From contig JAGNNV010000007.1 of assembly GCA_017990495.1 (NCBI GenBank), positions 1 through 41,715 on the forward strand: a stretch of DNA of 41,715 bases. Reading direction: 5' to 3'. Origin of the DNA: Vicinamibacteria bacterium (GTDB lineage: Bacteria > Acidobacteriota > Vicinamibacteria > Fen-336 > JAGNNV01). The notes beneath the pieces are model-generated. The model did no database searches, had not been told where the DNA came from, and saw only the letters and a program-made list of their open reading frames with translations. Each line of letters opens with the position of its first letter. The stretch's first letter is position 1. Positions 1 to 41,715 of the stretch are shown here, piece after piece. Position numbers and translations under genes: made by a program.

Positions 1-27
1 AGCGCGAACTCCCGTTTCCGTCCGCGA
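1..27. repeat. Direct repeat, copy 1
   Basis: Positions 1-27 match 380-406 at 26 of 27 bases; the difference is c at 5 against t at 384. The shared core is GAACTCCCGTTTCCGTCCGC. The copy begins at the window edge, so its left boundary is unknown and the repeat may be longer. Confidence 0.8.
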
Positions 28-95
28 AACCCCGACGATCGCCGCCCGCCCCGCCGCGCGATATCCGCGCGCACGCGGGGTGTCGCTGCGGCCCT

Positions 96-125
96 GGCCG
101 GAAACCCCTCCTTCGGTTTCCGGCC
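96..125. repeat. Inverted repeat, 11-bp perfect stem
   Basis: GGCCGGAAACC (96-106) is the exact reverse complement of GGTTTCCGGCC (115-125), with an 8-base loop. It could form a strong hairpin on either strand. No T-run follows, so a terminator role is not shown. Confidence 0.65.
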
Positions 126-300
126 CGCATGTCATCCTTCATGAATGGAGCGACGCTGCCGCGTCGCCGTTGCTTCAGAGGAGCCTTGCGGGCCTCCAGC
201 TCAGTCGGGGGGCCAGGGCCTCCGCACGCAGGTCGCCGCGCCTCGTGGCGAGCACGATCGCGGTTGCTGAGCGCCAACCAAGGACACCCGGCGACGAAGC

Positions 301-334
301 TGACGGACCGCCGATGATCTAGTCCGGTCCGTCA
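301..334. repeat. Inverted repeat, 9-bp perfect stem
   Basis: TGACGGACC (301-309) pairs with GGTCCGTCA (326-334) around a 16-base loop. It directly abuts a second stem, CCCCCGG (335-341) with CCGGGGG (370-376). The two hairpins sit back to back just before the second direct-repeat copy at 380. Confidence 0.55.
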
Positions 335-376
335 CCCCCGGCATAGCCACTCCGTTTGACATGCGACGACCGGGGG
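335..376. repeat. Inverted repeat, 7-bp GC stem
   Basis: CCCCCGG (335-341) pairs with CCGGGGG (370-376) across a 28-base loop. It abuts the stem at 301-334. A 7-bp GC stem with a long loop could occur by chance at this composition; position is the only support for meaning. Confidence 0.35.
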
Positions 377-379
377 CCT

Positions 380-406
380 AGCGTGAACTCCCGTTTCCGT
401 CCGCGA
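380..406. repeat. Direct repeat, copy 2
   Basis: Second copy of the repeat at 1-27, with one mismatch in 27. The starts are 379 bp apart, and the sequences after the repeat diverge at once. Confidence 0.8.
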
Positions 407-515
407 CACGTGGTGAAGCTCACCGCGCAAGCGAAGGTGCGCGCGAGCGTGGCCCGCATTCCTCGGTTTGTGAACCCCGCAGCATCCGGCGTTTCGGGCG
501 CGCAGCCGTCGTCGA

Positions 516-2123
516 CTACATCCTGAAGACGCCGAAGCGGGTTTCCGGGATGGGGGCGTTCAAGGCGGCCGAGATGCCCAGGCCCAGCACCATGCGCGTG
601 TCGCGGGGGCGGATGACTCCGTCGTCCCACAGGCGCCCGGTGGAGAAGTAGGGGCTGCCCTCTTCCTCGTACTTGGCGAGGGTGGGCGCCTTGATGGCGT
701 CGATCTCCTCTGGCGTCATCGTCTTTCCGGCGCGGGCCGACTGATCGACTTTCACCTGGGCGAGGACCGAGGCGGCCTGTTCGCCGCCCATCACCGAGAT
801 GCGGGCGTTAGGCCACATCCACAGTTGGCGCGGTGAATACGCGCGGCCGCACATGCCGTAGTTGCCCGCGCCGAAGCTGCCGCCGATCACCACCGTGAAC
901 TTCGGCACCGCCGCGTTCGCCACCGCGTGCACCATCTTGGCTCCGTCCTTGGCGATGCCGCGCTGCTCGTATTCCTTGCCCACCATGAAGCCGGTGATGT
1001 TCTGCAGGAAGACGAGGGGGATCTTGCGCGCGCATGCGAGTTCGATGAAGTGGGTCGCCTTGAGCGCGCTTTCCGAGAAGAGGACGCCGTTGTTGGCGAG
1101 GATGGCCACGGGGAACCCCATGATCCGCGCGAAGCCCGTGACCAGGGTCGACCCGTAGAGCGCCTTGTACTCGTCGAAGCGGCTGGCGTCCACGATGCGC
1201 GCGATGACCTCGCGCACGTCGTACGACTTGCGCGAGTTTGTGGGGATGACCCCGCCCATCTCCGCCGGGTCGAAGGCGGGCTCTTCAGGCGTTCCCACGT
1301 CCCAGGGCGTCTCTTTCCGGGAAGTGAGTGTGGCCACGATGTCGCGGGCCTTGGTGAGTGCTTCGTGTTCGTTGAGGGCGTAGTGATCGGCCACGCCGGA
1401 GATCCGGGCGTGCACATCCGCGCCGCCCAGTTCTTCGGCGGTCACCTCCTCGCCGGTGGCCGCTTTCACCAGCGGCGGCCCGGCCAGGAAGATCGTGCCC
1501 TGATTCTTCACGATGATGGTTTCGTCGCTCATCGCCGGCACGTAGGCGCCGCCCGCCGTGCAGGAGCCGAGGACCACCGCCACCTGGGGAATGCCGAGCG
1601 CGCTCATGCGCGCCTGGTTGAAGAAGATCCGGCCGAAGTGGTCGCGGTCGGGGAAGACCTCGGACTGAAGGGGAAGGAACGCTCCGCCCGAGTCGACGAG
1701 ATAGACGCAGGGCAGCGAGTTCTGCTGCGCGATTTCCTGGGCCCGCAGGTGTTTCTTCACGGTCAGGGGGAAATACGTGCCCCCCTTCACCGAGGCGTCG
1801 TTGGCCACGATCATCACCTCGCGGCCGGAGACCCGGCCGATGCCGGTGACGATGCCCGCGCTCGGGGCTCCGCCGTCGTACAGGCCATGCGCGGCGAGGG
1901 CGGCCACCTCGAGGAAAGGCGAGCCTTCGTCGAGCAGCAGATCGATGCGCTCGCGCACCGGGAGTTTCCCCTGTTCGCGCTGACGTTTCTGGGCGCTTTC
2001 GCCCCCGCCCGCCCGCGCCGTGCTCAGGGTTTGGCTGAGTTCCGCCTCCAGCTCATCCATGCGCGCGAGGTTCGCGGCGAAATCAGAGGAGGCCTTGTCG
2101 ATTCGGGACGGGAGGAGACTCAT
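516..2123 (-). CDS. mccB: Methylcrotonyl-CoA carboxylase carboxyltransferase (beta) subunit
   Basis: This is the carboxyltransferase subunit of a biotin-dependent acyl-CoA carboxylase. It moves carboxylate from biotin to 3-methylcrotonyl-CoA in leucine breakdown. The product is 535 residues, the usual MCC-beta length. Visible family features include [11 protein letters not shown] followed by [18 protein letters not shown], the segment ending [17 protein letters not shown], a second crotonase-like half with [15 protein letters not shown], and a C-terminus containing [10 protein letters not shown] chose the ATG at 2123 (MSLLPSRID) rather than an upstream in-frame start. The 60-residue extension is low-complexity and non-conserved, and would reach into the neighbouring acetyltransferase frame. 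A weak AAGG lies just upstream. The biotin-carrying alpha subunit is not in the window. A related substrate such as geranyl-CoA cannot be excluded. Confidence 0.93.
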
Positions 2124-2211
2124 ACGCCTTGGAGTATAGAAGTGCGGCGAGCCCGCCTCGGTGTTCGGCCCGCAGGGCGAGAATGTCGGCGATGCGCGCC
2201 GGCGCGTCGCC

Positions 2212-2760
2212 CTACGACACCGAGAACTCCGGGGGGAACTGCACCATCCCGCGAACCGAGGCGGCTTCGCCGGGTACGAGGATGCAGGCCATGAACGCAT
2301 CATCGGGGGCCACGAAGGGCGGGGTGATGCCCAGGGTGCTCGCGCGCACGAAGCCGAAGCGCGGGTAGTAGTCGACGTGACCGAGCACGATGACCAGGCG
2401 GTGCCCCTGTTCCGCAGCCCTTCGGAGGCCGCTGCGCACCAGCAGACTGCCTATTCCGTGGCGCTGCTGGTTCGGCGCTACCGCCATGGGTGCGAGCGAG
2501 AGGGCGGGATAAGAAGTCGCTCCGTCCCTGATGCTGATCCGGCTCAGCAGAATGTGCCCGACGAGCTCCGCGCCGTCCACCGCGACGAGGCTCAGGGCGG
2601 GAATGAAGTGGGACGAGACGCGCAGGGCCTCGACGATCTTTGCTTCCGTGGGTCGGCCGAACGCCATTTCGTGCACGCGCGAGATGGCGGCCTTGTCCTT
2701 GGGAGACTCCGCGCGGACGACGAGTCCGGGGTGACGGGGGATGGAACCGGTGCGGAGCAT
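2212..2760 (-). CDS. GNAT family N-acetyltransferase
   Basis: This is a predicted cytoplasmic acyltransferase using acetyl-CoA; its substrate is unknown. The acetyl-CoA binding region is clear: [25 protein letters not shown] carries the beta4 strand and the Q-x-x-H-G-I-G pyrophosphate loop. It is followed by [16 protein letters not shown], typical of the YhbS-type subfamily (D-x-x-Y-Y-x-R-F-G-F). With the ATG at 2760 the protein has 182 residues; a TTG at 2799 would add 13. Neither start has a strong ribosome binding site. It lies 88 bp upstream of mccB on the same strand and is divergent from thioredoxin reductase. Confidence 0.85.
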
Positions 2761-2850
2761 GGGCGAGAGGATTTCACTCTGAGCCGCCCACCGAGTCAAG
2801 CAAGCGCGGCGCCTTTCACCACAGGAGCGGGCCGCGGATAAGCTCCCCCC

Positions 2851-3810
2851 ATGTCAGAGCAGAATCATCACAAGGTCGTCATCCTCGGATCGGGCCCGGC
2901 CGGTCTCACCGCGGCCATTTATGCGGCCCGGGCCGAACTGAAGCCGGTGGTCATCGAGGGCGGTGGGAACGACGATCCCACCGACGTCGCCGGCGGCCAG
3001 CTCATGTTGACCACCGAAGTCGACAACTATCCCGGCTTCCCCAAGGGGATTCTCGGTCCCGAGTTGATGGAGGGCATGCGCAAGCAGGCCGAGCGTTTCG
3101 GGACCCAGTTCATCACCGGCTCGGTGAGTTCCGCGGTGCTCTCGGCGCGTCCTTTCGTGCTCAAGACCAGCGTGGGCGACATCACCACCGACGCGTTGAT
3201 CGTGGCCACCGGCGCGCGAGCCAAGTGGCTGGGCATCGATGAGGAAGTCGAGTTTCGCACCAAGATCGGAGGGGTGTCGGCCTGCGCCACCTGCGATGGT
3301 TTCTTCTATAAGAACAAACATGTGCTCGTGGTGGGCGGCGGCGACACCGCCATGGAGGAGGCAACTTTCCTGACCAAGTTCTCTTCGAAGGTCACCATCG
3401 TTCATCGCCGCGACAAGCTGCGCGCTTCGAAGATCATGCAGGAGAAGGCGCAGAAGAATCCCAAGATCGAGTGGATGCTGGATTCAGCCATCGAGAAGTA
3501 CCTGGGCAAGAGCGAAGGCAAGCTCAAGGGCGCCCTCGTCCGGAATCTCAAGACCGGCGTGGCCACGGAAGTGGAATGCGGCGGGGTCTTCATGGGCATC
3601 GGGCACGAGCCGAACACCGCGGTGTTCGCGGGTCAGTTGGAGACGGACCCGAGCGGCTACCTGATCACGAAGAACGGGACCACCGCGACCAGCGTGCCCG
3701 GGGTTTTCGCCGCGGGCGACGTGGCCGATCATCAGTACCGCCAGGCCGTCACCGCCGCCGGCACCGGCTGCATGGCCGCCATCGACGCCGAGCGTTTTCT
3801 GAGTCATTGA
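2851..3810 (+). CDS. trxB: Thioredoxin reductase
   Basis: This FAD flavoenzyme passes electrons from NADPH to thioredoxin in the cytoplasm. At 319 residues it has the length of low-molecular-weight bacterial TrxB. It shows the FAD-binding GSGPAG (about residues 14-19), the redox-active disulfide CATC (145-148), the NADPH-binding GGGDTAMEEA (from about 162) and the C-terminal FAD motif AAGDVADHQYRQAVTAAGTG. The ATG at 2851 gives a standard N-terminus, although no strong ribosome binding site precedes it. It stands alone; a GC-rich inverted repeat follows the stop at once. Confidence 0.96.
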   Translation: MSEQNHHKVVILGSGPAGLTAAIYAARAELKPVVIEGGGNDDPTDVAGGQLMLTTEVDNYPGFPKGILGPELMEGMRKQAERFGTQFITGSVSSAVLSARPFVLKTSVGDITTDALIVATGARAKWLGIDEEVEFRTKIGGVSACATCDGFFYKNKHVLVVGGGDTAMEEATFLTKFSSKVTIVHRRDKLRASKIMQEKAQKNPKIEWMLDSAIEKYLGKSEGKLKGALVRNLKTGVATEVECGGVFMGIGHEPNTAVFAGQLETDPSGYLITKNGTTATSVPGVFAAGDVADHQYRQAVTAAGTGCMAAIDAERFLSH

Positions 3811-3814
3811 TTAA

Positions 3815-3867
3815 GGGGGGGCCGCAAACTCTCTACCAACCCGTGCTCAGCCCCCCCCGGCCCCCCC
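3815..3867 (+). terminator. GC-rich inverted repeat after trxB
   Basis: GGGGGGGCCG (3815-3824) is exactly complementary to CGGCCCCCCC (3858-3867), with a 33-base loop. It starts four bases after the trxB stop. It may stop transcription or protect the 3' end, but there is no T-run, so intrinsic termination is not established. Confidence 0.35.
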
Positions 3868-3874
3868 GCGCTCC

Positions 3875-3893
3875 GGCCCGAGTCAATCGGGCC
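3875..3893. repeat. 7-bp hairpin upstream of glycosyltransferase
   Basis: GGCCCGA (3875-3881) pairs with TCGGGCC (3887-3893) around a 5-base loop. It ends 23 bases before the glycosyltransferase ATG and 12 bases before its GAAGG ribosome binding site (3906-3910). It could belong to the 3' end of the trxB transcript or to the next gene's leader. Confidence 0.4.
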
Positions 3894-3916
3894 TGCGCTA
3901 GGCTTGAAGGCTCCGC

Positions 3917-5074
3917 ATGCGAATTCTCTTTCTCGCCCCGCAACCCTTCTACGAAGTGCGGGGGACGCCGCTGGCCGTAGCTGCCCTCACGCGAACTCTG
4001 GGCGAACTCGGCCACGACGTCGACCTGCTCACCTTTCCCCAGGGTGAGGCCTGGACCGCGCCGGGGGTGTGCCACCTGCGCTCCGCCCGCCTGACCAGCG
4101 GGAGAATCCGACCCGGCTTCTCCGTCGGCAAGGCCTTGCAGGACGTGCCTTTCGCCTTGCTGGCCCGCCGGCTGGCCCGGTCCCGCGCCTACGATGTGGT
4201 CCATGCGGTCGAGGAGGCGGCGTTTCTGGTGGCACCTTTCCTGCCCCCGGGAGTGAAGTTCGTGGTGGATATGGATTCCGACCTCGGGGAGCAGCTTGCC
4301 CAGTCGAAGTCCGCCCTGGCCCGCGCGCTCGGCCCGCTGGCCCAAAGGCTCCATGAGCGATCGCTGCGCCGCGCCGACCTCGCCATCGTGATCAACGCGC
4401 GGCTCGAAGAAGCGGCGCGCCGGGTACGGCCCGATCTTCCCGTCTGCCGGCTCGAGGATCCGCCGCTCGTGTCCGCGCTCACTCCGGACGACGCGGAGGC
4501 TGCAGCCCGCCTGCGCGCCGACCTCGGTCTCGGCGAGGCGCCGGTGGCGCTGTACACCGGCAACTTCGAGGCGTACCAGGGCGTCGAACTTATGGCCCGG
4601 GCCGCCGCTCTTTCCGAACACGCGGCTTTCGTCTTCGTGGGCGGAGAGGCGGAGGATGTGGCTGCACTCAAGTCGCGGCTCGGTCCCGCGTCGTTGTCCC
4701 GCTGCCACTTCGTGGGCAAGCAGGCGCCCGAGACACTGCCGCGCTGGATGGCCCTCGCCGAAGTGTTGGTTTCGCCGCGCACCCTCGGCGGCAACACACC
4801 GTTCAAGATCTACACGTACCTCGCGTCGGGAAAGCCGATCGTGGCCACGAGGCTCGACACCCACACCCAGGTTCTATCGGACGAGACTGCGTTTCTAGTC
4901 GAGCCCACCGCCATCGATCTCGCGGCCGGCATTGATTCGGCGCTGAGTGATCCCTCGGAACGCGCGCGGCGTGCCGAAAACGGAAGCGCCCTCCTCGATC
5001 GCGAGTACTCCGTCTCCCGCTATCGCGAGAAGGTCGCGGCCGCTTACGCGAGGCTCGGCGGCCCGCTCAACTAG
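3917..5074 (+). CDS. GT4-family glycosyltransferase
   Basis: This predicted GT-B fold sugar transferase of family 4 uses a nucleotide-sugar donor; the acceptor is unknown. The 385-residue protein starts MRILFLAPQPFYEVRGTPLA, matching the N-terminal Rossmann half with its glycine loop. A donor-binding C-terminal half contains LYTGNFEAYQGVELMARA and then PRTLGGNTPFKIYTYLASGKPIVATRL, which resembles the E/N-x7-E region of GT4 enzymes. The start has a GAAGG site six bases upstream. It converges on the BNR-repeat gene: the two TAG stops share the palindrome CTAG at 5071-5074. No polysaccharide cluster surrounds it. Confidence 0.87.
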   Translation: MRILFLAPQPFYEVRGTPLAVAALTRTLGELGHDVDLLTFPQGEAWTAPGVCHLRSARLTSGRIRPGFSVGKALQDVPFALLARRLARSRAYDVVHAVEEAAFLVAPFLPPGVKFVVDMDSDLGEQLAQSKSALARALGPLAQRLHERSLRRADLAIVINARLEEAARRVRPDLPVCRLEDPPLVSALTPDDAEAAARLRADLGLGEAPVALYTGNFEAYQGVELMARAAALSEHAAFVFVGGEAEDVAALKSRLGPASLSRCHFVGKQAPETLPRWMALAEVLVSPRTLGGNTPFKIYTYLASGKPIVATRLDTHTQVLSDETAFLVEPTAIDLAAGIDSALSDPSERARRAENGSALLDREYSVSRYREKVAAAYARLGGPLN

Positions 5075-6159
5075 CGCTGCCAGCGAGCGATCACGCCCTT
5101 GGGGCCCACCGCGAAACCCGTTCCGCCCGCGAAGCCCGCGGTGTTGTAGGGCGTGGCGTCCAGGGCCGTCCAGGTGTTCCCGCCGTCGTTGCTGATCCCC
5201 GTGCCGGCCAGCCCCACCGCCACGATGGCCGCGTCTTTCGAAGGCCCGCGCACCACGCTGGAGAGGAAGCCGATGGGTTGGGCGTTCACCGCGGTCCAGC
5301 GCGCGCCGCTATCGGCGCTAAGTCCCGCGTTCACCCCGGGGAGCACGCGTTCGCGATAGTCGCCGCCCACGGTCAAGAGCGTGTTTGCGTCGAGCCAGAG
5401 AGCGGAGAAGAGTCCCTTCGAAGGAGCGCCGGTGGGCACGGGAGATGTCGACACGCGGAACGTTCGTCCGCCATCGGTCGAAACGAACACGCGCGCTTCG
5501 ATAGCACCGCCGGTGACAAACGCCAGCCGTCCGTCGGGTCCGCTCGTGAGGCACGAGCCGCTGGCCGCAAAGCCCCCCTCGTTCGCAAGGGCCATCGGCA
5601 TTCCCGCCTCGGGCGCCGCCGTCCACGTTTCCCCGCCGTCCTGCGTGGTGAAGACCTGGAAGCGCCCGCGCACCGGGTCGCCGAACAGCGCGCCGGACTT
5701 CCGGTCGCGGAACGAGATCGCGTCCCAGAACCCGGTGGGCTCGGTGTTTGCGAACACCTTGCGCCAGGTGAGTCCGCCGTCCGTGGTCTTGTAGACGTTT
5801 GATGCCTCACCGGGGCCGATGCTCATGGCCACGGCCGTTTGCGCGTCCCAGGCCTCGATGTCACGGAAGTCGAGCGCTTCAGCACCCGGGACGGGAACGA
5901 CCTTCCAGTCCTTGCCGTCGATGGTGCGGAGCACCGTGCCGGAGGCGCCGCTCGCCCAGGCCACCTGGTTGCTCACCACGGCCAGGCCGCGCAACTCCAC
6001 CACGACCGGGCTGAACAGAGTGGTCCAGGGTGAAGGCGGCGCGGCCTCCGTGGCCGAAGGGCCCCTGAGGATAGGCACGACCACGGCCAGCACCATGGCG
6101 ATGAAGGTCCCGCCGGCCAGGACGAATCGGGTGATCTCAACCCTTCTCGAAAACTCCAT
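5071..6159 (-). CDS. Ycf48-like BNR/Asp-box beta-propeller protein
   Basis: The 362-residue protein has one N-terminal membrane segment (about residues 12-32) and a repeat domain likely outside the cytoplasm. Asp-box motifs recur: KTTDGGLTWRKV, FTTQDGGETWTAA, STDGGRTFRV, SADSGARWTAV and SNDGGNTWTAL. This S/T-x-D-x-G-x-T-W pattern marks sialidase-type propellers, including the Ycf48/HCF136 family. In cyanobacteria Ycf48 helps assemble photosystem II, but no photosynthesis gene is here, so only the fold is supported. I chose the ATG at 6159 because a near-perfect AAGGAGG (6164-6170) lies four bases upstream; a longer frame begins inside the preceding gene. It is last of three co-directional genes. 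Confidence 0.85.
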   Translation of the reverse strand: MEFSRRVEITRFVLAGGTFIAMVLAVVVPILRGPSATEAAPPSPWTTLFSPVVVELRGLAVVSNQVAWASGASGTVLRTIDGKDWKVVPVPGAEALDFRDIEAWDAQTAVAMSIGPGEASNVYKTTDGGLTWRKVFANTEPTGFWDAISFRDRKSGALFGDPVRGRFQVFTTQDGGETWTAAPEAGMPMALANEGGFAASGSCLTSGPDGRLAFVTGGAIEARVFVSTDGGRTFRVSTSPVPTGAPSKGLFSALWLDANTLLTVGGDYRERVLPGVNAGLSADSGARWTAVNAQPIGFLSSVVRGPSKDAAIVAVGLAGTGISNDGGNTWTALDATPYNTAGFAGGTGFAVGPKGVIARWQR

Positions 6160-6160
6160 G

Positions 6161-6170
6161 CGACCTCCTT
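6161..6170 (-). promoter_or_regulatory. Strong Shine-Dalgarno that fixes the 6159 start
   Basis: On the minus strand AAGGAGG is followed by four bases and then ATG at 6159. It falls just beyond the stop of the upstream gene (6179), so the BNR-repeat protein has its own efficient translation start. Confidence 0.75.
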
Positions 6171-6178
6171 GGCGGGCG

Positions 6179-6670
6179 CTATCCGCGCTGCGGGGTGAAA
6201 CCGAACGGGATGAGCGCTTCGGTGGCGATGCGATCACCCTCGGCCCCGAACCAGGACCGGAAAGTGCCCTCGGCTGAGGGCGGCGGGCTCGCCGTGAGTT
6301 CAGATGGCTCGAAGCGCAGGGTGAAGGTCGCGACCGCCTGTCCCCGCGGCTGCAGACCGATGAGGCGGACCCGCACCCGCTTCGCCGCGAGGAGTGAAGC
6401 GGCCTCTCGGCAGTCGCCGCCGAATGCTTCGGAGGTCATCCAGACGTGAGCGCGGCGCAAAAGGTCACTCTCCAGGCCGAGCAGGGGGACATCGAACATC
6501 CGGGTTCCGTCGGGCAGGGCGGAGATGTGGGTGCGGTTCTTGGCGCGGAGACTGGAGCCGAAGATGGCTTCCCAGAACGAAGCCTTGGCGCTGCCTTCCC
6601 GGTAGAGGTGATCGGCCGCCTGGCCCGTGACCTCCAGCAGCGGTCTCGAGGTCCTCGGATCGTCGCTCAT
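6179..6670 (-). CDS. Hypothetical protein, 163 residues
   Basis: I do not recognise this family. The product looks soluble, with no signal peptide or membrane segment. It has an amphipathic N-terminal part (LEVTGQAADHLYREGSAKASFWEAIFG) and a beta-rich second half (VRVRLIGLQPRGQAVATFTLRFEP), ending near WFGAEGDRIATEALIPFGF. The ATG at 6670 gives good coding character. It lies between an O-methyltransferase (30-bp gap) and the BNR-repeat gene (19-bp gap), so the three are probably co-transcribed. Confidence 0.75.
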   Translation of the reverse strand: MSDDPRTSRPLLEVTGQAADHLYREGSAKASFWEAIFGSSLRAKNRTHISALPDGTRMFDVPLLGLESDLLRRAHVWMTSEAFGGDCREAASLLAAKRVRVRLIGLQPRGQAVATFTLRFEPSELTASPPPSAEGTFRSWFGAEGDRIATEALIPFGFTPQRG

Positions 6671-6700
6671 CGGCGCGATGATAGTGGATCGCCCCGACCG

Positions 6701-7339
6701 TCAGTCTCTTTCCTTGCGGATGATCATGAGGCCGTCACGGATGGGCAGAAGCACGTGACCGATGCGCGAGTCGGCCCGCACCATCCGGTTGAATCCATGG
6801 AGGGCGCGGGTCGGCTCGTCCTGATCGGCCTCCGGCTGGAGAACCTTGCCGCTCCACAAGACGTTGTCCGCGATGATGAATCCGCCCACTCGCAGGCGTG
6901 GGAACACAAGGTCGTAGTAGTTCGCGTAGTTGGGTTTGTCGGCGTCGATGAAGACGAGGTCGAAGGAGCCATCGAGACCGGGAATGATCTCGGTGGCGCG
7001 CCCCAGGTGGAACTCGATGCGATCGGCGTGGCGTGACCGGGCCACAAAGGCCCTCGCGACTTCATTCGTGGCCTCGTTCACATCCAGGGTGATGACCTTG
7101 CCGCCTTGGGCGAGGCCCTCGGCGAAACAGAGCGCGGAGTAACCGAGATACGTGCCGATCTCCAGGACCAGGCGGGGCTGGATCATCTTCGAGACCATCG
7201 CCAGCACGCGTCCCTGGAGAAACCCGGACAACATCGAGTGGTTCGAGTAATTCGCGTAGCACTCCGTCGCGAGGCTTCGTAGAACCTCGTCTTCGGGCGA
7301 CGTGAACTCCTCCGCGTATTTGACCCAGGCATCATTCAT
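6701..7339 (-). CDS. Class I SAM-dependent O-methyltransferase
   Basis: This is a cytoplasmic catechol- or caffeoyl-CoA-type O-methyltransferase. The 212-residue length fits the family. SAM-binding motif I is LVLEIGTYLGYSALCFA, the acidic residue after strand 2 is in VITLDVNEAT, and FDLVFIDADKPNYANYYDLV is the metal/substrate signature of this group (D-A-D-K-x-x-Y). GGFIIADNVLWSGKV follows, also typical. The physiological acceptor is unknown. Its ATG at 7339 is divergent from the MFS gene starting at 7381, so only 41 bp separate the two starts. Confidence 0.92.
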   Translation of the reverse strand: MNDAWVKYAEEFTSPEDEVLRSLATECYANYSNHSMLSGFLQGRVLAMVSKMIQPRLVLEIGTYLGYSALCFAEGLAQGGKVITLDVNEATNEVARAFVARSRHADRIEFHLGRATEIIPGLDGSFDLVFIDADKPNYANYYDLVFPRLRVGGFIIADNVLWSGKVLQPEADQDEPTRALHGFNRMVRADSRIGHVLLPIRDGLMIIRKERD

Positions 7340-7380
7340 GAAGGCGTGATTCTAGGGTGATAGCCTCAGCGGTTCGGGTC

Positions 7381-8604
7381 ATGGACTTCACGCCGCTCCG
7401 CCGTCATCGCGACTATCGCCTGCTCTACATGGCGCAGAGCGTGTCTTTCCTGGGCACGATGATGACGTACGTCGCGTTGCCCTACCAGATGTTCCAGCTG
7501 ACCCACTCCTCGCTCCAGGTCGGGCTTTTGGGCCTCGCCGAGCTGATTCCCCTGCTCCTCACCGCCTTCATCGGCGGAGCGCTTGCCGACTCTCTCGACC
7601 GGAAACGCCTGGTGATCGTCACCGATGTATTCCTCTCGTGCGGCAGTCTGGCTCTCGCGCTTCTGGCCTGGCACGGAGCACCGCCGGTGTGGTCGCTCTA
7701 TGTCCTGGCCGGCTTCATGTCGGCGATGAGCGGCCTGCAACGACCATCCATCGACGCCATGATGCCGCGTCTGGTGCCACGGGAAGACCTGATGGCGGCC
7801 GCCGCCCTCGGTTCGTTCCGGGGCAGCCTCATCATGATCGTGGGTCCCGCGCTGGGCGGCGTTCTGATCGCCTCAATGGGGCTGGCCTTCGCCTACGCCG
7901 TCGATGTCGCGAGCTACCTTCTGGCTCTGGTTTGCATCGTCATGATCCGGACGACGAGCGCCCCCGAGAAAAGCGACCCTCCGACGCTCGAGAGTATCCG
8001 CGAGGGCTTTCGTTACGCGCGCAGCCGGCAGGAGTTGGTCGGTACGTATGTCGTGGATTTCGTGGCCATGGTCTTCGGCATGCCCATGGCTCTCTTTCCC
8101 GCGCTCTCCGAGAAGCTCGGTGGCCCCGGCGTGCTCGGAATCCTGTACGCCTCACCCGCGGTGGGAGCGTTCCTCGCGAGCGTCACCAGCCGCTGGACCC
8201 GCGGGGTCAGGCGGCACGGCCTCGCCGTCACGGTGGCCGCCCTGGTTTGGGGCGTGGCCATCGTGATCTTCGGTTTCTGCGATTCGATCGTGCCCGCCGC
8301 ATTGTTTCTCGCCCTGGCCGGCGGCGCGGATGCGGTGAGCGGCATCTTCCGTTCGACCATGTGGAACCAGACCATCCCCGACGACCTGCGCGGCCGGCTC
8401 GCGGCCATTGAGATGGTGAGCTACACGAGCGGGCCCATGCTCGGGCATGTCGAGGCCGGTTTGGCCGCGGCGGCTTTCGGTCTCCGCGGTTCCATCGTGT
8501 CCGGTGGCGTGCTGTGCGTGGCCGGGGTGATCGTGTGCGGCCTGCTGCTGCCGAAGTTCATCGCCTACGACGCCGATCGCTTCACTCCCGCTCGCCCGTC
8601 CTGA
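7381..8604 (+). CDS. MFS transporter, EntS-like (MFS_3)
   Basis: This is a predicted inner-membrane, proton-driven exporter with about 12 hydrophobic segments. The N-terminus FTPLRRHRDYRLLYMAQSVSFLG is typical of the MFS_3/enterobactin-exporter group. The loop between helices 2 and 3 reads GGALADSLDRKRLVI, the family's G-x-x-x-D-x-x-x-R-+ motif. A central cytoplasmic loop (SIREGFRYARSRQELV) separates the two six-helix halves. With the ATG at 7381 the product has 407 residues; a GTG at 7357 would add eight. Substrate cannot be inferred. It converges with a second MFS_3 gene, with 13 bp between the stops. Confidence 0.9.
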   Translation: MDFTPLRRHRDYRLLYMAQSVSFLGTMMTYVALPYQMFQLTHSSLQVGLLGLAELIPLLLTAFIGGALADSLDRKRLVIVTDVFLSCGSLALALLAWHGAPPVWSLYVLAGFMSAMSGLQRPSIDAMMPRLVPREDLMAAAALGSFRGSLIMIVGPALGGVLIASMGLAFAYAVDVASYLLALVCIVMIRTTSAPEKSDPPTLESIREGFRYARSRQELVGTYVVDFVAMVFGMPMALFPALSEKLGGPGVLGILYASPAVGAFLASVTSRWTRGVRRHGLAVTVAALVWGVAIVIFGFCDSIVPAALFLALAGGADAVSGIFRSTMWNQTIPDDLRGRLAAIEMVSYTSGPMLGHVEAGLAAAAFGLRGSIVSGGVLCVAGVIVCGLLLPKFIAYDADRFTPARPS

Positions 8605-8617
8605 GCGGCGTCCGGCG

Positions 8618-9880
8618 TTACAACTCGCGGAAGCGGGGGGAGTGGTACAGAATCGCGGCGCAGAGCAGGGACATGCCGATGAGGCTCGCCGAGATGGCCA
8701 CGGCGGGGCCGAACCAGATGACTGAGTAGCCAAGCAGCAGCGCGCCGAGGGGGCTTCCGCCCCGGAAGGTGAAACCGAACAGGGCCACGATGCGGCCCCG
8801 CATCTCTTCGGGGGCCAACTCCTGAACGAGCCCATTCAACGTGGAACTCCCCGAGACCTGGACCACGCCGTATCCGAACAGCAGCACCGTGGCCATCCAC
8901 TGGTTCCCGCACAACACGGCGGCCGCGGCCAGGAGCGGACCGGCGATGAAGCAGATCAGGACGAACTTCCCGCGCTTCTCGAACCTGCCGCGATGGGCGG
9001 TGCCGATGGCCCCTACGATCGCGCCGAGTCCGATTCCGGAGAGCAACATCGAATAGCCGCCCGCTCCTGAACCGAGAACTTCGTCGGCCACGACGGGGAG
9101 GAACGTGGTCAGGGGGAAGACGAAGAACGACAGCGCTCCCGCAAGGCCCACGATCATGCTGATGTCGGGCGACCTGCGGACGTAGGCGAGGCCTTCCTTC
9201 AGGCTGTGGGCCACACCCTGGGGCGGCCGCGGATTCGCCGCCGCCAGGGGGATGCGGATCATCATCAGCGACACCATGATGGCGAGGAAAGAAAAGGCGT
9301 TGATCGCGAAACACCACGCCGCGCCAAGACCCACGAGCAGAGCCGCGGCGATAGGCGGGCCGATCGAGCGCGAGAGATTGAACTGCAGCGAGTTCATGGC
9401 CACGGCGCGGGGGATGACGTCGCGGGGAACGATGCTGGTCAGGAAGGCCTGGTAGGTGGGCGCGGACTGCGACTGGGCGAGCCCGGTGATGAAGCCCACG
9501 ACCACCACCGCCCAGATCGAAAGGTGACCGGTGTAATAGAGGCCCGCGAGGACGAGAGCCAGGGTGAGCTGGACGACCTGCGAGGCCATCAGGATCGTCT
9601 TCTTGTTGAATCGATCGGCCAGCACGCCGCCGAGGAGCATGAAGGCGACGAGCGGCAATTCGCTCGCGAACTGCCGCCACCCGAGGTACGCGGGGTTCTT
9701 GAACTCGGTGTGGATGACCCAGGACAAGGCGACGTCCTGGATCCAGGTGCCGATGCTGGAGAGGAAGGCCCCGGTCCAGATCAGGCGGAAGTTGCGAACC
9801 TCGAAGGCCGCGAGAAACGCGGGAAGGCGGGAAGTGCCGGCGCCTTCGGTGGGTGCGTCAGGGTCTGCGGGGTTCAGCAG
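8618..9880 (-). CDS. MFS transporter, EntS-like, with non-standard start
   Basis: This is a second MFS_3-type exporter. Conserved sequence includes GGVLADRFNKKTILM after helix 2 and HSLKEGLAYVRRSPDI in the central loop. The first ATG/GTG/TTG in frame is a TTG at 9727, which would begin inside helix 1. The frame stays open upstream and encodes a textbook MFS_3 N-terminus, FEVRNFRLIWTGAFLSSIG. No ATG, GTG or TTG occurs between the TAA at 9893-9895 and 9727; the only near-cognate candidates are two adjacent CTG codons at 9880 and 9877. I give the CTG at 9880, which yields 420 residues, the normal family length. Alternatives are a sequencing error or coupling to the small ORF upstream. Confidence 0.8.
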   Translation of the reverse strand: MLNPADPDAPTEGAGTSRLPAFLAAFEVRNFRLIWTGAFLSSIGTWIQDVALSWVIHTEFKNPAYLGWRQFASELPLVAFMLLGGVLADRFNKKTILMASQVVQLTLALVLAGLYYTGHLSIWAVVVVGFITGLAQSQSAPTYQAFLTSIVPRDVIPRAVAMNSLQFNLSRSIGPPIAAALLVGLGAAWCFAINAFSFLAIMVSLMMIRIPLAAANPRPPQGVAHSLKEGLAYVRRSPDISMIVGLAGALSFFVFPLTTFLPVVADEVLGSGAGGYSMLLSGIGLGAIVGAIGTAHRGRFEKRGKFVLICFIAGPLLAAAAVLCGNQWMATVLLFGYGVVQVSGSSTLNGLVQELAPEEMRGRIVALFGFTFRGGSPLGALLLGYSVIWFGPAVAISASLIGMSLLCAAILYHSPRFREL

Positions 9881-9892
9881 GGCGCGTCTTGG

Positions 9893-10003
9893 TTACTTCT
9901 TCGTCTTCTTGGCGGAAGCGGCGATGGCCGCCATCTTTCGCGCCTTCAAGACTTCTTCGCGCCGCTTGCGCCGCCGCCGGATTTCCTTGTGCCGTTCAAT
10001 CAT
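9893..10003 (-). CDS. Small, highly basic 36-residue ORF
   Basis: The product begins MIERHKEIRRRRKRREEV and ends in AKKTKK, so it is almost all Arg, Lys, Glu and Ala and probably helical. Such composition suits a nucleic-acid-binding or ribosome-associated peptide, but I cannot assign a family. It lies on the same strand and in the same frame as the MFS gene that follows its TAA, so it may be a leader ORF or the source of coupled translation. A GGAGA lies 13 bases before the ATG, further than ideal. The FHA gene ends 84 bp upstream. Confidence 0.55.
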   Translation of the reverse strand: MIERHKEIRRRRKRREEVLKARKMAAIAASAKKTKK

Positions 10004-10065
10004 CGAGTCTGCCTGTCTCCAAAAAAGGGTGTCGCGTTACGCGAGTTGGGGATTCTACCGTGATT

Positions 10066-10087
10066 GGCCCGAAGGGCGCGACGGGCC
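10066..10087 (-). terminator. Possible terminator hairpin after FHA gene
   Basis: GGCCCG (10066-10071) pairs with CGGGCC (10082-10087) around a 10-base loop, directly after the FHA stop codon. There is no following T-run, so this may be only a weak terminator or an attenuating structure between the signalling cluster and the small ORF. Confidence 0.3.
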
Positions 10088-10378
10088 TCAGGCCTCGTAG
10101 ACGCAAATGGCTCGCGAGAAGTGGATCTGGTCGCCGCCGGCCAGGGCTTTCTCCGTGATCCGCTCGCCGTTCACCTTGGTGAAGTTGGTGGAATCGAGGT
10201 CGACGAGGACGTGCGCGCCCTCCCGCCAGTCGATCCGCGCGTGTTCCCGGGACAGAAGCGGGGCGTTGATGAACACGCCGCACTTTGGGTCGCGACCGAC
10301 CACCAGTGAGACCTCGGCCAGATCGAACGCGACATCGTCGGCGGGCGAATCGGTCTTCTTCCAGATGAGTCGGGCCAT
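10088..10378 (-). CDS. FHA-domain protein (phosphothreonine reader)
   Basis: The 96-residue protein is essentially one forkhead-associated domain, which binds phosphothreonine peptides made by Ser/Thr kinases. The core signature is visible in order: VVGRD (about 26-30), then LLSREHARI (41-49) with its Ser-Arg-x-His, then DLDSTNFTKVNGERI with the conserved N-G pair (70-71). A single-domain FHA protein resembles small adaptor proteins. The ATG at 10378 follows the stop of the PEGA/PDZ gene by four bases, so translation is probably coupled. It is the likely reader for the kinase at 14041-15990; that link is inference from position. Confidence 0.9.
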   Translation of the reverse strand: MARLIWKKTDSPADDVAFDLAEVSLVVGRDPKCGVFINAPLLSREHARIDWREGAHVLVDLDSTNFTKVNGERITEKALAGGDQIHFSRAICVYEA

Positions 10379-10382
10379 GAGG

Positions 10383-12557
10383 TCAGCGGGCTCCGGACAA
10401 GGCCGCGATCCGGCGTTTGGCCACGTCCTGCACCAGCGGCCCGTCGCGCGAGAGCAGGGTGGCGCCTGCATCCTGGGAGGCTTCGGTGTATTCGTCGAGG
10501 GCCTCCTTCGAGTACCCGAGGTGCTCGAGGGCCACGCCCGCATAGAAGGCGGCCGCGCCTCGCGACAGGCCGGGGGCGGTGGGAAGTTCGTTCTTGGCCT
10601 TGACGAAGGCGTCGTGGGCGCCCGAGTAATCATGCAGGGCCAGGAAGATGAGGCCGAGGTTCAGGCGCGCGAACGCGGCGTTCTCGGAGCCTGGATAACC
10701 TTCGATGGTCTGGCGCAGATCCATGCTCACCTTGTTGGCGAGCATGTCGCCCGCCGAGAGCGAGATCTCCCGCGGCGCGTCCACCAGAGTGAGATCGACG
10801 GTCCGGGGGCCGCCCGCGGCCTCGGTGGTCAGGGAGAGAACCTTGTTGCCGCCCACTGCCTTGACCGCGGCCAGCAGCTCGTCGGTGCGCGTGATGGCGC
10901 CCCCGGCGGCCGCGGTGATGACGTGGCCCGGAGCGAACCCCGCCTTTTCCGCAGGGGACCCCGGAACCACGCGCAGCACCACCGGACCCTGATGAAGAAG
11001 CGTGTCGACGGTGATGAGCCCGGACCAGGGGGTGAACATGGAGGCCCGTCGATCGAAGGCCTCGAAGAAGCGGGCGAAGGAGGCATCATCCTCGATGACC
11101 ACGGACACCGAATCGGGAGTGACGCCGCCCGCGGCAAGAACGTGCAGCGCGGCCGATCGAGTGATCTGCTCCTCGGGAATGCGGCCCACGAGGAAGCCCT
11201 GCACCTGAAGGGCGAGAGCAAGTTTCTCGAACACCCGCCGCACCAGCGCCGGGTCGGGGGTGGCCGGGGGCAGAAGGTCCGAAAGCTTCATGCGCTCGGC
11301 GGCCAGGGCCTTGTCGACGGTGGCCCGGTCGGCCTTCACGAAGTTCATGGCGTGGATGCCGGTTGCGGCCATGCGGGAGAGGCGCGCGTCCATCGAGGCC
11401 AGGCTGCGTTCGCCGGAGGGGCCGTCGGCGATCACGCCCAGATAGGCGAGGGTCGGCCGGATCTGTGCCGCGATCTCCACCGTGGCCCGCGACTTGAGAT
11501 CGATGTCCTGGACGAACCGGCCCGCGGCGTGGCGCACTTCAACCCGGCGCACCCCCGCGCAGACCGATCGCAGGATTTTTGGGGCGACGCCTTGAGACTC
11601 GCCGTCGATGAAGATCTGGCCGCCCGGAGGCTCTGAAGTGAGCGAGAGGGTGCCGACCGATGGCTCAAGCTTGATGGGCGGGATGTCGTAGTCCTGAGGT
11701 TCGGGGACGTCGAGGCCCAGCTTGAGGGTTTCGTAACAGGGCCGGCGGAACTCGATGGTGTGGGAGCCCGAGGGCAGGTCGGGGATCTCGAGTCGATTCG
11801 AGGCCTTGGCCGGATCGAGGCCGCGGGCCGCGGCGATGGCGGCGAGGGCCGGGTCGAGCACGCCGCTCGTGGAGCCCTTGACCACGCCGTCGATCAGGAT
11901 CTCCACGTCGGTGGGCTCGGTGATCACATAGCCCGTGGCCGAGGTCCTCACCAGGTCGAACTGCAGGCTCAGGGTTTCGCCGGCCACGACGTTGACCGAC
12001 TGCGTTTCCTGACGGTAACCGCTCTTGGTGATGTCCAGGGTGTAGTCGCCGGCCACGACCTCGAGGGGAAAGAAGTCGGTGATGGAGAGGAGCACGCCGT
12101 TCAAGGCCACCTTCGCGCCCTGGGGCATCGACTGCACCGTGATGTAGCCGACCATCTGGGCTTTGACGCTCTTGAAGTACTCGATGACCTTGGGGGAAAT
12201 CGAGCCCTCGTCGAGATTGTGGGAGGGACGGATGGCGATCAGGTTGCGGAAACTCTCCCCCGCCTTGTCGGTGTTGCCCAGGTTGAATTGCACTCTGGCC
12301 CGGTATTCGTGGGCGTTGACGAGGAGACTTTCGCCGGGCTCCGCAAGGGGCGCCTGGCGGCGAAGCGTTTCGAGCTGAGCGATGATCTCGTCGAAGCGAA
12401 CCAGCGACTGCCCCTGCTGGGGGCCTTCGAACTCGGAAATGGCCAGATCGAAGGTGGCGCGCAGGCTGGCGAGTTCGGCGTCGGTCTGGGCCCGGGCCGG
12501 CGTCGCGAACAGCGAGGCCAGAAGGGCCAGGGCCAGGATCACAGAGCGGGCTTTCAC
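10383..12557 (-). CDS. Secreted PEGA/PDZ/TPR protein
   Basis: The 724-residue protein starts at a GTG and has a Sec signal peptide (hydrophobic core ILALALLASLFA, cleavage near ARA-QT). Three PEGA-like repeats follow at about 136-202, 207-297 and 301-366, shown by SMPQGAKVALNGV, EPTDVEILIDGV and EPPGGQIFIDGE. A PDZ domain lies near 511-592 (GPVVLRVVPGSPAEKAGFAPGHVI), then TPR-like helices (about 610-700). The GTG at 12557 overlaps the upstream stop by 4 bp (GTGA). PEGA domains also occur in the neighbouring kinase, so both may act in the envelope, perhaps touching the same surface. No enzyme motif is seen; the PDZ has no protease domain attached. Confidence 0.87.
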   Translation of the reverse strand: MKARSVILALALLASLFATPARAQTDAELASLRATFDLAISEFEGPQQGQSLVRFDEIIAQLETLRRQAPLAEPGESLLVNAHEYRARVQFNLGNTDKAGESFRNLIAIRPSHNLDEGSISPKVIEYFKSVKAQMVGYITVQSMPQGAKVALNGVLLSITDFFPLEVVAGDYTLDITKSGYRQETQSVNVVAGETLSLQFDLVRTSATGYVITEPTDVEILIDGVVKGSTSGVLDPALAAIAAARGLDPAKASNRLEIPDLPSGSHTIEFRRPCYETLKLGLDVPEPQDYDIPPIKLEPSVGTLSLTSEPPGGQIFIDGESQGVAPKILRSVCAGVRRVEVRHAAGRFVQDIDLKSRATVEIAAQIRPTLAYLGVIADGPSGERSLASMDARLSRMAATGIHAMNFVKADRATVDKALAAERMKLSDLLPPATPDPALVRRVFEKLALALQVQGFLVGRIPEEQITRSAALHVLAAGGVTPDSVSVVIEDDASFARFFEAFDRRASMFTPWSGLITVDTLLHQGPVVLRVVPGSPAEKAGFAPGHVITAAAGGAITRTDELLAAVKAVGGNKVLSLTTEAAGGPRTVDLTLVDAPREISLSAGDMLANKVSMDLRQTIEGYPGSENAAFARLNLGLIFLALHDYSGAHDAFVKAKNELPTAPGLSRGAAAFYAGVALEHLGYSKEALDEYTEASQDAGATLLSRDGPLVQDVAKRRIAALSGAR

Positions 12558-14044
12558 TTGAACCTCACGATGGTCTCGGCCCGGTCGTCGTACACGAGGG
12601 CGGCGCCCGAGAGGTCGATGGCGACGGCCCGGCTCTTTCGCACATCGGATGCGCCGAAGGTGGACATGAGGGCGCCCTTGGGTGAGAGCAGGAAGATGCC
12701 CTGATCCTCGTCGGCCACGTAGATGTTGGAGAAGGCGTCGATGGTGACGTCCACCGGCTTCTTCCACTCGAAGCCCGGTCCTTGTGGGCCGATCTTCAGC
12801 ACCAGCCGGCCGGCCTCGTCGATGACTTCGATCGACTTGTCGTCCTTGCGCAACATGAGGGCCTCGCCGCGGGGGGTGGTGACGAGCTTGATCACTTCAC
12901 GTTCGGCGCGATCGCCGAAGACCGAGACGAACACATTGTCGCGGAAGCGCAGGACGCGCTTGCGCTTGAGGTCGGAGATGAGGATGTCGCCCGAAACCAG
13001 GACGGTGGCGGCGCCGATGCGGTCGACCGCGTCCATGACCCCAGGCTTGTCGGAAGGCATCGAGAAGGAGACCGCGCCTTTAGTCCCGGTCTTCACGGCC
13101 AGCCGGGAGGCGAAGATCACGTCGCCCTGGGGCGTCACGGCAAGGGTTTGGGGGTCGTCCGCGGTGAGCGAAGCCCCGAGCTTGAACGAGGGGTCGAAGG
13201 AGATGGCGGACTTCGTCTTGTTCGAGGCGATCCAGGTGACTCCGGCAGGCGTCACCGCGATCGACCGGACATCCTTGAGCACATCGCCCGCGGCCAGGGA
13301 GAACGCCGGATCCTTCAGGAAGGTCGGGCGCTCATGCGCATAGAGGCGGTACAGGGCCGTATTCGCGTTCAGGGCGCGGACGGCGGCTTCCGAGGCGGGG
13401 TAGAAGGACCGGACACGCTGGAACTCCTCGAGGGCGGCCTGCACATCCCCGGACATGGCGAGCGACTGGGCCAGTTCGAATTGGGCCTCGGGGGCGAGAG
13501 CACTCGTTGGATAGTCGAGGACGGCGCGGCGCGCCGAGTCGACCGCGGAGTCGTAGCGGCCGGCCCGACGAAAAACCGCGGCCGACGCCACGAGGGCATG
13601 GGGCACGAAAGCGCTGCCCGGATAGAGGCGAATCACTCTCTGGAAATTGGCCAGCGCATCGTCGAGCGCGGCCTGGGTGGCCGCGGTGTTGAAGGCGATG
13701 CGCCCGATCTGCAGGTAGGCGCCGGGGGCCGAGTCGCTCTGCGGGTAACGCTTGGCGATCTGGTCGTAGACCTCGCGCGCCTTGCTCGGGTTCATCTCGA
13801 CCTCTTCGGCATAACGCCCGATGTCGAGCAGAGCGTCGTCCGCCCAGACGGAGGTGGGGAATCCGGTGACGATGGTCTGCAGGGCATCGAGGCCTTGTTT
13901 GGCCCGGCCGTTGGCAAGGTCGGTGCGGCCGTCCTCGAGCAGGCGGCGCGCCTGATCGTCGGGGCGCGACTGGGGCTGGGCCCCGACCAGAACACCGGTG
14001 AAGAGCGCCAGCAGGGCCGCCGATGGGATACGGACTCGGCTCAA
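12554..14044 (-). CDS. Secreted TPR plus beta-propeller (NHL-like) protein
   Basis: The 496-residue protein has a signal peptide (IPSAALLALFTGVLVGAQ). TPR-like repeats of BamD/YbgF type follow at about 30-250, recognised by recurring patterns such as AREVYDQIAKRYPQSDSAPGA and ALEEFQRVRSFYPASEAAV. The C-terminal half has repeated beta-sheet blades (VRSIAVTPAGVTWIAS; VDVTIDAFSNIYVADEDQGI; AVAIDLSGAALVYDD), consistent with an NHL or six-bladed propeller. The best start is the TTG at 14044, which overlaps the kinase stop (TTGA) and has GGAG six bases upstream. Translation is coupled to the kinase on one side and the PEGA/PDZ gene on the other. A role as binding partner or scaffold in the envelope is inference. 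Confidence 0.83.
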   Translation of the reverse strand: MSRVRIPSAALLALFTGVLVGAQPQSRPDDQARRLLEDGRTDLANGRAKQGLDALQTIVTGFPTSVWADDALLDIGRYAEEVEMNPSKAREVYDQIAKRYPQSDSAPGAYLQIGRIAFNTAATQAALDDALANFQRVIRLYPGSAFVPHALVASAAVFRRAGRYDSAVDSARRAVLDYPTSALAPEAQFELAQSLAMSGDVQAALEEFQRVRSFYPASEAAVRALNANTALYRLYAHERPTFLKDPAFSLAAGDVLKDVRSIAVTPAGVTWIASNKTKSAISFDPSFKLGASLTADDPQTLAVTPQGDVIFASRLAVKTGTKGAVSFSMPSDKPGVMDAVDRIGAATVLVSGDILISDLKRKRVLRFRDNVFVSVFGDRAEREVIKLVTTPRGEALMLRKDDKSIEVIDEAGRLVLKIGPQGPGFEWKKPVDVTIDAFSNIYVADEDQGIFLLSPKGALMSTFGASDVRKSRAVAIDLSGAALVYDDRAETIVRFK

Positions 14045-15990
14045 GGTTTTCTCCCCATGACGTAGGCGGGCTTGCCGGGCTGGACGAGAACCCGCTCTTC
14101 GGACCGCGCTCCATCCGGCCATTCGAAGGTGATCACATGGTTTCCTGAGGCGATGGCGCGGTCGAGGATGGGCGGATAGTCGAGGAAAACGCCGTTCACG
14201 AGGACCTTGCAGTTGTCGGGACTGGCCCGCACTCCGAGCTTACCGGTGGCAGGGACGCGCACTGAAGCGGAACCGCCGGCCTCGATGCGGACGGTTTCGC
14301 GGTGTCGCAGGAACACCGAGGGTGATTCCACCAGCACCTCGTGCGCGCCCGCGGGCAGGCTGGCGGTCAGACCGGCCTTCTCCGAACCAATCACGCGACC
14401 GGCAACGGAAACGGTGACGGGGTAGGAACTCTCGATCACGAGGCTTCCCGGGGGACCGGAGGGCGTCGCGGCGGCGTTTGTGGGAGTGGCCTTCCGTTCG
14501 CTGTCGACGCCGGCGGGGCCGGATGGAGGCACAGGGGCCGCGCTGATCGATTTTGACGGGGGCGCCGTCCGCGGTGGCGCAGCAGTGGTGCTGGAAGAGC
14601 CTCGGGAGGCCGGCGCAGGGGCTTTCTCCGCGGCCTTCGCCGGGGCCGGCCCAGACCCGCCGGGCACGAAGATCTCGGTGATCGTGGGCGTGGGCTCGGG
14701 TCCGCTGGGGGCGTCGCCAGTCCGGGTGACATACAGGAACGCGGCCACCGACCCTGTGGCGATGGCCAGGCCCACCGCCCCGAAAACGAGCGCGTTCGAC
14801 CCTGTGTTCACGGGCGCGCTCTGTGGCTGCGCATTCGTGACGGTGTTGGCGCTGCCGCTGATGGTGCGCCCTTCGACGATGGTTTCGTCCCCCTGCCGGC
14901 TTCGATTGAAAGTGGCGTCGAGTTCGGGGAACGACGCGGTCTCGGTGACCTGATGGGGATCGCCCGGCCGACGGTGGAGCAGTCGGCGCAGGCGCTGGGC
15001 CTCCGCCGCGTCTGGATGCGCGCGGGCGATTCTCTCCACAACCTCGACCGTGGCCTTGTCGGTCTTCTGCGCGGCGAAGACCTTACGCGCCTGCGACAGG
15101 GCCGCGAGGTCCTCCGCGGTGAGTTGAGGCGCGGGAAACCGCTCACGAACCCGGGCCAACTCATCGGCCATGACCGCGGCGGATGCGTAGCGGGCCTCGA
15201 CGTCCTTCTCGAGCGCGCGGTCGATGACTCGCTGGACGTCGGCGGTGAGGCGACCGGCGACGTCGGGCCCGAGCCTGGGATGGGGCTCGTTGACGATGCG
15301 GTAGAGCACGCGGGTTGGATCGTCGGAGGTGAAGGGACGTTTGCCCGCGAACAATTCGTGCAGGATGACACCCACCGCGAAGACGTCGGTGCGTCCATCG
15401 AGCACGCCGCCCCGGATGTGCTCGGGGCTCATGTAATAGGGCGTGCCCACCATCATGCCCGCCTGGGTCATCGATGTGCTCTCGACCTTGGCGATGCCGA
15501 AGTCGAGGATCTTCACCCCGCCGTCGTCGAGGACGCGGATATTCGAGGGTTTGATGTCCCGATGCACGATGTGGTGGGTGTGGGCGAAGTCGAGACCGCG
15601 CAGGCTCTGGATCACGATATCCAGGCGTTCGGTGGCGGAAAGCGGCTCGCGCGAGCGCAGGAGGGTTTCAAGATCCTGACCACCCAGAAGCTCCATGGCG
15701 ATGTAGGGGAGGCCTCGATCCTCGCCCAGCTCGAACACGGTGACGATGTTCGGATGCTGGAGGCGGGCCGCGGCCTTGGCCTCGATTTCAAATCGGCCCC
15801 GGCTTTCGGTGTCGCTCGCGCCGTCGACGCGCAAGGTCTTGATGGCGACGTCGCGGTCCAGAGCCTCGTCGCGGCCGAGGTAGACAACCCCCATGCCGCC
15901 TTTGCCCAGCCGGGCCCGGACCCGATATCTGCCTATGCGATATTCGCCGGAGACCGCGGGGTTCCGGGCGGCGCTACCTTGGGAGGTCAC
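14041..15990 (-). CDS. Transmembrane Ser/Thr protein kinase with PEGA region
   Basis: This PknB-type kinase has 649 residues. The cytoplasmic kinase domain (about 22-285) has the glycine loop GKGGMGVV (29-36), the VAIK lysine (51), the alphaC glutamate (near 70), HRDIKPSN (143-150), DFG (163-165) and MSPEH (187-191), so all catalytic residues are present. A Thr-rich juxtamembrane stretch includes DETIVEGRTI, a plausible phosphorylation and FHA-docking site (inference). One membrane helix lies at about 400-422. The outside part has a Pro/Ala/Ser linker and a C-terminal PEGA-like region (SLVIESSYPVTVSVAGRVI and VRASPDNCKVLVNGVFL). A PP2C phosphatase gene lies 42 bp upstream, and a TPR/propeller gene overlaps the stop by 4 bp. 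Confidence 0.95.
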   Translation of the reverse strand: MTSQGSAARNPAVSGEYRIGRYRVRARLGKGGMGVVYLGRDEALDRDVAIKTLRVDGASDTESRGRFEIEAKAAARLQHPNIVTVFELGEDRGLPYIAMELLGGQDLETLLRSREPLSATERLDIVIQSLRGLDFAHTHHIVHRDIKPSNIRVLDDGGVKILDFGIAKVESTSMTQAGMMVGTPYYMSPEHIRGGVLDGRTDVFAVGVILHELFAGKRPFTSDDPTRVLYRIVNEPHPRLGPDVAGRLTADVQRVIDRALEKDVEARYASAAVMADELARVRERFPAPQLTAEDLAALSQARKVFAAQKTDKATVEVVERIARAHPDAAEAQRLRRLLHRRPGDPHQVTETASFPELDATFNRSRQGDETIVEGRTISGSANTVTNAQPQSAPVNTGSNALVFGAVGLAIATGSVAAFLYVTRTGDAPSGPEPTPTITEIFVPGGSGPAPAKAAEKAPAPASRGSSSTTAAPPRTAPPSKSISAAPVPPSGPAGVDSERKATPTNAAATPSGPPGSLVIESSYPVTVSVAGRVIGSEKAGLTASLPAGAHEVLVESPSVFLRHRETVRIEAGGSASVRVPATGKLGVRASPDNCKVLVNGVFLDYPPILDRAIASGNHVITFEWPDGARSEERVLVQPGKPAYVMGRKP

Positions 15991-16032
15991 GGCGGAGAAA
16001 CCTGGTCCCGCATCGAGCCGGACCCGCTACCC

Positions 16033-16794
16033 TCACTCGTCCCGCTTGATGATCAGGACGGTGATGTTGTCTTCGCCGCCGTGGGCGTTGGCCTCAGCGA
16101 TCAGGACCTCCGCGGTCGTCTTCGGGTCGGCGTTTTCGCGGACAAGCCTCTCGAGGTCGGCGTCGAGGACCATTCCCGACAGCCCGTCCGAGCACATGAG
16201 GAGAATGTCGCCCACCGCCATGTCGTGGGAGGTGATGTCGACGTTCAGGTCCGGGGCCGCGCCGATGGCGCGGGTGACGACATTGCGCAGGGGATGGGTC
16301 CGCGCCTGATCGTGGGTCAATACGCCCTGGGCCACCTGTTCGAGCACCCAGGAATGGTCGACCGTCACCTGGCGGATTCCTTCGCCGTTGATCAGGTAGA
16401 GCCGGGAGTCGCCCACGTGGGCGATGTGGGCGGTGGCGTTCTCGAACAGCACGCCCACGATGGTGGTGGCCATGCCCTCGTAGTCGGCCTGGGTCAGGCT
16501 CAGGTCGAGCACCTTCTGATTGCCGAACCGAACCGCGGTTTTGAGTCGGTTGGCGACCATCGAGAGGCTCGGGTCGACGCCCCAGGGCCAGGTGATGTCG
16601 GTTTCCTTCGCGGTGAGGGCCACGAACTCGGCGACGGCCTGCACCGCGGTGCTGGAGGCGATTTCGCCCGCCGCGTGTCCGCCCATGCCGTCGGCGACCA
16701 CGAAGAGCTGGTCCTCTTCGAAGATTCCGAAGTAGTCCTCGTTGTTCTTGCGGCGTCTTCCGACGTCGGTGGCCCCGAAGAAGTTCAGCTTCAA
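16033..16794 (-). CDS. PP2C-family Ser/Thr phosphatase
   Basis: This 253-residue cytoplasmic, metal-dependent phosphatase is of the Stp/PrpC type. Its motifs are TDVGRRRKNNEDYF (metal-binding Asp/Glu), VVADGMGGHAAGE (the D-G-M-G-G-H core), HVGDSRLY, MCSDGLSG and GGEDNITVLII, which together supply the metal-binding acidic residues. It should reverse the phosphorylation made by the kinase encoded just downstream. The start is a TTG at 16794; the bases AGAAAACC lie directly before it, the same octamer as before two other genes of the cluster. The upstream J-domain gene ends 103 bp away. Confidence 0.95.
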   Translation of the reverse strand: MKLNFFGATDVGRRRKNNEDYFGIFEEDQLFVVADGMGGHAAGEIASSTAVQAVAEFVALTAKETDITWPWGVDPSLSMVANRLKTAVRFGNQKVLDLSLTQADYEGMATTIVGVLFENATAHIAHVGDSRLYLINGEGIRQVTVDHSWVLEQVAQGVLTHDQARTHPLRNVVTRAIGAAPDLNVDITSHDMAVGDILLMCSDGLSGMVLDADLERLVRENADPKTTAEVLIAEANAHGGEDNITVLIIKRDE

Positions 16795-16897
16795 GGTTTT
16801 CTGCCTTCAGGTAGGCAGCAGGAGTGGCTGAACATCGGTCGCCTCATTGGATTTGGTAAGTAGACATCAAAGACGGAGGGATGCGCAACCGAGGGAG

Positions 16898-17686
16898 TCA
16901 GCGCTTCCGCAGACGATCGAAGAGGCCTCGGGCGGTTTCCGACGTGGTGCGCGCGGGCGTGTCCGGTTCGCCCGGCGGGTCGAGGGTGATTTCCTTCATG
17001 GCACGGGCCACGTCCGGATGATCGGCGTTCAGGGCTACGGCGTTTTCCAGCGCCCGCTTGGCGCGGAGCTTCAGGCCCTGGGCGTTGAGCATCAGCGCGA
17101 GTTCCGCCAGGTACGAGGCGTTCCTTGGCTCGAGTTTGGTCGCCGTCTCCATGTGCTGAATGGCGTCGCGGACCCAGTTGGGGTTCTTGGCCAGGGCCAG
17201 GCTCAGCATTGCATGGGCCTTCGGATTCGCATCATTGTTCGACACCGCGAAATTCAGAAGCTGCACCGCGGTGTGGAAATCCTGCTTCTTGAAGGCTTCG
17301 ATGCCCTGGCCAAGCGCGTCGAACTCGATACGTCCGCTCGTGGGGATGGCGACGGAAGCGGGATCAGGAGTGGCGGGGGCGCTGGTTCGCTTGGCTTCGC
17401 GCGGGGGGAGTGGAGCGCCCTGAACCTTGGGCGGGTCGGCTCGGGGCGCGCTCTTGGGCTCCTCGGCGTTGGGGAGACGGGCGCTGTACTCGCGTCGGGC
17501 CCGTTCCTTCGACAGGGTGTCGTAGGCCGCGGTGACATTCTTGAAAGCGTCCTCGGCCCGTCTGCGCGCTTCCGGGTCTTTCACCTTGTCGGGATGGGTG
17601 TCGCGGACGAGCTTGAGGTAGGCGTTGCGAATCTCTGGGCTGGTCGCATTGCGGGGGACGCCGAGAATGGCGTAGTAGTCGGTCAT
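16898..17686 (-). CDS. J-domain protein with C-terminal TPR-like helices
   Basis: The 262-residue protein starts MTDYYAILGVPRNATSPEIR, a J domain (about 3-68) with the essential HPD at 31-33 that stimulates DnaK ATPase. A Pro/Ala-rich linker follows, then TPR-like helices (about 120-230; EAFKKQDFHTAVQLLNFAVSN and HMETATKLEPRNASYLAELA). It lacks the Gly/Phe and zinc-finger regions of true DnaJ, so it is a specialised co-chaperone. It starts at ATG 17686, 69 bp after the helical-repeat gene. In the signalling cluster it may recruit DnaK to an envelope or kinase complex, which is inference. Confidence 0.9.
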   Translation of the reverse strand: MTDYYAILGVPRNATSPEIRNAYLKLVRDTHPDKVKDPEARRRAEDAFKNVTAAYDTLSKERARREYSARLPNAEEPKSAPRADPPKVQGAPLPPREAKRTSAPATPDPASVAIPTSGRIEFDALGQGIEAFKKQDFHTAVQLLNFAVSNNDANPKAHAMLSLALAKNPNWVRDAIQHMETATKLEPRNASYLAELALMLNAQGLKLRAKRALENAVALNADHPDVARAMKEITLDPPGEPDTPARTTSETARGLFDRLRKR

Positions 17687-17755
17687 AGGCGTGTCTCGAC
17701 GGTGGTTGAGGATACCCGATTGGAATCGCCCCGGGTTCGGGCCGGCCGGCCGACG

Positions 17756-18865
17756 CTATTCCTTGGTGCCGCGCTGGGTTTGGGCCTTCACGAAGCGCTG
17801 GGCCGACTTGCGGATGGCCTCGGGCACGTTGCGGTCGACCGCCAGCGCCTTGACGTCCCGCGGCTGCAGGCGCGACACGAAGCCCATGGCCAGGCCGAGC
17901 GGAGTGCGCGGATTCTTCACCAGCGAGCTGATGACCGTGTACTTCTTCGTCCAGTCGCGATTGGTGCCGATGCGCCGGAGGACCTCGTCGGAGATGTTCT
18001 TCATCCCGGCGAAGCCCTCGATCTCGGCCTCGGTGATCTTTGGCGACCCGAGCACCGCCAGCGCGACCAGCCGGTTGGGGTCGCGGATCAGGAAACTGCG
18101 GGTCTGCGCGTCTTCGGTGAGCGCCGCCTTGACCTTCTTGCCCGTGGTGAGGGTGAAGAGGCGGGTGAGATTGCTGACCGCCTTTTCGTCCTTCTTCTCG
18201 TCCTCGGTCAGGATGACCGTGGCTTCCTCGGGCTTCAGTTCGACGGTGTTCTCGTCGAGGGCCGCTGCAGCCGTGGGCGCTTCGACGGCAGGCTCGACCA
18301 CGACGGCCTGGGCCGGCGGAGGCGGGGGGGCAGGCTCAGCCTTCGGCTCGTCTTCCTCCGGGGGAACTCCGATGGAGAAGGTCTCGCGCAGTTCGACCAG
18401 GCGGCGGCGCTGGTCCCTTGAGAGTGAGGGATTTGCCTCGATGGCCTCGAGGATGGGCGGATGCCGCAGGAGCCGGGTCTGGTTGATGACCACCAGTTCC
18501 GCGAGGGCCTCGGGCAGGGTTCTGGCCTGATGGGCGATGGCTTCGTCGGGGGTGGAGGGGTTCTGGAGGCAGGCCTCGAGAATCCTGGCGTCGGTCCGCA
18601 CTTCGAGCGCCCAGGCCAGAACGATCGCGGCCGCGTCGCGCGTTTTCACCAGGGGAAGCAGGGTGTCGACGGAAAGCTCCGAGAACGTCTTCGTAGCCAG
18701 GGTCGCCACTTCGGGAAGCGGATCCCGATGCATCAGTTCGAGCAGGTCGACGAGATCCTCGGGCTTGAGGGGCAGGGCGCCCTCGGCCGCCATCATGCGG
18801 ACCTCGAGAGGGACGCCGCCGCGACGGATCTGCTCGACTAGCGGATTTGGTTCGCGCTCCGCCAT
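17756..18865 (-). CDS. Helical-repeat protein of unknown function
   Basis: The 369-residue protein has no signal or membrane segment. The N-terminal half (about 1-165) reads like HEAT-type helical pairs (LKPEDLVDLLELMHRDPLPE; VATLATKTFSEL). A Pro/Ala/Val/Glu-rich linker follows (about 170-230; PAPPPPPAQAVVVEPAVEAP). The C-terminal half has more helical repeats (SDEVLRRIGTNRDWTKKY, LVKNPRTPLGLAMGF, LQPRDVKALAVDRNVPEAI). I know of no function for this arrangement. It starts 36 bp after the RodZ-like stop and precedes the J-domain gene. A scaffold role is possible but unsupported. Confidence 0.82.
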   Translation of the reverse strand: MAEREPNPLVEQIRRGGVPLEVRMMAAEGALPLKPEDLVDLLELMHRDPLPEVATLATKTFSELSVDTLLPLVKTRDAAAIVLAWALEVRTDARILEACLQNPSTPDEAIAHQARTLPEALAELVVINQTRLLRHPPILEAIEANPSLSRDQRRRLVELRETFSIGVPPEEDEPKAEPAPPPPPAQAVVVEPAVEAPTAAAALDENTVELKPEEATVILTEDEKKDEKAVSNLTRLFTLTTGKKVKAALTEDAQTRSFLIRDPNRLVALAVLGSPKITEAEIEGFAGMKNISDEVLRRIGTNRDWTKKYTVISSLVKNPRTPLGLAMGFVSRLQPRDVKALAVDRNVPEAIRKSAQRFVKAQTQRGTKE

Positions 18866-18901
18866 CTAACTGCGCCCTTGGAAGGTCAAGCGGCGGCGGT
18901 C

Positions 18902-19735
18902 TCAGCCGATCGGCTTGGTGGGCACGACCTCGGGGCCGCTGGACAAGGCGGACAGCGCACCGATGGCCTCGGGGGAGAGCGGAATATTTCGTTTCACCTC
19001 GCCGCGGTTGCCCAGAGGGCGCGGCGGGCCGCTGTCGATCGCTACGAGAAGACCGCCCGCGTTGCCCACGGCGAGCGAGGCATTCTGTCGGGCCGTGATC
19101 GAGAACGACTCGCCCTTCTTGAGGACGCGGTTCTCAACCCGGTCGCCGCCCACATCGAGACCGATCCAGCAGTCTTCAGTGGCGGTGAGGGTGAGTTGGA
19201 GAGGCTGAGGCAGGACCGAGGCCGAAGGCGCCGCGCCGGGGAGAACCGAGGCGGCATTGATGGCCGCGGGCTGGCCCGGAGAGGTGGCTGATGCGGTGAT
19301 GCCGGCCTCGGCGGGCGCGTCGACCGCGGGAAGCGCGGTGGGGGGCGCCGCTTCGCGCGAGAAGCGGGGGCTCAGGATCAGCACCGCCACCACGGCGAGA
19401 ACGCCGGTGGCGAGCCCGCCGTTTATCAGGCGTGTGGCCAGCCGGCTTGAAACGCGACGGCCACGCTCGCCGACTTCGTGGCCGGCATCGATGGTGGGTG
19501 CGGGGGCCGCGTGAAAAGTGAGTTCAGTGAGGATCTTCTGCTCGTCGAGGGCGAGGAAGCGCGCGTATTCGCGGACGAATCCGCGGACGAAAAGGCCCTG
19601 AGGCAGCTTATCGAGACGGTCTTCCTCGATGGCCTGGAGCATGCGCACCCCGATCTTCGTGGCGGCAGCGATCTCCTGCAGTGAGACCCCGCGGAGTTCT
19701 CGTTCGCGACGAAGGGATGCGCCGAAGGAAGTCAT
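18902..19735 (-). CDS. RodZ-like HTH/membrane protein with DUF4115-type domain
   Basis: The 277-residue protein has a cytoplasmic HTH (about 4-70; ASLRRERELRGVSLQEIAAATKI) followed by the RodZ-type stretch DKLPQGLFVRGFVREYARFL. A single membrane helix lies at about 106-123. After an Ala/Pro-rich linker, the outside end carries a DUF4115-like beta domain (LTLTATEDCWIGLDVGG; LKKGESFSITA). RodZ links MreB filaments to the cell-wall elongation machinery. I chose the ATG at 19735, the natural HTH start; AGAAAACC directly precedes it. It begins the minus-strand signalling run and is divergent from the oxidoreductase at 19889. Whether it is the genome's main RodZ cannot be told here. Confidence 0.86.
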   Translation of the reverse strand: MTSFGASLRRERELRGVSLQEIAAATKIGVRMLQAIEEDRLDKLPQGLFVRGFVREYARFLALDEQKILTELTFHAAPAPTIDAGHEVGERGRRVSSRLATRLINGGLATGVLAVVAVLILSPRFSREAAPPTALPAVDAPAEAGITASATSPGQPAAINAASVLPGAAPSASVLPQPLQLTLTATEDCWIGLDVGGDRVENRVLKKGESFSITARQNASLAVGNAGGLLVAIDSGPPRPLGNRGEVKRNIPLSPEAIGALSALSSGPEVVPTKPIG

Positions 19736-19818
19736 GGTTTTCTCGCGCTTTTCAGTCGTTTTAAGTGGCCACCTGCCAATTCGCTCGATTCTAGGCCCGG
19801 ATGAACCGCCTTGTGAAG

Positions 19819-19833
19819 ATACTTTTTGAGTAT
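19819..19833. promoter_or_regulatory. AT-rich inverted repeat in divergent intergenic region
   Basis: ATACT (19819-19823) and AGTAT (19829-19833) are mirror arms around TTTTG. This AT-rich island sits in the 153-bp gap between the divergent RodZ-like and oxidoreductase genes. It could be an operator or part of a promoter, but the arms are short and chance is possible. Confidence 0.25.
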
Positions 19834-19888
19834 TCCGCAGAAAAGTGAGAGTGGGCACCCCGTCTGCTACTCTCGCCGCTCTGCGCCT

Positions 19889-20974
19889 ATGCCAACGCCC
19901 CTTTCGGAACACAACGCGAACTGGCTGATCTACGGCGCGAACGGCTACACCGGGACTCTCATCGCCGAGGAAGCGGTGAGGCGAGGTCATCGACCGGTGC
20001 TCGGCGGGCGCAACCGTGACGCCGTGCGGGCCCTGGCCACGCGTCTCCAGACCCCCGAGGCCTCTTTCGACCTCCGCGAGCCGCGAGCATTGCGAGAGGC
20101 CCTGCATGGGCGAAATCTGGTTCTCCACTGCGCCGGGCCCTTCGCTGAAACCTCGGCTCCCATGGTCGAGGCGTGTCTGGCGGAGGGAGTTCACTACCTC
20201 GATATCACCGGCGAGATCGACGTCTTCTCCGCCTGCTTCGACCGGTCTGCCGAGGCGGGCCGACGCGGCATCATCCTGGCGCCCGGAGTTGGTTTCGACG
20301 TGGTCCCGACCGACGGTGTGGCCGCCATGCTCAAGCGCGCGCTGCCCGACGCCACATCCCTGGTCCTCGCCTTCGAAGCGGGTGGAGGCCCAAGCGTGGG
20401 TACGGCCCGCACCAGTGTGGCCGGACTCGCCCGTGGGGGCCGGGTGCGTCGCGGCGGACAGGTCACAAAGGTGCCTCTCGCTTTCAAGACCCGCACCTTC
20501 CTGCGTGGCGACAAGCCGCGCCTCGCCATGACCATTCCGTGGGGCGATGTGTTCACCGCTCACGTCACCACGGGGATCCCCGATGTCGAGGTCTACATGA
20601 CCGCCTCCGCGGCTTCGATCAAGAACGCACGAAGGCTCAACTGGGTGCGCCCGCTGCTCGGCCTCGGGCCCGTGACCCGCTTCCTGCAGGCGCGCATGGC
20701 CGCCTCGGTTCGCGCACCGTCGGCCGATAGGCGCGCCAAGACGAACTGCTACATCTGGGGCGAGGCCACCACACCGGACGGGCGGGTCGCCCGCATGGAG
20801 CTTGAAACCCCGAACGGCTACGACCTCACCGTCGACGCCGCCCTGGGCGTGGTTGAGAGGCTGCTGAACCCGGCGACGCCGTCTCCCTCCCCTGGCTACC
20901 TGACCCCGTCCCAGCTCATGGGCGCCCGGTACGTGCTCGATCTGCCAGGGGTGATCGTGAAGGTGGGGCCGTGA
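19889..20974 (+). CDS. Saccharopine dehydrogenase-like NAD(P)-binding oxidoreductase
   Basis: This 361-residue protein resembles the saccharopine dehydrogenase/trans-acting enoyl reductase family. It has an N-terminal Rossmann fold, LIYGANGYTGTLIAEEAVRRG (G-x-x-G-x-x-G), with GGRNRDAVRAL after strand 2. HCAGPFAETSAPMVEACLAEGVHYLDITGE and GVGFDVVPTDGVAAML are highly typical. The substrate is unknown; members act in lipid or amino-acid metabolism. I chose the ATG at 19889 (MPTPLSE); the first 21 codons of the longer frame lack conserved character. The downstream methyltransferase overlaps it by 4 bp (GTGA), so the two are translationally coupled. Confidence 0.88.
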   Translation: MPTPLSEHNANWLIYGANGYTGTLIAEEAVRRGHRPVLGGRNRDAVRALATRLQTPEASFDLREPRALREALHGRNLVLHCAGPFAETSAPMVEACLAEGVHYLDITGEIDVFSACFDRSAEAGRRGIILAPGVGFDVVPTDGVAAMLKRALPDATSLVLAFEAGGGPSVGTARTSVAGLARGGRVRRGGQVTKVPLAFKTRTFLRGDKPRLAMTIPWGDVFTAHVTTGIPDVEVYMTASAASIKNARRLNWVRPLLGLGPVTRFLQARMAASVRAPSADRRAKTNCYIWGEATTPDGRVARMELETPNGYDLTVDAALGVVERLLNPATPSPSPGYLTPSQLMGARYVLDLPGVIVKVGP

Positions 20975-21738
20975 GAGCGGATCACGCGGCCCGCACCGCC
21001 CGCTACCTCGACGCGCTCCTCGAGCGTCACCTGAAGGATCTCAAGTTCGGCGAGGTCACCCGGGCCTTGCGCGCGTTGTCGGCCGGCTACGTCGAGAAGC
21101 GCGAAGAGGGCGGCCTGGCCCGTGCCCTGGACGGCCGCGGGAAACGCGCGGCCTTCGCTCTGTATTACGGCGCCACCCACTTCCTTGCGGCGCAGGCGCT
21201 GATCCGCGATCTCGATCTGGGGTTTGCGTCCGGCAAGTCCACCATCCTGGATCTTGGATGCGGCACCGGCGTGTGCGGCGCGGCCTGGGCGCTCGACAGC
21301 GACGGGTCAACGCTGGTGGTCGGAGCCGACCGTTCTTCCTTCGCGTTGCACGAGGCCCGCTGGACCTACCAGACCCTGCGCATCAAGGGCGAAACCAGCC
21401 GCTCGATCACGGAGACCCTTGAGTCGATCCGGAGGCCTGAAGGCGTCGTGATCGGCTGGACCCTCAATGAACTCGACGATGAAAAGCGCGACGTGATCGC
21501 CGCGAAGATCCTGCCCTGGGTCGCCCGGGGAACCCGACTGCTGGTGGTCGAACCGATTTCCAAACGGGTGACGCCCTGGTGGGACGCGTGGGCGGGGCGG
21601 TTTCCCGCGAGCCAGTGTTCGGTGATGGAGAAGCGGCTTCGCCTGGCCTTGCCGCAGAAGGTCGCCCTGCTCGCGCGCTCGGCCGGTCTCGGCACGGACG
21701 AGACCGCGCTGCGGATTCTTGTCGCTCGTGGCGCCTGA
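20971..21738 (+). CDS. Class I SAM-dependent methyltransferase
   Basis: The 255-residue protein starts at GTG 20971, overlapping the stop of the previous gene. SAM-binding motif I is ILDLGCGTGVCGAAWAL and the acidic end of strand 2 is in LVVGADRSSFALHEARWTY. VIGWTLNELDDEKRDVI replaces the usual motif IV region. A helical N-terminal part (LDALLERHLKDLKFGEVTRAL) precedes the fold. The target is not evident; the arrangement resembles Rsm22-like ribosomal methyltransferases only loosely, and a small-molecule target is equally possible. A tRNA gene follows by 34 bp. Confidence 0.83.
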   Translation: MRADHAARTARYLDALLERHLKDLKFGEVTRALRALSAGYVEKREEGGLARALDGRGKRAAFALYYGATHFLAAQALIRDLDLGFASGKSTILDLGCGTGVCGAAWALDSDGSTLVVGADRSSFALHEARWTYQTLRIKGETSRSITETLESIRRPEGVVIGWTLNELDDEKRDVIAAKILPWVARGTRLLVVEPISKRVTPWWDAWAGRFPASQCSVMEKRLRLALPQKVALLARSAGLGTDETALRILVARGA

Positions 21739-21748
21739 TTTCTGATAA
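21719..21748 (+). promoter_or_regulatory. Candidate promoter for tRNA-Leu
   Basis: TTGTCG (21719-21724) and TGATAA (21743-21748) are separated by 18 bases and resemble -35 and -10 boxes. They lie 24 bases ahead of the tRNA 5' end and overlap the methyltransferase stop. This is a match by eye only. Confidence 0.3.
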
Positions 21749-21772
21749 CCTCCCCTTCTTCTCGTCCAGCAT

Positions 21773-21856
21773 GCCGGAGTGGCGGAATTGGCAGACGCGC
21801 ACGGTTCAGGGCCGTGTTCGCTCCGGCGAGTGTGGGTTCGACCCCCACCTCCGGCA
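21773..21856 (+). tRNA. tRNA-Leu (anticodon CAG)
   Basis: This is an 84-base class II tRNA. The acceptor stem is GCCGGAG/CTCCGGC, with discriminator base A at 21856. The anticodon stem CACGG/CCGTG holds the loop TTCAGGG with CAG at 21807-21809, reading CUG leucine codons. A long variable arm (class II feature) and a T arm GTGGG-TTCGACC-CCCAC follow. The 3' CCA is not encoded, so a CCA-adding enzyme is needed. CUG is a very frequent leucine codon in this GC-rich window. Confidence 0.96.
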
Positions 21857-21955
21857 TTAGCCTGGATGTTCGTTTTGCGTTTTTGGGGGGGCTCACCGAC
21901 CTCGTGTTCCCTGCCGAGAGTTCCCCCGAAAGCCCCCTGCCCGAAAGGCCCCTGC

Positions 21956-21971
21956 CCGGAAGGCCTTCCGG
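21956..21971. repeat. Perfect 16-bp palindrome
   Basis: CCGGAAGGCCTTCCGG reads the same on both strands. It overlaps the left arm of the next hairpin by two bases, so the two structures cannot both be fully formed. Confidence 0.65.
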
Positions 21972-21997
21972 ACGAAGCCCACGAGGCTTCGTCCTAC
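21970..21997 (-). repeat. REP-like GTAG-headed palindrome
   Basis: On the minus strand this reads GTAG followed by the stem GGACGAAGCC, loop TCGTG and stem GGCTTCGTCC, a perfect 10-bp hairpin. A GTAG head ahead of a hairpin is the known layout of REP elements mobilised by RAYT (TnpA-REP) transposases. Only one copy is seen in the window and no RAYT gene is present, so the class is inference. Confidence 0.5.
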
Positions 21998-22050
21998 CCA
22001 AGACCGCCCGGATCCTCCGTGGCGTTTCCGGTTACTGAAAAATCAAGTCA

Positions 22051-24135
22051 ATGAAAAAAACCGTTCCTTCTGATGCATTCCTCGGCCGCGTAGTCGGCCA
22101 TCCCGCCGGCTTCGCCTTCGTGAACCCTCTTCCCGGAGCCACCGACGGACCGCCCAACCCCACGCTCAAAGTCGACCTCGAACTCCTTCACGGCGCCTCC
22201 CACGGCGACACCGTGCTGGCGCGGGTCACGGGTCGCGGCGAAAAGGGATTCTCGGGCGAAGTGGTGAAGGTGGTGGAGCACGCGGTCAAGCGCGTGGTCG
22301 GCCGCTACGAAGTCTCCCGCGGCCACGCCCACGTCGTTCCCTTCGACCGTCGTCTCTTCCAGAACGTCCAGGCTCAGTCCGCGGCCGACTCCCTCGAGGT
22401 TGAGTCGGGCGACATGGTCGTCCTGAAGATCACCCGCACCGCCACCGCCAATCGTCCGGCCGCGGGCGAAGTCGTCGAGCGCCTCGGCAGGATGGATGAG
22501 CCGGGTGTCGATCTCAAGGTCATCCTGGCCCAATACCAGCTCACCGCCGATTTCCCGGCCACGGTGGTGGCCGAAACCGAAGCCGCCGCGACCTCGGTGC
22601 CGGAGAGCGAGATCCAGAAGCGCTCCGACTTCCGTCCCTGGACCACGATCACCATAGATCCCGAGACCGCCAAGGATCACGACGATGCCATCAGCGTGGC
22701 CCGCCACTCGAACGGCAACTACGTCCTCGCCGTGCACATCGCCGATGTGGCCTACTACGTTCGCGAAGGTTCGGCCCTCGACGCCTGCGCTTACGAGCGC
22801 GGCAACTCCGTTTACTTCCCGGGCTTCGTGGTGCCGATGTTGCCCCATGCCTTGTCGAGCCGCATCTGCAGCCTCGTCGAAGGCGAGAATCGTCTCACCC
22901 AGACCGCGGTGATGGAGATCGATCGCCAGGGACGCGTGGTGGACGCGCAGTTCCACGACGGCGTGATCAAGTCGGCGGCCAAGCTCGCTTACAAGGACGC
23001 GCAGGCCATCCTCGATGGCGATCCGGAGGCGCGCACCCGCTTCGCCCACGCGGTGGAGACGGTGGAGCTCTCGGCCGAACTCGGCCGCGTGCTCAACCAG
23101 GCCCGCAAGGACCGCGGCTCCCTCGACTTCGACCTGCCGGAACCCGAGCTTCAGCTCGACCCGCTCGGCGTGGTCGAGAACATCACCTCGAACCCGCGCC
23201 TCTTCACCATGCGCATGATCGAAGAGTTCATGCTGGTGGCGAACGAAGCGGTGGCGAAGGCCCTCTCGCAAAAGGGAGTGGCCACTCTTTATCGCATCCA
23301 CGAGTCGCCCGATCCGGACCGGCTCGAGGAGTATCTCGAACTGGTGCGCACCTTCGGCTACACCGTCACCGCCGATCTCGAGCATCCCCAGGGCAAGGAC
23401 TTCCAGCGCATCCTGCGTCAGGTGGAAGGCCGTCCCGAAGAGCGTCTCCTCACGTATCTGATGCTGCGCACCCAGCGCCTCGCGCGTTACGCTCCCGAGA
23501 ATCTCGGCCACTTCGGACTCGCGAGCGAAAACTATCTTCACTTCACGAGCCCCATCCGCCGCTATCCCGACCTCGTGGCCCATCGCGCCCTGCGCGCGCT
23601 GCGTCATGGCAAGGACCCGGCCCAGGTGACCTGGCCGCTCGAGGAGATGGCCGCTCATCTCGCCGAGACCGAACGCAAGGCCGCCGACGCCGAACGCGAC
23701 CTCATCGAGTGGAAGAAGGCCCGCTTCATGTCGAACCGGGTGGGAGAAGTTCTTCCCGGTGTGATCTCGAGCGTCACCCCCTTCGGCCTGTTCGTCCAGC
23801 TCTCCGACATCTTCGTCGAGGGTCTGGTTCACATCACCACGATGTCGGACGACTACTACATCTTCCGCGACACCGATCACGCCCTGCGCGGCGAGCGGAC
23901 GAAGCGGACCTACAAGCTCGGCGATCGCGTGGAAGTCCAGGTCATCAAGGTCGACATGGACCGTCGGCAGATCAATCTGGCGCTCACCGATGTGCTGAAG
24001 CGCATGGAGCGTCCGGCGGTGGCCCAGAAGGTTCAGACCGCTCGCCGCACCCCGCGAGCAGCATCCGCCCCCACCGCCTCCGACCGTCCGCCCGCGCGCA
24101 AATCAACCCGTTCCCGCTCGCCCCGCAAGTCTTAG
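22051..24135 (+). CDS. rnr: Ribonuclease R (RNB-family 3'-5' exoribonuclease)
   Basis: This hydrolytic exoribonuclease degrades structured RNA from the 3' end. The 694-residue protein has N-terminal OB-like cold-shock regions (about 10-185), the catalytic RNB domain with the acidic cluster DPETAKDHDD (203-212), SSRICSLVEGENRLTQTAVME, and LYRIHESPDPDRLEEY. LGLASENYLHFTSPIRRYPDLVAHR-like sequence carries the end of the RNB domain. An S1 domain (about 560-640; GEVLPGVISSVTPFGLFVQL) and a short basic Arg/Ser tail complete it. The ATG at 22051 is preceded by A-rich leader sequence. It converges on the next gene, with 8 bp between the ends. Confidence 0.95.
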   Translation: MKKTVPSDAFLGRVVGHPAGFAFVNPLPGATDGPPNPTLKVDLELLHGASHGDTVLARVTGRGEKGFSGEVVKVVEHAVKRVVGRYEVSRGHAHVVPFDRRLFQNVQAQSAADSLEVESGDMVVLKITRTATANRPAAGEVVERLGRMDEPGVDLKVILAQYQLTADFPATVVAETEAAATSVPESEIQKRSDFRPWTTITIDPETAKDHDDAISVARHSNGNYVLAVHIADVAYYVREGSALDACAYERGNSVYFPGFVVPMLPHALSSRICSLVEGENRLTQTAVMEIDRQGRVVDAQFHDGVIKSAAKLAYKDAQAILDGDPEARTRFAHAVETVELSAELGRVLNQARKDRGSLDFDLPEPELQLDPLGVVENITSNPRLFTMRMIEEFMLVANEAVAKALSQKGVATLYRIHESPDPDRLEEYLELVRTFGYTVTADLEHPQGKDFQRILRQVEGRPEERLLTYLMLRTQRLARYAPENLGHFGLASENYLHFTSPIRRYPDLVAHRALRALRHGKDPAQVTWPLEEMAAHLAETERKAADAERDLIEWKKARFMSNRVGEVLPGVISSVTPFGLFVQLSDIFVEGLVHITTMSDDYYIFRDTDHALRGERTKRTYKLGDRVEVQVIKVDMDRRQINLALTDVLKRMERPAVAQKVQTARRTPRAASAPTASDRPPARKSTRSRSPRKS

Positions 24136-24143
24136 GAGCAACG

Positions 24144-24605
24144 TTACGGCCGGGCCAGCGCCTCCCGGATTTCCGGGTGTTCCCTACGGCCTTCGAAACG
24201 CAGACCGGTGACGAGACGGGCCGCCGCTTCCGTGGCGGTGGGGGTGTCGAACCGCACGTCCTCCACCGCGAGGTCGCAGCACGCGGTGCGGGGCAGGAGT
24301 GGCCGCGGCGCGGACATCACGTGGGTCTTGATCACGCAGGCGAGGTCCGCGTCGTAGATGGCCAGGGTGGCCGACGACCGCAGGCGCAGGTTTTCGGCAC
24401 TCTGGCTCTGAGCGCCGATCCCGACCCGCAGGTGGGAGGGAGAAATCACCACCACCTCGTCGCGCGCGAGCATCATGACGTGGGGGCGCAGGTAGCCGTC
24501 GACGGTGATGAGGAGCAGTGCGTCGTCCCCTCCGTCCGCAAGGATCCAGCGGGCGATGCGATCAGGCAGGGCGCTTTTGGGCGGGGTCTCCATGGCGGAA
24601 TCCAT
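24144..24605 (-). CDS. Hypothetical protein, possibly flavin split-barrel fold
   Basis: The 153-residue cytoplasmic protein has a strand pattern like the pyridoxamine-phosphate-oxidase-type split barrel: ALLLITVDGYLRPHVMMLARDEVVVISP, then SAENLRLRSSATLAIYDADLACVIKTHV. No certain FMN-binding residues can be named, so a redox role is only suggested. A second ATG four codons in is an alternative start. Its 5' end lies 35 bp from the start of the divergent barrel-protein gene, so the promoters would overlap. Confidence 0.65.
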   Translation of the reverse strand: MDSAMETPPKSALPDRIARWILADGGDDALLLITVDGYLRPHVMMLARDEVVVISPSHLRVGIGAQSQSAENLRLRSSATLAIYDADLACVIKTHVMSAPRPLLPRTACCDLAVEDVRFDTPTATEAAARLVTGLRFEGRREHPEIREALARP

Positions 24606-24640
24606 TCTCTCCGGTCGGTTCGTAGAATGCTCGATACCTC

Positions 24641-25459
24641 ATGTCCAGAATTCATTTGACGTCTCTCATGTCTAAGTCCCTGGCCTTTCTTCTCACTATG
24701 GCCATGTCCTCATTGAGCGCCTACGCCCAGGAGCAGGGCGCGCCTCCGCCCGCTCCAGGGAAGCCCGGCGCCTCCGATCCCCTTGAGCTTCTTCCCGCCA
24801 TCGGCCGGATCGGCGCGGAGGTAGGCCTCCACGGGGGCTGGTCGCGAAATCCGTATTCGCTCGGTTCAGGGGCCCAGGGCATGGGCTTCATCAACCTGCC
24901 CCTCAAGAAACTGGGCTCGGGTGTGCTTTCGTACCAGATCGCACTGCGTTTCGCGCGCAGCACCAGCGAACCCATCACCGTCACCAACCCCGTGGCCTTC
25001 GTGGCCAACCTGGCCGCCACCGGCCGCGGCGACGTGGGCCCATTTCCGTATCGGCGCCTCGTCCGCTCGACCGGCTCGATCTTCGTGGTCGAGCCTTTCG
25101 GCTTCAAGTACGCGCTTCATTCATTCGGTCGCTTCCGGCCGTATGTGGTGGCCGGCGTCGGCGTGGGCGTGGTGATCACCAAGGAGATTCCCGAGGCCGA
25201 CGAGAGTCAGGTCTTTACCGGCACCTCTCCCTTTGATGCCGATCTGATCGCCGGCCTCATCGCCCAGGCGAAGGAACTCGAGGCGCTGGGGCGTCCCACC
25301 GGACAGGGCAACCTCGAGGTGGCGGGTCACGCGGGTGTGGGCTTCGAACTGCGGTTGAGCCCCGGCTTCTCGCTGCAGGCCGACTATCGCTTCACCCGAC
25401 TCTCCGGCCGAAACTCGTCGATGCACATGGCGAGCGGCGGCTTCGGGATTCACTTCTGA
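24641..25459 (+). CDS. Outer-membrane beta-barrel-like protein
   Basis: The 272-residue protein has a Sec signal peptide (SLAFLLTMAMSSLSAYAQ). The mature part is rich in alternating strand patterns (GVLSYQIALRFARST, RPYVVAGVGVGVVIT, AGHAGVGFELRLSPGFSLQADYRFTRL) and ends in FGIHF, a terminal aromatic typical of barrel proteins inserted by BamA. It resembles the OmpA-barrel/OprF-like porin-fold group only by pattern. Either ATG 24641 or ATG 24668 could start it; the second gives a more compact signal peptide. The next gene begins in the stop (TGATG), so they are coupled. Confidence 0.8.
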   Translation: MSRIHLTSLMSKSLAFLLTMAMSSLSAYAQEQGAPPPAPGKPGASDPLELLPAIGRIGAEVGLHGGWSRNPYSLGSGAQGMGFINLPLKKLGSGVLSYQIALRFARSTSEPITVTNPVAFVANLAATGRGDVGPFPYRRLVRSTGSIFVVEPFGFKYALHSFGRFRPYVVAGVGVGVVITKEIPEADESQVFTGTSPFDADLIAGLIAQAKELEALGRPTGQGNLEVAGHAGVGFELRLSPGFSLQADYRFTRLSGRNSSMHMASGGFGIHF

Positions 25460-25965
25460 TGCCCTCGGTGGGCGAGACCTCTCCCGTCAGCCGTCGTCGC
25501 CTGATCGAGGGCGGCGCGCTGCTCACCGCAGCTGCGATTCTCGGCGCGTCGACGGGGAAAGCCGTGGCCAAGGACTATGTCTCACGGCGGGAGGCCCTCG
25601 ATGATCTCGATCGGCTGGCCGCGCTGTGCGGAATGCGGCTTGGCAGGGTGCGTTCCGCGCGCGCCTCGGCCGAACGGCTCACCACGCGTTTCCTGTCCGA
25701 TCTCAGGCGATACCAGGCCAATCGTGACGATGTTCGGCGTCGTTTCGGCCTGCCCGCGGGTCTCGATCCGGCCACGCAGATGGCGGAGGTCGAAGGCGAT
25801 CTCAGGGAATTGCGCCAGGCCCTCGACGATCTCATGATCGCCTACGCCGAGAGCCTTCCCGTTTTTGGCGACGCCCAGGTGGTGTCGCGCCTTGCCATCG
25901 ACATGGTCGATGTCTCGCGTCTGCGCACGGTGATCGATCTTTGGGTCGAGGCGGAGGCCGCATGA
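25459..25965 (+). CDS. Tat-type exported helical protein of unknown function
   Basis: The 168-residue product has a twin-arginine-like signal: SRRRLIEGG followed by ALLTAAAILGASTGKAVA. The mature part is almost wholly helical with many charged residues (AEVEGDLRELRQALDDLMIAYAE). No metal or haem motif is apparent. The ATG overlaps the previous stop, and the following ferritin-like gene overlaps this gene's stop by 4 bp (ATGA). The arrangement suggests the two Tat-type proteins form a pair in the periplasm; that is inference. Confidence 0.75.
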   Translation: MPSVGETSPVSRRRLIEGGALLTAAAILGASTGKAVAKDYVSRREALDDLDRLAALCGMRLGRVRSARASAERLTTRFLSDLRRYQANRDDVRRRFGLPAGLDPATQMAEVEGDLRELRQALDDLMIAYAESLPVFGDAQVVSRLAIDMVDVSRLRTVIDLWVEAEAA

Positions 25966-26495
25966 AGATCGTCACGCCGCTCCACGCCCGTCGCGAGTTC
26001 ATTCGAAACGCGGCCGGAAACGCCGGCCTCACCGCCGCGGTCTCGGGCTTTCTCGCCGGCCGGGCCGATGCGCTCCCGAAGAGCGAAGAGACCGACATCG
26101 CCATCCTGCAAGCCGCGCTTGGTCTCGAACATGAAGCCATCGGCATCTATGCCGACGCTCTCTCGCGGAATCTCGTGCCCGCGGGGCTGCGCGACTACGC
26201 GGTCGAGTTCAAGGGCGCGCACGAAGGTCATCGCGATACCCAGGTGGAGATCCTGCGCGAGCGCGGGGTCGACGCGGTGGCGCCCCACAAAGTCGATGCG
26301 CTCCGCGAGTCCACCGCGGGCGACGCGGTGGTGCGTCGGCTGCTGTCGGTCGAAGCCGCGGCGGAGTCCGCTTACTTGCGCCTCATCGGCCAGATCCGCA
26401 CCAACGACTACCTGCTCTCCGCGGGTTTCATCGTGGTCGACGAAGCAAGGCACCAGACCATCTGGCGCCGCGCGCTGGGCCTCTCGATCTACTGA
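25962..26495 (+). CDS. Ferritin-like four-helix protein with Tat-like leader
   Basis: The 177-residue protein has an N-terminal ARREFIRNAAGNAGLTAAVSGFLAG leader with twin arginines. Four helices carry ferritin-type ligands: LGLEHEAIGIYADAL, FKGAHEGHRDTQVEIL, SVEAAAESAYLRLI and IVVDEARHQTIW (E-x-x-H). A di-iron or similar metal site is thus plausible, in the style of exported ferritin-like (DUF4439-type) proteins. I chose the ATG at 25962, which overlaps the upstream stop; the longer frame adds only a glycine-rich stub from inside the previous gene. A putative cupredoxin and a sensor kinase are encoded downstream. Confidence 0.85.
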   Translation: MKIVTPLHARREFIRNAAGNAGLTAAVSGFLAGRADALPKSEETDIAILQAALGLEHEAIGIYADALSRNLVPAGLRDYAVEFKGAHEGHRDTQVEILRERGVDAVAPHKVDALRESTAGDAVVRRLLSVEAAAESAYLRLIGQIRTNDYLLSAGFIVVDEARHQTIWRRALGLSIY

Positions 26496-26560
26496 TCGCG
26501 GCCGAACGGCCGGGCCTTTCACCGGAAACCAGGGATGCGGCGAGAATAGAGGGGCTCCCC

Positions 26561-27088
26561 ATGCCGATCTACGAGTTCTACTGTTCTTCCTGCCACACCG
26601 TCTTCAATTTTCTGTCCAAGCGGATCAACACCGAAGGCGCGCCCGCGTGTCCGAAGTGCGGGAAGGGCACGTCGCGCAAGCCGTCGACTTTTGCCATGTC
26701 GCGCAATCGGCCCGAGCCCAAGGCCGGCGAGGGCGCACCCGGACCGGGCGGCGACATGATGGACCCCTTCGCCAACATGGACGAATCGCAACTCGAGTCG
26801 GCCATGGAGTCGCTCGCTTCCGAGGCGGACGGGATCGACGAGAACGATCCGCGCCAGGCCGCGAACGTGATGCGCAAACTCTTCGACGCCACCGGCATGC
26901 CCCTTGGGGGCGGCATGCAAGAAGCGCTGAAGCGCATGGAGTCGGGCGAGGATCCCGAGAAGATCGAAGAGGACATGGGCGACCTGCTCGAGGCTGATCC
27001 CTTCGCCGGCGAGCCCGGGAAGAAGTCGACCGAGCGTCGCATCCCCGGGCGTCTCCTCGCCCACGATCCGAACCTCTACGAGATGTGA
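26561..27088 (+). CDS. FmdB-like zinc ribbon protein with acidic extension
   Basis: The first ~40 residues are an FmdB/CxxC_CXXC_SSSS-type zinc ribbon (MPIYEFYCSSCHTVFNF, with Cys 8, 11, 30 and 33). Members are usually 60-110 residues; this one has 175. The long acidic tail is rich in Met, Glu and Asp (ESQLESAMESLASEADGIDE; LKRMESGEDPEKIEEDMGD), with helical periodicity. Function of the family is poorly defined, with a regulatory role suggested for FmdB. The cupredoxin gene's GTG overlaps the stop by 4 bp. The gap to the ferritin-like gene is 65 bp. Confidence 0.88.
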   Translation: MPIYEFYCSSCHTVFNFLSKRINTEGAPACPKCGKGTSRKPSTFAMSRNRPEPKAGEGAPGPGGDMMDPFANMDESQLESAMESLASEADGIDENDPRQAANVMRKLFDATGMPLGGGMQEALKRMESGEDPEKIEEDMGDLLEADPFAGEPGKKSTERRIPGRLLAHDPNLYEM

Positions 27089-27777
27089 TCAGCTCGAAGT
27101 CCGCCGGCATTCTCGTCGGGGCATTCCTTGTGGGCCTCGGCGCGTCGGCCCTCGCCGCCCAGGAGGGGGCGACACTCTCAGGCCGCGTGAGCCTCCTGCT
27201 TCCCCCCAAGGTTGAGGTCGATCCCGGCGGATCCGTGGTCTGGATACCCGGGCTGACCATCGCCGGCTCCGGCTCGGTCCGTCCTTCCGTCACCTCGAAG
27301 GACAAGCGGTTCGATCCCCGGATTCTCGCGGTTCCCGCGGGCACGCGGGTCACCTTTCCGAATGTGGACGCGATCTACCACAACGCCTTCAGCCTGAGTC
27401 CCGGGAACACCTTTGACATGGGTCTGTATCGCAAGGGAGCGTCGCGCGATGTGGTCCTGAAGAATCCCGGCATCGTGCGCGTCTACTGCAACATCCACCC
27501 CGACATGGCCTCCTCCGTGGTGGTGGTGGAGGGGAACGCCTTCGCTCTCGTGCAGAAGGACGGGACGTACCGCATCGCAGGCATCCCGCCGGGCCGCCAT
27601 GAAGTCCATATCTGGAGCGACATCGCGGGCGAGCAGGTGATCACGCTCAGCTTCGCAGCCGGCCAGGCCGTTGACTGGAGCCCGGCTCTTGACGCCACCA
27701 AGTATCGGCGGATGGCCCATACCAACAAACACGGCAAGGCCTACCCGAAGGCGAAGAACGATGCCGACCGGTACTGA
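27085..27777 (+). CDS. Exported cupredoxin-domain protein
   Basis: The 230-residue protein starts at GTG 27085 with a signal peptide (AGILVGAFLVGLGASALAA). A plastocyanin-type domain (about 74-150) shows type 1 copper ligands: His 99 in IYHNAF, Cys 135 and His 138 in VYCNIHPDM, and Met 141. A small carboxypeptidase-regulatory-like beta domain follows (about 150-200; RIAGIPPGRHEVHIWSD). It is therefore a probable periplasmic electron carrier or copper protein, similar to those annotated as methylamine utilisation proteins. It overlaps both FmdB-like and sensor-kinase genes. Confidence 0.9.
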   Translation: MISSKSAGILVGAFLVGLGASALAAQEGATLSGRVSLLLPPKVEVDPGGSVVWIPGLTIAGSGSVRPSVTSKDKRFDPRILAVPAGTRVTFPNVDAIYHNAFSLSPGNTFDMGLYRKGASRDVVLKNPGIVRVYCNIHPDMASSVVVVEGNAFALVQKDGTYRIAGIPPGRHEVHIWSDIAGEQVITLSFAAGQAVDWSPALDATKYRRMAHTNKHGKAYPKAKNDADRY

Positions 27778-29896
27778 CTCCGAGCCCGAAACCCGTCCCC
27801 TTCGCATCGACACCCCTCTGCCTCCGGGCCTGCTCAAGGCCCCCGCGATTCGCGCCGTCGCCGACGATCGTCCTCGTGGCTTCGGGCTCCGCACCCGGCT
27901 CTTCTTCGGCTCGGTCCTGCTGCTGGCCTTCACCATCGGCGCGGCTATCGCCTTCCTCACCCTGAAGTCGCAAAGCGTCGCCGATCAGAAGATCCGCGAG
28001 GACCTGAATGCGGTGCCCGCCATTTTCGAAGGCTACCGTTCCTCTCAGGCCGGGGCGCGCGAACGCGCGGTGCGCTCGCTCGCCGAGGAAGCCGGCACGA
28101 AAGCGCTCATGGCCGAAGTGCGCGAACACCCGGAGACGTTCCACGATGCGGCCCGGGGTTTCGCCAAGACCCTCGGCGCGCGTGCGGTCTACCTGTTCGA
28201 TCCCTCGGGTTCTCTGCTCGCCCGCAGCGACCGCGAGCCCGGTGAGGAAACCGGCCGCGACTTTACCGGCATCAGCTGGGTGGACGTCCCGCGCGAGACC
28301 CGCACGGAGAGTTCGGCCTTCATCCTCGAGGTATCGAGAGATCAAGCGCTCTCGCTCGTGGCCTCGGCTCCGGTGACCCAGGGGGAGGGCGCGGAGACGC
28401 GGCTCAACGGCGTGCTCGCCGCGTCCTGGGAAATCTCCGACGAACGCGCGAAGGAGATGGCCCTGCTTACCGCGGGGGACGTGGCCGTGGTGGGGAACGT
28501 GGCGGCGCGTGGCGCGCCGATAGAGCTTCGGGTGCTCTCTTCCACCCGGAAGTTCGCGCAGCCCATGCCCGAAGCGATGACTCGTGCGGTCACCCATGTG
28601 TTCTCGCAGGAGGCCCAATCGGAACCGGTTGAGTTCGTAAAGGCGGGCGAGGCCTTCATTGCCACCGCCCTGCCCATCCGCTCGGGCCGTCGGGAAACCA
28701 TCGCCGCTCTGGTGGTGGGGCGGTCGAAGGACGCGGAGATGGCGCCTTTCCACGAGATCCGGCGCAGCCTGTTGGTGGTGGGGGTGCTCGCCCTCCTCCT
28801 CTCCGTGCCGCTCTCCTTCGCCATGGCCCAGGGCCTGGCTGGCCCCATTCAGAAACTGGCCGAGGGCGCGCGACAGATCGCGGGCGGGAATCTTGACGTC
28901 TCACTGCCCACCGCCGACGGCGAGGTGGGTGTGCTGGCCCGCGCCTTCGAGGGCATGGTGGGCGAACTCAAGGAAAAGGCCCAGCTCGAGGCCCTCGTGG
29001 CGAATCTCCAGCGTCGGCCGGGCGACGTCACCTTTCGCGGAGCCGCCCCGGGCGCGCCCGATTCGGGTGAGAGTGGCCGGGTCGGACAGATCTTCGCCGG
29101 CCGCTACGAACTGCTCTCGGAACTCGGCAACGGGGGCATGGGCGTGGTGTTCCGCGCCCGCGACCGGGAACTCGACGAGGAAGTGGCGCTCAAGGTGCTG
29201 AAGGGCGTGGGCGAAGGGGACGAGCCGCAAGCCCTTGTCGACCGTCTGCGCCAGGAAATCAAGCTGGCCCGGGTGATCACCCATCCGAACGTGGTTCGCG
29301 CTTTCGATTTCGGGGAAAGCGGCGGGTCCCGTTTTCTGACCATGGAATACGTGCCCGGCACCACGCTGCGCGAAGTCATCGACGCCCGCGGCGGCCTTCA
29401 GCTCACTCCCGCCCTGCAGATCGCGAAGCAGGTGTGCCGAGGGCTCGCCGCCGTGCACAAGGCGGGGATCATCCATGGTGATCTCAAACCCCAGAACGTC
29501 ATGGTCATGGGCAGCGGTGTGGCCAAGCTCATGGACTTCGGGGTGGCCCGGACGCGTTCACACCAGGAGCATGGTGGCGTCGTCCTGGCCGGCACTCCTC
29601 TCTATATGAGTCCGGAGCAGGCCAAAGGCGCCGATCTCGACGAGCGCAGCGACATCTACTCCGCCGGAGTGCTGATGTATGAGATGTTCACCGGTCGGTG
29701 CCCTTTCAAGGCGCGCGAGGTGACGGAGATCCTGCAGATGCACCTGAACGACGAGCCCGCCGATCCGAGGACGCTCCGGCCCGAGATCCCCGCGGCTCTT
29801 TCCGAGATCATTCTGGCCTGCCTCGCGAAACACCGCGCCCAGCGTCCGTCGAGCGCCACCGACCTCGACCGGTGGCTCATGCGGGTGCGCGTATGA
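27761..29896 (+). CDS. HAMP-linked sensor Ser/Thr protein kinase
   Basis: The 711-residue protein fuses a histidine-kinase-style sensor to a eukaryote-like kinase. Membrane helices lie at about 47-68 and 335-356, with an extracytoplasmic sensor domain of about 265 residues between them (AVYLFDPSGSLLARSDREPG resembles a Cache/CHASE strand set). HAMP follows (about 356-410). The kinase domain (449-705) has GNGGMGVV (456-463), VALK lysine (478), HGDLKPQN (572-579) and DFG (592-594). The usual HRD is HGD, so it is a non-RD-like kinase and may not need activation-loop phosphorylation. I chose the ATG at 27761, overlapping the cupredoxin gene by 17 bp. Confidence 0.92.
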   Translation: MPTGTDSEPETRPLRIDTPLPPGLLKAPAIRAVADDRPRGFGLRTRLFFGSVLLLAFTIGAAIAFLTLKSQSVADQKIREDLNAVPAIFEGYRSSQAGARERAVRSLAEEAGTKALMAEVREHPETFHDAARGFAKTLGARAVYLFDPSGSLLARSDREPGEETGRDFTGISWVDVPRETRTESSAFILEVSRDQALSLVASAPVTQGEGAETRLNGVLAASWEISDERAKEMALLTAGDVAVVGNVAARGAPIELRVLSSTRKFAQPMPEAMTRAVTHVFSQEAQSEPVEFVKAGEAFIATALPIRSGRRETIAALVVGRSKDAEMAPFHEIRRSLLVVGVLALLLSVPLSFAMAQGLAGPIQKLAEGARQIAGGNLDVSLPTADGEVGVLARAFEGMVGELKEKAQLEALVANLQRRPGDVTFRGAAPGAPDSGESGRVGQIFAGRYELLSELGNGGMGVVFRARDRELDEEVALKVLKGVGEGDEPQALVDRLRQEIKLARVITHPNVVRAFDFGESGGSRFLTMEYVPGTTLREVIDARGGLQLTPALQIAKQVCRGLAAVHKAGIIHGDLKPQNVMVMGSGVAKLMDFGVARTRSHQEHGGVVLAGTPLYMSPEQAKGADLDERSDIYSAGVLMYEMFTGRCPFKAREVTEILQMHLNDEPADPRTLRPEIPAALSEIILACLAKHRAQRPSSATDLDRWLMRVRV

Positions 29897-31236
29897 GAAG
29901 TTTGGGCGTGCTCGTCAACATGATGCGTCTGGCTCCTGCGGCCCTGGCCCTCCTTCTAAGCGCGCCCGCGGCGGCGCAGGACGAATCCGTCGAGCCTCCC
30001 CCGGTCACCGAAGAGCCCGAAGGGTTCCGGTTCGGGGGAGAGATCAAGGCCGGATTCCGCTGGTCGCAGGCTCAGTCATCCTCGATTTTCGGCGCGGGCA
30101 ATCGGGTGGTCGGCTTCATGCGCACGCCCCATGCGGGAAGCTCCATCGAAATCCAGCACCTCGCGGTTTCCGGCGAGGGGTTCGTGACCTCGGGGGTCTT
30201 CGCGAAGTTTGAGGTGCGTTTTCTCGATACGTATAACCGCAACCCCACATCGAAGGACGACACGGTCTTCGTGCGCCAGGCCTTCGTGCGTTTCGGCGAG
30301 AAAGGGGAGACTCTGAGCGGGGACAAGGGCTCCAAGGTCTATGCCCTGTTCGGGATGGCACCGCGGTTCAGCAAGCAGACCACGCGCCGACTGGAGACCT
30401 ACGGTTTGTGGGGTACGGCGGTCGGCCGGTTCGAACAACCCCAGCTCGAGGTTGGGGCCTCGTTGGGGAAGAACGTCTACGCCCGCGCGATGATTGGTTC
30501 GGGGAATCCCTTGTTTCTGCGCGATACCAACGTGCTGGCCGGCGACAACCTCTCCGAGGCTCCCGCCGACGCCCGCGCCACCTACGAACTCGGTTTTCCC
30601 ATCCTCTACGACGCCAAGGTCACCGAGATCAACGTGGGAGCCAATCCCGAAAAGGGATTCGGCCTGGGCGCCCGCTTCGGAGGGGGCGACCGGCCGGCCG
30701 TCGATGTGCTGGGCTGGTACTTCGGCCGCAGGCTCGCCGAGACCGCCCGCGTCCGGGGCAGCAACTATCCCGGCGAACTGGCCGTGCTGAAAGGCGGCGA
30801 TTCTCCGATTCCCACCTCAGGCAACCGCCGTCACGAATGGGGGATCAATGTCCAGGCGCGCGTCAGCGGACTGCGTCTTTTCGCGCAGTGGATCGATCAG
30901 GACCTGGCGGGGGCGGGCCGCTACGGCCTCGAGGCCGAGGCGGCGTGGATCTTCCCGCTGCCCGGTCTGTTTCTCGTGGGCGAGTCGCCGTTTGGCAACT
31001 GGATCCAGCCCTCGTTCCGTTACTCGTGGATCGAGAACCGGTTCACCGCCCCGCGCACCTATCCAAGGCTCGCTGTACTGTGGCCCTGGAAGAAGTACGA
31101 CTTCGGTCTCCGCATGGGCCTCGTCCGCAATGTCGACCTCACCGCGGAGTACACCTTTCACCAGGTGTTCCGCACCGTCGATCTCCCGAATCTCCCGATG
31201 AAGGAGTTCGTGCTGACCCTGCGGACCGGGTTCTAG
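29893..31236 (+). CDS. Porin-like outer-membrane protein
   Basis: The 447-residue protein has a signal peptide (RLAPAALALLLSAPAAA-QD). The mature part has long amphipathic strand patterns (RFGGEIKAGFRW; GVFAKFEVRFLDTYNRNP; GINVQARVSGLRLFAQWI; VRNVDLTAEYTFHQVF) and a C-terminal TLRTGF ending in Phe, as in barrel proteins. It may be a porin or an outer-membrane channel; its substrate is unknown. Start ATG 29893 overlaps the kinase stop (ATGA), so the porin and sensor kinase are translationally coupled. A longer open frame starts within the kinase gene and is not used. Confidence 0.85.
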   Translation: MRSLGVLVNMMRLAPAALALLLSAPAAAQDESVEPPPVTEEPEGFRFGGEIKAGFRWSQAQSSSIFGAGNRVVGFMRTPHAGSSIEIQHLAVSGEGFVTSGVFAKFEVRFLDTYNRNPTSKDDTVFVRQAFVRFGEKGETLSGDKGSKVYALFGMAPRFSKQTTRRLETYGLWGTAVGRFEQPQLEVGASLGKNVYARAMIGSGNPLFLRDTNVLAGDNLSEAPADARATYELGFPILYDAKVTEINVGANPEKGFGLGARFGGGDRPAVDVLGWYFGRRLAETARVRGSNYPGELAVLKGGDSPIPTSGNRRHEWGINVQARVSGLRLFAQWIDQDLAGAGRYGLEAEAAWIFPLPGLFLVGESPFGNWIQPSFRYSWIENRFTAPRTYPRLAVLWPWKKYDFGLRMGLVRNVDLTAEYTFHQVFRTVDLPNLPMKEFVLTLRTGF

Positions 31237-31240
31237 TCCC

Positions 31241-32167
31241 TCAGAAGGCGGCGTCGTGGCAGGCCGCCGCCATCACCCGGAGGCTGTGGCCCGAGGCGGT
31301 CAGCAGGTCCCAGTGTTCCGACAGGCGGTTCGTGCCCTTCTTGACCCAGACCTCGTCGTCCCCGCCGCGGATGCTGCAATGGCCCCGGCTGCGCAGCTTC
31401 GTGCGCATCTCGGAGAAGTACAACGCGGTGTCGATGACCTTGAAGCCCTGGTCGATGCCGGCCTGCCGGTCGCTGAAGTTGAAGATCCGCGGCGTGGCCA
31501 ACAGGCGATCCTGGGCGATGAGCTCATCGAGCGCGCTCACCACATCCCCGCCGTGGACTGATGCCGGACGGTCGCAGTAGGTGTCGCGGCTGGGCGCCAG
31601 ACGGCACTCGGAATCCTGAACCGGCGGCGTCACGATGGCGGGGAGGGGCGTGGCCGGAGTGCAGGTGGACATGTACTTGATCCATGAGGACCCGGTTCCG
31701 GTGATGATGTCGAAGAGTTCGTTGTAGCCGCTTGACGTTCGAACGCTCAGTTCCTCCCCGTCCCAGACCGCGCACACGCCTTGGCGATCCAGGGTCTCGA
31801 CGACCATCTTGAGGTAGGCGTTCGGGCTCTGGATCAGTCCGTCTTGAACGAGGGCGTACCTCTCCCCCGAGTCGGGATCGGTCACGGTGGCGCCCTGAGC
31901 GGCGGACACTGCGTCCGTCACCTGTCTCAGGAAATCGGCGGGTTCCATCCGGCAGCCCGCGTTGGTACCGGTGGCCACGGGCAGGTTTCGGCAGGAGGCG
32001 GGCAGGGATGATGAAGGTTGCGCGACGGAAGGTGTGGGAGCGGGTGTGGCGCCCGGAGTGACCACGGTGGGTGAACTGGGCGCGGCCGAGGGCGTCGATG
32101 AACCGCACCCCGCGACGAGGAATGCCGAGAAAAAAGAGACGGAGAGGGCAAGAGTGGCTCGCGGCAT
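31241..32167 (-). CDS. Lipoprotein with internally duplicated Cys-rich domain
   Basis: The 308-residue protein has a lipobox (LVAGC, Cys 21) and a Ser/Thr/Pro/Ala linker. The rest is two similar halves. The first runs from SCRNLP to YMSTC, the second from ECRLAP to MAAAC. Each has an early Cys pair, a helix, a QGVCAVWDGEELSV- or GHCSIRGGDDEVWV-type block, an NELFDIIT- or SEHWDLLT-type block, and a closing Cys. Four Cys per half suggests disulfides. Function is unknown. It lies 44 bp downstream of the metallophosphoesterase gene. Confidence 0.8.
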   Translation of the reverse strand: MPRATLALSVSFFSAFLVAGCGSSTPSAAPSSPTVVTPGATPAPTPSVAQPSSSLPASCRNLPVATGTNAGCRMEPADFLRQVTDAVSAAQGATVTDPDSGERYALVQDGLIQSPNAYLKMVVETLDRQGVCAVWDGEELSVRTSSGYNELFDIITGTGSSWIKYMSTCTPATPLPAIVTPPVQDSECRLAPSRDTYCDRPASVHGGDVVSALDELIAQDRLLATPRIFNFSDRQAGIDQGFKVIDTALYFSEMRTKLRSRGHCSIRGGDDEVWVKKGTNRLSEHWDLLTASGHSLRVMAAACHDAAF

Positions 32168-32211
32168 GACCGCGCATGATACCTGCGTCTATTTCCGTCG
32201 CTGTCGTGGAT

Positions 32212-33399
32212 TCAGACCTTCACGCGAAGCAGGCAGACCTCGGGCCGGCAGAGAAAACGCACCTGAGGAGCCAGCTCGCGCTCCATCCCGACGCCCGCCG
32301 ACACATGGAAACGCGTGCCGTTCCAAACGTGGACGCCGCGGGCCATTCGTCTCGGCAGCCGCGAGAGGGTGATCGGCGCGCCGTAGAAGGGCAGCGCGAT
32401 CTGACCGCCATGCGTGTGCCCGGCCAGAGCGAGATGGACGGTGCCAGGTTCGAGGCCCATGACGAAGTCGGGATTGTGGCCGATGATGATTTTGAGGTCT
32501 TCGGTCGGGAGCTGAGCGACCAGACGCCGCAGGGCCTGCCGGTCGCGGCCTCGAGCGAGGCCAGCGGAGATGCCGAGGAGGCTCAGGGCCCGCCGGTCAT
32601 GGCCGGGCAGCGGGATGCGCACCCACTCATCGGTCAGAGGGATGACCGGTGTGCCTTCAAAGATCGACGGCCAGTCCGCGCCCTCGACGTCTCCCTTCAC
32701 CGCGTAGATGCCGAGTCGCGGCCGCGGTAGTGCGCGGAGCAGTTGCCTGAATGCTTCGCGAGCTGGGCCGAGGTCTTCGTGGCCGGGCAGCGCCTGCAGG
32801 TAGTCGCCGGTCATCACGATCAGGTCGGGACTCAGATCGGTGGCTTCGCGAAAGGCCCGACGTTCGTGATCGCCGATCAGCGCGGTCTGGATGTCGGACA
32901 GATGGGCCACGCGAAGTTCCACCGGACGATCGGCACGCGGCGGACTCAAATGGACCAGGGTGGGCCGCGGGTGTTGAGGAGCCAGATCGATCACGTGCTC
33001 CTTGACCTCGAGGGACGAAGGCTCGATGTAGTGGGCGTCAACGAAGATGACCAGCAGGCTCACCACCGCGCCCGCGAAGCAGGTGCTGGCCGTCCGGGCC
33101 CCGAAACGCCGCAGCCAGTATGTGGCCATGGTCAGGAGGAGGAGGAACTCGGCGAACACCCATTGCGAAACCAGGTTGATGACTCCGAATCCGTCGGCCT
33201 TCGCCACCAGTCCGAAGGCGGCTGCGGACGCAAGGGCCAGTGTCCCGAGAATTCCCAGGTCCGCGACGATCTGAGGAACGCGGGGCCTGATGGCGGGTTC
33301 CTCGGCATAACGATGGCGCCAGAGTCGGGCGAGGAAGAGCAGTGCCGCGAGGTTCAGCGCGTGGAACGCCGCCGACATCAAAAGGAGTTGCCTGAGCAT
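32212..33399 (-). CDS. Membrane metallophosphoesterase with variant active site
   Basis: The 395-residue protein has about five N-terminal hydrophobic segments (from LRQLLLMSAAFHALNLAALLFLARL), then a calcineurin-like phosphoesterase domain from about residue 150. VAHLSDIQTALIGDHE, MTGDYLQAL, VKGDVEGADW, IIGHNPDF and LAGHTHGGQ give the five motif positions. The usual D-x-H is D-I-Q, and the usual G-N-H-D/E is G-D-V-E, so two ligand/catalytic positions differ. It is related to YkuE-type enzymes. I chose the ATG at 33399 because GAGAGG precedes it; an alternative ATG is at 33417. Confidence 0.85.
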   Translation of the reverse strand: MLRQLLLMSAAFHALNLAALLFLARLWRHRYAEEPAIRPRVPQIVADLGILGTLALASAAAFGLVAKADGFGVINLVSQWVFAEFLLLLTMATYWLRRFGARTASTCFAGAVVSLLVIFVDAHYIEPSSLEVKEHVIDLAPQHPRPTLVHLSPPRADRPVELRVAHLSDIQTALIGDHERRAFREATDLSPDLIVMTGDYLQALPGHEDLGPAREAFRQLLRALPRPRLGIYAVKGDVEGADWPSIFEGTPVIPLTDEWVRIPLPGHDRRALSLLGISAGLARGRDRQALRRLVAQLPTEDLKIIIGHNPDFVMGLEPGTVHLALAGHTHGGQIALPFYGAPITLSRLPRRMARGVHVWNGTRFHVSAGVGMERELAPQVRFLCRPEVCLLRVKV

Positions 33400-33526
33400 G
33401 GGCCTCTCGAAGCACATACGATGCCAGCCGACGGGCGGTTCCCTGAGTGTGTCTGTGGTCGGGCCGCCTCAATCCGTGGCGATGATCGTCGCTCGAGGCA
33501 TTGCGAGTGTGGCTCTCGGGCCGCGT

Positions 33527-35998
33527 TCAGGTGCGGCGCTTCGGTCCGCGGATGGGGTCGGCGGTCAGAGGATCGTCGGGCCACGAGTGGCGGGGGTATC
33601 GGGAACGCAGCTCCTTGCGGACCTCAGGATAGGTGTTGGTCCAGAAGCTGCGCAGGTCCTGAGTCACCTGAACGGGACGGCGGGCAGGAGAGAGGAGATG
33701 GAGAGTCACCCGAGTTCGGCCATCGTTCACCGTGGGGGTGTCGAGCCAGCCGAAGATCTCCTGCAGACGCACGGGCAAGACGGGTGATGATCCGTCCGTG
33801 AAGTAGTCGAGCGCGATCCTCGAGCCGGTCGGCGCCTCGATGAAGGTCGGGGCCAGCCGGTTCAGTTCGCGCTGTTGATTCCAGTCGAGGAGCTGTTGAA
33901 GCGCGGGCAACGTGTCGATGCGCAGGAGGTCCACCCTCGATCGCGCCGCGCCGAGTTCCTCGCCGAGCCATTTCTCGAGGGTGGAGAGAAGCACAGCCTC
34001 CGAAAGGTCGGGAAATCCTTCCGCGCCCCTCCAGGTCCGCAGCGACATCAGCCGCGCCAGGAACGCGCGCGCGCCGTCCGACAACATTTGCGGGAGCAGG
34101 GCCTCGGCGCGGATGGCATTCGCGAGGAGAGCGATCTTCGACTCGTCGTCGATCGCGGTCAGGGGCTTGGCGTCGAGGACGAGTTCGCCGATGCGTCGCT
34201 CGCGCTGGGCCATGATCACTCCACGGGCCGCATCCCAGGCGAGGACGTCGCGCGTTTGAGGCATGAGGTCCGAAACGTCGAGAGGTGCGGCGAGGAAGAT
34301 GCGTCCTTCGGCGTCGCGCGCCTCCACGTGGGCCACGGCCAGCCACTCCTCGTGGGTCAGCGGATCCCTTGGGTCGAGTCGCGCGCCCCGACCCGTGGCC
34401 AGTCGATACCGATCGGTCGAGCCGGGTCGACGCTGGGCCACCCGCTCGGGGTAAGCGAGGGCGACCAGACGACCCACGTCCTCCAGGGTCCCCGCGTCCC
34501 CGCCCCGCGCATCCAGCTTCAAGCGCGCCCGATGGTCGCGCGCGATATCGCGCACTCGCTGCACATTCCCTCCGGCTGATGAGCCTCGCCCGCGGCCGCG
34601 AAGGGCCTCGATTCGCAGAGTGAGATCCGCGCCGAGATCGCGGGGCAGAATGTCGCGCTCTTCGAGCAGGGCCGCGATGTCGGAGGCGAGTCCTCCGACC
34701 CCCAGGCGCCGGCCTTCGATCAACAGATGTCCGATGCGCGGATGCACGCCCAGTTCGTGGATGGCGCGGCCGTGTGGGGTGGCCGCGTCTTCTACCATCG
34801 CCCCGAGGTCGCGCAGGATCCGTCGCGCTTCGGCCAGCGCGCCTGCCTGGGGCGGGGTGATCCATGAGAGCGCCTCGTCCGGCTCGCCCCAGATGACGAG
34901 GTCGAGGGCCAGAGGCAAAAGGTCGGCGTCCACGATCTCCGGCGCTCGGGTGAGGGCGAGGCCGCGATGCGTCGCCTCGGTCCAAAGACGGAAGGCGGCG
35001 CCGGGGCCGAGGCGTCCGGCGCGTCCGGCGCGCTGATCCGCGTTGTCGCGCGCGATGCGCACGGTGCTCAATCGGGACAGGCCGAGACCGGAATCGAACC
35101 GCGACACGCGGGCGAGGCCGCTGTCGATCACCACCGTCACTCCTTCAATGGTGAGACTCGTTTCCGCGATATTCGTGGCCAGAACCACTCGCCGCCCCGG
35201 CCCGGGCATGATCGCCGCCTGCTGTGCCTCAATCGTGAGATCGCCATGCAGAGGCCGGACGTGGAGCCCGTCCGCGGAGGCCAGGTCTTGCAGACTGGCC
35301 GCGACGCGGGAGATCTCGGAAGTGCCCGGCAGGAAGGAGAGGACATCGCCCTCGGTGGTGCGCAGCGCCCGTCGGATGGCGGCCCCGACCGCGGGCACGG
35401 GATCGCGGTCCGGGCTGACGTCATCGGAGGCGTAGGAGATTTCGACCGGGAACGATCGCCCGGCGCTGGTGACCACCGGCGCTCCGCCCAGGGCCCGTGA
35501 TAACGCAGCCTCGTCAAGGGTTGCGCTCATGATGAGGATGCGCAACTCCGGGCGGAACAGCGCCTGGACCCTTCGAGCGAGAGCCAGACCGAGGTCGGCA
35601 TGGATCGACCGCTCGTGGAACTCGTCGAAGATCAACAGACCGCAGCCCGCGAGATCGGGTTGGGCGAGGAGAGTGCGGGTGAGGATGCCCTCCGTCACGA
35701 CCTCGATGCGCGTGGTCGCCGACACTCGGGTCTCACGGCGGATGCGGTAGCCGACGAAACCGCCCACCGCCTCCCCACGCTGCGAGGCCATGCGCGTGGC
35801 CACGGTCCGCGCGGCCAGACGTCTCGGCTCGAGCATCGAGATACGCTGCCCGTCGAGCCACCGCTCGTTCACCAGTTCGAGGGGAACGAGCGTGCTCTTG
35901 CCCGCTCCCGGCGGCGCGGTCAGGATCACTACGCGCTCGCGGTTCAGGGCCTCCCGCAGATGGGGGAGGGCCTCGGTGACAGGAAGGGCGTCGCTCAA
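33527..35998 (-). CDS. hrpB: ATP-dependent helicase HrpB
   Basis: This DEAH-box (SF2) RNA-helicase-like protein has 823 residues, matching E. coli HrpB. Motif I is APPGAGKST, motif II is IFDEFHERS (a DEFH variant seen in HrpB), motif III is MSATLDEAAL, and later motifs include LATNIAETSLTIEGV and DQRAGRAGRLGPG. The C-terminal HrpB domain ends with WPDDPLTADPIRGPKRR. I chose the TTG at 35998 (LSDALPVTEALPHLREAL), four bases after the stop of the upstream DCC-family gene; the longer frame extends into that gene. HrpB's cellular role is not well defined. Confidence 0.95.
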   Translation of the reverse strand: MSDALPVTEALPHLREALNRERVVILTAPPGAGKSTLVPLELVNERWLDGQRISMLEPRRLAARTVATRMASQRGEAVGGFVGYRIRRETRVSATTRIEVVTEGILTRTLLAQPDLAGCGLLIFDEFHERSIHADLGLALARRVQALFRPELRILIMSATLDEAALSRALGGAPVVTSAGRSFPVEISYASDDVSPDRDPVPAVGAAIRRALRTTEGDVLSFLPGTSEISRVAASLQDLASADGLHVRPLHGDLTIEAQQAAIMPGPGRRVVLATNIAETSLTIEGVTVVIDSGLARVSRFDSGLGLSRLSTVRIARDNADQRAGRAGRLGPGAAFRLWTEATHRGLALTRAPEIVDADLLPLALDLVIWGEPDEALSWITPPQAGALAEARRILRDLGAMVEDAATPHGRAIHELGVHPRIGHLLIEGRRLGVGGLASDIAALLEERDILPRDLGADLTLRIEALRGRGRGSSAGGNVQRVRDIARDHRARLKLDARGGDAGTLEDVGRLVALAYPERVAQRRPGSTDRYRLATGRGARLDPRDPLTHEEWLAVAHVEARDAEGRIFLAAPLDVSDLMPQTRDVLAWDAARGVIMAQRERRIGELVLDAKPLTAIDDESKIALLANAIRAEALLPQMLSDGARAFLARLMSLRTWRGAEGFPDLSEAVLLSTLEKWLGEELGAARSRVDLLRIDTLPALQQLLDWNQQRELNRLAPTFIEAPTGSRIALDYFTDGSSPVLPVRLQEIFGWLDTPTVNDGRTRVTLHLLSPARRPVQVTQDLRSFWTNTYPEVRKELRSRYPRHSWPDDPLTADPIRGPKRRT

Positions 35999-36002
35999 GC
36001 GG

Positions 36003-36437
36003 TCAACGCGCGTCGGTCTTCGTTTTGAAATCCAGGAACTTGGCGCGCGTTTCCGGCCGCGGGATCGGACAGGCGTCGAACCGGCCGAAGATCCGATAGC
36101 GCCATCTCGCCACGAGGTCATAGACCCGGTCGCGGAGGAAACGCGGCACGATGCGGAAGGCCGACACCGCACGGTAGAGCCCACCGGCGGTGGTTACGGC
36201 GAAGAGCGCGGCGTCGCTGCGTTCGAGCAGCCGCTCGGCGGGCGTCCCGTGATCCGCCACCACGATCACGGTGGAGAGACTCGAACTGGATCGCCCGGCC
36301 TTCTCGAGGATGGCCTTGCCGAGTGGCCCCTGGAGGGCCGCGAAACGCAGACGATCGTGCCGGTCGATGCGAATCAGGAACTGGACGAAGTGATCGCAAA
36401 GGCCGCACACGCCGTCATAGAGAACGAGATGCGACAC
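36003..36437 (-). CDS. DCC-family thiol-disulfide oxidoreductase (DUF393)
   Basis: The 144-residue protein starts at GTG 36437 and has the family motif YDGVCGLCDHFVQFLI, in which the CxxC pair (G-x-C-G-L-C) follows an N-terminal strand. The remainder, LYRAVSAFRIVPRFLRDRVYDLVARWRYRIFGRFDACPIP, is typical. Members are predicted thiol oxidoreductases and are otherwise uncharacterised. Its TGA is four bases before the HrpB TTG, which suggests coupling. Codon use matches the neighbours. Confidence 0.9.
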   Translation of the reverse strand: MSHLVLYDGVCGLCDHFVQFLIRIDRHDRLRFAALQGPLGKAILEKAGRSSSSLSTVIVVADHGTPAERLLERSDAALFAVTTAGGLYRAVSAFRIVPRFLRDRVYDLVARWRYRIFGRFDACPIPRPETRAKFLDFKTKTDAR

Positions 36438-36484
36438 GAGATGGAGGTTACCAATCGGGAGCGAGCGTCAAGGCGGTCGCGTGG

Positions 36485-37909
36485 TCAGTCGAGCGTCGGC
36501 GGCAGGCCCACTCCGTCGATCACCACGAAGAACCGGCCGCCGCCGGGACGGGCGGCGTCGCCCACCCACAGCACGAACGTGGCGGCGCCACCGCGGGTCA
36601 GGCCGCGCTCGGAAAGACGGAGCGCACCCAGGAAGGCCTGCGGGTCCGCGGGCGGCGAGGCCAGATCCGGGCGAAGTGCGGCGAGGGCCGTGCGCTGGAT
36701 CTCGCCGGCCCGAAGACCGCGGTCACGCGAGAGCGAGGCCAGTGCGATTTGTCGCCCATCGATCTTTCGCGCCGCGGAAACCACCCGGCTGTCTCCCACC
36801 TCCACCACCCGGCTGCTCGTGCGCGGGGTGGCCGAGCAACCCGCCGTGGTCTGATCCGAAGAAAGGGCGTCGAAGGCCACGTCGGCGCGGAACCACTTTC
36901 CGCTGCGTGGCTCCAGGATCGAGGCTCCCACAATGGCGACATCGGCGAAACCGTCGCTCTTGTTGCGGAGAAGGCCGTCGTAGAGGTTCGGGGAAACATC
37001 GTCGAGGTCGTTCGCGGCCAACCCCTCCAGGACCTTGATGAGGGCGACGAAGTTCAATCGCGTCAACTCCACGAAGCCGCCCCCTTTGGGGAATCCGCCG
37101 CTCTCGATCAGAACCACGGGAGTTCCCCAGGCCGTGACGTTGTCGCCGAAGGCGCGCGGATTCCAGTCTTCGTCATAACGCGCGATCCCCCCGGGGATGA
37201 AGGGAGAGAGGGTGGCCGCGATGTGGCTCGCCACCCGCTTGGCTCTCATCCGTCCCGGGGTGAGCGTGCCTTCCGCGTCACCCGACACCGCGAGCAGGGA
37301 GATCGACGAGAGCACGCCGGTCTCACCCACGGTGATACGCCGGCCCTGATCGTGCAGGTTGAAGCCGAGGATGGGGGAGAAGCGATCCCGGACGGACTTC
37401 AGCAGGACGCCCTCGGGGGTGGTCAACATCAGCGCGTCGCGATTGACGTCGATGCCCTGAGCGTTACGGCGCTCGTAGGCGAGGGCGCCATCGGGATTCA
37501 ACATCGGGATCATCCGCAGGGTGAACGCGTCGAGGATCTTTCGGATCTCGGGCCTGGCCGACTCGCGGGCCAGGTAGTCCGTGAGGTCGAGGAGGGCCGG
37601 CGTGGCCGATGGTTCGTCGCCGTGCATCTGAGACCACAGCAGGATGGTCTTCGGCCCGCGCCCTACCGAGATCAGACGAATCTTCCGATCATGAAACGAC
37701 GTTCCGATGGTCTCCACCTGGATTTGTCCAGGGTGGGCGGTGGCCAGCCGGTCGATCTCCGTGGCCAGCAGGTCGGGGTTCAGGCAGGGGGCGGGAACGT
37801 TGGCGAAGCGCCGGGTCTCGTGTTCCCGGGCCAGAGCCGCGGCGTCCAGGGTCTGCGCCGGCTCGAGGAGCGCGGCGCCGAGTGAAACTACGAGGAGTGT
37901 GTGTATCAA
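36485..37909 (-). CDS. M14-family zinc carboxypeptidase
   Basis: The 474-residue exported protein starts at TTG 37909 with a short hydrophobic leader (HTLLVVSLGAALLEPAQT). Zinc ligands match the M14 pattern: SQMHGDEPSATPAL gives H-x-x-E, and FNLHDQGRR gives the third His. Supporting features are MLNPDGALAYERRNAQGIDVNRD, substrate-binding residues of the family, and VLIESGGFPKG near the catalytic Glu position. The C-terminal ~130 residues form an extra beta-rich domain. Peptide substrate is unknown. It is divergent from a porin gene (70-bp gap). Confidence 0.9.
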   Translation of the reverse strand: MIHTLLVVSLGAALLEPAQTLDAAALAREHETRRFANVPAPCLNPDLLATEIDRLATAHPGQIQVETIGTSFHDRKIRLISVGRGPKTILLWSQMHGDEPSATPALLDLTDYLARESARPEIRKILDAFTLRMIPMLNPDGALAYERRNAQGIDVNRDALMLTTPEGVLLKSVRDRFSPILGFNLHDQGRRITVGETGVLSSISLLAVSGDAEGTLTPGRMRAKRVASHIAATLSPFIPGGIARYDEDWNPRAFGDNVTAWGTPVVLIESGGFPKGGGFVELTRLNFVALIKVLEGLAANDLDDVSPNLYDGLLRNKSDGFADVAIVGASILEPRSGKWFRADVAFDALSSDQTTAGCSATPRTSSRVVEVGDSRVVSAARKIDGRQIALASLSRDRGLRAGEIQRTALAALRPDLASPPADPQAFLGALRLSERGLTRGGAATFVLWVGDAARPGGGRFFVVIDGVGLPPTLD

Positions 37910-37979
37910 CTGTTGAACCTCTTCATTTGTCTTATCCTATGGCCAACGACGGAGCGGCGGTTTCATTGGGAGAGAGCGA

Positions 37980-39329
37980 GTGAGCAAGCTTGGGCCGGGA
38001 CACCGGTTTGGGATCTGTGCGCCGGGCCTTGTCTTGGCCCTGGCGATGCCTTTGGCGGCCCATACCCTCTCCGCCTCTCCCTTGCGCGCCGACACTCGGA
38101 ACCATGCCCAGGATCCGCCCGGGGTCGAAGCCACGCCTTCTCCCACCCCAGAGGCTGTGCCCCACGGCTGGAGGCGCGACGGCCTCGGATTCAAAAACGG
38201 CGAGTCCAGGGTTGACCTCAAGGGATACGCACAGGCCGACTTCCGCCACTTCGGTTGGGAGCCCAGCGAGGCCGGCCCTGGATCTCTTCGCTCCGCGCGC
38301 GAGATCCGGCGTTTCCGCATCGGAATCGAGGCGGAACTAAACAGGTTATCCCTCGAGTTCGTCATGGATCCGCGCAACTCCGAGGCCGGCGATCGCCTGA
38401 AGGACGCCACCATCGGCTACGCCTTCTCGAAGAAGGTCACGGTTCTGGTGGGACACTTCAAGCCCGGGGTGAGTCCTGAGTTCCTGAATTCCTCATCGAA
38501 GACGGATCTCATCGATCGTTCGATGGCCGCCGATCGTCTGGCTCCAGACCGCGAGTGGGGTCTGGCCTTGTCCGGCGAACTTGGGTCGCTGTTCTATGAG
38601 GTGGGCGCCTTCGCCGGCGACGGCGCTTCGTCCTCGCAATCCACCGAGTCAGCGGGCACGGCCCGCTTCACCATCGAACCGCGCAAGGGTCTGATCCTGG
38701 GCGCATCGTTCATGCAGGGCGAAGTGAAGACCGACCCGCCCCTGGGCTCGCTTGAGCCCTCGCCGAAGGGCGCCGTTGGGCGCACCCCCAGCGGGTTCAC
38801 CTTCTGGGAGCGGCCCCACGTCCGGGGAACCAGGCAAAGGCTCGGCGGTGACGCCGCCTACTCGCGTGGTCCTTTCCGGATCATCGGCGAGTACCTCCAG
38901 ATGAGCGAGGAGCGTCGCGGACAGGGTTCGGCCGGGCAGGACATTCCAGGTGTCCTGGGGCGGGGGTGGAGCGTCCAGGCGACGTGGATCCTGACCGGGG
39001 AGACGAAAGCCAAGACCATCCGGCCGAGGGCGTCGATCTTTGAGGGCGGCAAGGGCACGCTCGAAATCGCGGCCCGCATCGAAGGACTGAAGTTCGACGA
39101 CACCGCCGATCCCACGGGATTGGCGGGGTACGGGAACCGAGCCCGCGACATCGCTCCGTCCGGTGGCAGCGTCAGGGCCTTGGGCCTCAATTACTGGGCG
39201 TCCCGGTTCCTGAAGTTTCAGGCGAATGCTCTGTGGGAGAGCTACAACGACCCGCTTATCTCGCCCATTCCCGGCAACCGGGGTCACTATTTCACCTTGT
39301 CGGGTCGGATTCAGCTCATGGTTCCGTGA
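37980..39329 (+). CDS. OprP/OprO-like porin
   Basis: The 449-residue protein starts at GTG 37980 (GGAG upstream) and has a signal peptide (GLVLALAMPLAAHTLSA). The mature part starts with GWRRDGLGFKNGESRVDLKGYAQADFR and continues with IRRFRIGIEAELNRLSLEFVMDPRNS and VLVGHFKPGVSPEFLNSSSKTDLIDRSMAADRLAPDREWGL, all typical of the phosphate-selective porin O/P family. The product ends in QLMVP rather than Phe, an atypical terminus for a barrel. Specificity for phosphate is not shown here. It converges on the Tag gene, with 3 bp between the ends. Confidence 0.88.
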   Translation: MSKLGPGHRFGICAPGLVLALAMPLAAHTLSASPLRADTRNHAQDPPGVEATPSPTPEAVPHGWRRDGLGFKNGESRVDLKGYAQADFRHFGWEPSEAGPGSLRSAREIRRFRIGIEAELNRLSLEFVMDPRNSEAGDRLKDATIGYAFSKKVTVLVGHFKPGVSPEFLNSSSKTDLIDRSMAADRLAPDREWGLALSGELGSLFYEVGAFAGDGASSSQSTESAGTARFTIEPRKGLILGASFMQGEVKTDPPLGSLEPSPKGAVGRTPSGFTFWERPHVRGTRQRLGGDAAYSRGPFRIIGEYLQMSEERRGQGSAGQDIPGVLGRGWSVQATWILTGETKAKTIRPRASIFEGGKGTLEIAARIEGLKFDDTADPTGLAGYGNRARDIAPSGGSVRALGLNYWASRFLKFQANALWESYNDPLISPIPGNRGHYFTLSGRIQLMVP

Positions 39330-39332
39330 TGC

Positions 39333-39971
39333 TCAGTCCGCAGGCCCCGGGCGTCGGAAGCGGTGACGTTCCTTCTCGACCTGGGCGCGGAAAGCGCAGC
39401 CCTCCAGGTGATCGTTCACCAGTCCCATGGCCTGCATGAAGGCGTAGGCGGTGGTGGGTCCCACGAACGAGAAACCTCGTTTCTTGAGTTCCTTCGCCAG
39501 ACGGCGCGAAGCATCGGTCTCGGCGAGCGTTTTCAAGGTCGGCCAATCGAGCCGCCCGGGTCGGTCGGTCGCGTGGGGTTCGAAGGCCCAGTAGAAGCGG
39601 GCGAGGGATCCAAACTCGCGGCGCACCTCGAGGGCCCGACGCGCGTTGTTGATGGTCGACTCGATCTTGCCGCGATGGCGCACGATGCCCGCATCGTCGA
39701 GGAGACGCTTCACGTCGCGCGCGGTGAACGCGGCCACGGCTTCGATGCCGAATCCGCGAAACGCGGCCCGGAAGTTCTCGCGCTTGCGCAGGATGGTGAG
39801 CCAGGACAGGCCTGACTGGAAACCCTCGAGGCTCAGCTTCTCGAAGAGCCGCGTGTCATCCGCCACGGGGCGCCCCCATTCGCGGTCGTGATAACCGAGG
39901 TAGAGCGGGTCCGACCCGCTCCAACGGCAGCGCAGATGGCCATCCGCCCCCTCGAGGAGTCCGGTACTCAT
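39333..39971 (-). CDS. tag: DNA-3-methyladenine glycosylase I
   Basis: This base-excision repair enzyme removes 3-methyladenine from alkylated DNA. The 212-residue protein has RCRWSGSDPLYLGYHDREWGRP, with the zinc-binding Cys and His, then EKLSLEGFQSGLSWLTILRKRENFR, the Tag signature. FSFVGPTTAYAFMQAMGLVNDHLEGC supplies the second His and Cys. The helix-hairpin-helix fold is inferred from homology. Start is ATG 39971. It converges on the porin gene; the cytochrome gene upstream ends 18 bp away. Confidence 0.95.
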   Translation of the reverse strand: MSTGLLEGADGHLRCRWSGSDPLYLGYHDREWGRPVADDTRLFEKLSLEGFQSGLSWLTILRKRENFRAAFRGFGIEAVAAFTARDVKRLLDDAGIVRHRGKIESTINNARRALEVRREFGSLARFYWAFEPHATDRPGRLDWPTLKTLAETDASRRLAKELKKRGFSFVGPTTAYAFMQAMGLVNDHLEGCAFRAQVEKERHRFRRPGPAD

Positions 39972-39989
39972 CGAGAGGGGCAGCGGCGG

Positions 39990-40409
39990 CTATTTGATCC
40001 GGTAGGTGTTGTCGGGCAGCTTCTCGCGGTGCACATCGTGGCAGGCCTTGCACGTCCCCTGGAGGGTCTTCACCGCTTCGCGGGCGGCCACGGCGTCGTT
40101 GGCCTCCGCGGCCTTGGCCACGGCCATGGCTGCGGCGCGCGACTTCGCGTTCATCTCCACCGCGTCCTGGGCCTTGCGAGCCACCCAGAATGCGTCGATG
40201 CTCGCGAGGGCGGCGTCGATAGCCTTGGCCCCCGCCACCGCTCCGCTCAGGTCGGCCGAGTTTTCGCGCATAGTTTTGCCGATGGTCTGCATGCCGGCAA
40301 GGGTAGCTTCCATGGCCTTCTTGTAGTCGGCCTCGGTGACATCCTGGGCGTGGACGTTCGGAGTGATGAGGGCCGCGGCCAGAACCGCGATGAGAGAGAG
40401 TTTCCGCAT
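39990..40409 (-). CDS. Cytochrome c'-like protein
   Basis: The 139-residue protein has a signal peptide (LSLIAVLAAALITPNVHAQ) and a mature part of ~118 helical residues. The only haem motif, CKACH, is near the C-terminus (LQGTCKACHDVHREKLPD), the layout of class II cytochromes c (c' and c556). TLAGMQTIGKTMRENSADLSG corresponds to the first helix. Function may be electron transfer or gas binding. ATG 40409 has AGGAG 12 bases upstream. No other cytochrome or maturation gene is visible nearby. Confidence 0.88.
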   Translation of the reverse strand: MRKLSLIAVLAAALITPNVHAQDVTEADYKKAMEATLAGMQTIGKTMRENSADLSGAVAGAKAIDAALASIDAFWVARKAQDAVEMNAKSRAAAMAVAKAAEANDAVAAREAVKTLQGTCKACHDVHREKLPDNTYRIK

Positions 40410-40590
40410 GATCGTCGAAAGGCTCCTGATTGGTTCACCCGCCCTCGGTGGCGGGAGTGGTTGAGGCGATTATCTCCGAAACCTCCGCCCGCTGGGCAAA
40501 CGGGCACCGGCTTCCGTAACTATGGGCCAGGCAGGTCGCCGGCAACACGATCTCACGTCGAGCAGCCCGGCAAGGCGAGAATGAGGGCCA

Positions 40591-41142
40591 ATGAAAAGCC
40601 TTCTCATCGGGGCGACGCTGCTTTTGAGCCTCTTCGATTCCCGTCCGCTCCTCGCGCAGACCACGCAGCCATCGGCACCGGCCGCGAGCCCCACTCCGCC
40701 TCCCGCCGCCGTAGAGGCCGGAACGAAACCAAAGCCGAACATGGTCGATGCCACGATCGGCCTCGCCTGGGGAGGCCCCACGCGCCTCACCGGCTCGGCC
40801 ACGATCATGTGGGGTCAACCCAAGATGCTGGTGGCGTTCTCCCCGGGCAAGTTGTTCCAGGTGCGGGTGGGTACGAGAGGCGGCCAGATCGGTCTTGGAC
40901 TCGTGGCCGGCGTCTTCGAGGACTCGCTGGTGAAACCGCAGGGACTGGCGGTGACGCTGAAGGCCGTCGCCATAAGGAGCTGGCGCGATCCGAGCGGGGT
41001 CACGAACGGCCACACCTACGCCGGCCTCGAGAGCGACATCATCATTCTCGGCATCCGCGGAAGCCTCGGCTACGCGCGCAAGGTGAGCGGCGACGGTGGT
41101 CCGGACGGCCGCTTCGTCTGGTCCCTCGGTCTGGGACTTTAA
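40591..41142 (+). CDS. Secreted protein, likely small beta-structured
   Basis: The 183-residue protein has a signal peptide (SLLIGATLLLSLFDSRPLLAQ), a Pro/Ala/Thr-rich spacer (to about residue 47) and a glycine-rich beta-patterned domain (ATIGLAWGGPTRLTGSATI; QIGLGLVAGVFEDSL; VWSLGLGL). It could be a small outer-membrane barrel or periplasmic protein. No family is recognised. A modest GAGGG-type site precedes ATG 40591. It stands divergent from the cytochrome gene across a 181-bp gap in which I see no gene. Confidence 0.7.
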   Translation: MKSLLIGATLLLSLFDSRPLLAQTTQPSAPAASPTPPPAAVEAGTKPKPNMVDATIGLAWGGPTRLTGSATIMWGQPKMLVAFSPGKLFQVRVGTRGGQIGLGLVAGVFEDSLVKPQGLAVTLKAVAIRSWRDPSGVTNGHTYAGLESDIIILGIRGSLGYARKVSGDGGPDGRFVWSLGLGL

Positions 41143-41154
41143 GCCGCTGGTTCG

Positions 41155-41715
41155 CTAGCCCTTGATCTTGAAGGGCGGCAGCACTTCGCGCTGTTTCTCG
41201 AAGAGCTGGTCGAGACCGGACTGGGCCGCTTTCATCATGTCGTCGAGTTCGGCTTTGGAGAACGGCTTCTGCTCCGCGGTGCCTTGCACCTCGACGAAAG
41301 CCCCCGACGCGAGACCGACCACGTTCATGTCGACCTCGGCGGCCGAGTCTTCGATGTAGTCGAGATCGACCACGGTGGCGCCCTTCACCCGACCGACCGA
41401 CACCGCGGCCACCTGATCGCGCAGGGCCGACATCGCGCCGATTTTCTTGAGCGCGAGAACGAGGGCCACGAACGCGCCGGTGATGGAGGCGGTGCGGGTT
41501 CCTCCGTCGGCCTGCAGCACGTCGCAATCGATGGTCAACGTGCGTTCGCCGAGAGCCTTCATGTCGAGCACCGAGCGCAGCGACCTTCCGATCAGGCGCT
41601 GGATCTCGTGGGTGCGTCCGGAGGGCGATCCTTTGGTGACCTCGCGCGCGGTGCGGGTATGGGTGGCCCGCGGGAGCATCGCGTACTCCGCGGTCAGCCA
41701 GCCCTCGCCTTTGCC
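41155..41715 (-). CDS. rph: Ribonuclease PH (partial, N-terminus off the window)
   Basis: The phosphorolytic 3'-5' exoribonuclease trims tRNA 3' ends. The visible C-terminal part is 186 codons. [21 protein letters not shown] continues from beyond 41715, then [44 protein letters not shown] and [18 protein letters not shown], all RNase PH signatures including the phosphate-binding Arg region. The N-terminal ~60 residues lie outside. A second RNA exonuclease, RNase R, is encoded elsewhere in the window but not nearby. Confidence 0.95.

Follow-up and report, generated by a model that had tools for sequence, protein, structure and literature searches.

The window (the whole 41,715-nucleotide stretch analysed, from a Vicinamibacteria bacterium) encodes, in order, a cupredoxin, a transmembrane receptor kinase and an outer-membrane porin (27085-31236). 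We predict that these genes constitute an envelope signalling module with a cupredoxin reporter, a dCache-HAMP receptor and a co-encoded porin, a reading to which we give about an even chance. They lie at the end of a run of seven genes that a preliminary description had treated as a single metal or redox unit. The run is a composite of three pieces: an upstream trio (omp-tat1-ferr), an FmdB gene, and the cupredoxin-sensor kinase-porin core. The source assembly comprises 4.2 Mb in 472 contigs, and among named relatives the locus is closest to a Vicinamibacteria MAG, to which the best cupredoxin segment is 83% identical.

All seven genes are on the plus strand and form one tight run (24641-31236). 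The trio encodes a small outer-membrane beta-barrel-like protein (omp; 24641-25459; 272 aa, or 263 aa from the ATG at 24668) that scores below the OMP_b-brl cut-off, a Tat-signal protein with no recognised fold (tat1; 25459-25965; 168 aa) and a Tat-signal ferritin-like protein (ferr; 25962-26495; 177 aa). The last of these belongs to Ferritin_2 (5.7e-17; 62.6 bits against a cut-off of 24.7), and the likely metal site attributed to it earlier is supported by candidate ligands (E56, H87/H90, E131 and E161xxH164-type residues) that are kept in seven aligned relatives. A FmdB-type zinc ribbon protein follows (26561-27088; 175 aa; above the cut-offs of both Zn_ribbon_8 and TIGR02605). The core comprises the cupredoxin (cup; 27085-27777; 230 aa), a receptor Ser/Thr kinase (STK; 27761-29896; 711 aa) and the porin (29893-31236; about 447 aa). 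The junctions read from the sequence are those originally described: TGATG at 25457-25461 (a 1-bp overlap), ATGA at 25962-25965, GTGA at 27085-27088, ATGA at 29893-29896, and a 17-bp overlap between the kinase start (27761) and the cupredoxin stop (27775-27777). The sole open junction, of 65 bp, is that from the ferritin-like gene to fmdB. Overlaps occur at 5/6 junctions in the run, compared with 2 of roughly 19 same-strand neighbours elsewhere in the window (Fisher p = 0.002, counted by hand from the gene list). A promoter and terminator scan returned nothing beyond chance level.

The shared strand and the overlaps at five of six junctions are what would be expected if all seven genes acted together, with the ferritin-like protein and the cupredoxin as paired metal sensors. 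In the same-genus genome G001, moreover, both blocks are on one contig in the order seen in the window. However, six other genes (about 5 kb) separate ferr from fmdB-cup-STK-porin in G001, and across the 60 relatives searched the trio and the cup-sensor-porin genes occur independently at the level of the order. The genes omp, tat1 and ferr are on one contig in G001, G004, G006, G009 and G011 (contig ends interrupt the trio in G014 and G002), and the stretches read from the last four of these genomes contain no cupredoxin. G001, G003 and G007 preserve the cup-kinase-porin order; in G040 and G042 a porin of that family accompanies the cupredoxin and sensor genes and is divergently oriented. The preliminary description had named a non-conserved order as grounds for abandoning the seven-gene claim; by that criterion it does not hold, and the three-gene core is what remains. 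We therefore reject the seven-gene unit on gene distribution and regard joint action of all seven genes as very improbable. Long-form FmdB adjoins the cupredoxin only in the genus of the window (including G001), where fmdB overlaps the cupredoxin start; in G008 and G013 FmdB and the best cupredoxin match are on different contigs. The trio and fmdB are neighbours joined locally, with FmdB an accessory or a neighbour. What stands of the proposed metal or redox unit is the link of a copper or redox protein in the periplasm with a transmembrane sensor and a channel in the outer membrane, a core that is conserved and specific. The evidence does not support including the two Tat proteins (the ferritin-like one among them), the first barrel or the zinc ribbon. 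One of the six intervening genes in G001 is multihaem cytochrome-like (L093:14059-15519).

The cupredoxin has a signal peptide, a type-1 copper domain (about residues 66-148) and a CarboxypepD_reg-like tail. The His-Cys-His-Met copper ligands noticed earlier (H99, C135, H138 and M141) are present, located in FPNxD, HNxFS and CxIHxxM motifs, and are invariant in 48/48 aligned rows (including the duplicates L032/L093 and L033/L051). Their order, H...C-x2-H-x2-M, is the amicyanin-type pattern shared with other blue-copper proteins and predicts a type-1 (blue) copper site. Matches to the Cupredoxin_1, Copper-bind and amicyanin profiles are weak and below cut-off, and matches to blue-copper domains in the PDB reach 2e-5 and 3e-4. 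Membership in the amicyanin family itself was rejected (TIGR02657; 19.6 bits against a cut-off of 110.2). The protein differs from amicyanin in an extra N-terminal stretch and in the CarboxypepD_reg-like tail and, unlike the case of amicyanin, no methylamine dehydrogenase genes were identified among the window genes scanned. In one branch of the family, the cupredoxin gene neighbours genes for Rieske and cytochrome b proteins (L127:831-2071, also near L129, L131 and L151), and members of this branch are possible electron carriers for a bc-type complex.

The receptor is organised as TM-dCache-TM-HAMP-Hanks kinase. Its catalytic half is a Hanks-type Ser/Thr kinase (Pkinase, 3.6e-53; GNGGMGVV at 456, HGDLKPQN at 572 and DFG at 592), preceded by HAMP (3.2e-9). 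The N-terminal half was modelled as a double Cache between TM helices (pLDDT 83; Foldseek matches to DctB, Tlp3 and PctA), and this modelled fold, with HAMP after the second helix, predicts a dCache receptor. The window kinase itself gives only a weak sCache_3_2 match; relatives pass the dCache_3 cut-off. The sensor kinase does lie between cupredoxin and porin as first described, but it is of the Hanks Ser/Thr type, joined to dCache and HAMP, rather than a histidine kinase. Assignment as a two-component histidine kinase was rejected because neither HisKA nor HATPase_c is present in the window protein (both are found in some relatives). Receptor Ser/Thr kinases of the PknB/Stk1 type (NF033483, for which the window protein is below cut-off) also combine a Hanks domain with a transmembrane sensor part, but that part is C-terminal PASTA rather than N-terminal dCache-HAMP. 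A further difference is the catalytic loop, which is HGD (non-RD) in 6/6 members of the window kinase clade and HRD in other branches; this loop sequence may indicate regulation independent of the activation loop.

The association of this cupredoxin subfamily with a dCache-HAMP sensor extends well beyond the genus. A dCache-TM-HAMP protein is encoded within three genes of the cupredoxin in 36/45 loci of the first set, and in 52/68 once loci from across the phylum were added; several of the misses are contig ends. The loci are from Acidobacteriota, Myxococcota, 'Deltaproteobacteria', Planctomycetota, KSB1 and Pseudomonadales records, with further ones on named Burkholderiales and Sphingomonadales plasmids. 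In a control, other cupredoxins (those with weaker profile scores) had a sensor in 1/18 cases, against 15/22 for the subfamily; the groups were drawn by profile score after the loci had been read, so the p value of 5e-5 is only indicative. Cupredoxin and sensor tree distances are correlated (Mantel r = 0.77, 53 pairs, 0/5000 permutations), with r inflated by shared descent. Where two copies are present (G003 and G007), the cupredoxin and sensor of each pair match in type, so that the pairs are cognate. No believable cupredoxin-sensor gene fusion was found. The sole candidate, an in-frame fusion at L161:5727-7337 in a MAG, lacks TM1 and the first Cache and was rejected, a deletion or a fault of assembly being the probable cause.

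At least eight kinds of output domain are attached to the same sensory half (by Pfam): a Ser/Thr kinase in the window, L053 and L047, a cyclase plus kinase in L052, a cyclase in L034, a hybrid histidine kinase in L038 and L043, a histidine kinase in L103 and L035, HD-GYP in L109, a SpoIIE phosphatase in L036 and GGDEF-EAL in L173 and L177. The last arrangement corresponds to pairs annotated as 'methylamine utilization protein' plus EAL on Caballeronia, Comamonas and Novosphingobium plasmids. Their cupredoxins are homologous to that of the window, keep the four ligands and, as in the window, are directly upstream of a dCache-HAMP protein. They differ in the GGDEF-EAL rather than Ser/Thr kinase output and in a DUF3034 companion, and are known from annotation only, the papers covered by the search giving no function for them. 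In the Caballeronia and Novosphingobium plasmids (L173:3452-7755, L175 and L177) DUF3034, a truncated haemoglobin, the cupredoxin and the dCache-HAMP-GGDEF-EAL protein are encoded together. In Myxococcota loci, a multihaem cytochrome lies between cupredoxin and sensor.

Recurrence of a cupredoxin-sensor-channel unit in many groups, with the signalling end exchanged, suggests that the sensor receives its report from the copper protein: the cupredoxin subfamily accompanies the sensory half whatever the output, and is most simply explained as its partner. We propose that the secreted type-1 cupredoxin acts as periplasmic reporter for the transmembrane dCache-HAMP receptor. In its loaded or empty, or oxidised or reduced, form it would bind the dCache domain or deliver its signal to it, so that the domain would read the copper or redox state of the cupredoxin; HAMP would pass the signal on, and the kinase would then phosphorylate target proteins. 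The co-encoded porin could supply or tune passage of the relevant solute through the outer membrane. Such logic resembles that of LuxP-LuxQ, in which the periplasmic protein LuxP reports to the Cache-type receptor LuxQ; in both, a periplasmic protein partner would act on the periplasmic domain of a receptor, and the LuxQ domain (3c38) is among the structural matches of the window dCache. The systems differ in that LuxP is a sugar-binding-type protein, whereas the window partner is a cupredoxin with a predicted contact, and in that receptors of the window type vary in output. Counting against the cupredoxin as ligand, dCache domains usually bind small molecules.

The small-molecule preference, seen in solved dCache relatives, also favours a competing explanation, that the cupredoxin merely carries electrons in the periplasm, as ordinary carriers do, and that the dCache-HAMP protein alone senses a small molecule and controls carrier and barrel, with no signalling between proteins. 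The adjacency of one family branch to Rieske and cytochrome b genes and the multihaem cytochromes between cupredoxin and sensor in Myxococcota fit such a role. However, the same subfamily occurs with HD-GYP, GGDEF-EAL and Ser/Thr kinase outputs, which have no obvious role in regulating a local operon, and the core in the window is without an electron-transfer partner gene. On balance we consider a simple carrier unlikely. Less probable still is a function in copper homeostasis, in which the cupredoxin would buffer or store periplasmic copper, the sensor monitor copper and the porin control its entry. Here the type-1 site, which appears intact from its residues, the porin adjoining the sensor, and one Phyllobacterium relative near an SCO-family gene and oxidase genes are set against the general use of type-1 copper sites for electron transfer rather than as copper stores; also, neither the window neighbourhood nor the annotated plasmid loci contained a recognisable gene for a copper ATPase, CopC/D or a multicopper oxidase. 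For the reporter-receptor module, redox seems a likelier signal than copper stress, given the Rieske/cytochrome b branch and the loci with a Myxococcota multihaem cytochrome or a truncated haemoglobin.

The porin is the weakest part of the proposed module. It has no Pfam family but ends in a C-terminal Phe, and its best Foldseek matches are the general porins BpsOmp38, OprP, OmpF and DcaP (E about 1e-10 to 1e-12, from a model with pLDDT of only 58.7). Homologues adjoin the cupredoxin and sensor genes in G003, G007, G040 and G042, and outer-membrane barrel genes occur near the pair in most lineages. These barrel-like genes fall into several groups with no similarity between them detectable at the threshold used, and in one large group (L055-L067) no barrel is next to the pair. 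The lack of relationship among the barrels and their absence from that group make the role of the porin the least certain, and it is by position that it may belong to the same pathway as the cupredoxin and sensor. Being co-encoded, it is at most a candidate target for the change in outer-membrane permeability that the preliminary description ascribed to the unit.

Each component is of a known kind, and the pairing with exchanged outputs appears to be new: we found no account of a cupredoxin paired with dCache receptors of differing output in the open-access literature, to which the search was confined, and a study of cupredoxins (PMC12016527) deals with ones other than the window subfamily. 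More tentatively, and with somewhat less than even confidence, we suggest a widespread class of envelope sensing in which dCache-HAMP receptors take a blue-copper protein as their periplasmic ligand and have interchangeable outputs and a dedicated outer-membrane barrel. If so, a single protein's redox or copper state would be read as phosphorylation, c-di-GMP, cyclic nucleotides or phosphatase activity. Inputs are known for few dCache receptors, and a conserved partner with an intact copper site is a concrete candidate input for a receptor group that spans several phyla and at least eight outputs. The pairing would also assign a role to the 'methylamine utilization protein' genes that lie unexplained next to those for EAL proteins.

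Elsewhere, the window encodes a Porin_O_P family porin (38157-39329) and a cytochrome c'-like protein (39990-40409). A second Ser/Thr kinase gene forms one run with a PP2C phosphatase gene on the minus strand (14041-16794), followed by genes for TPR and PEGA/PDZ proteins (10383-14044); together they make up a kinase-phosphatase set that is soluble and separate.
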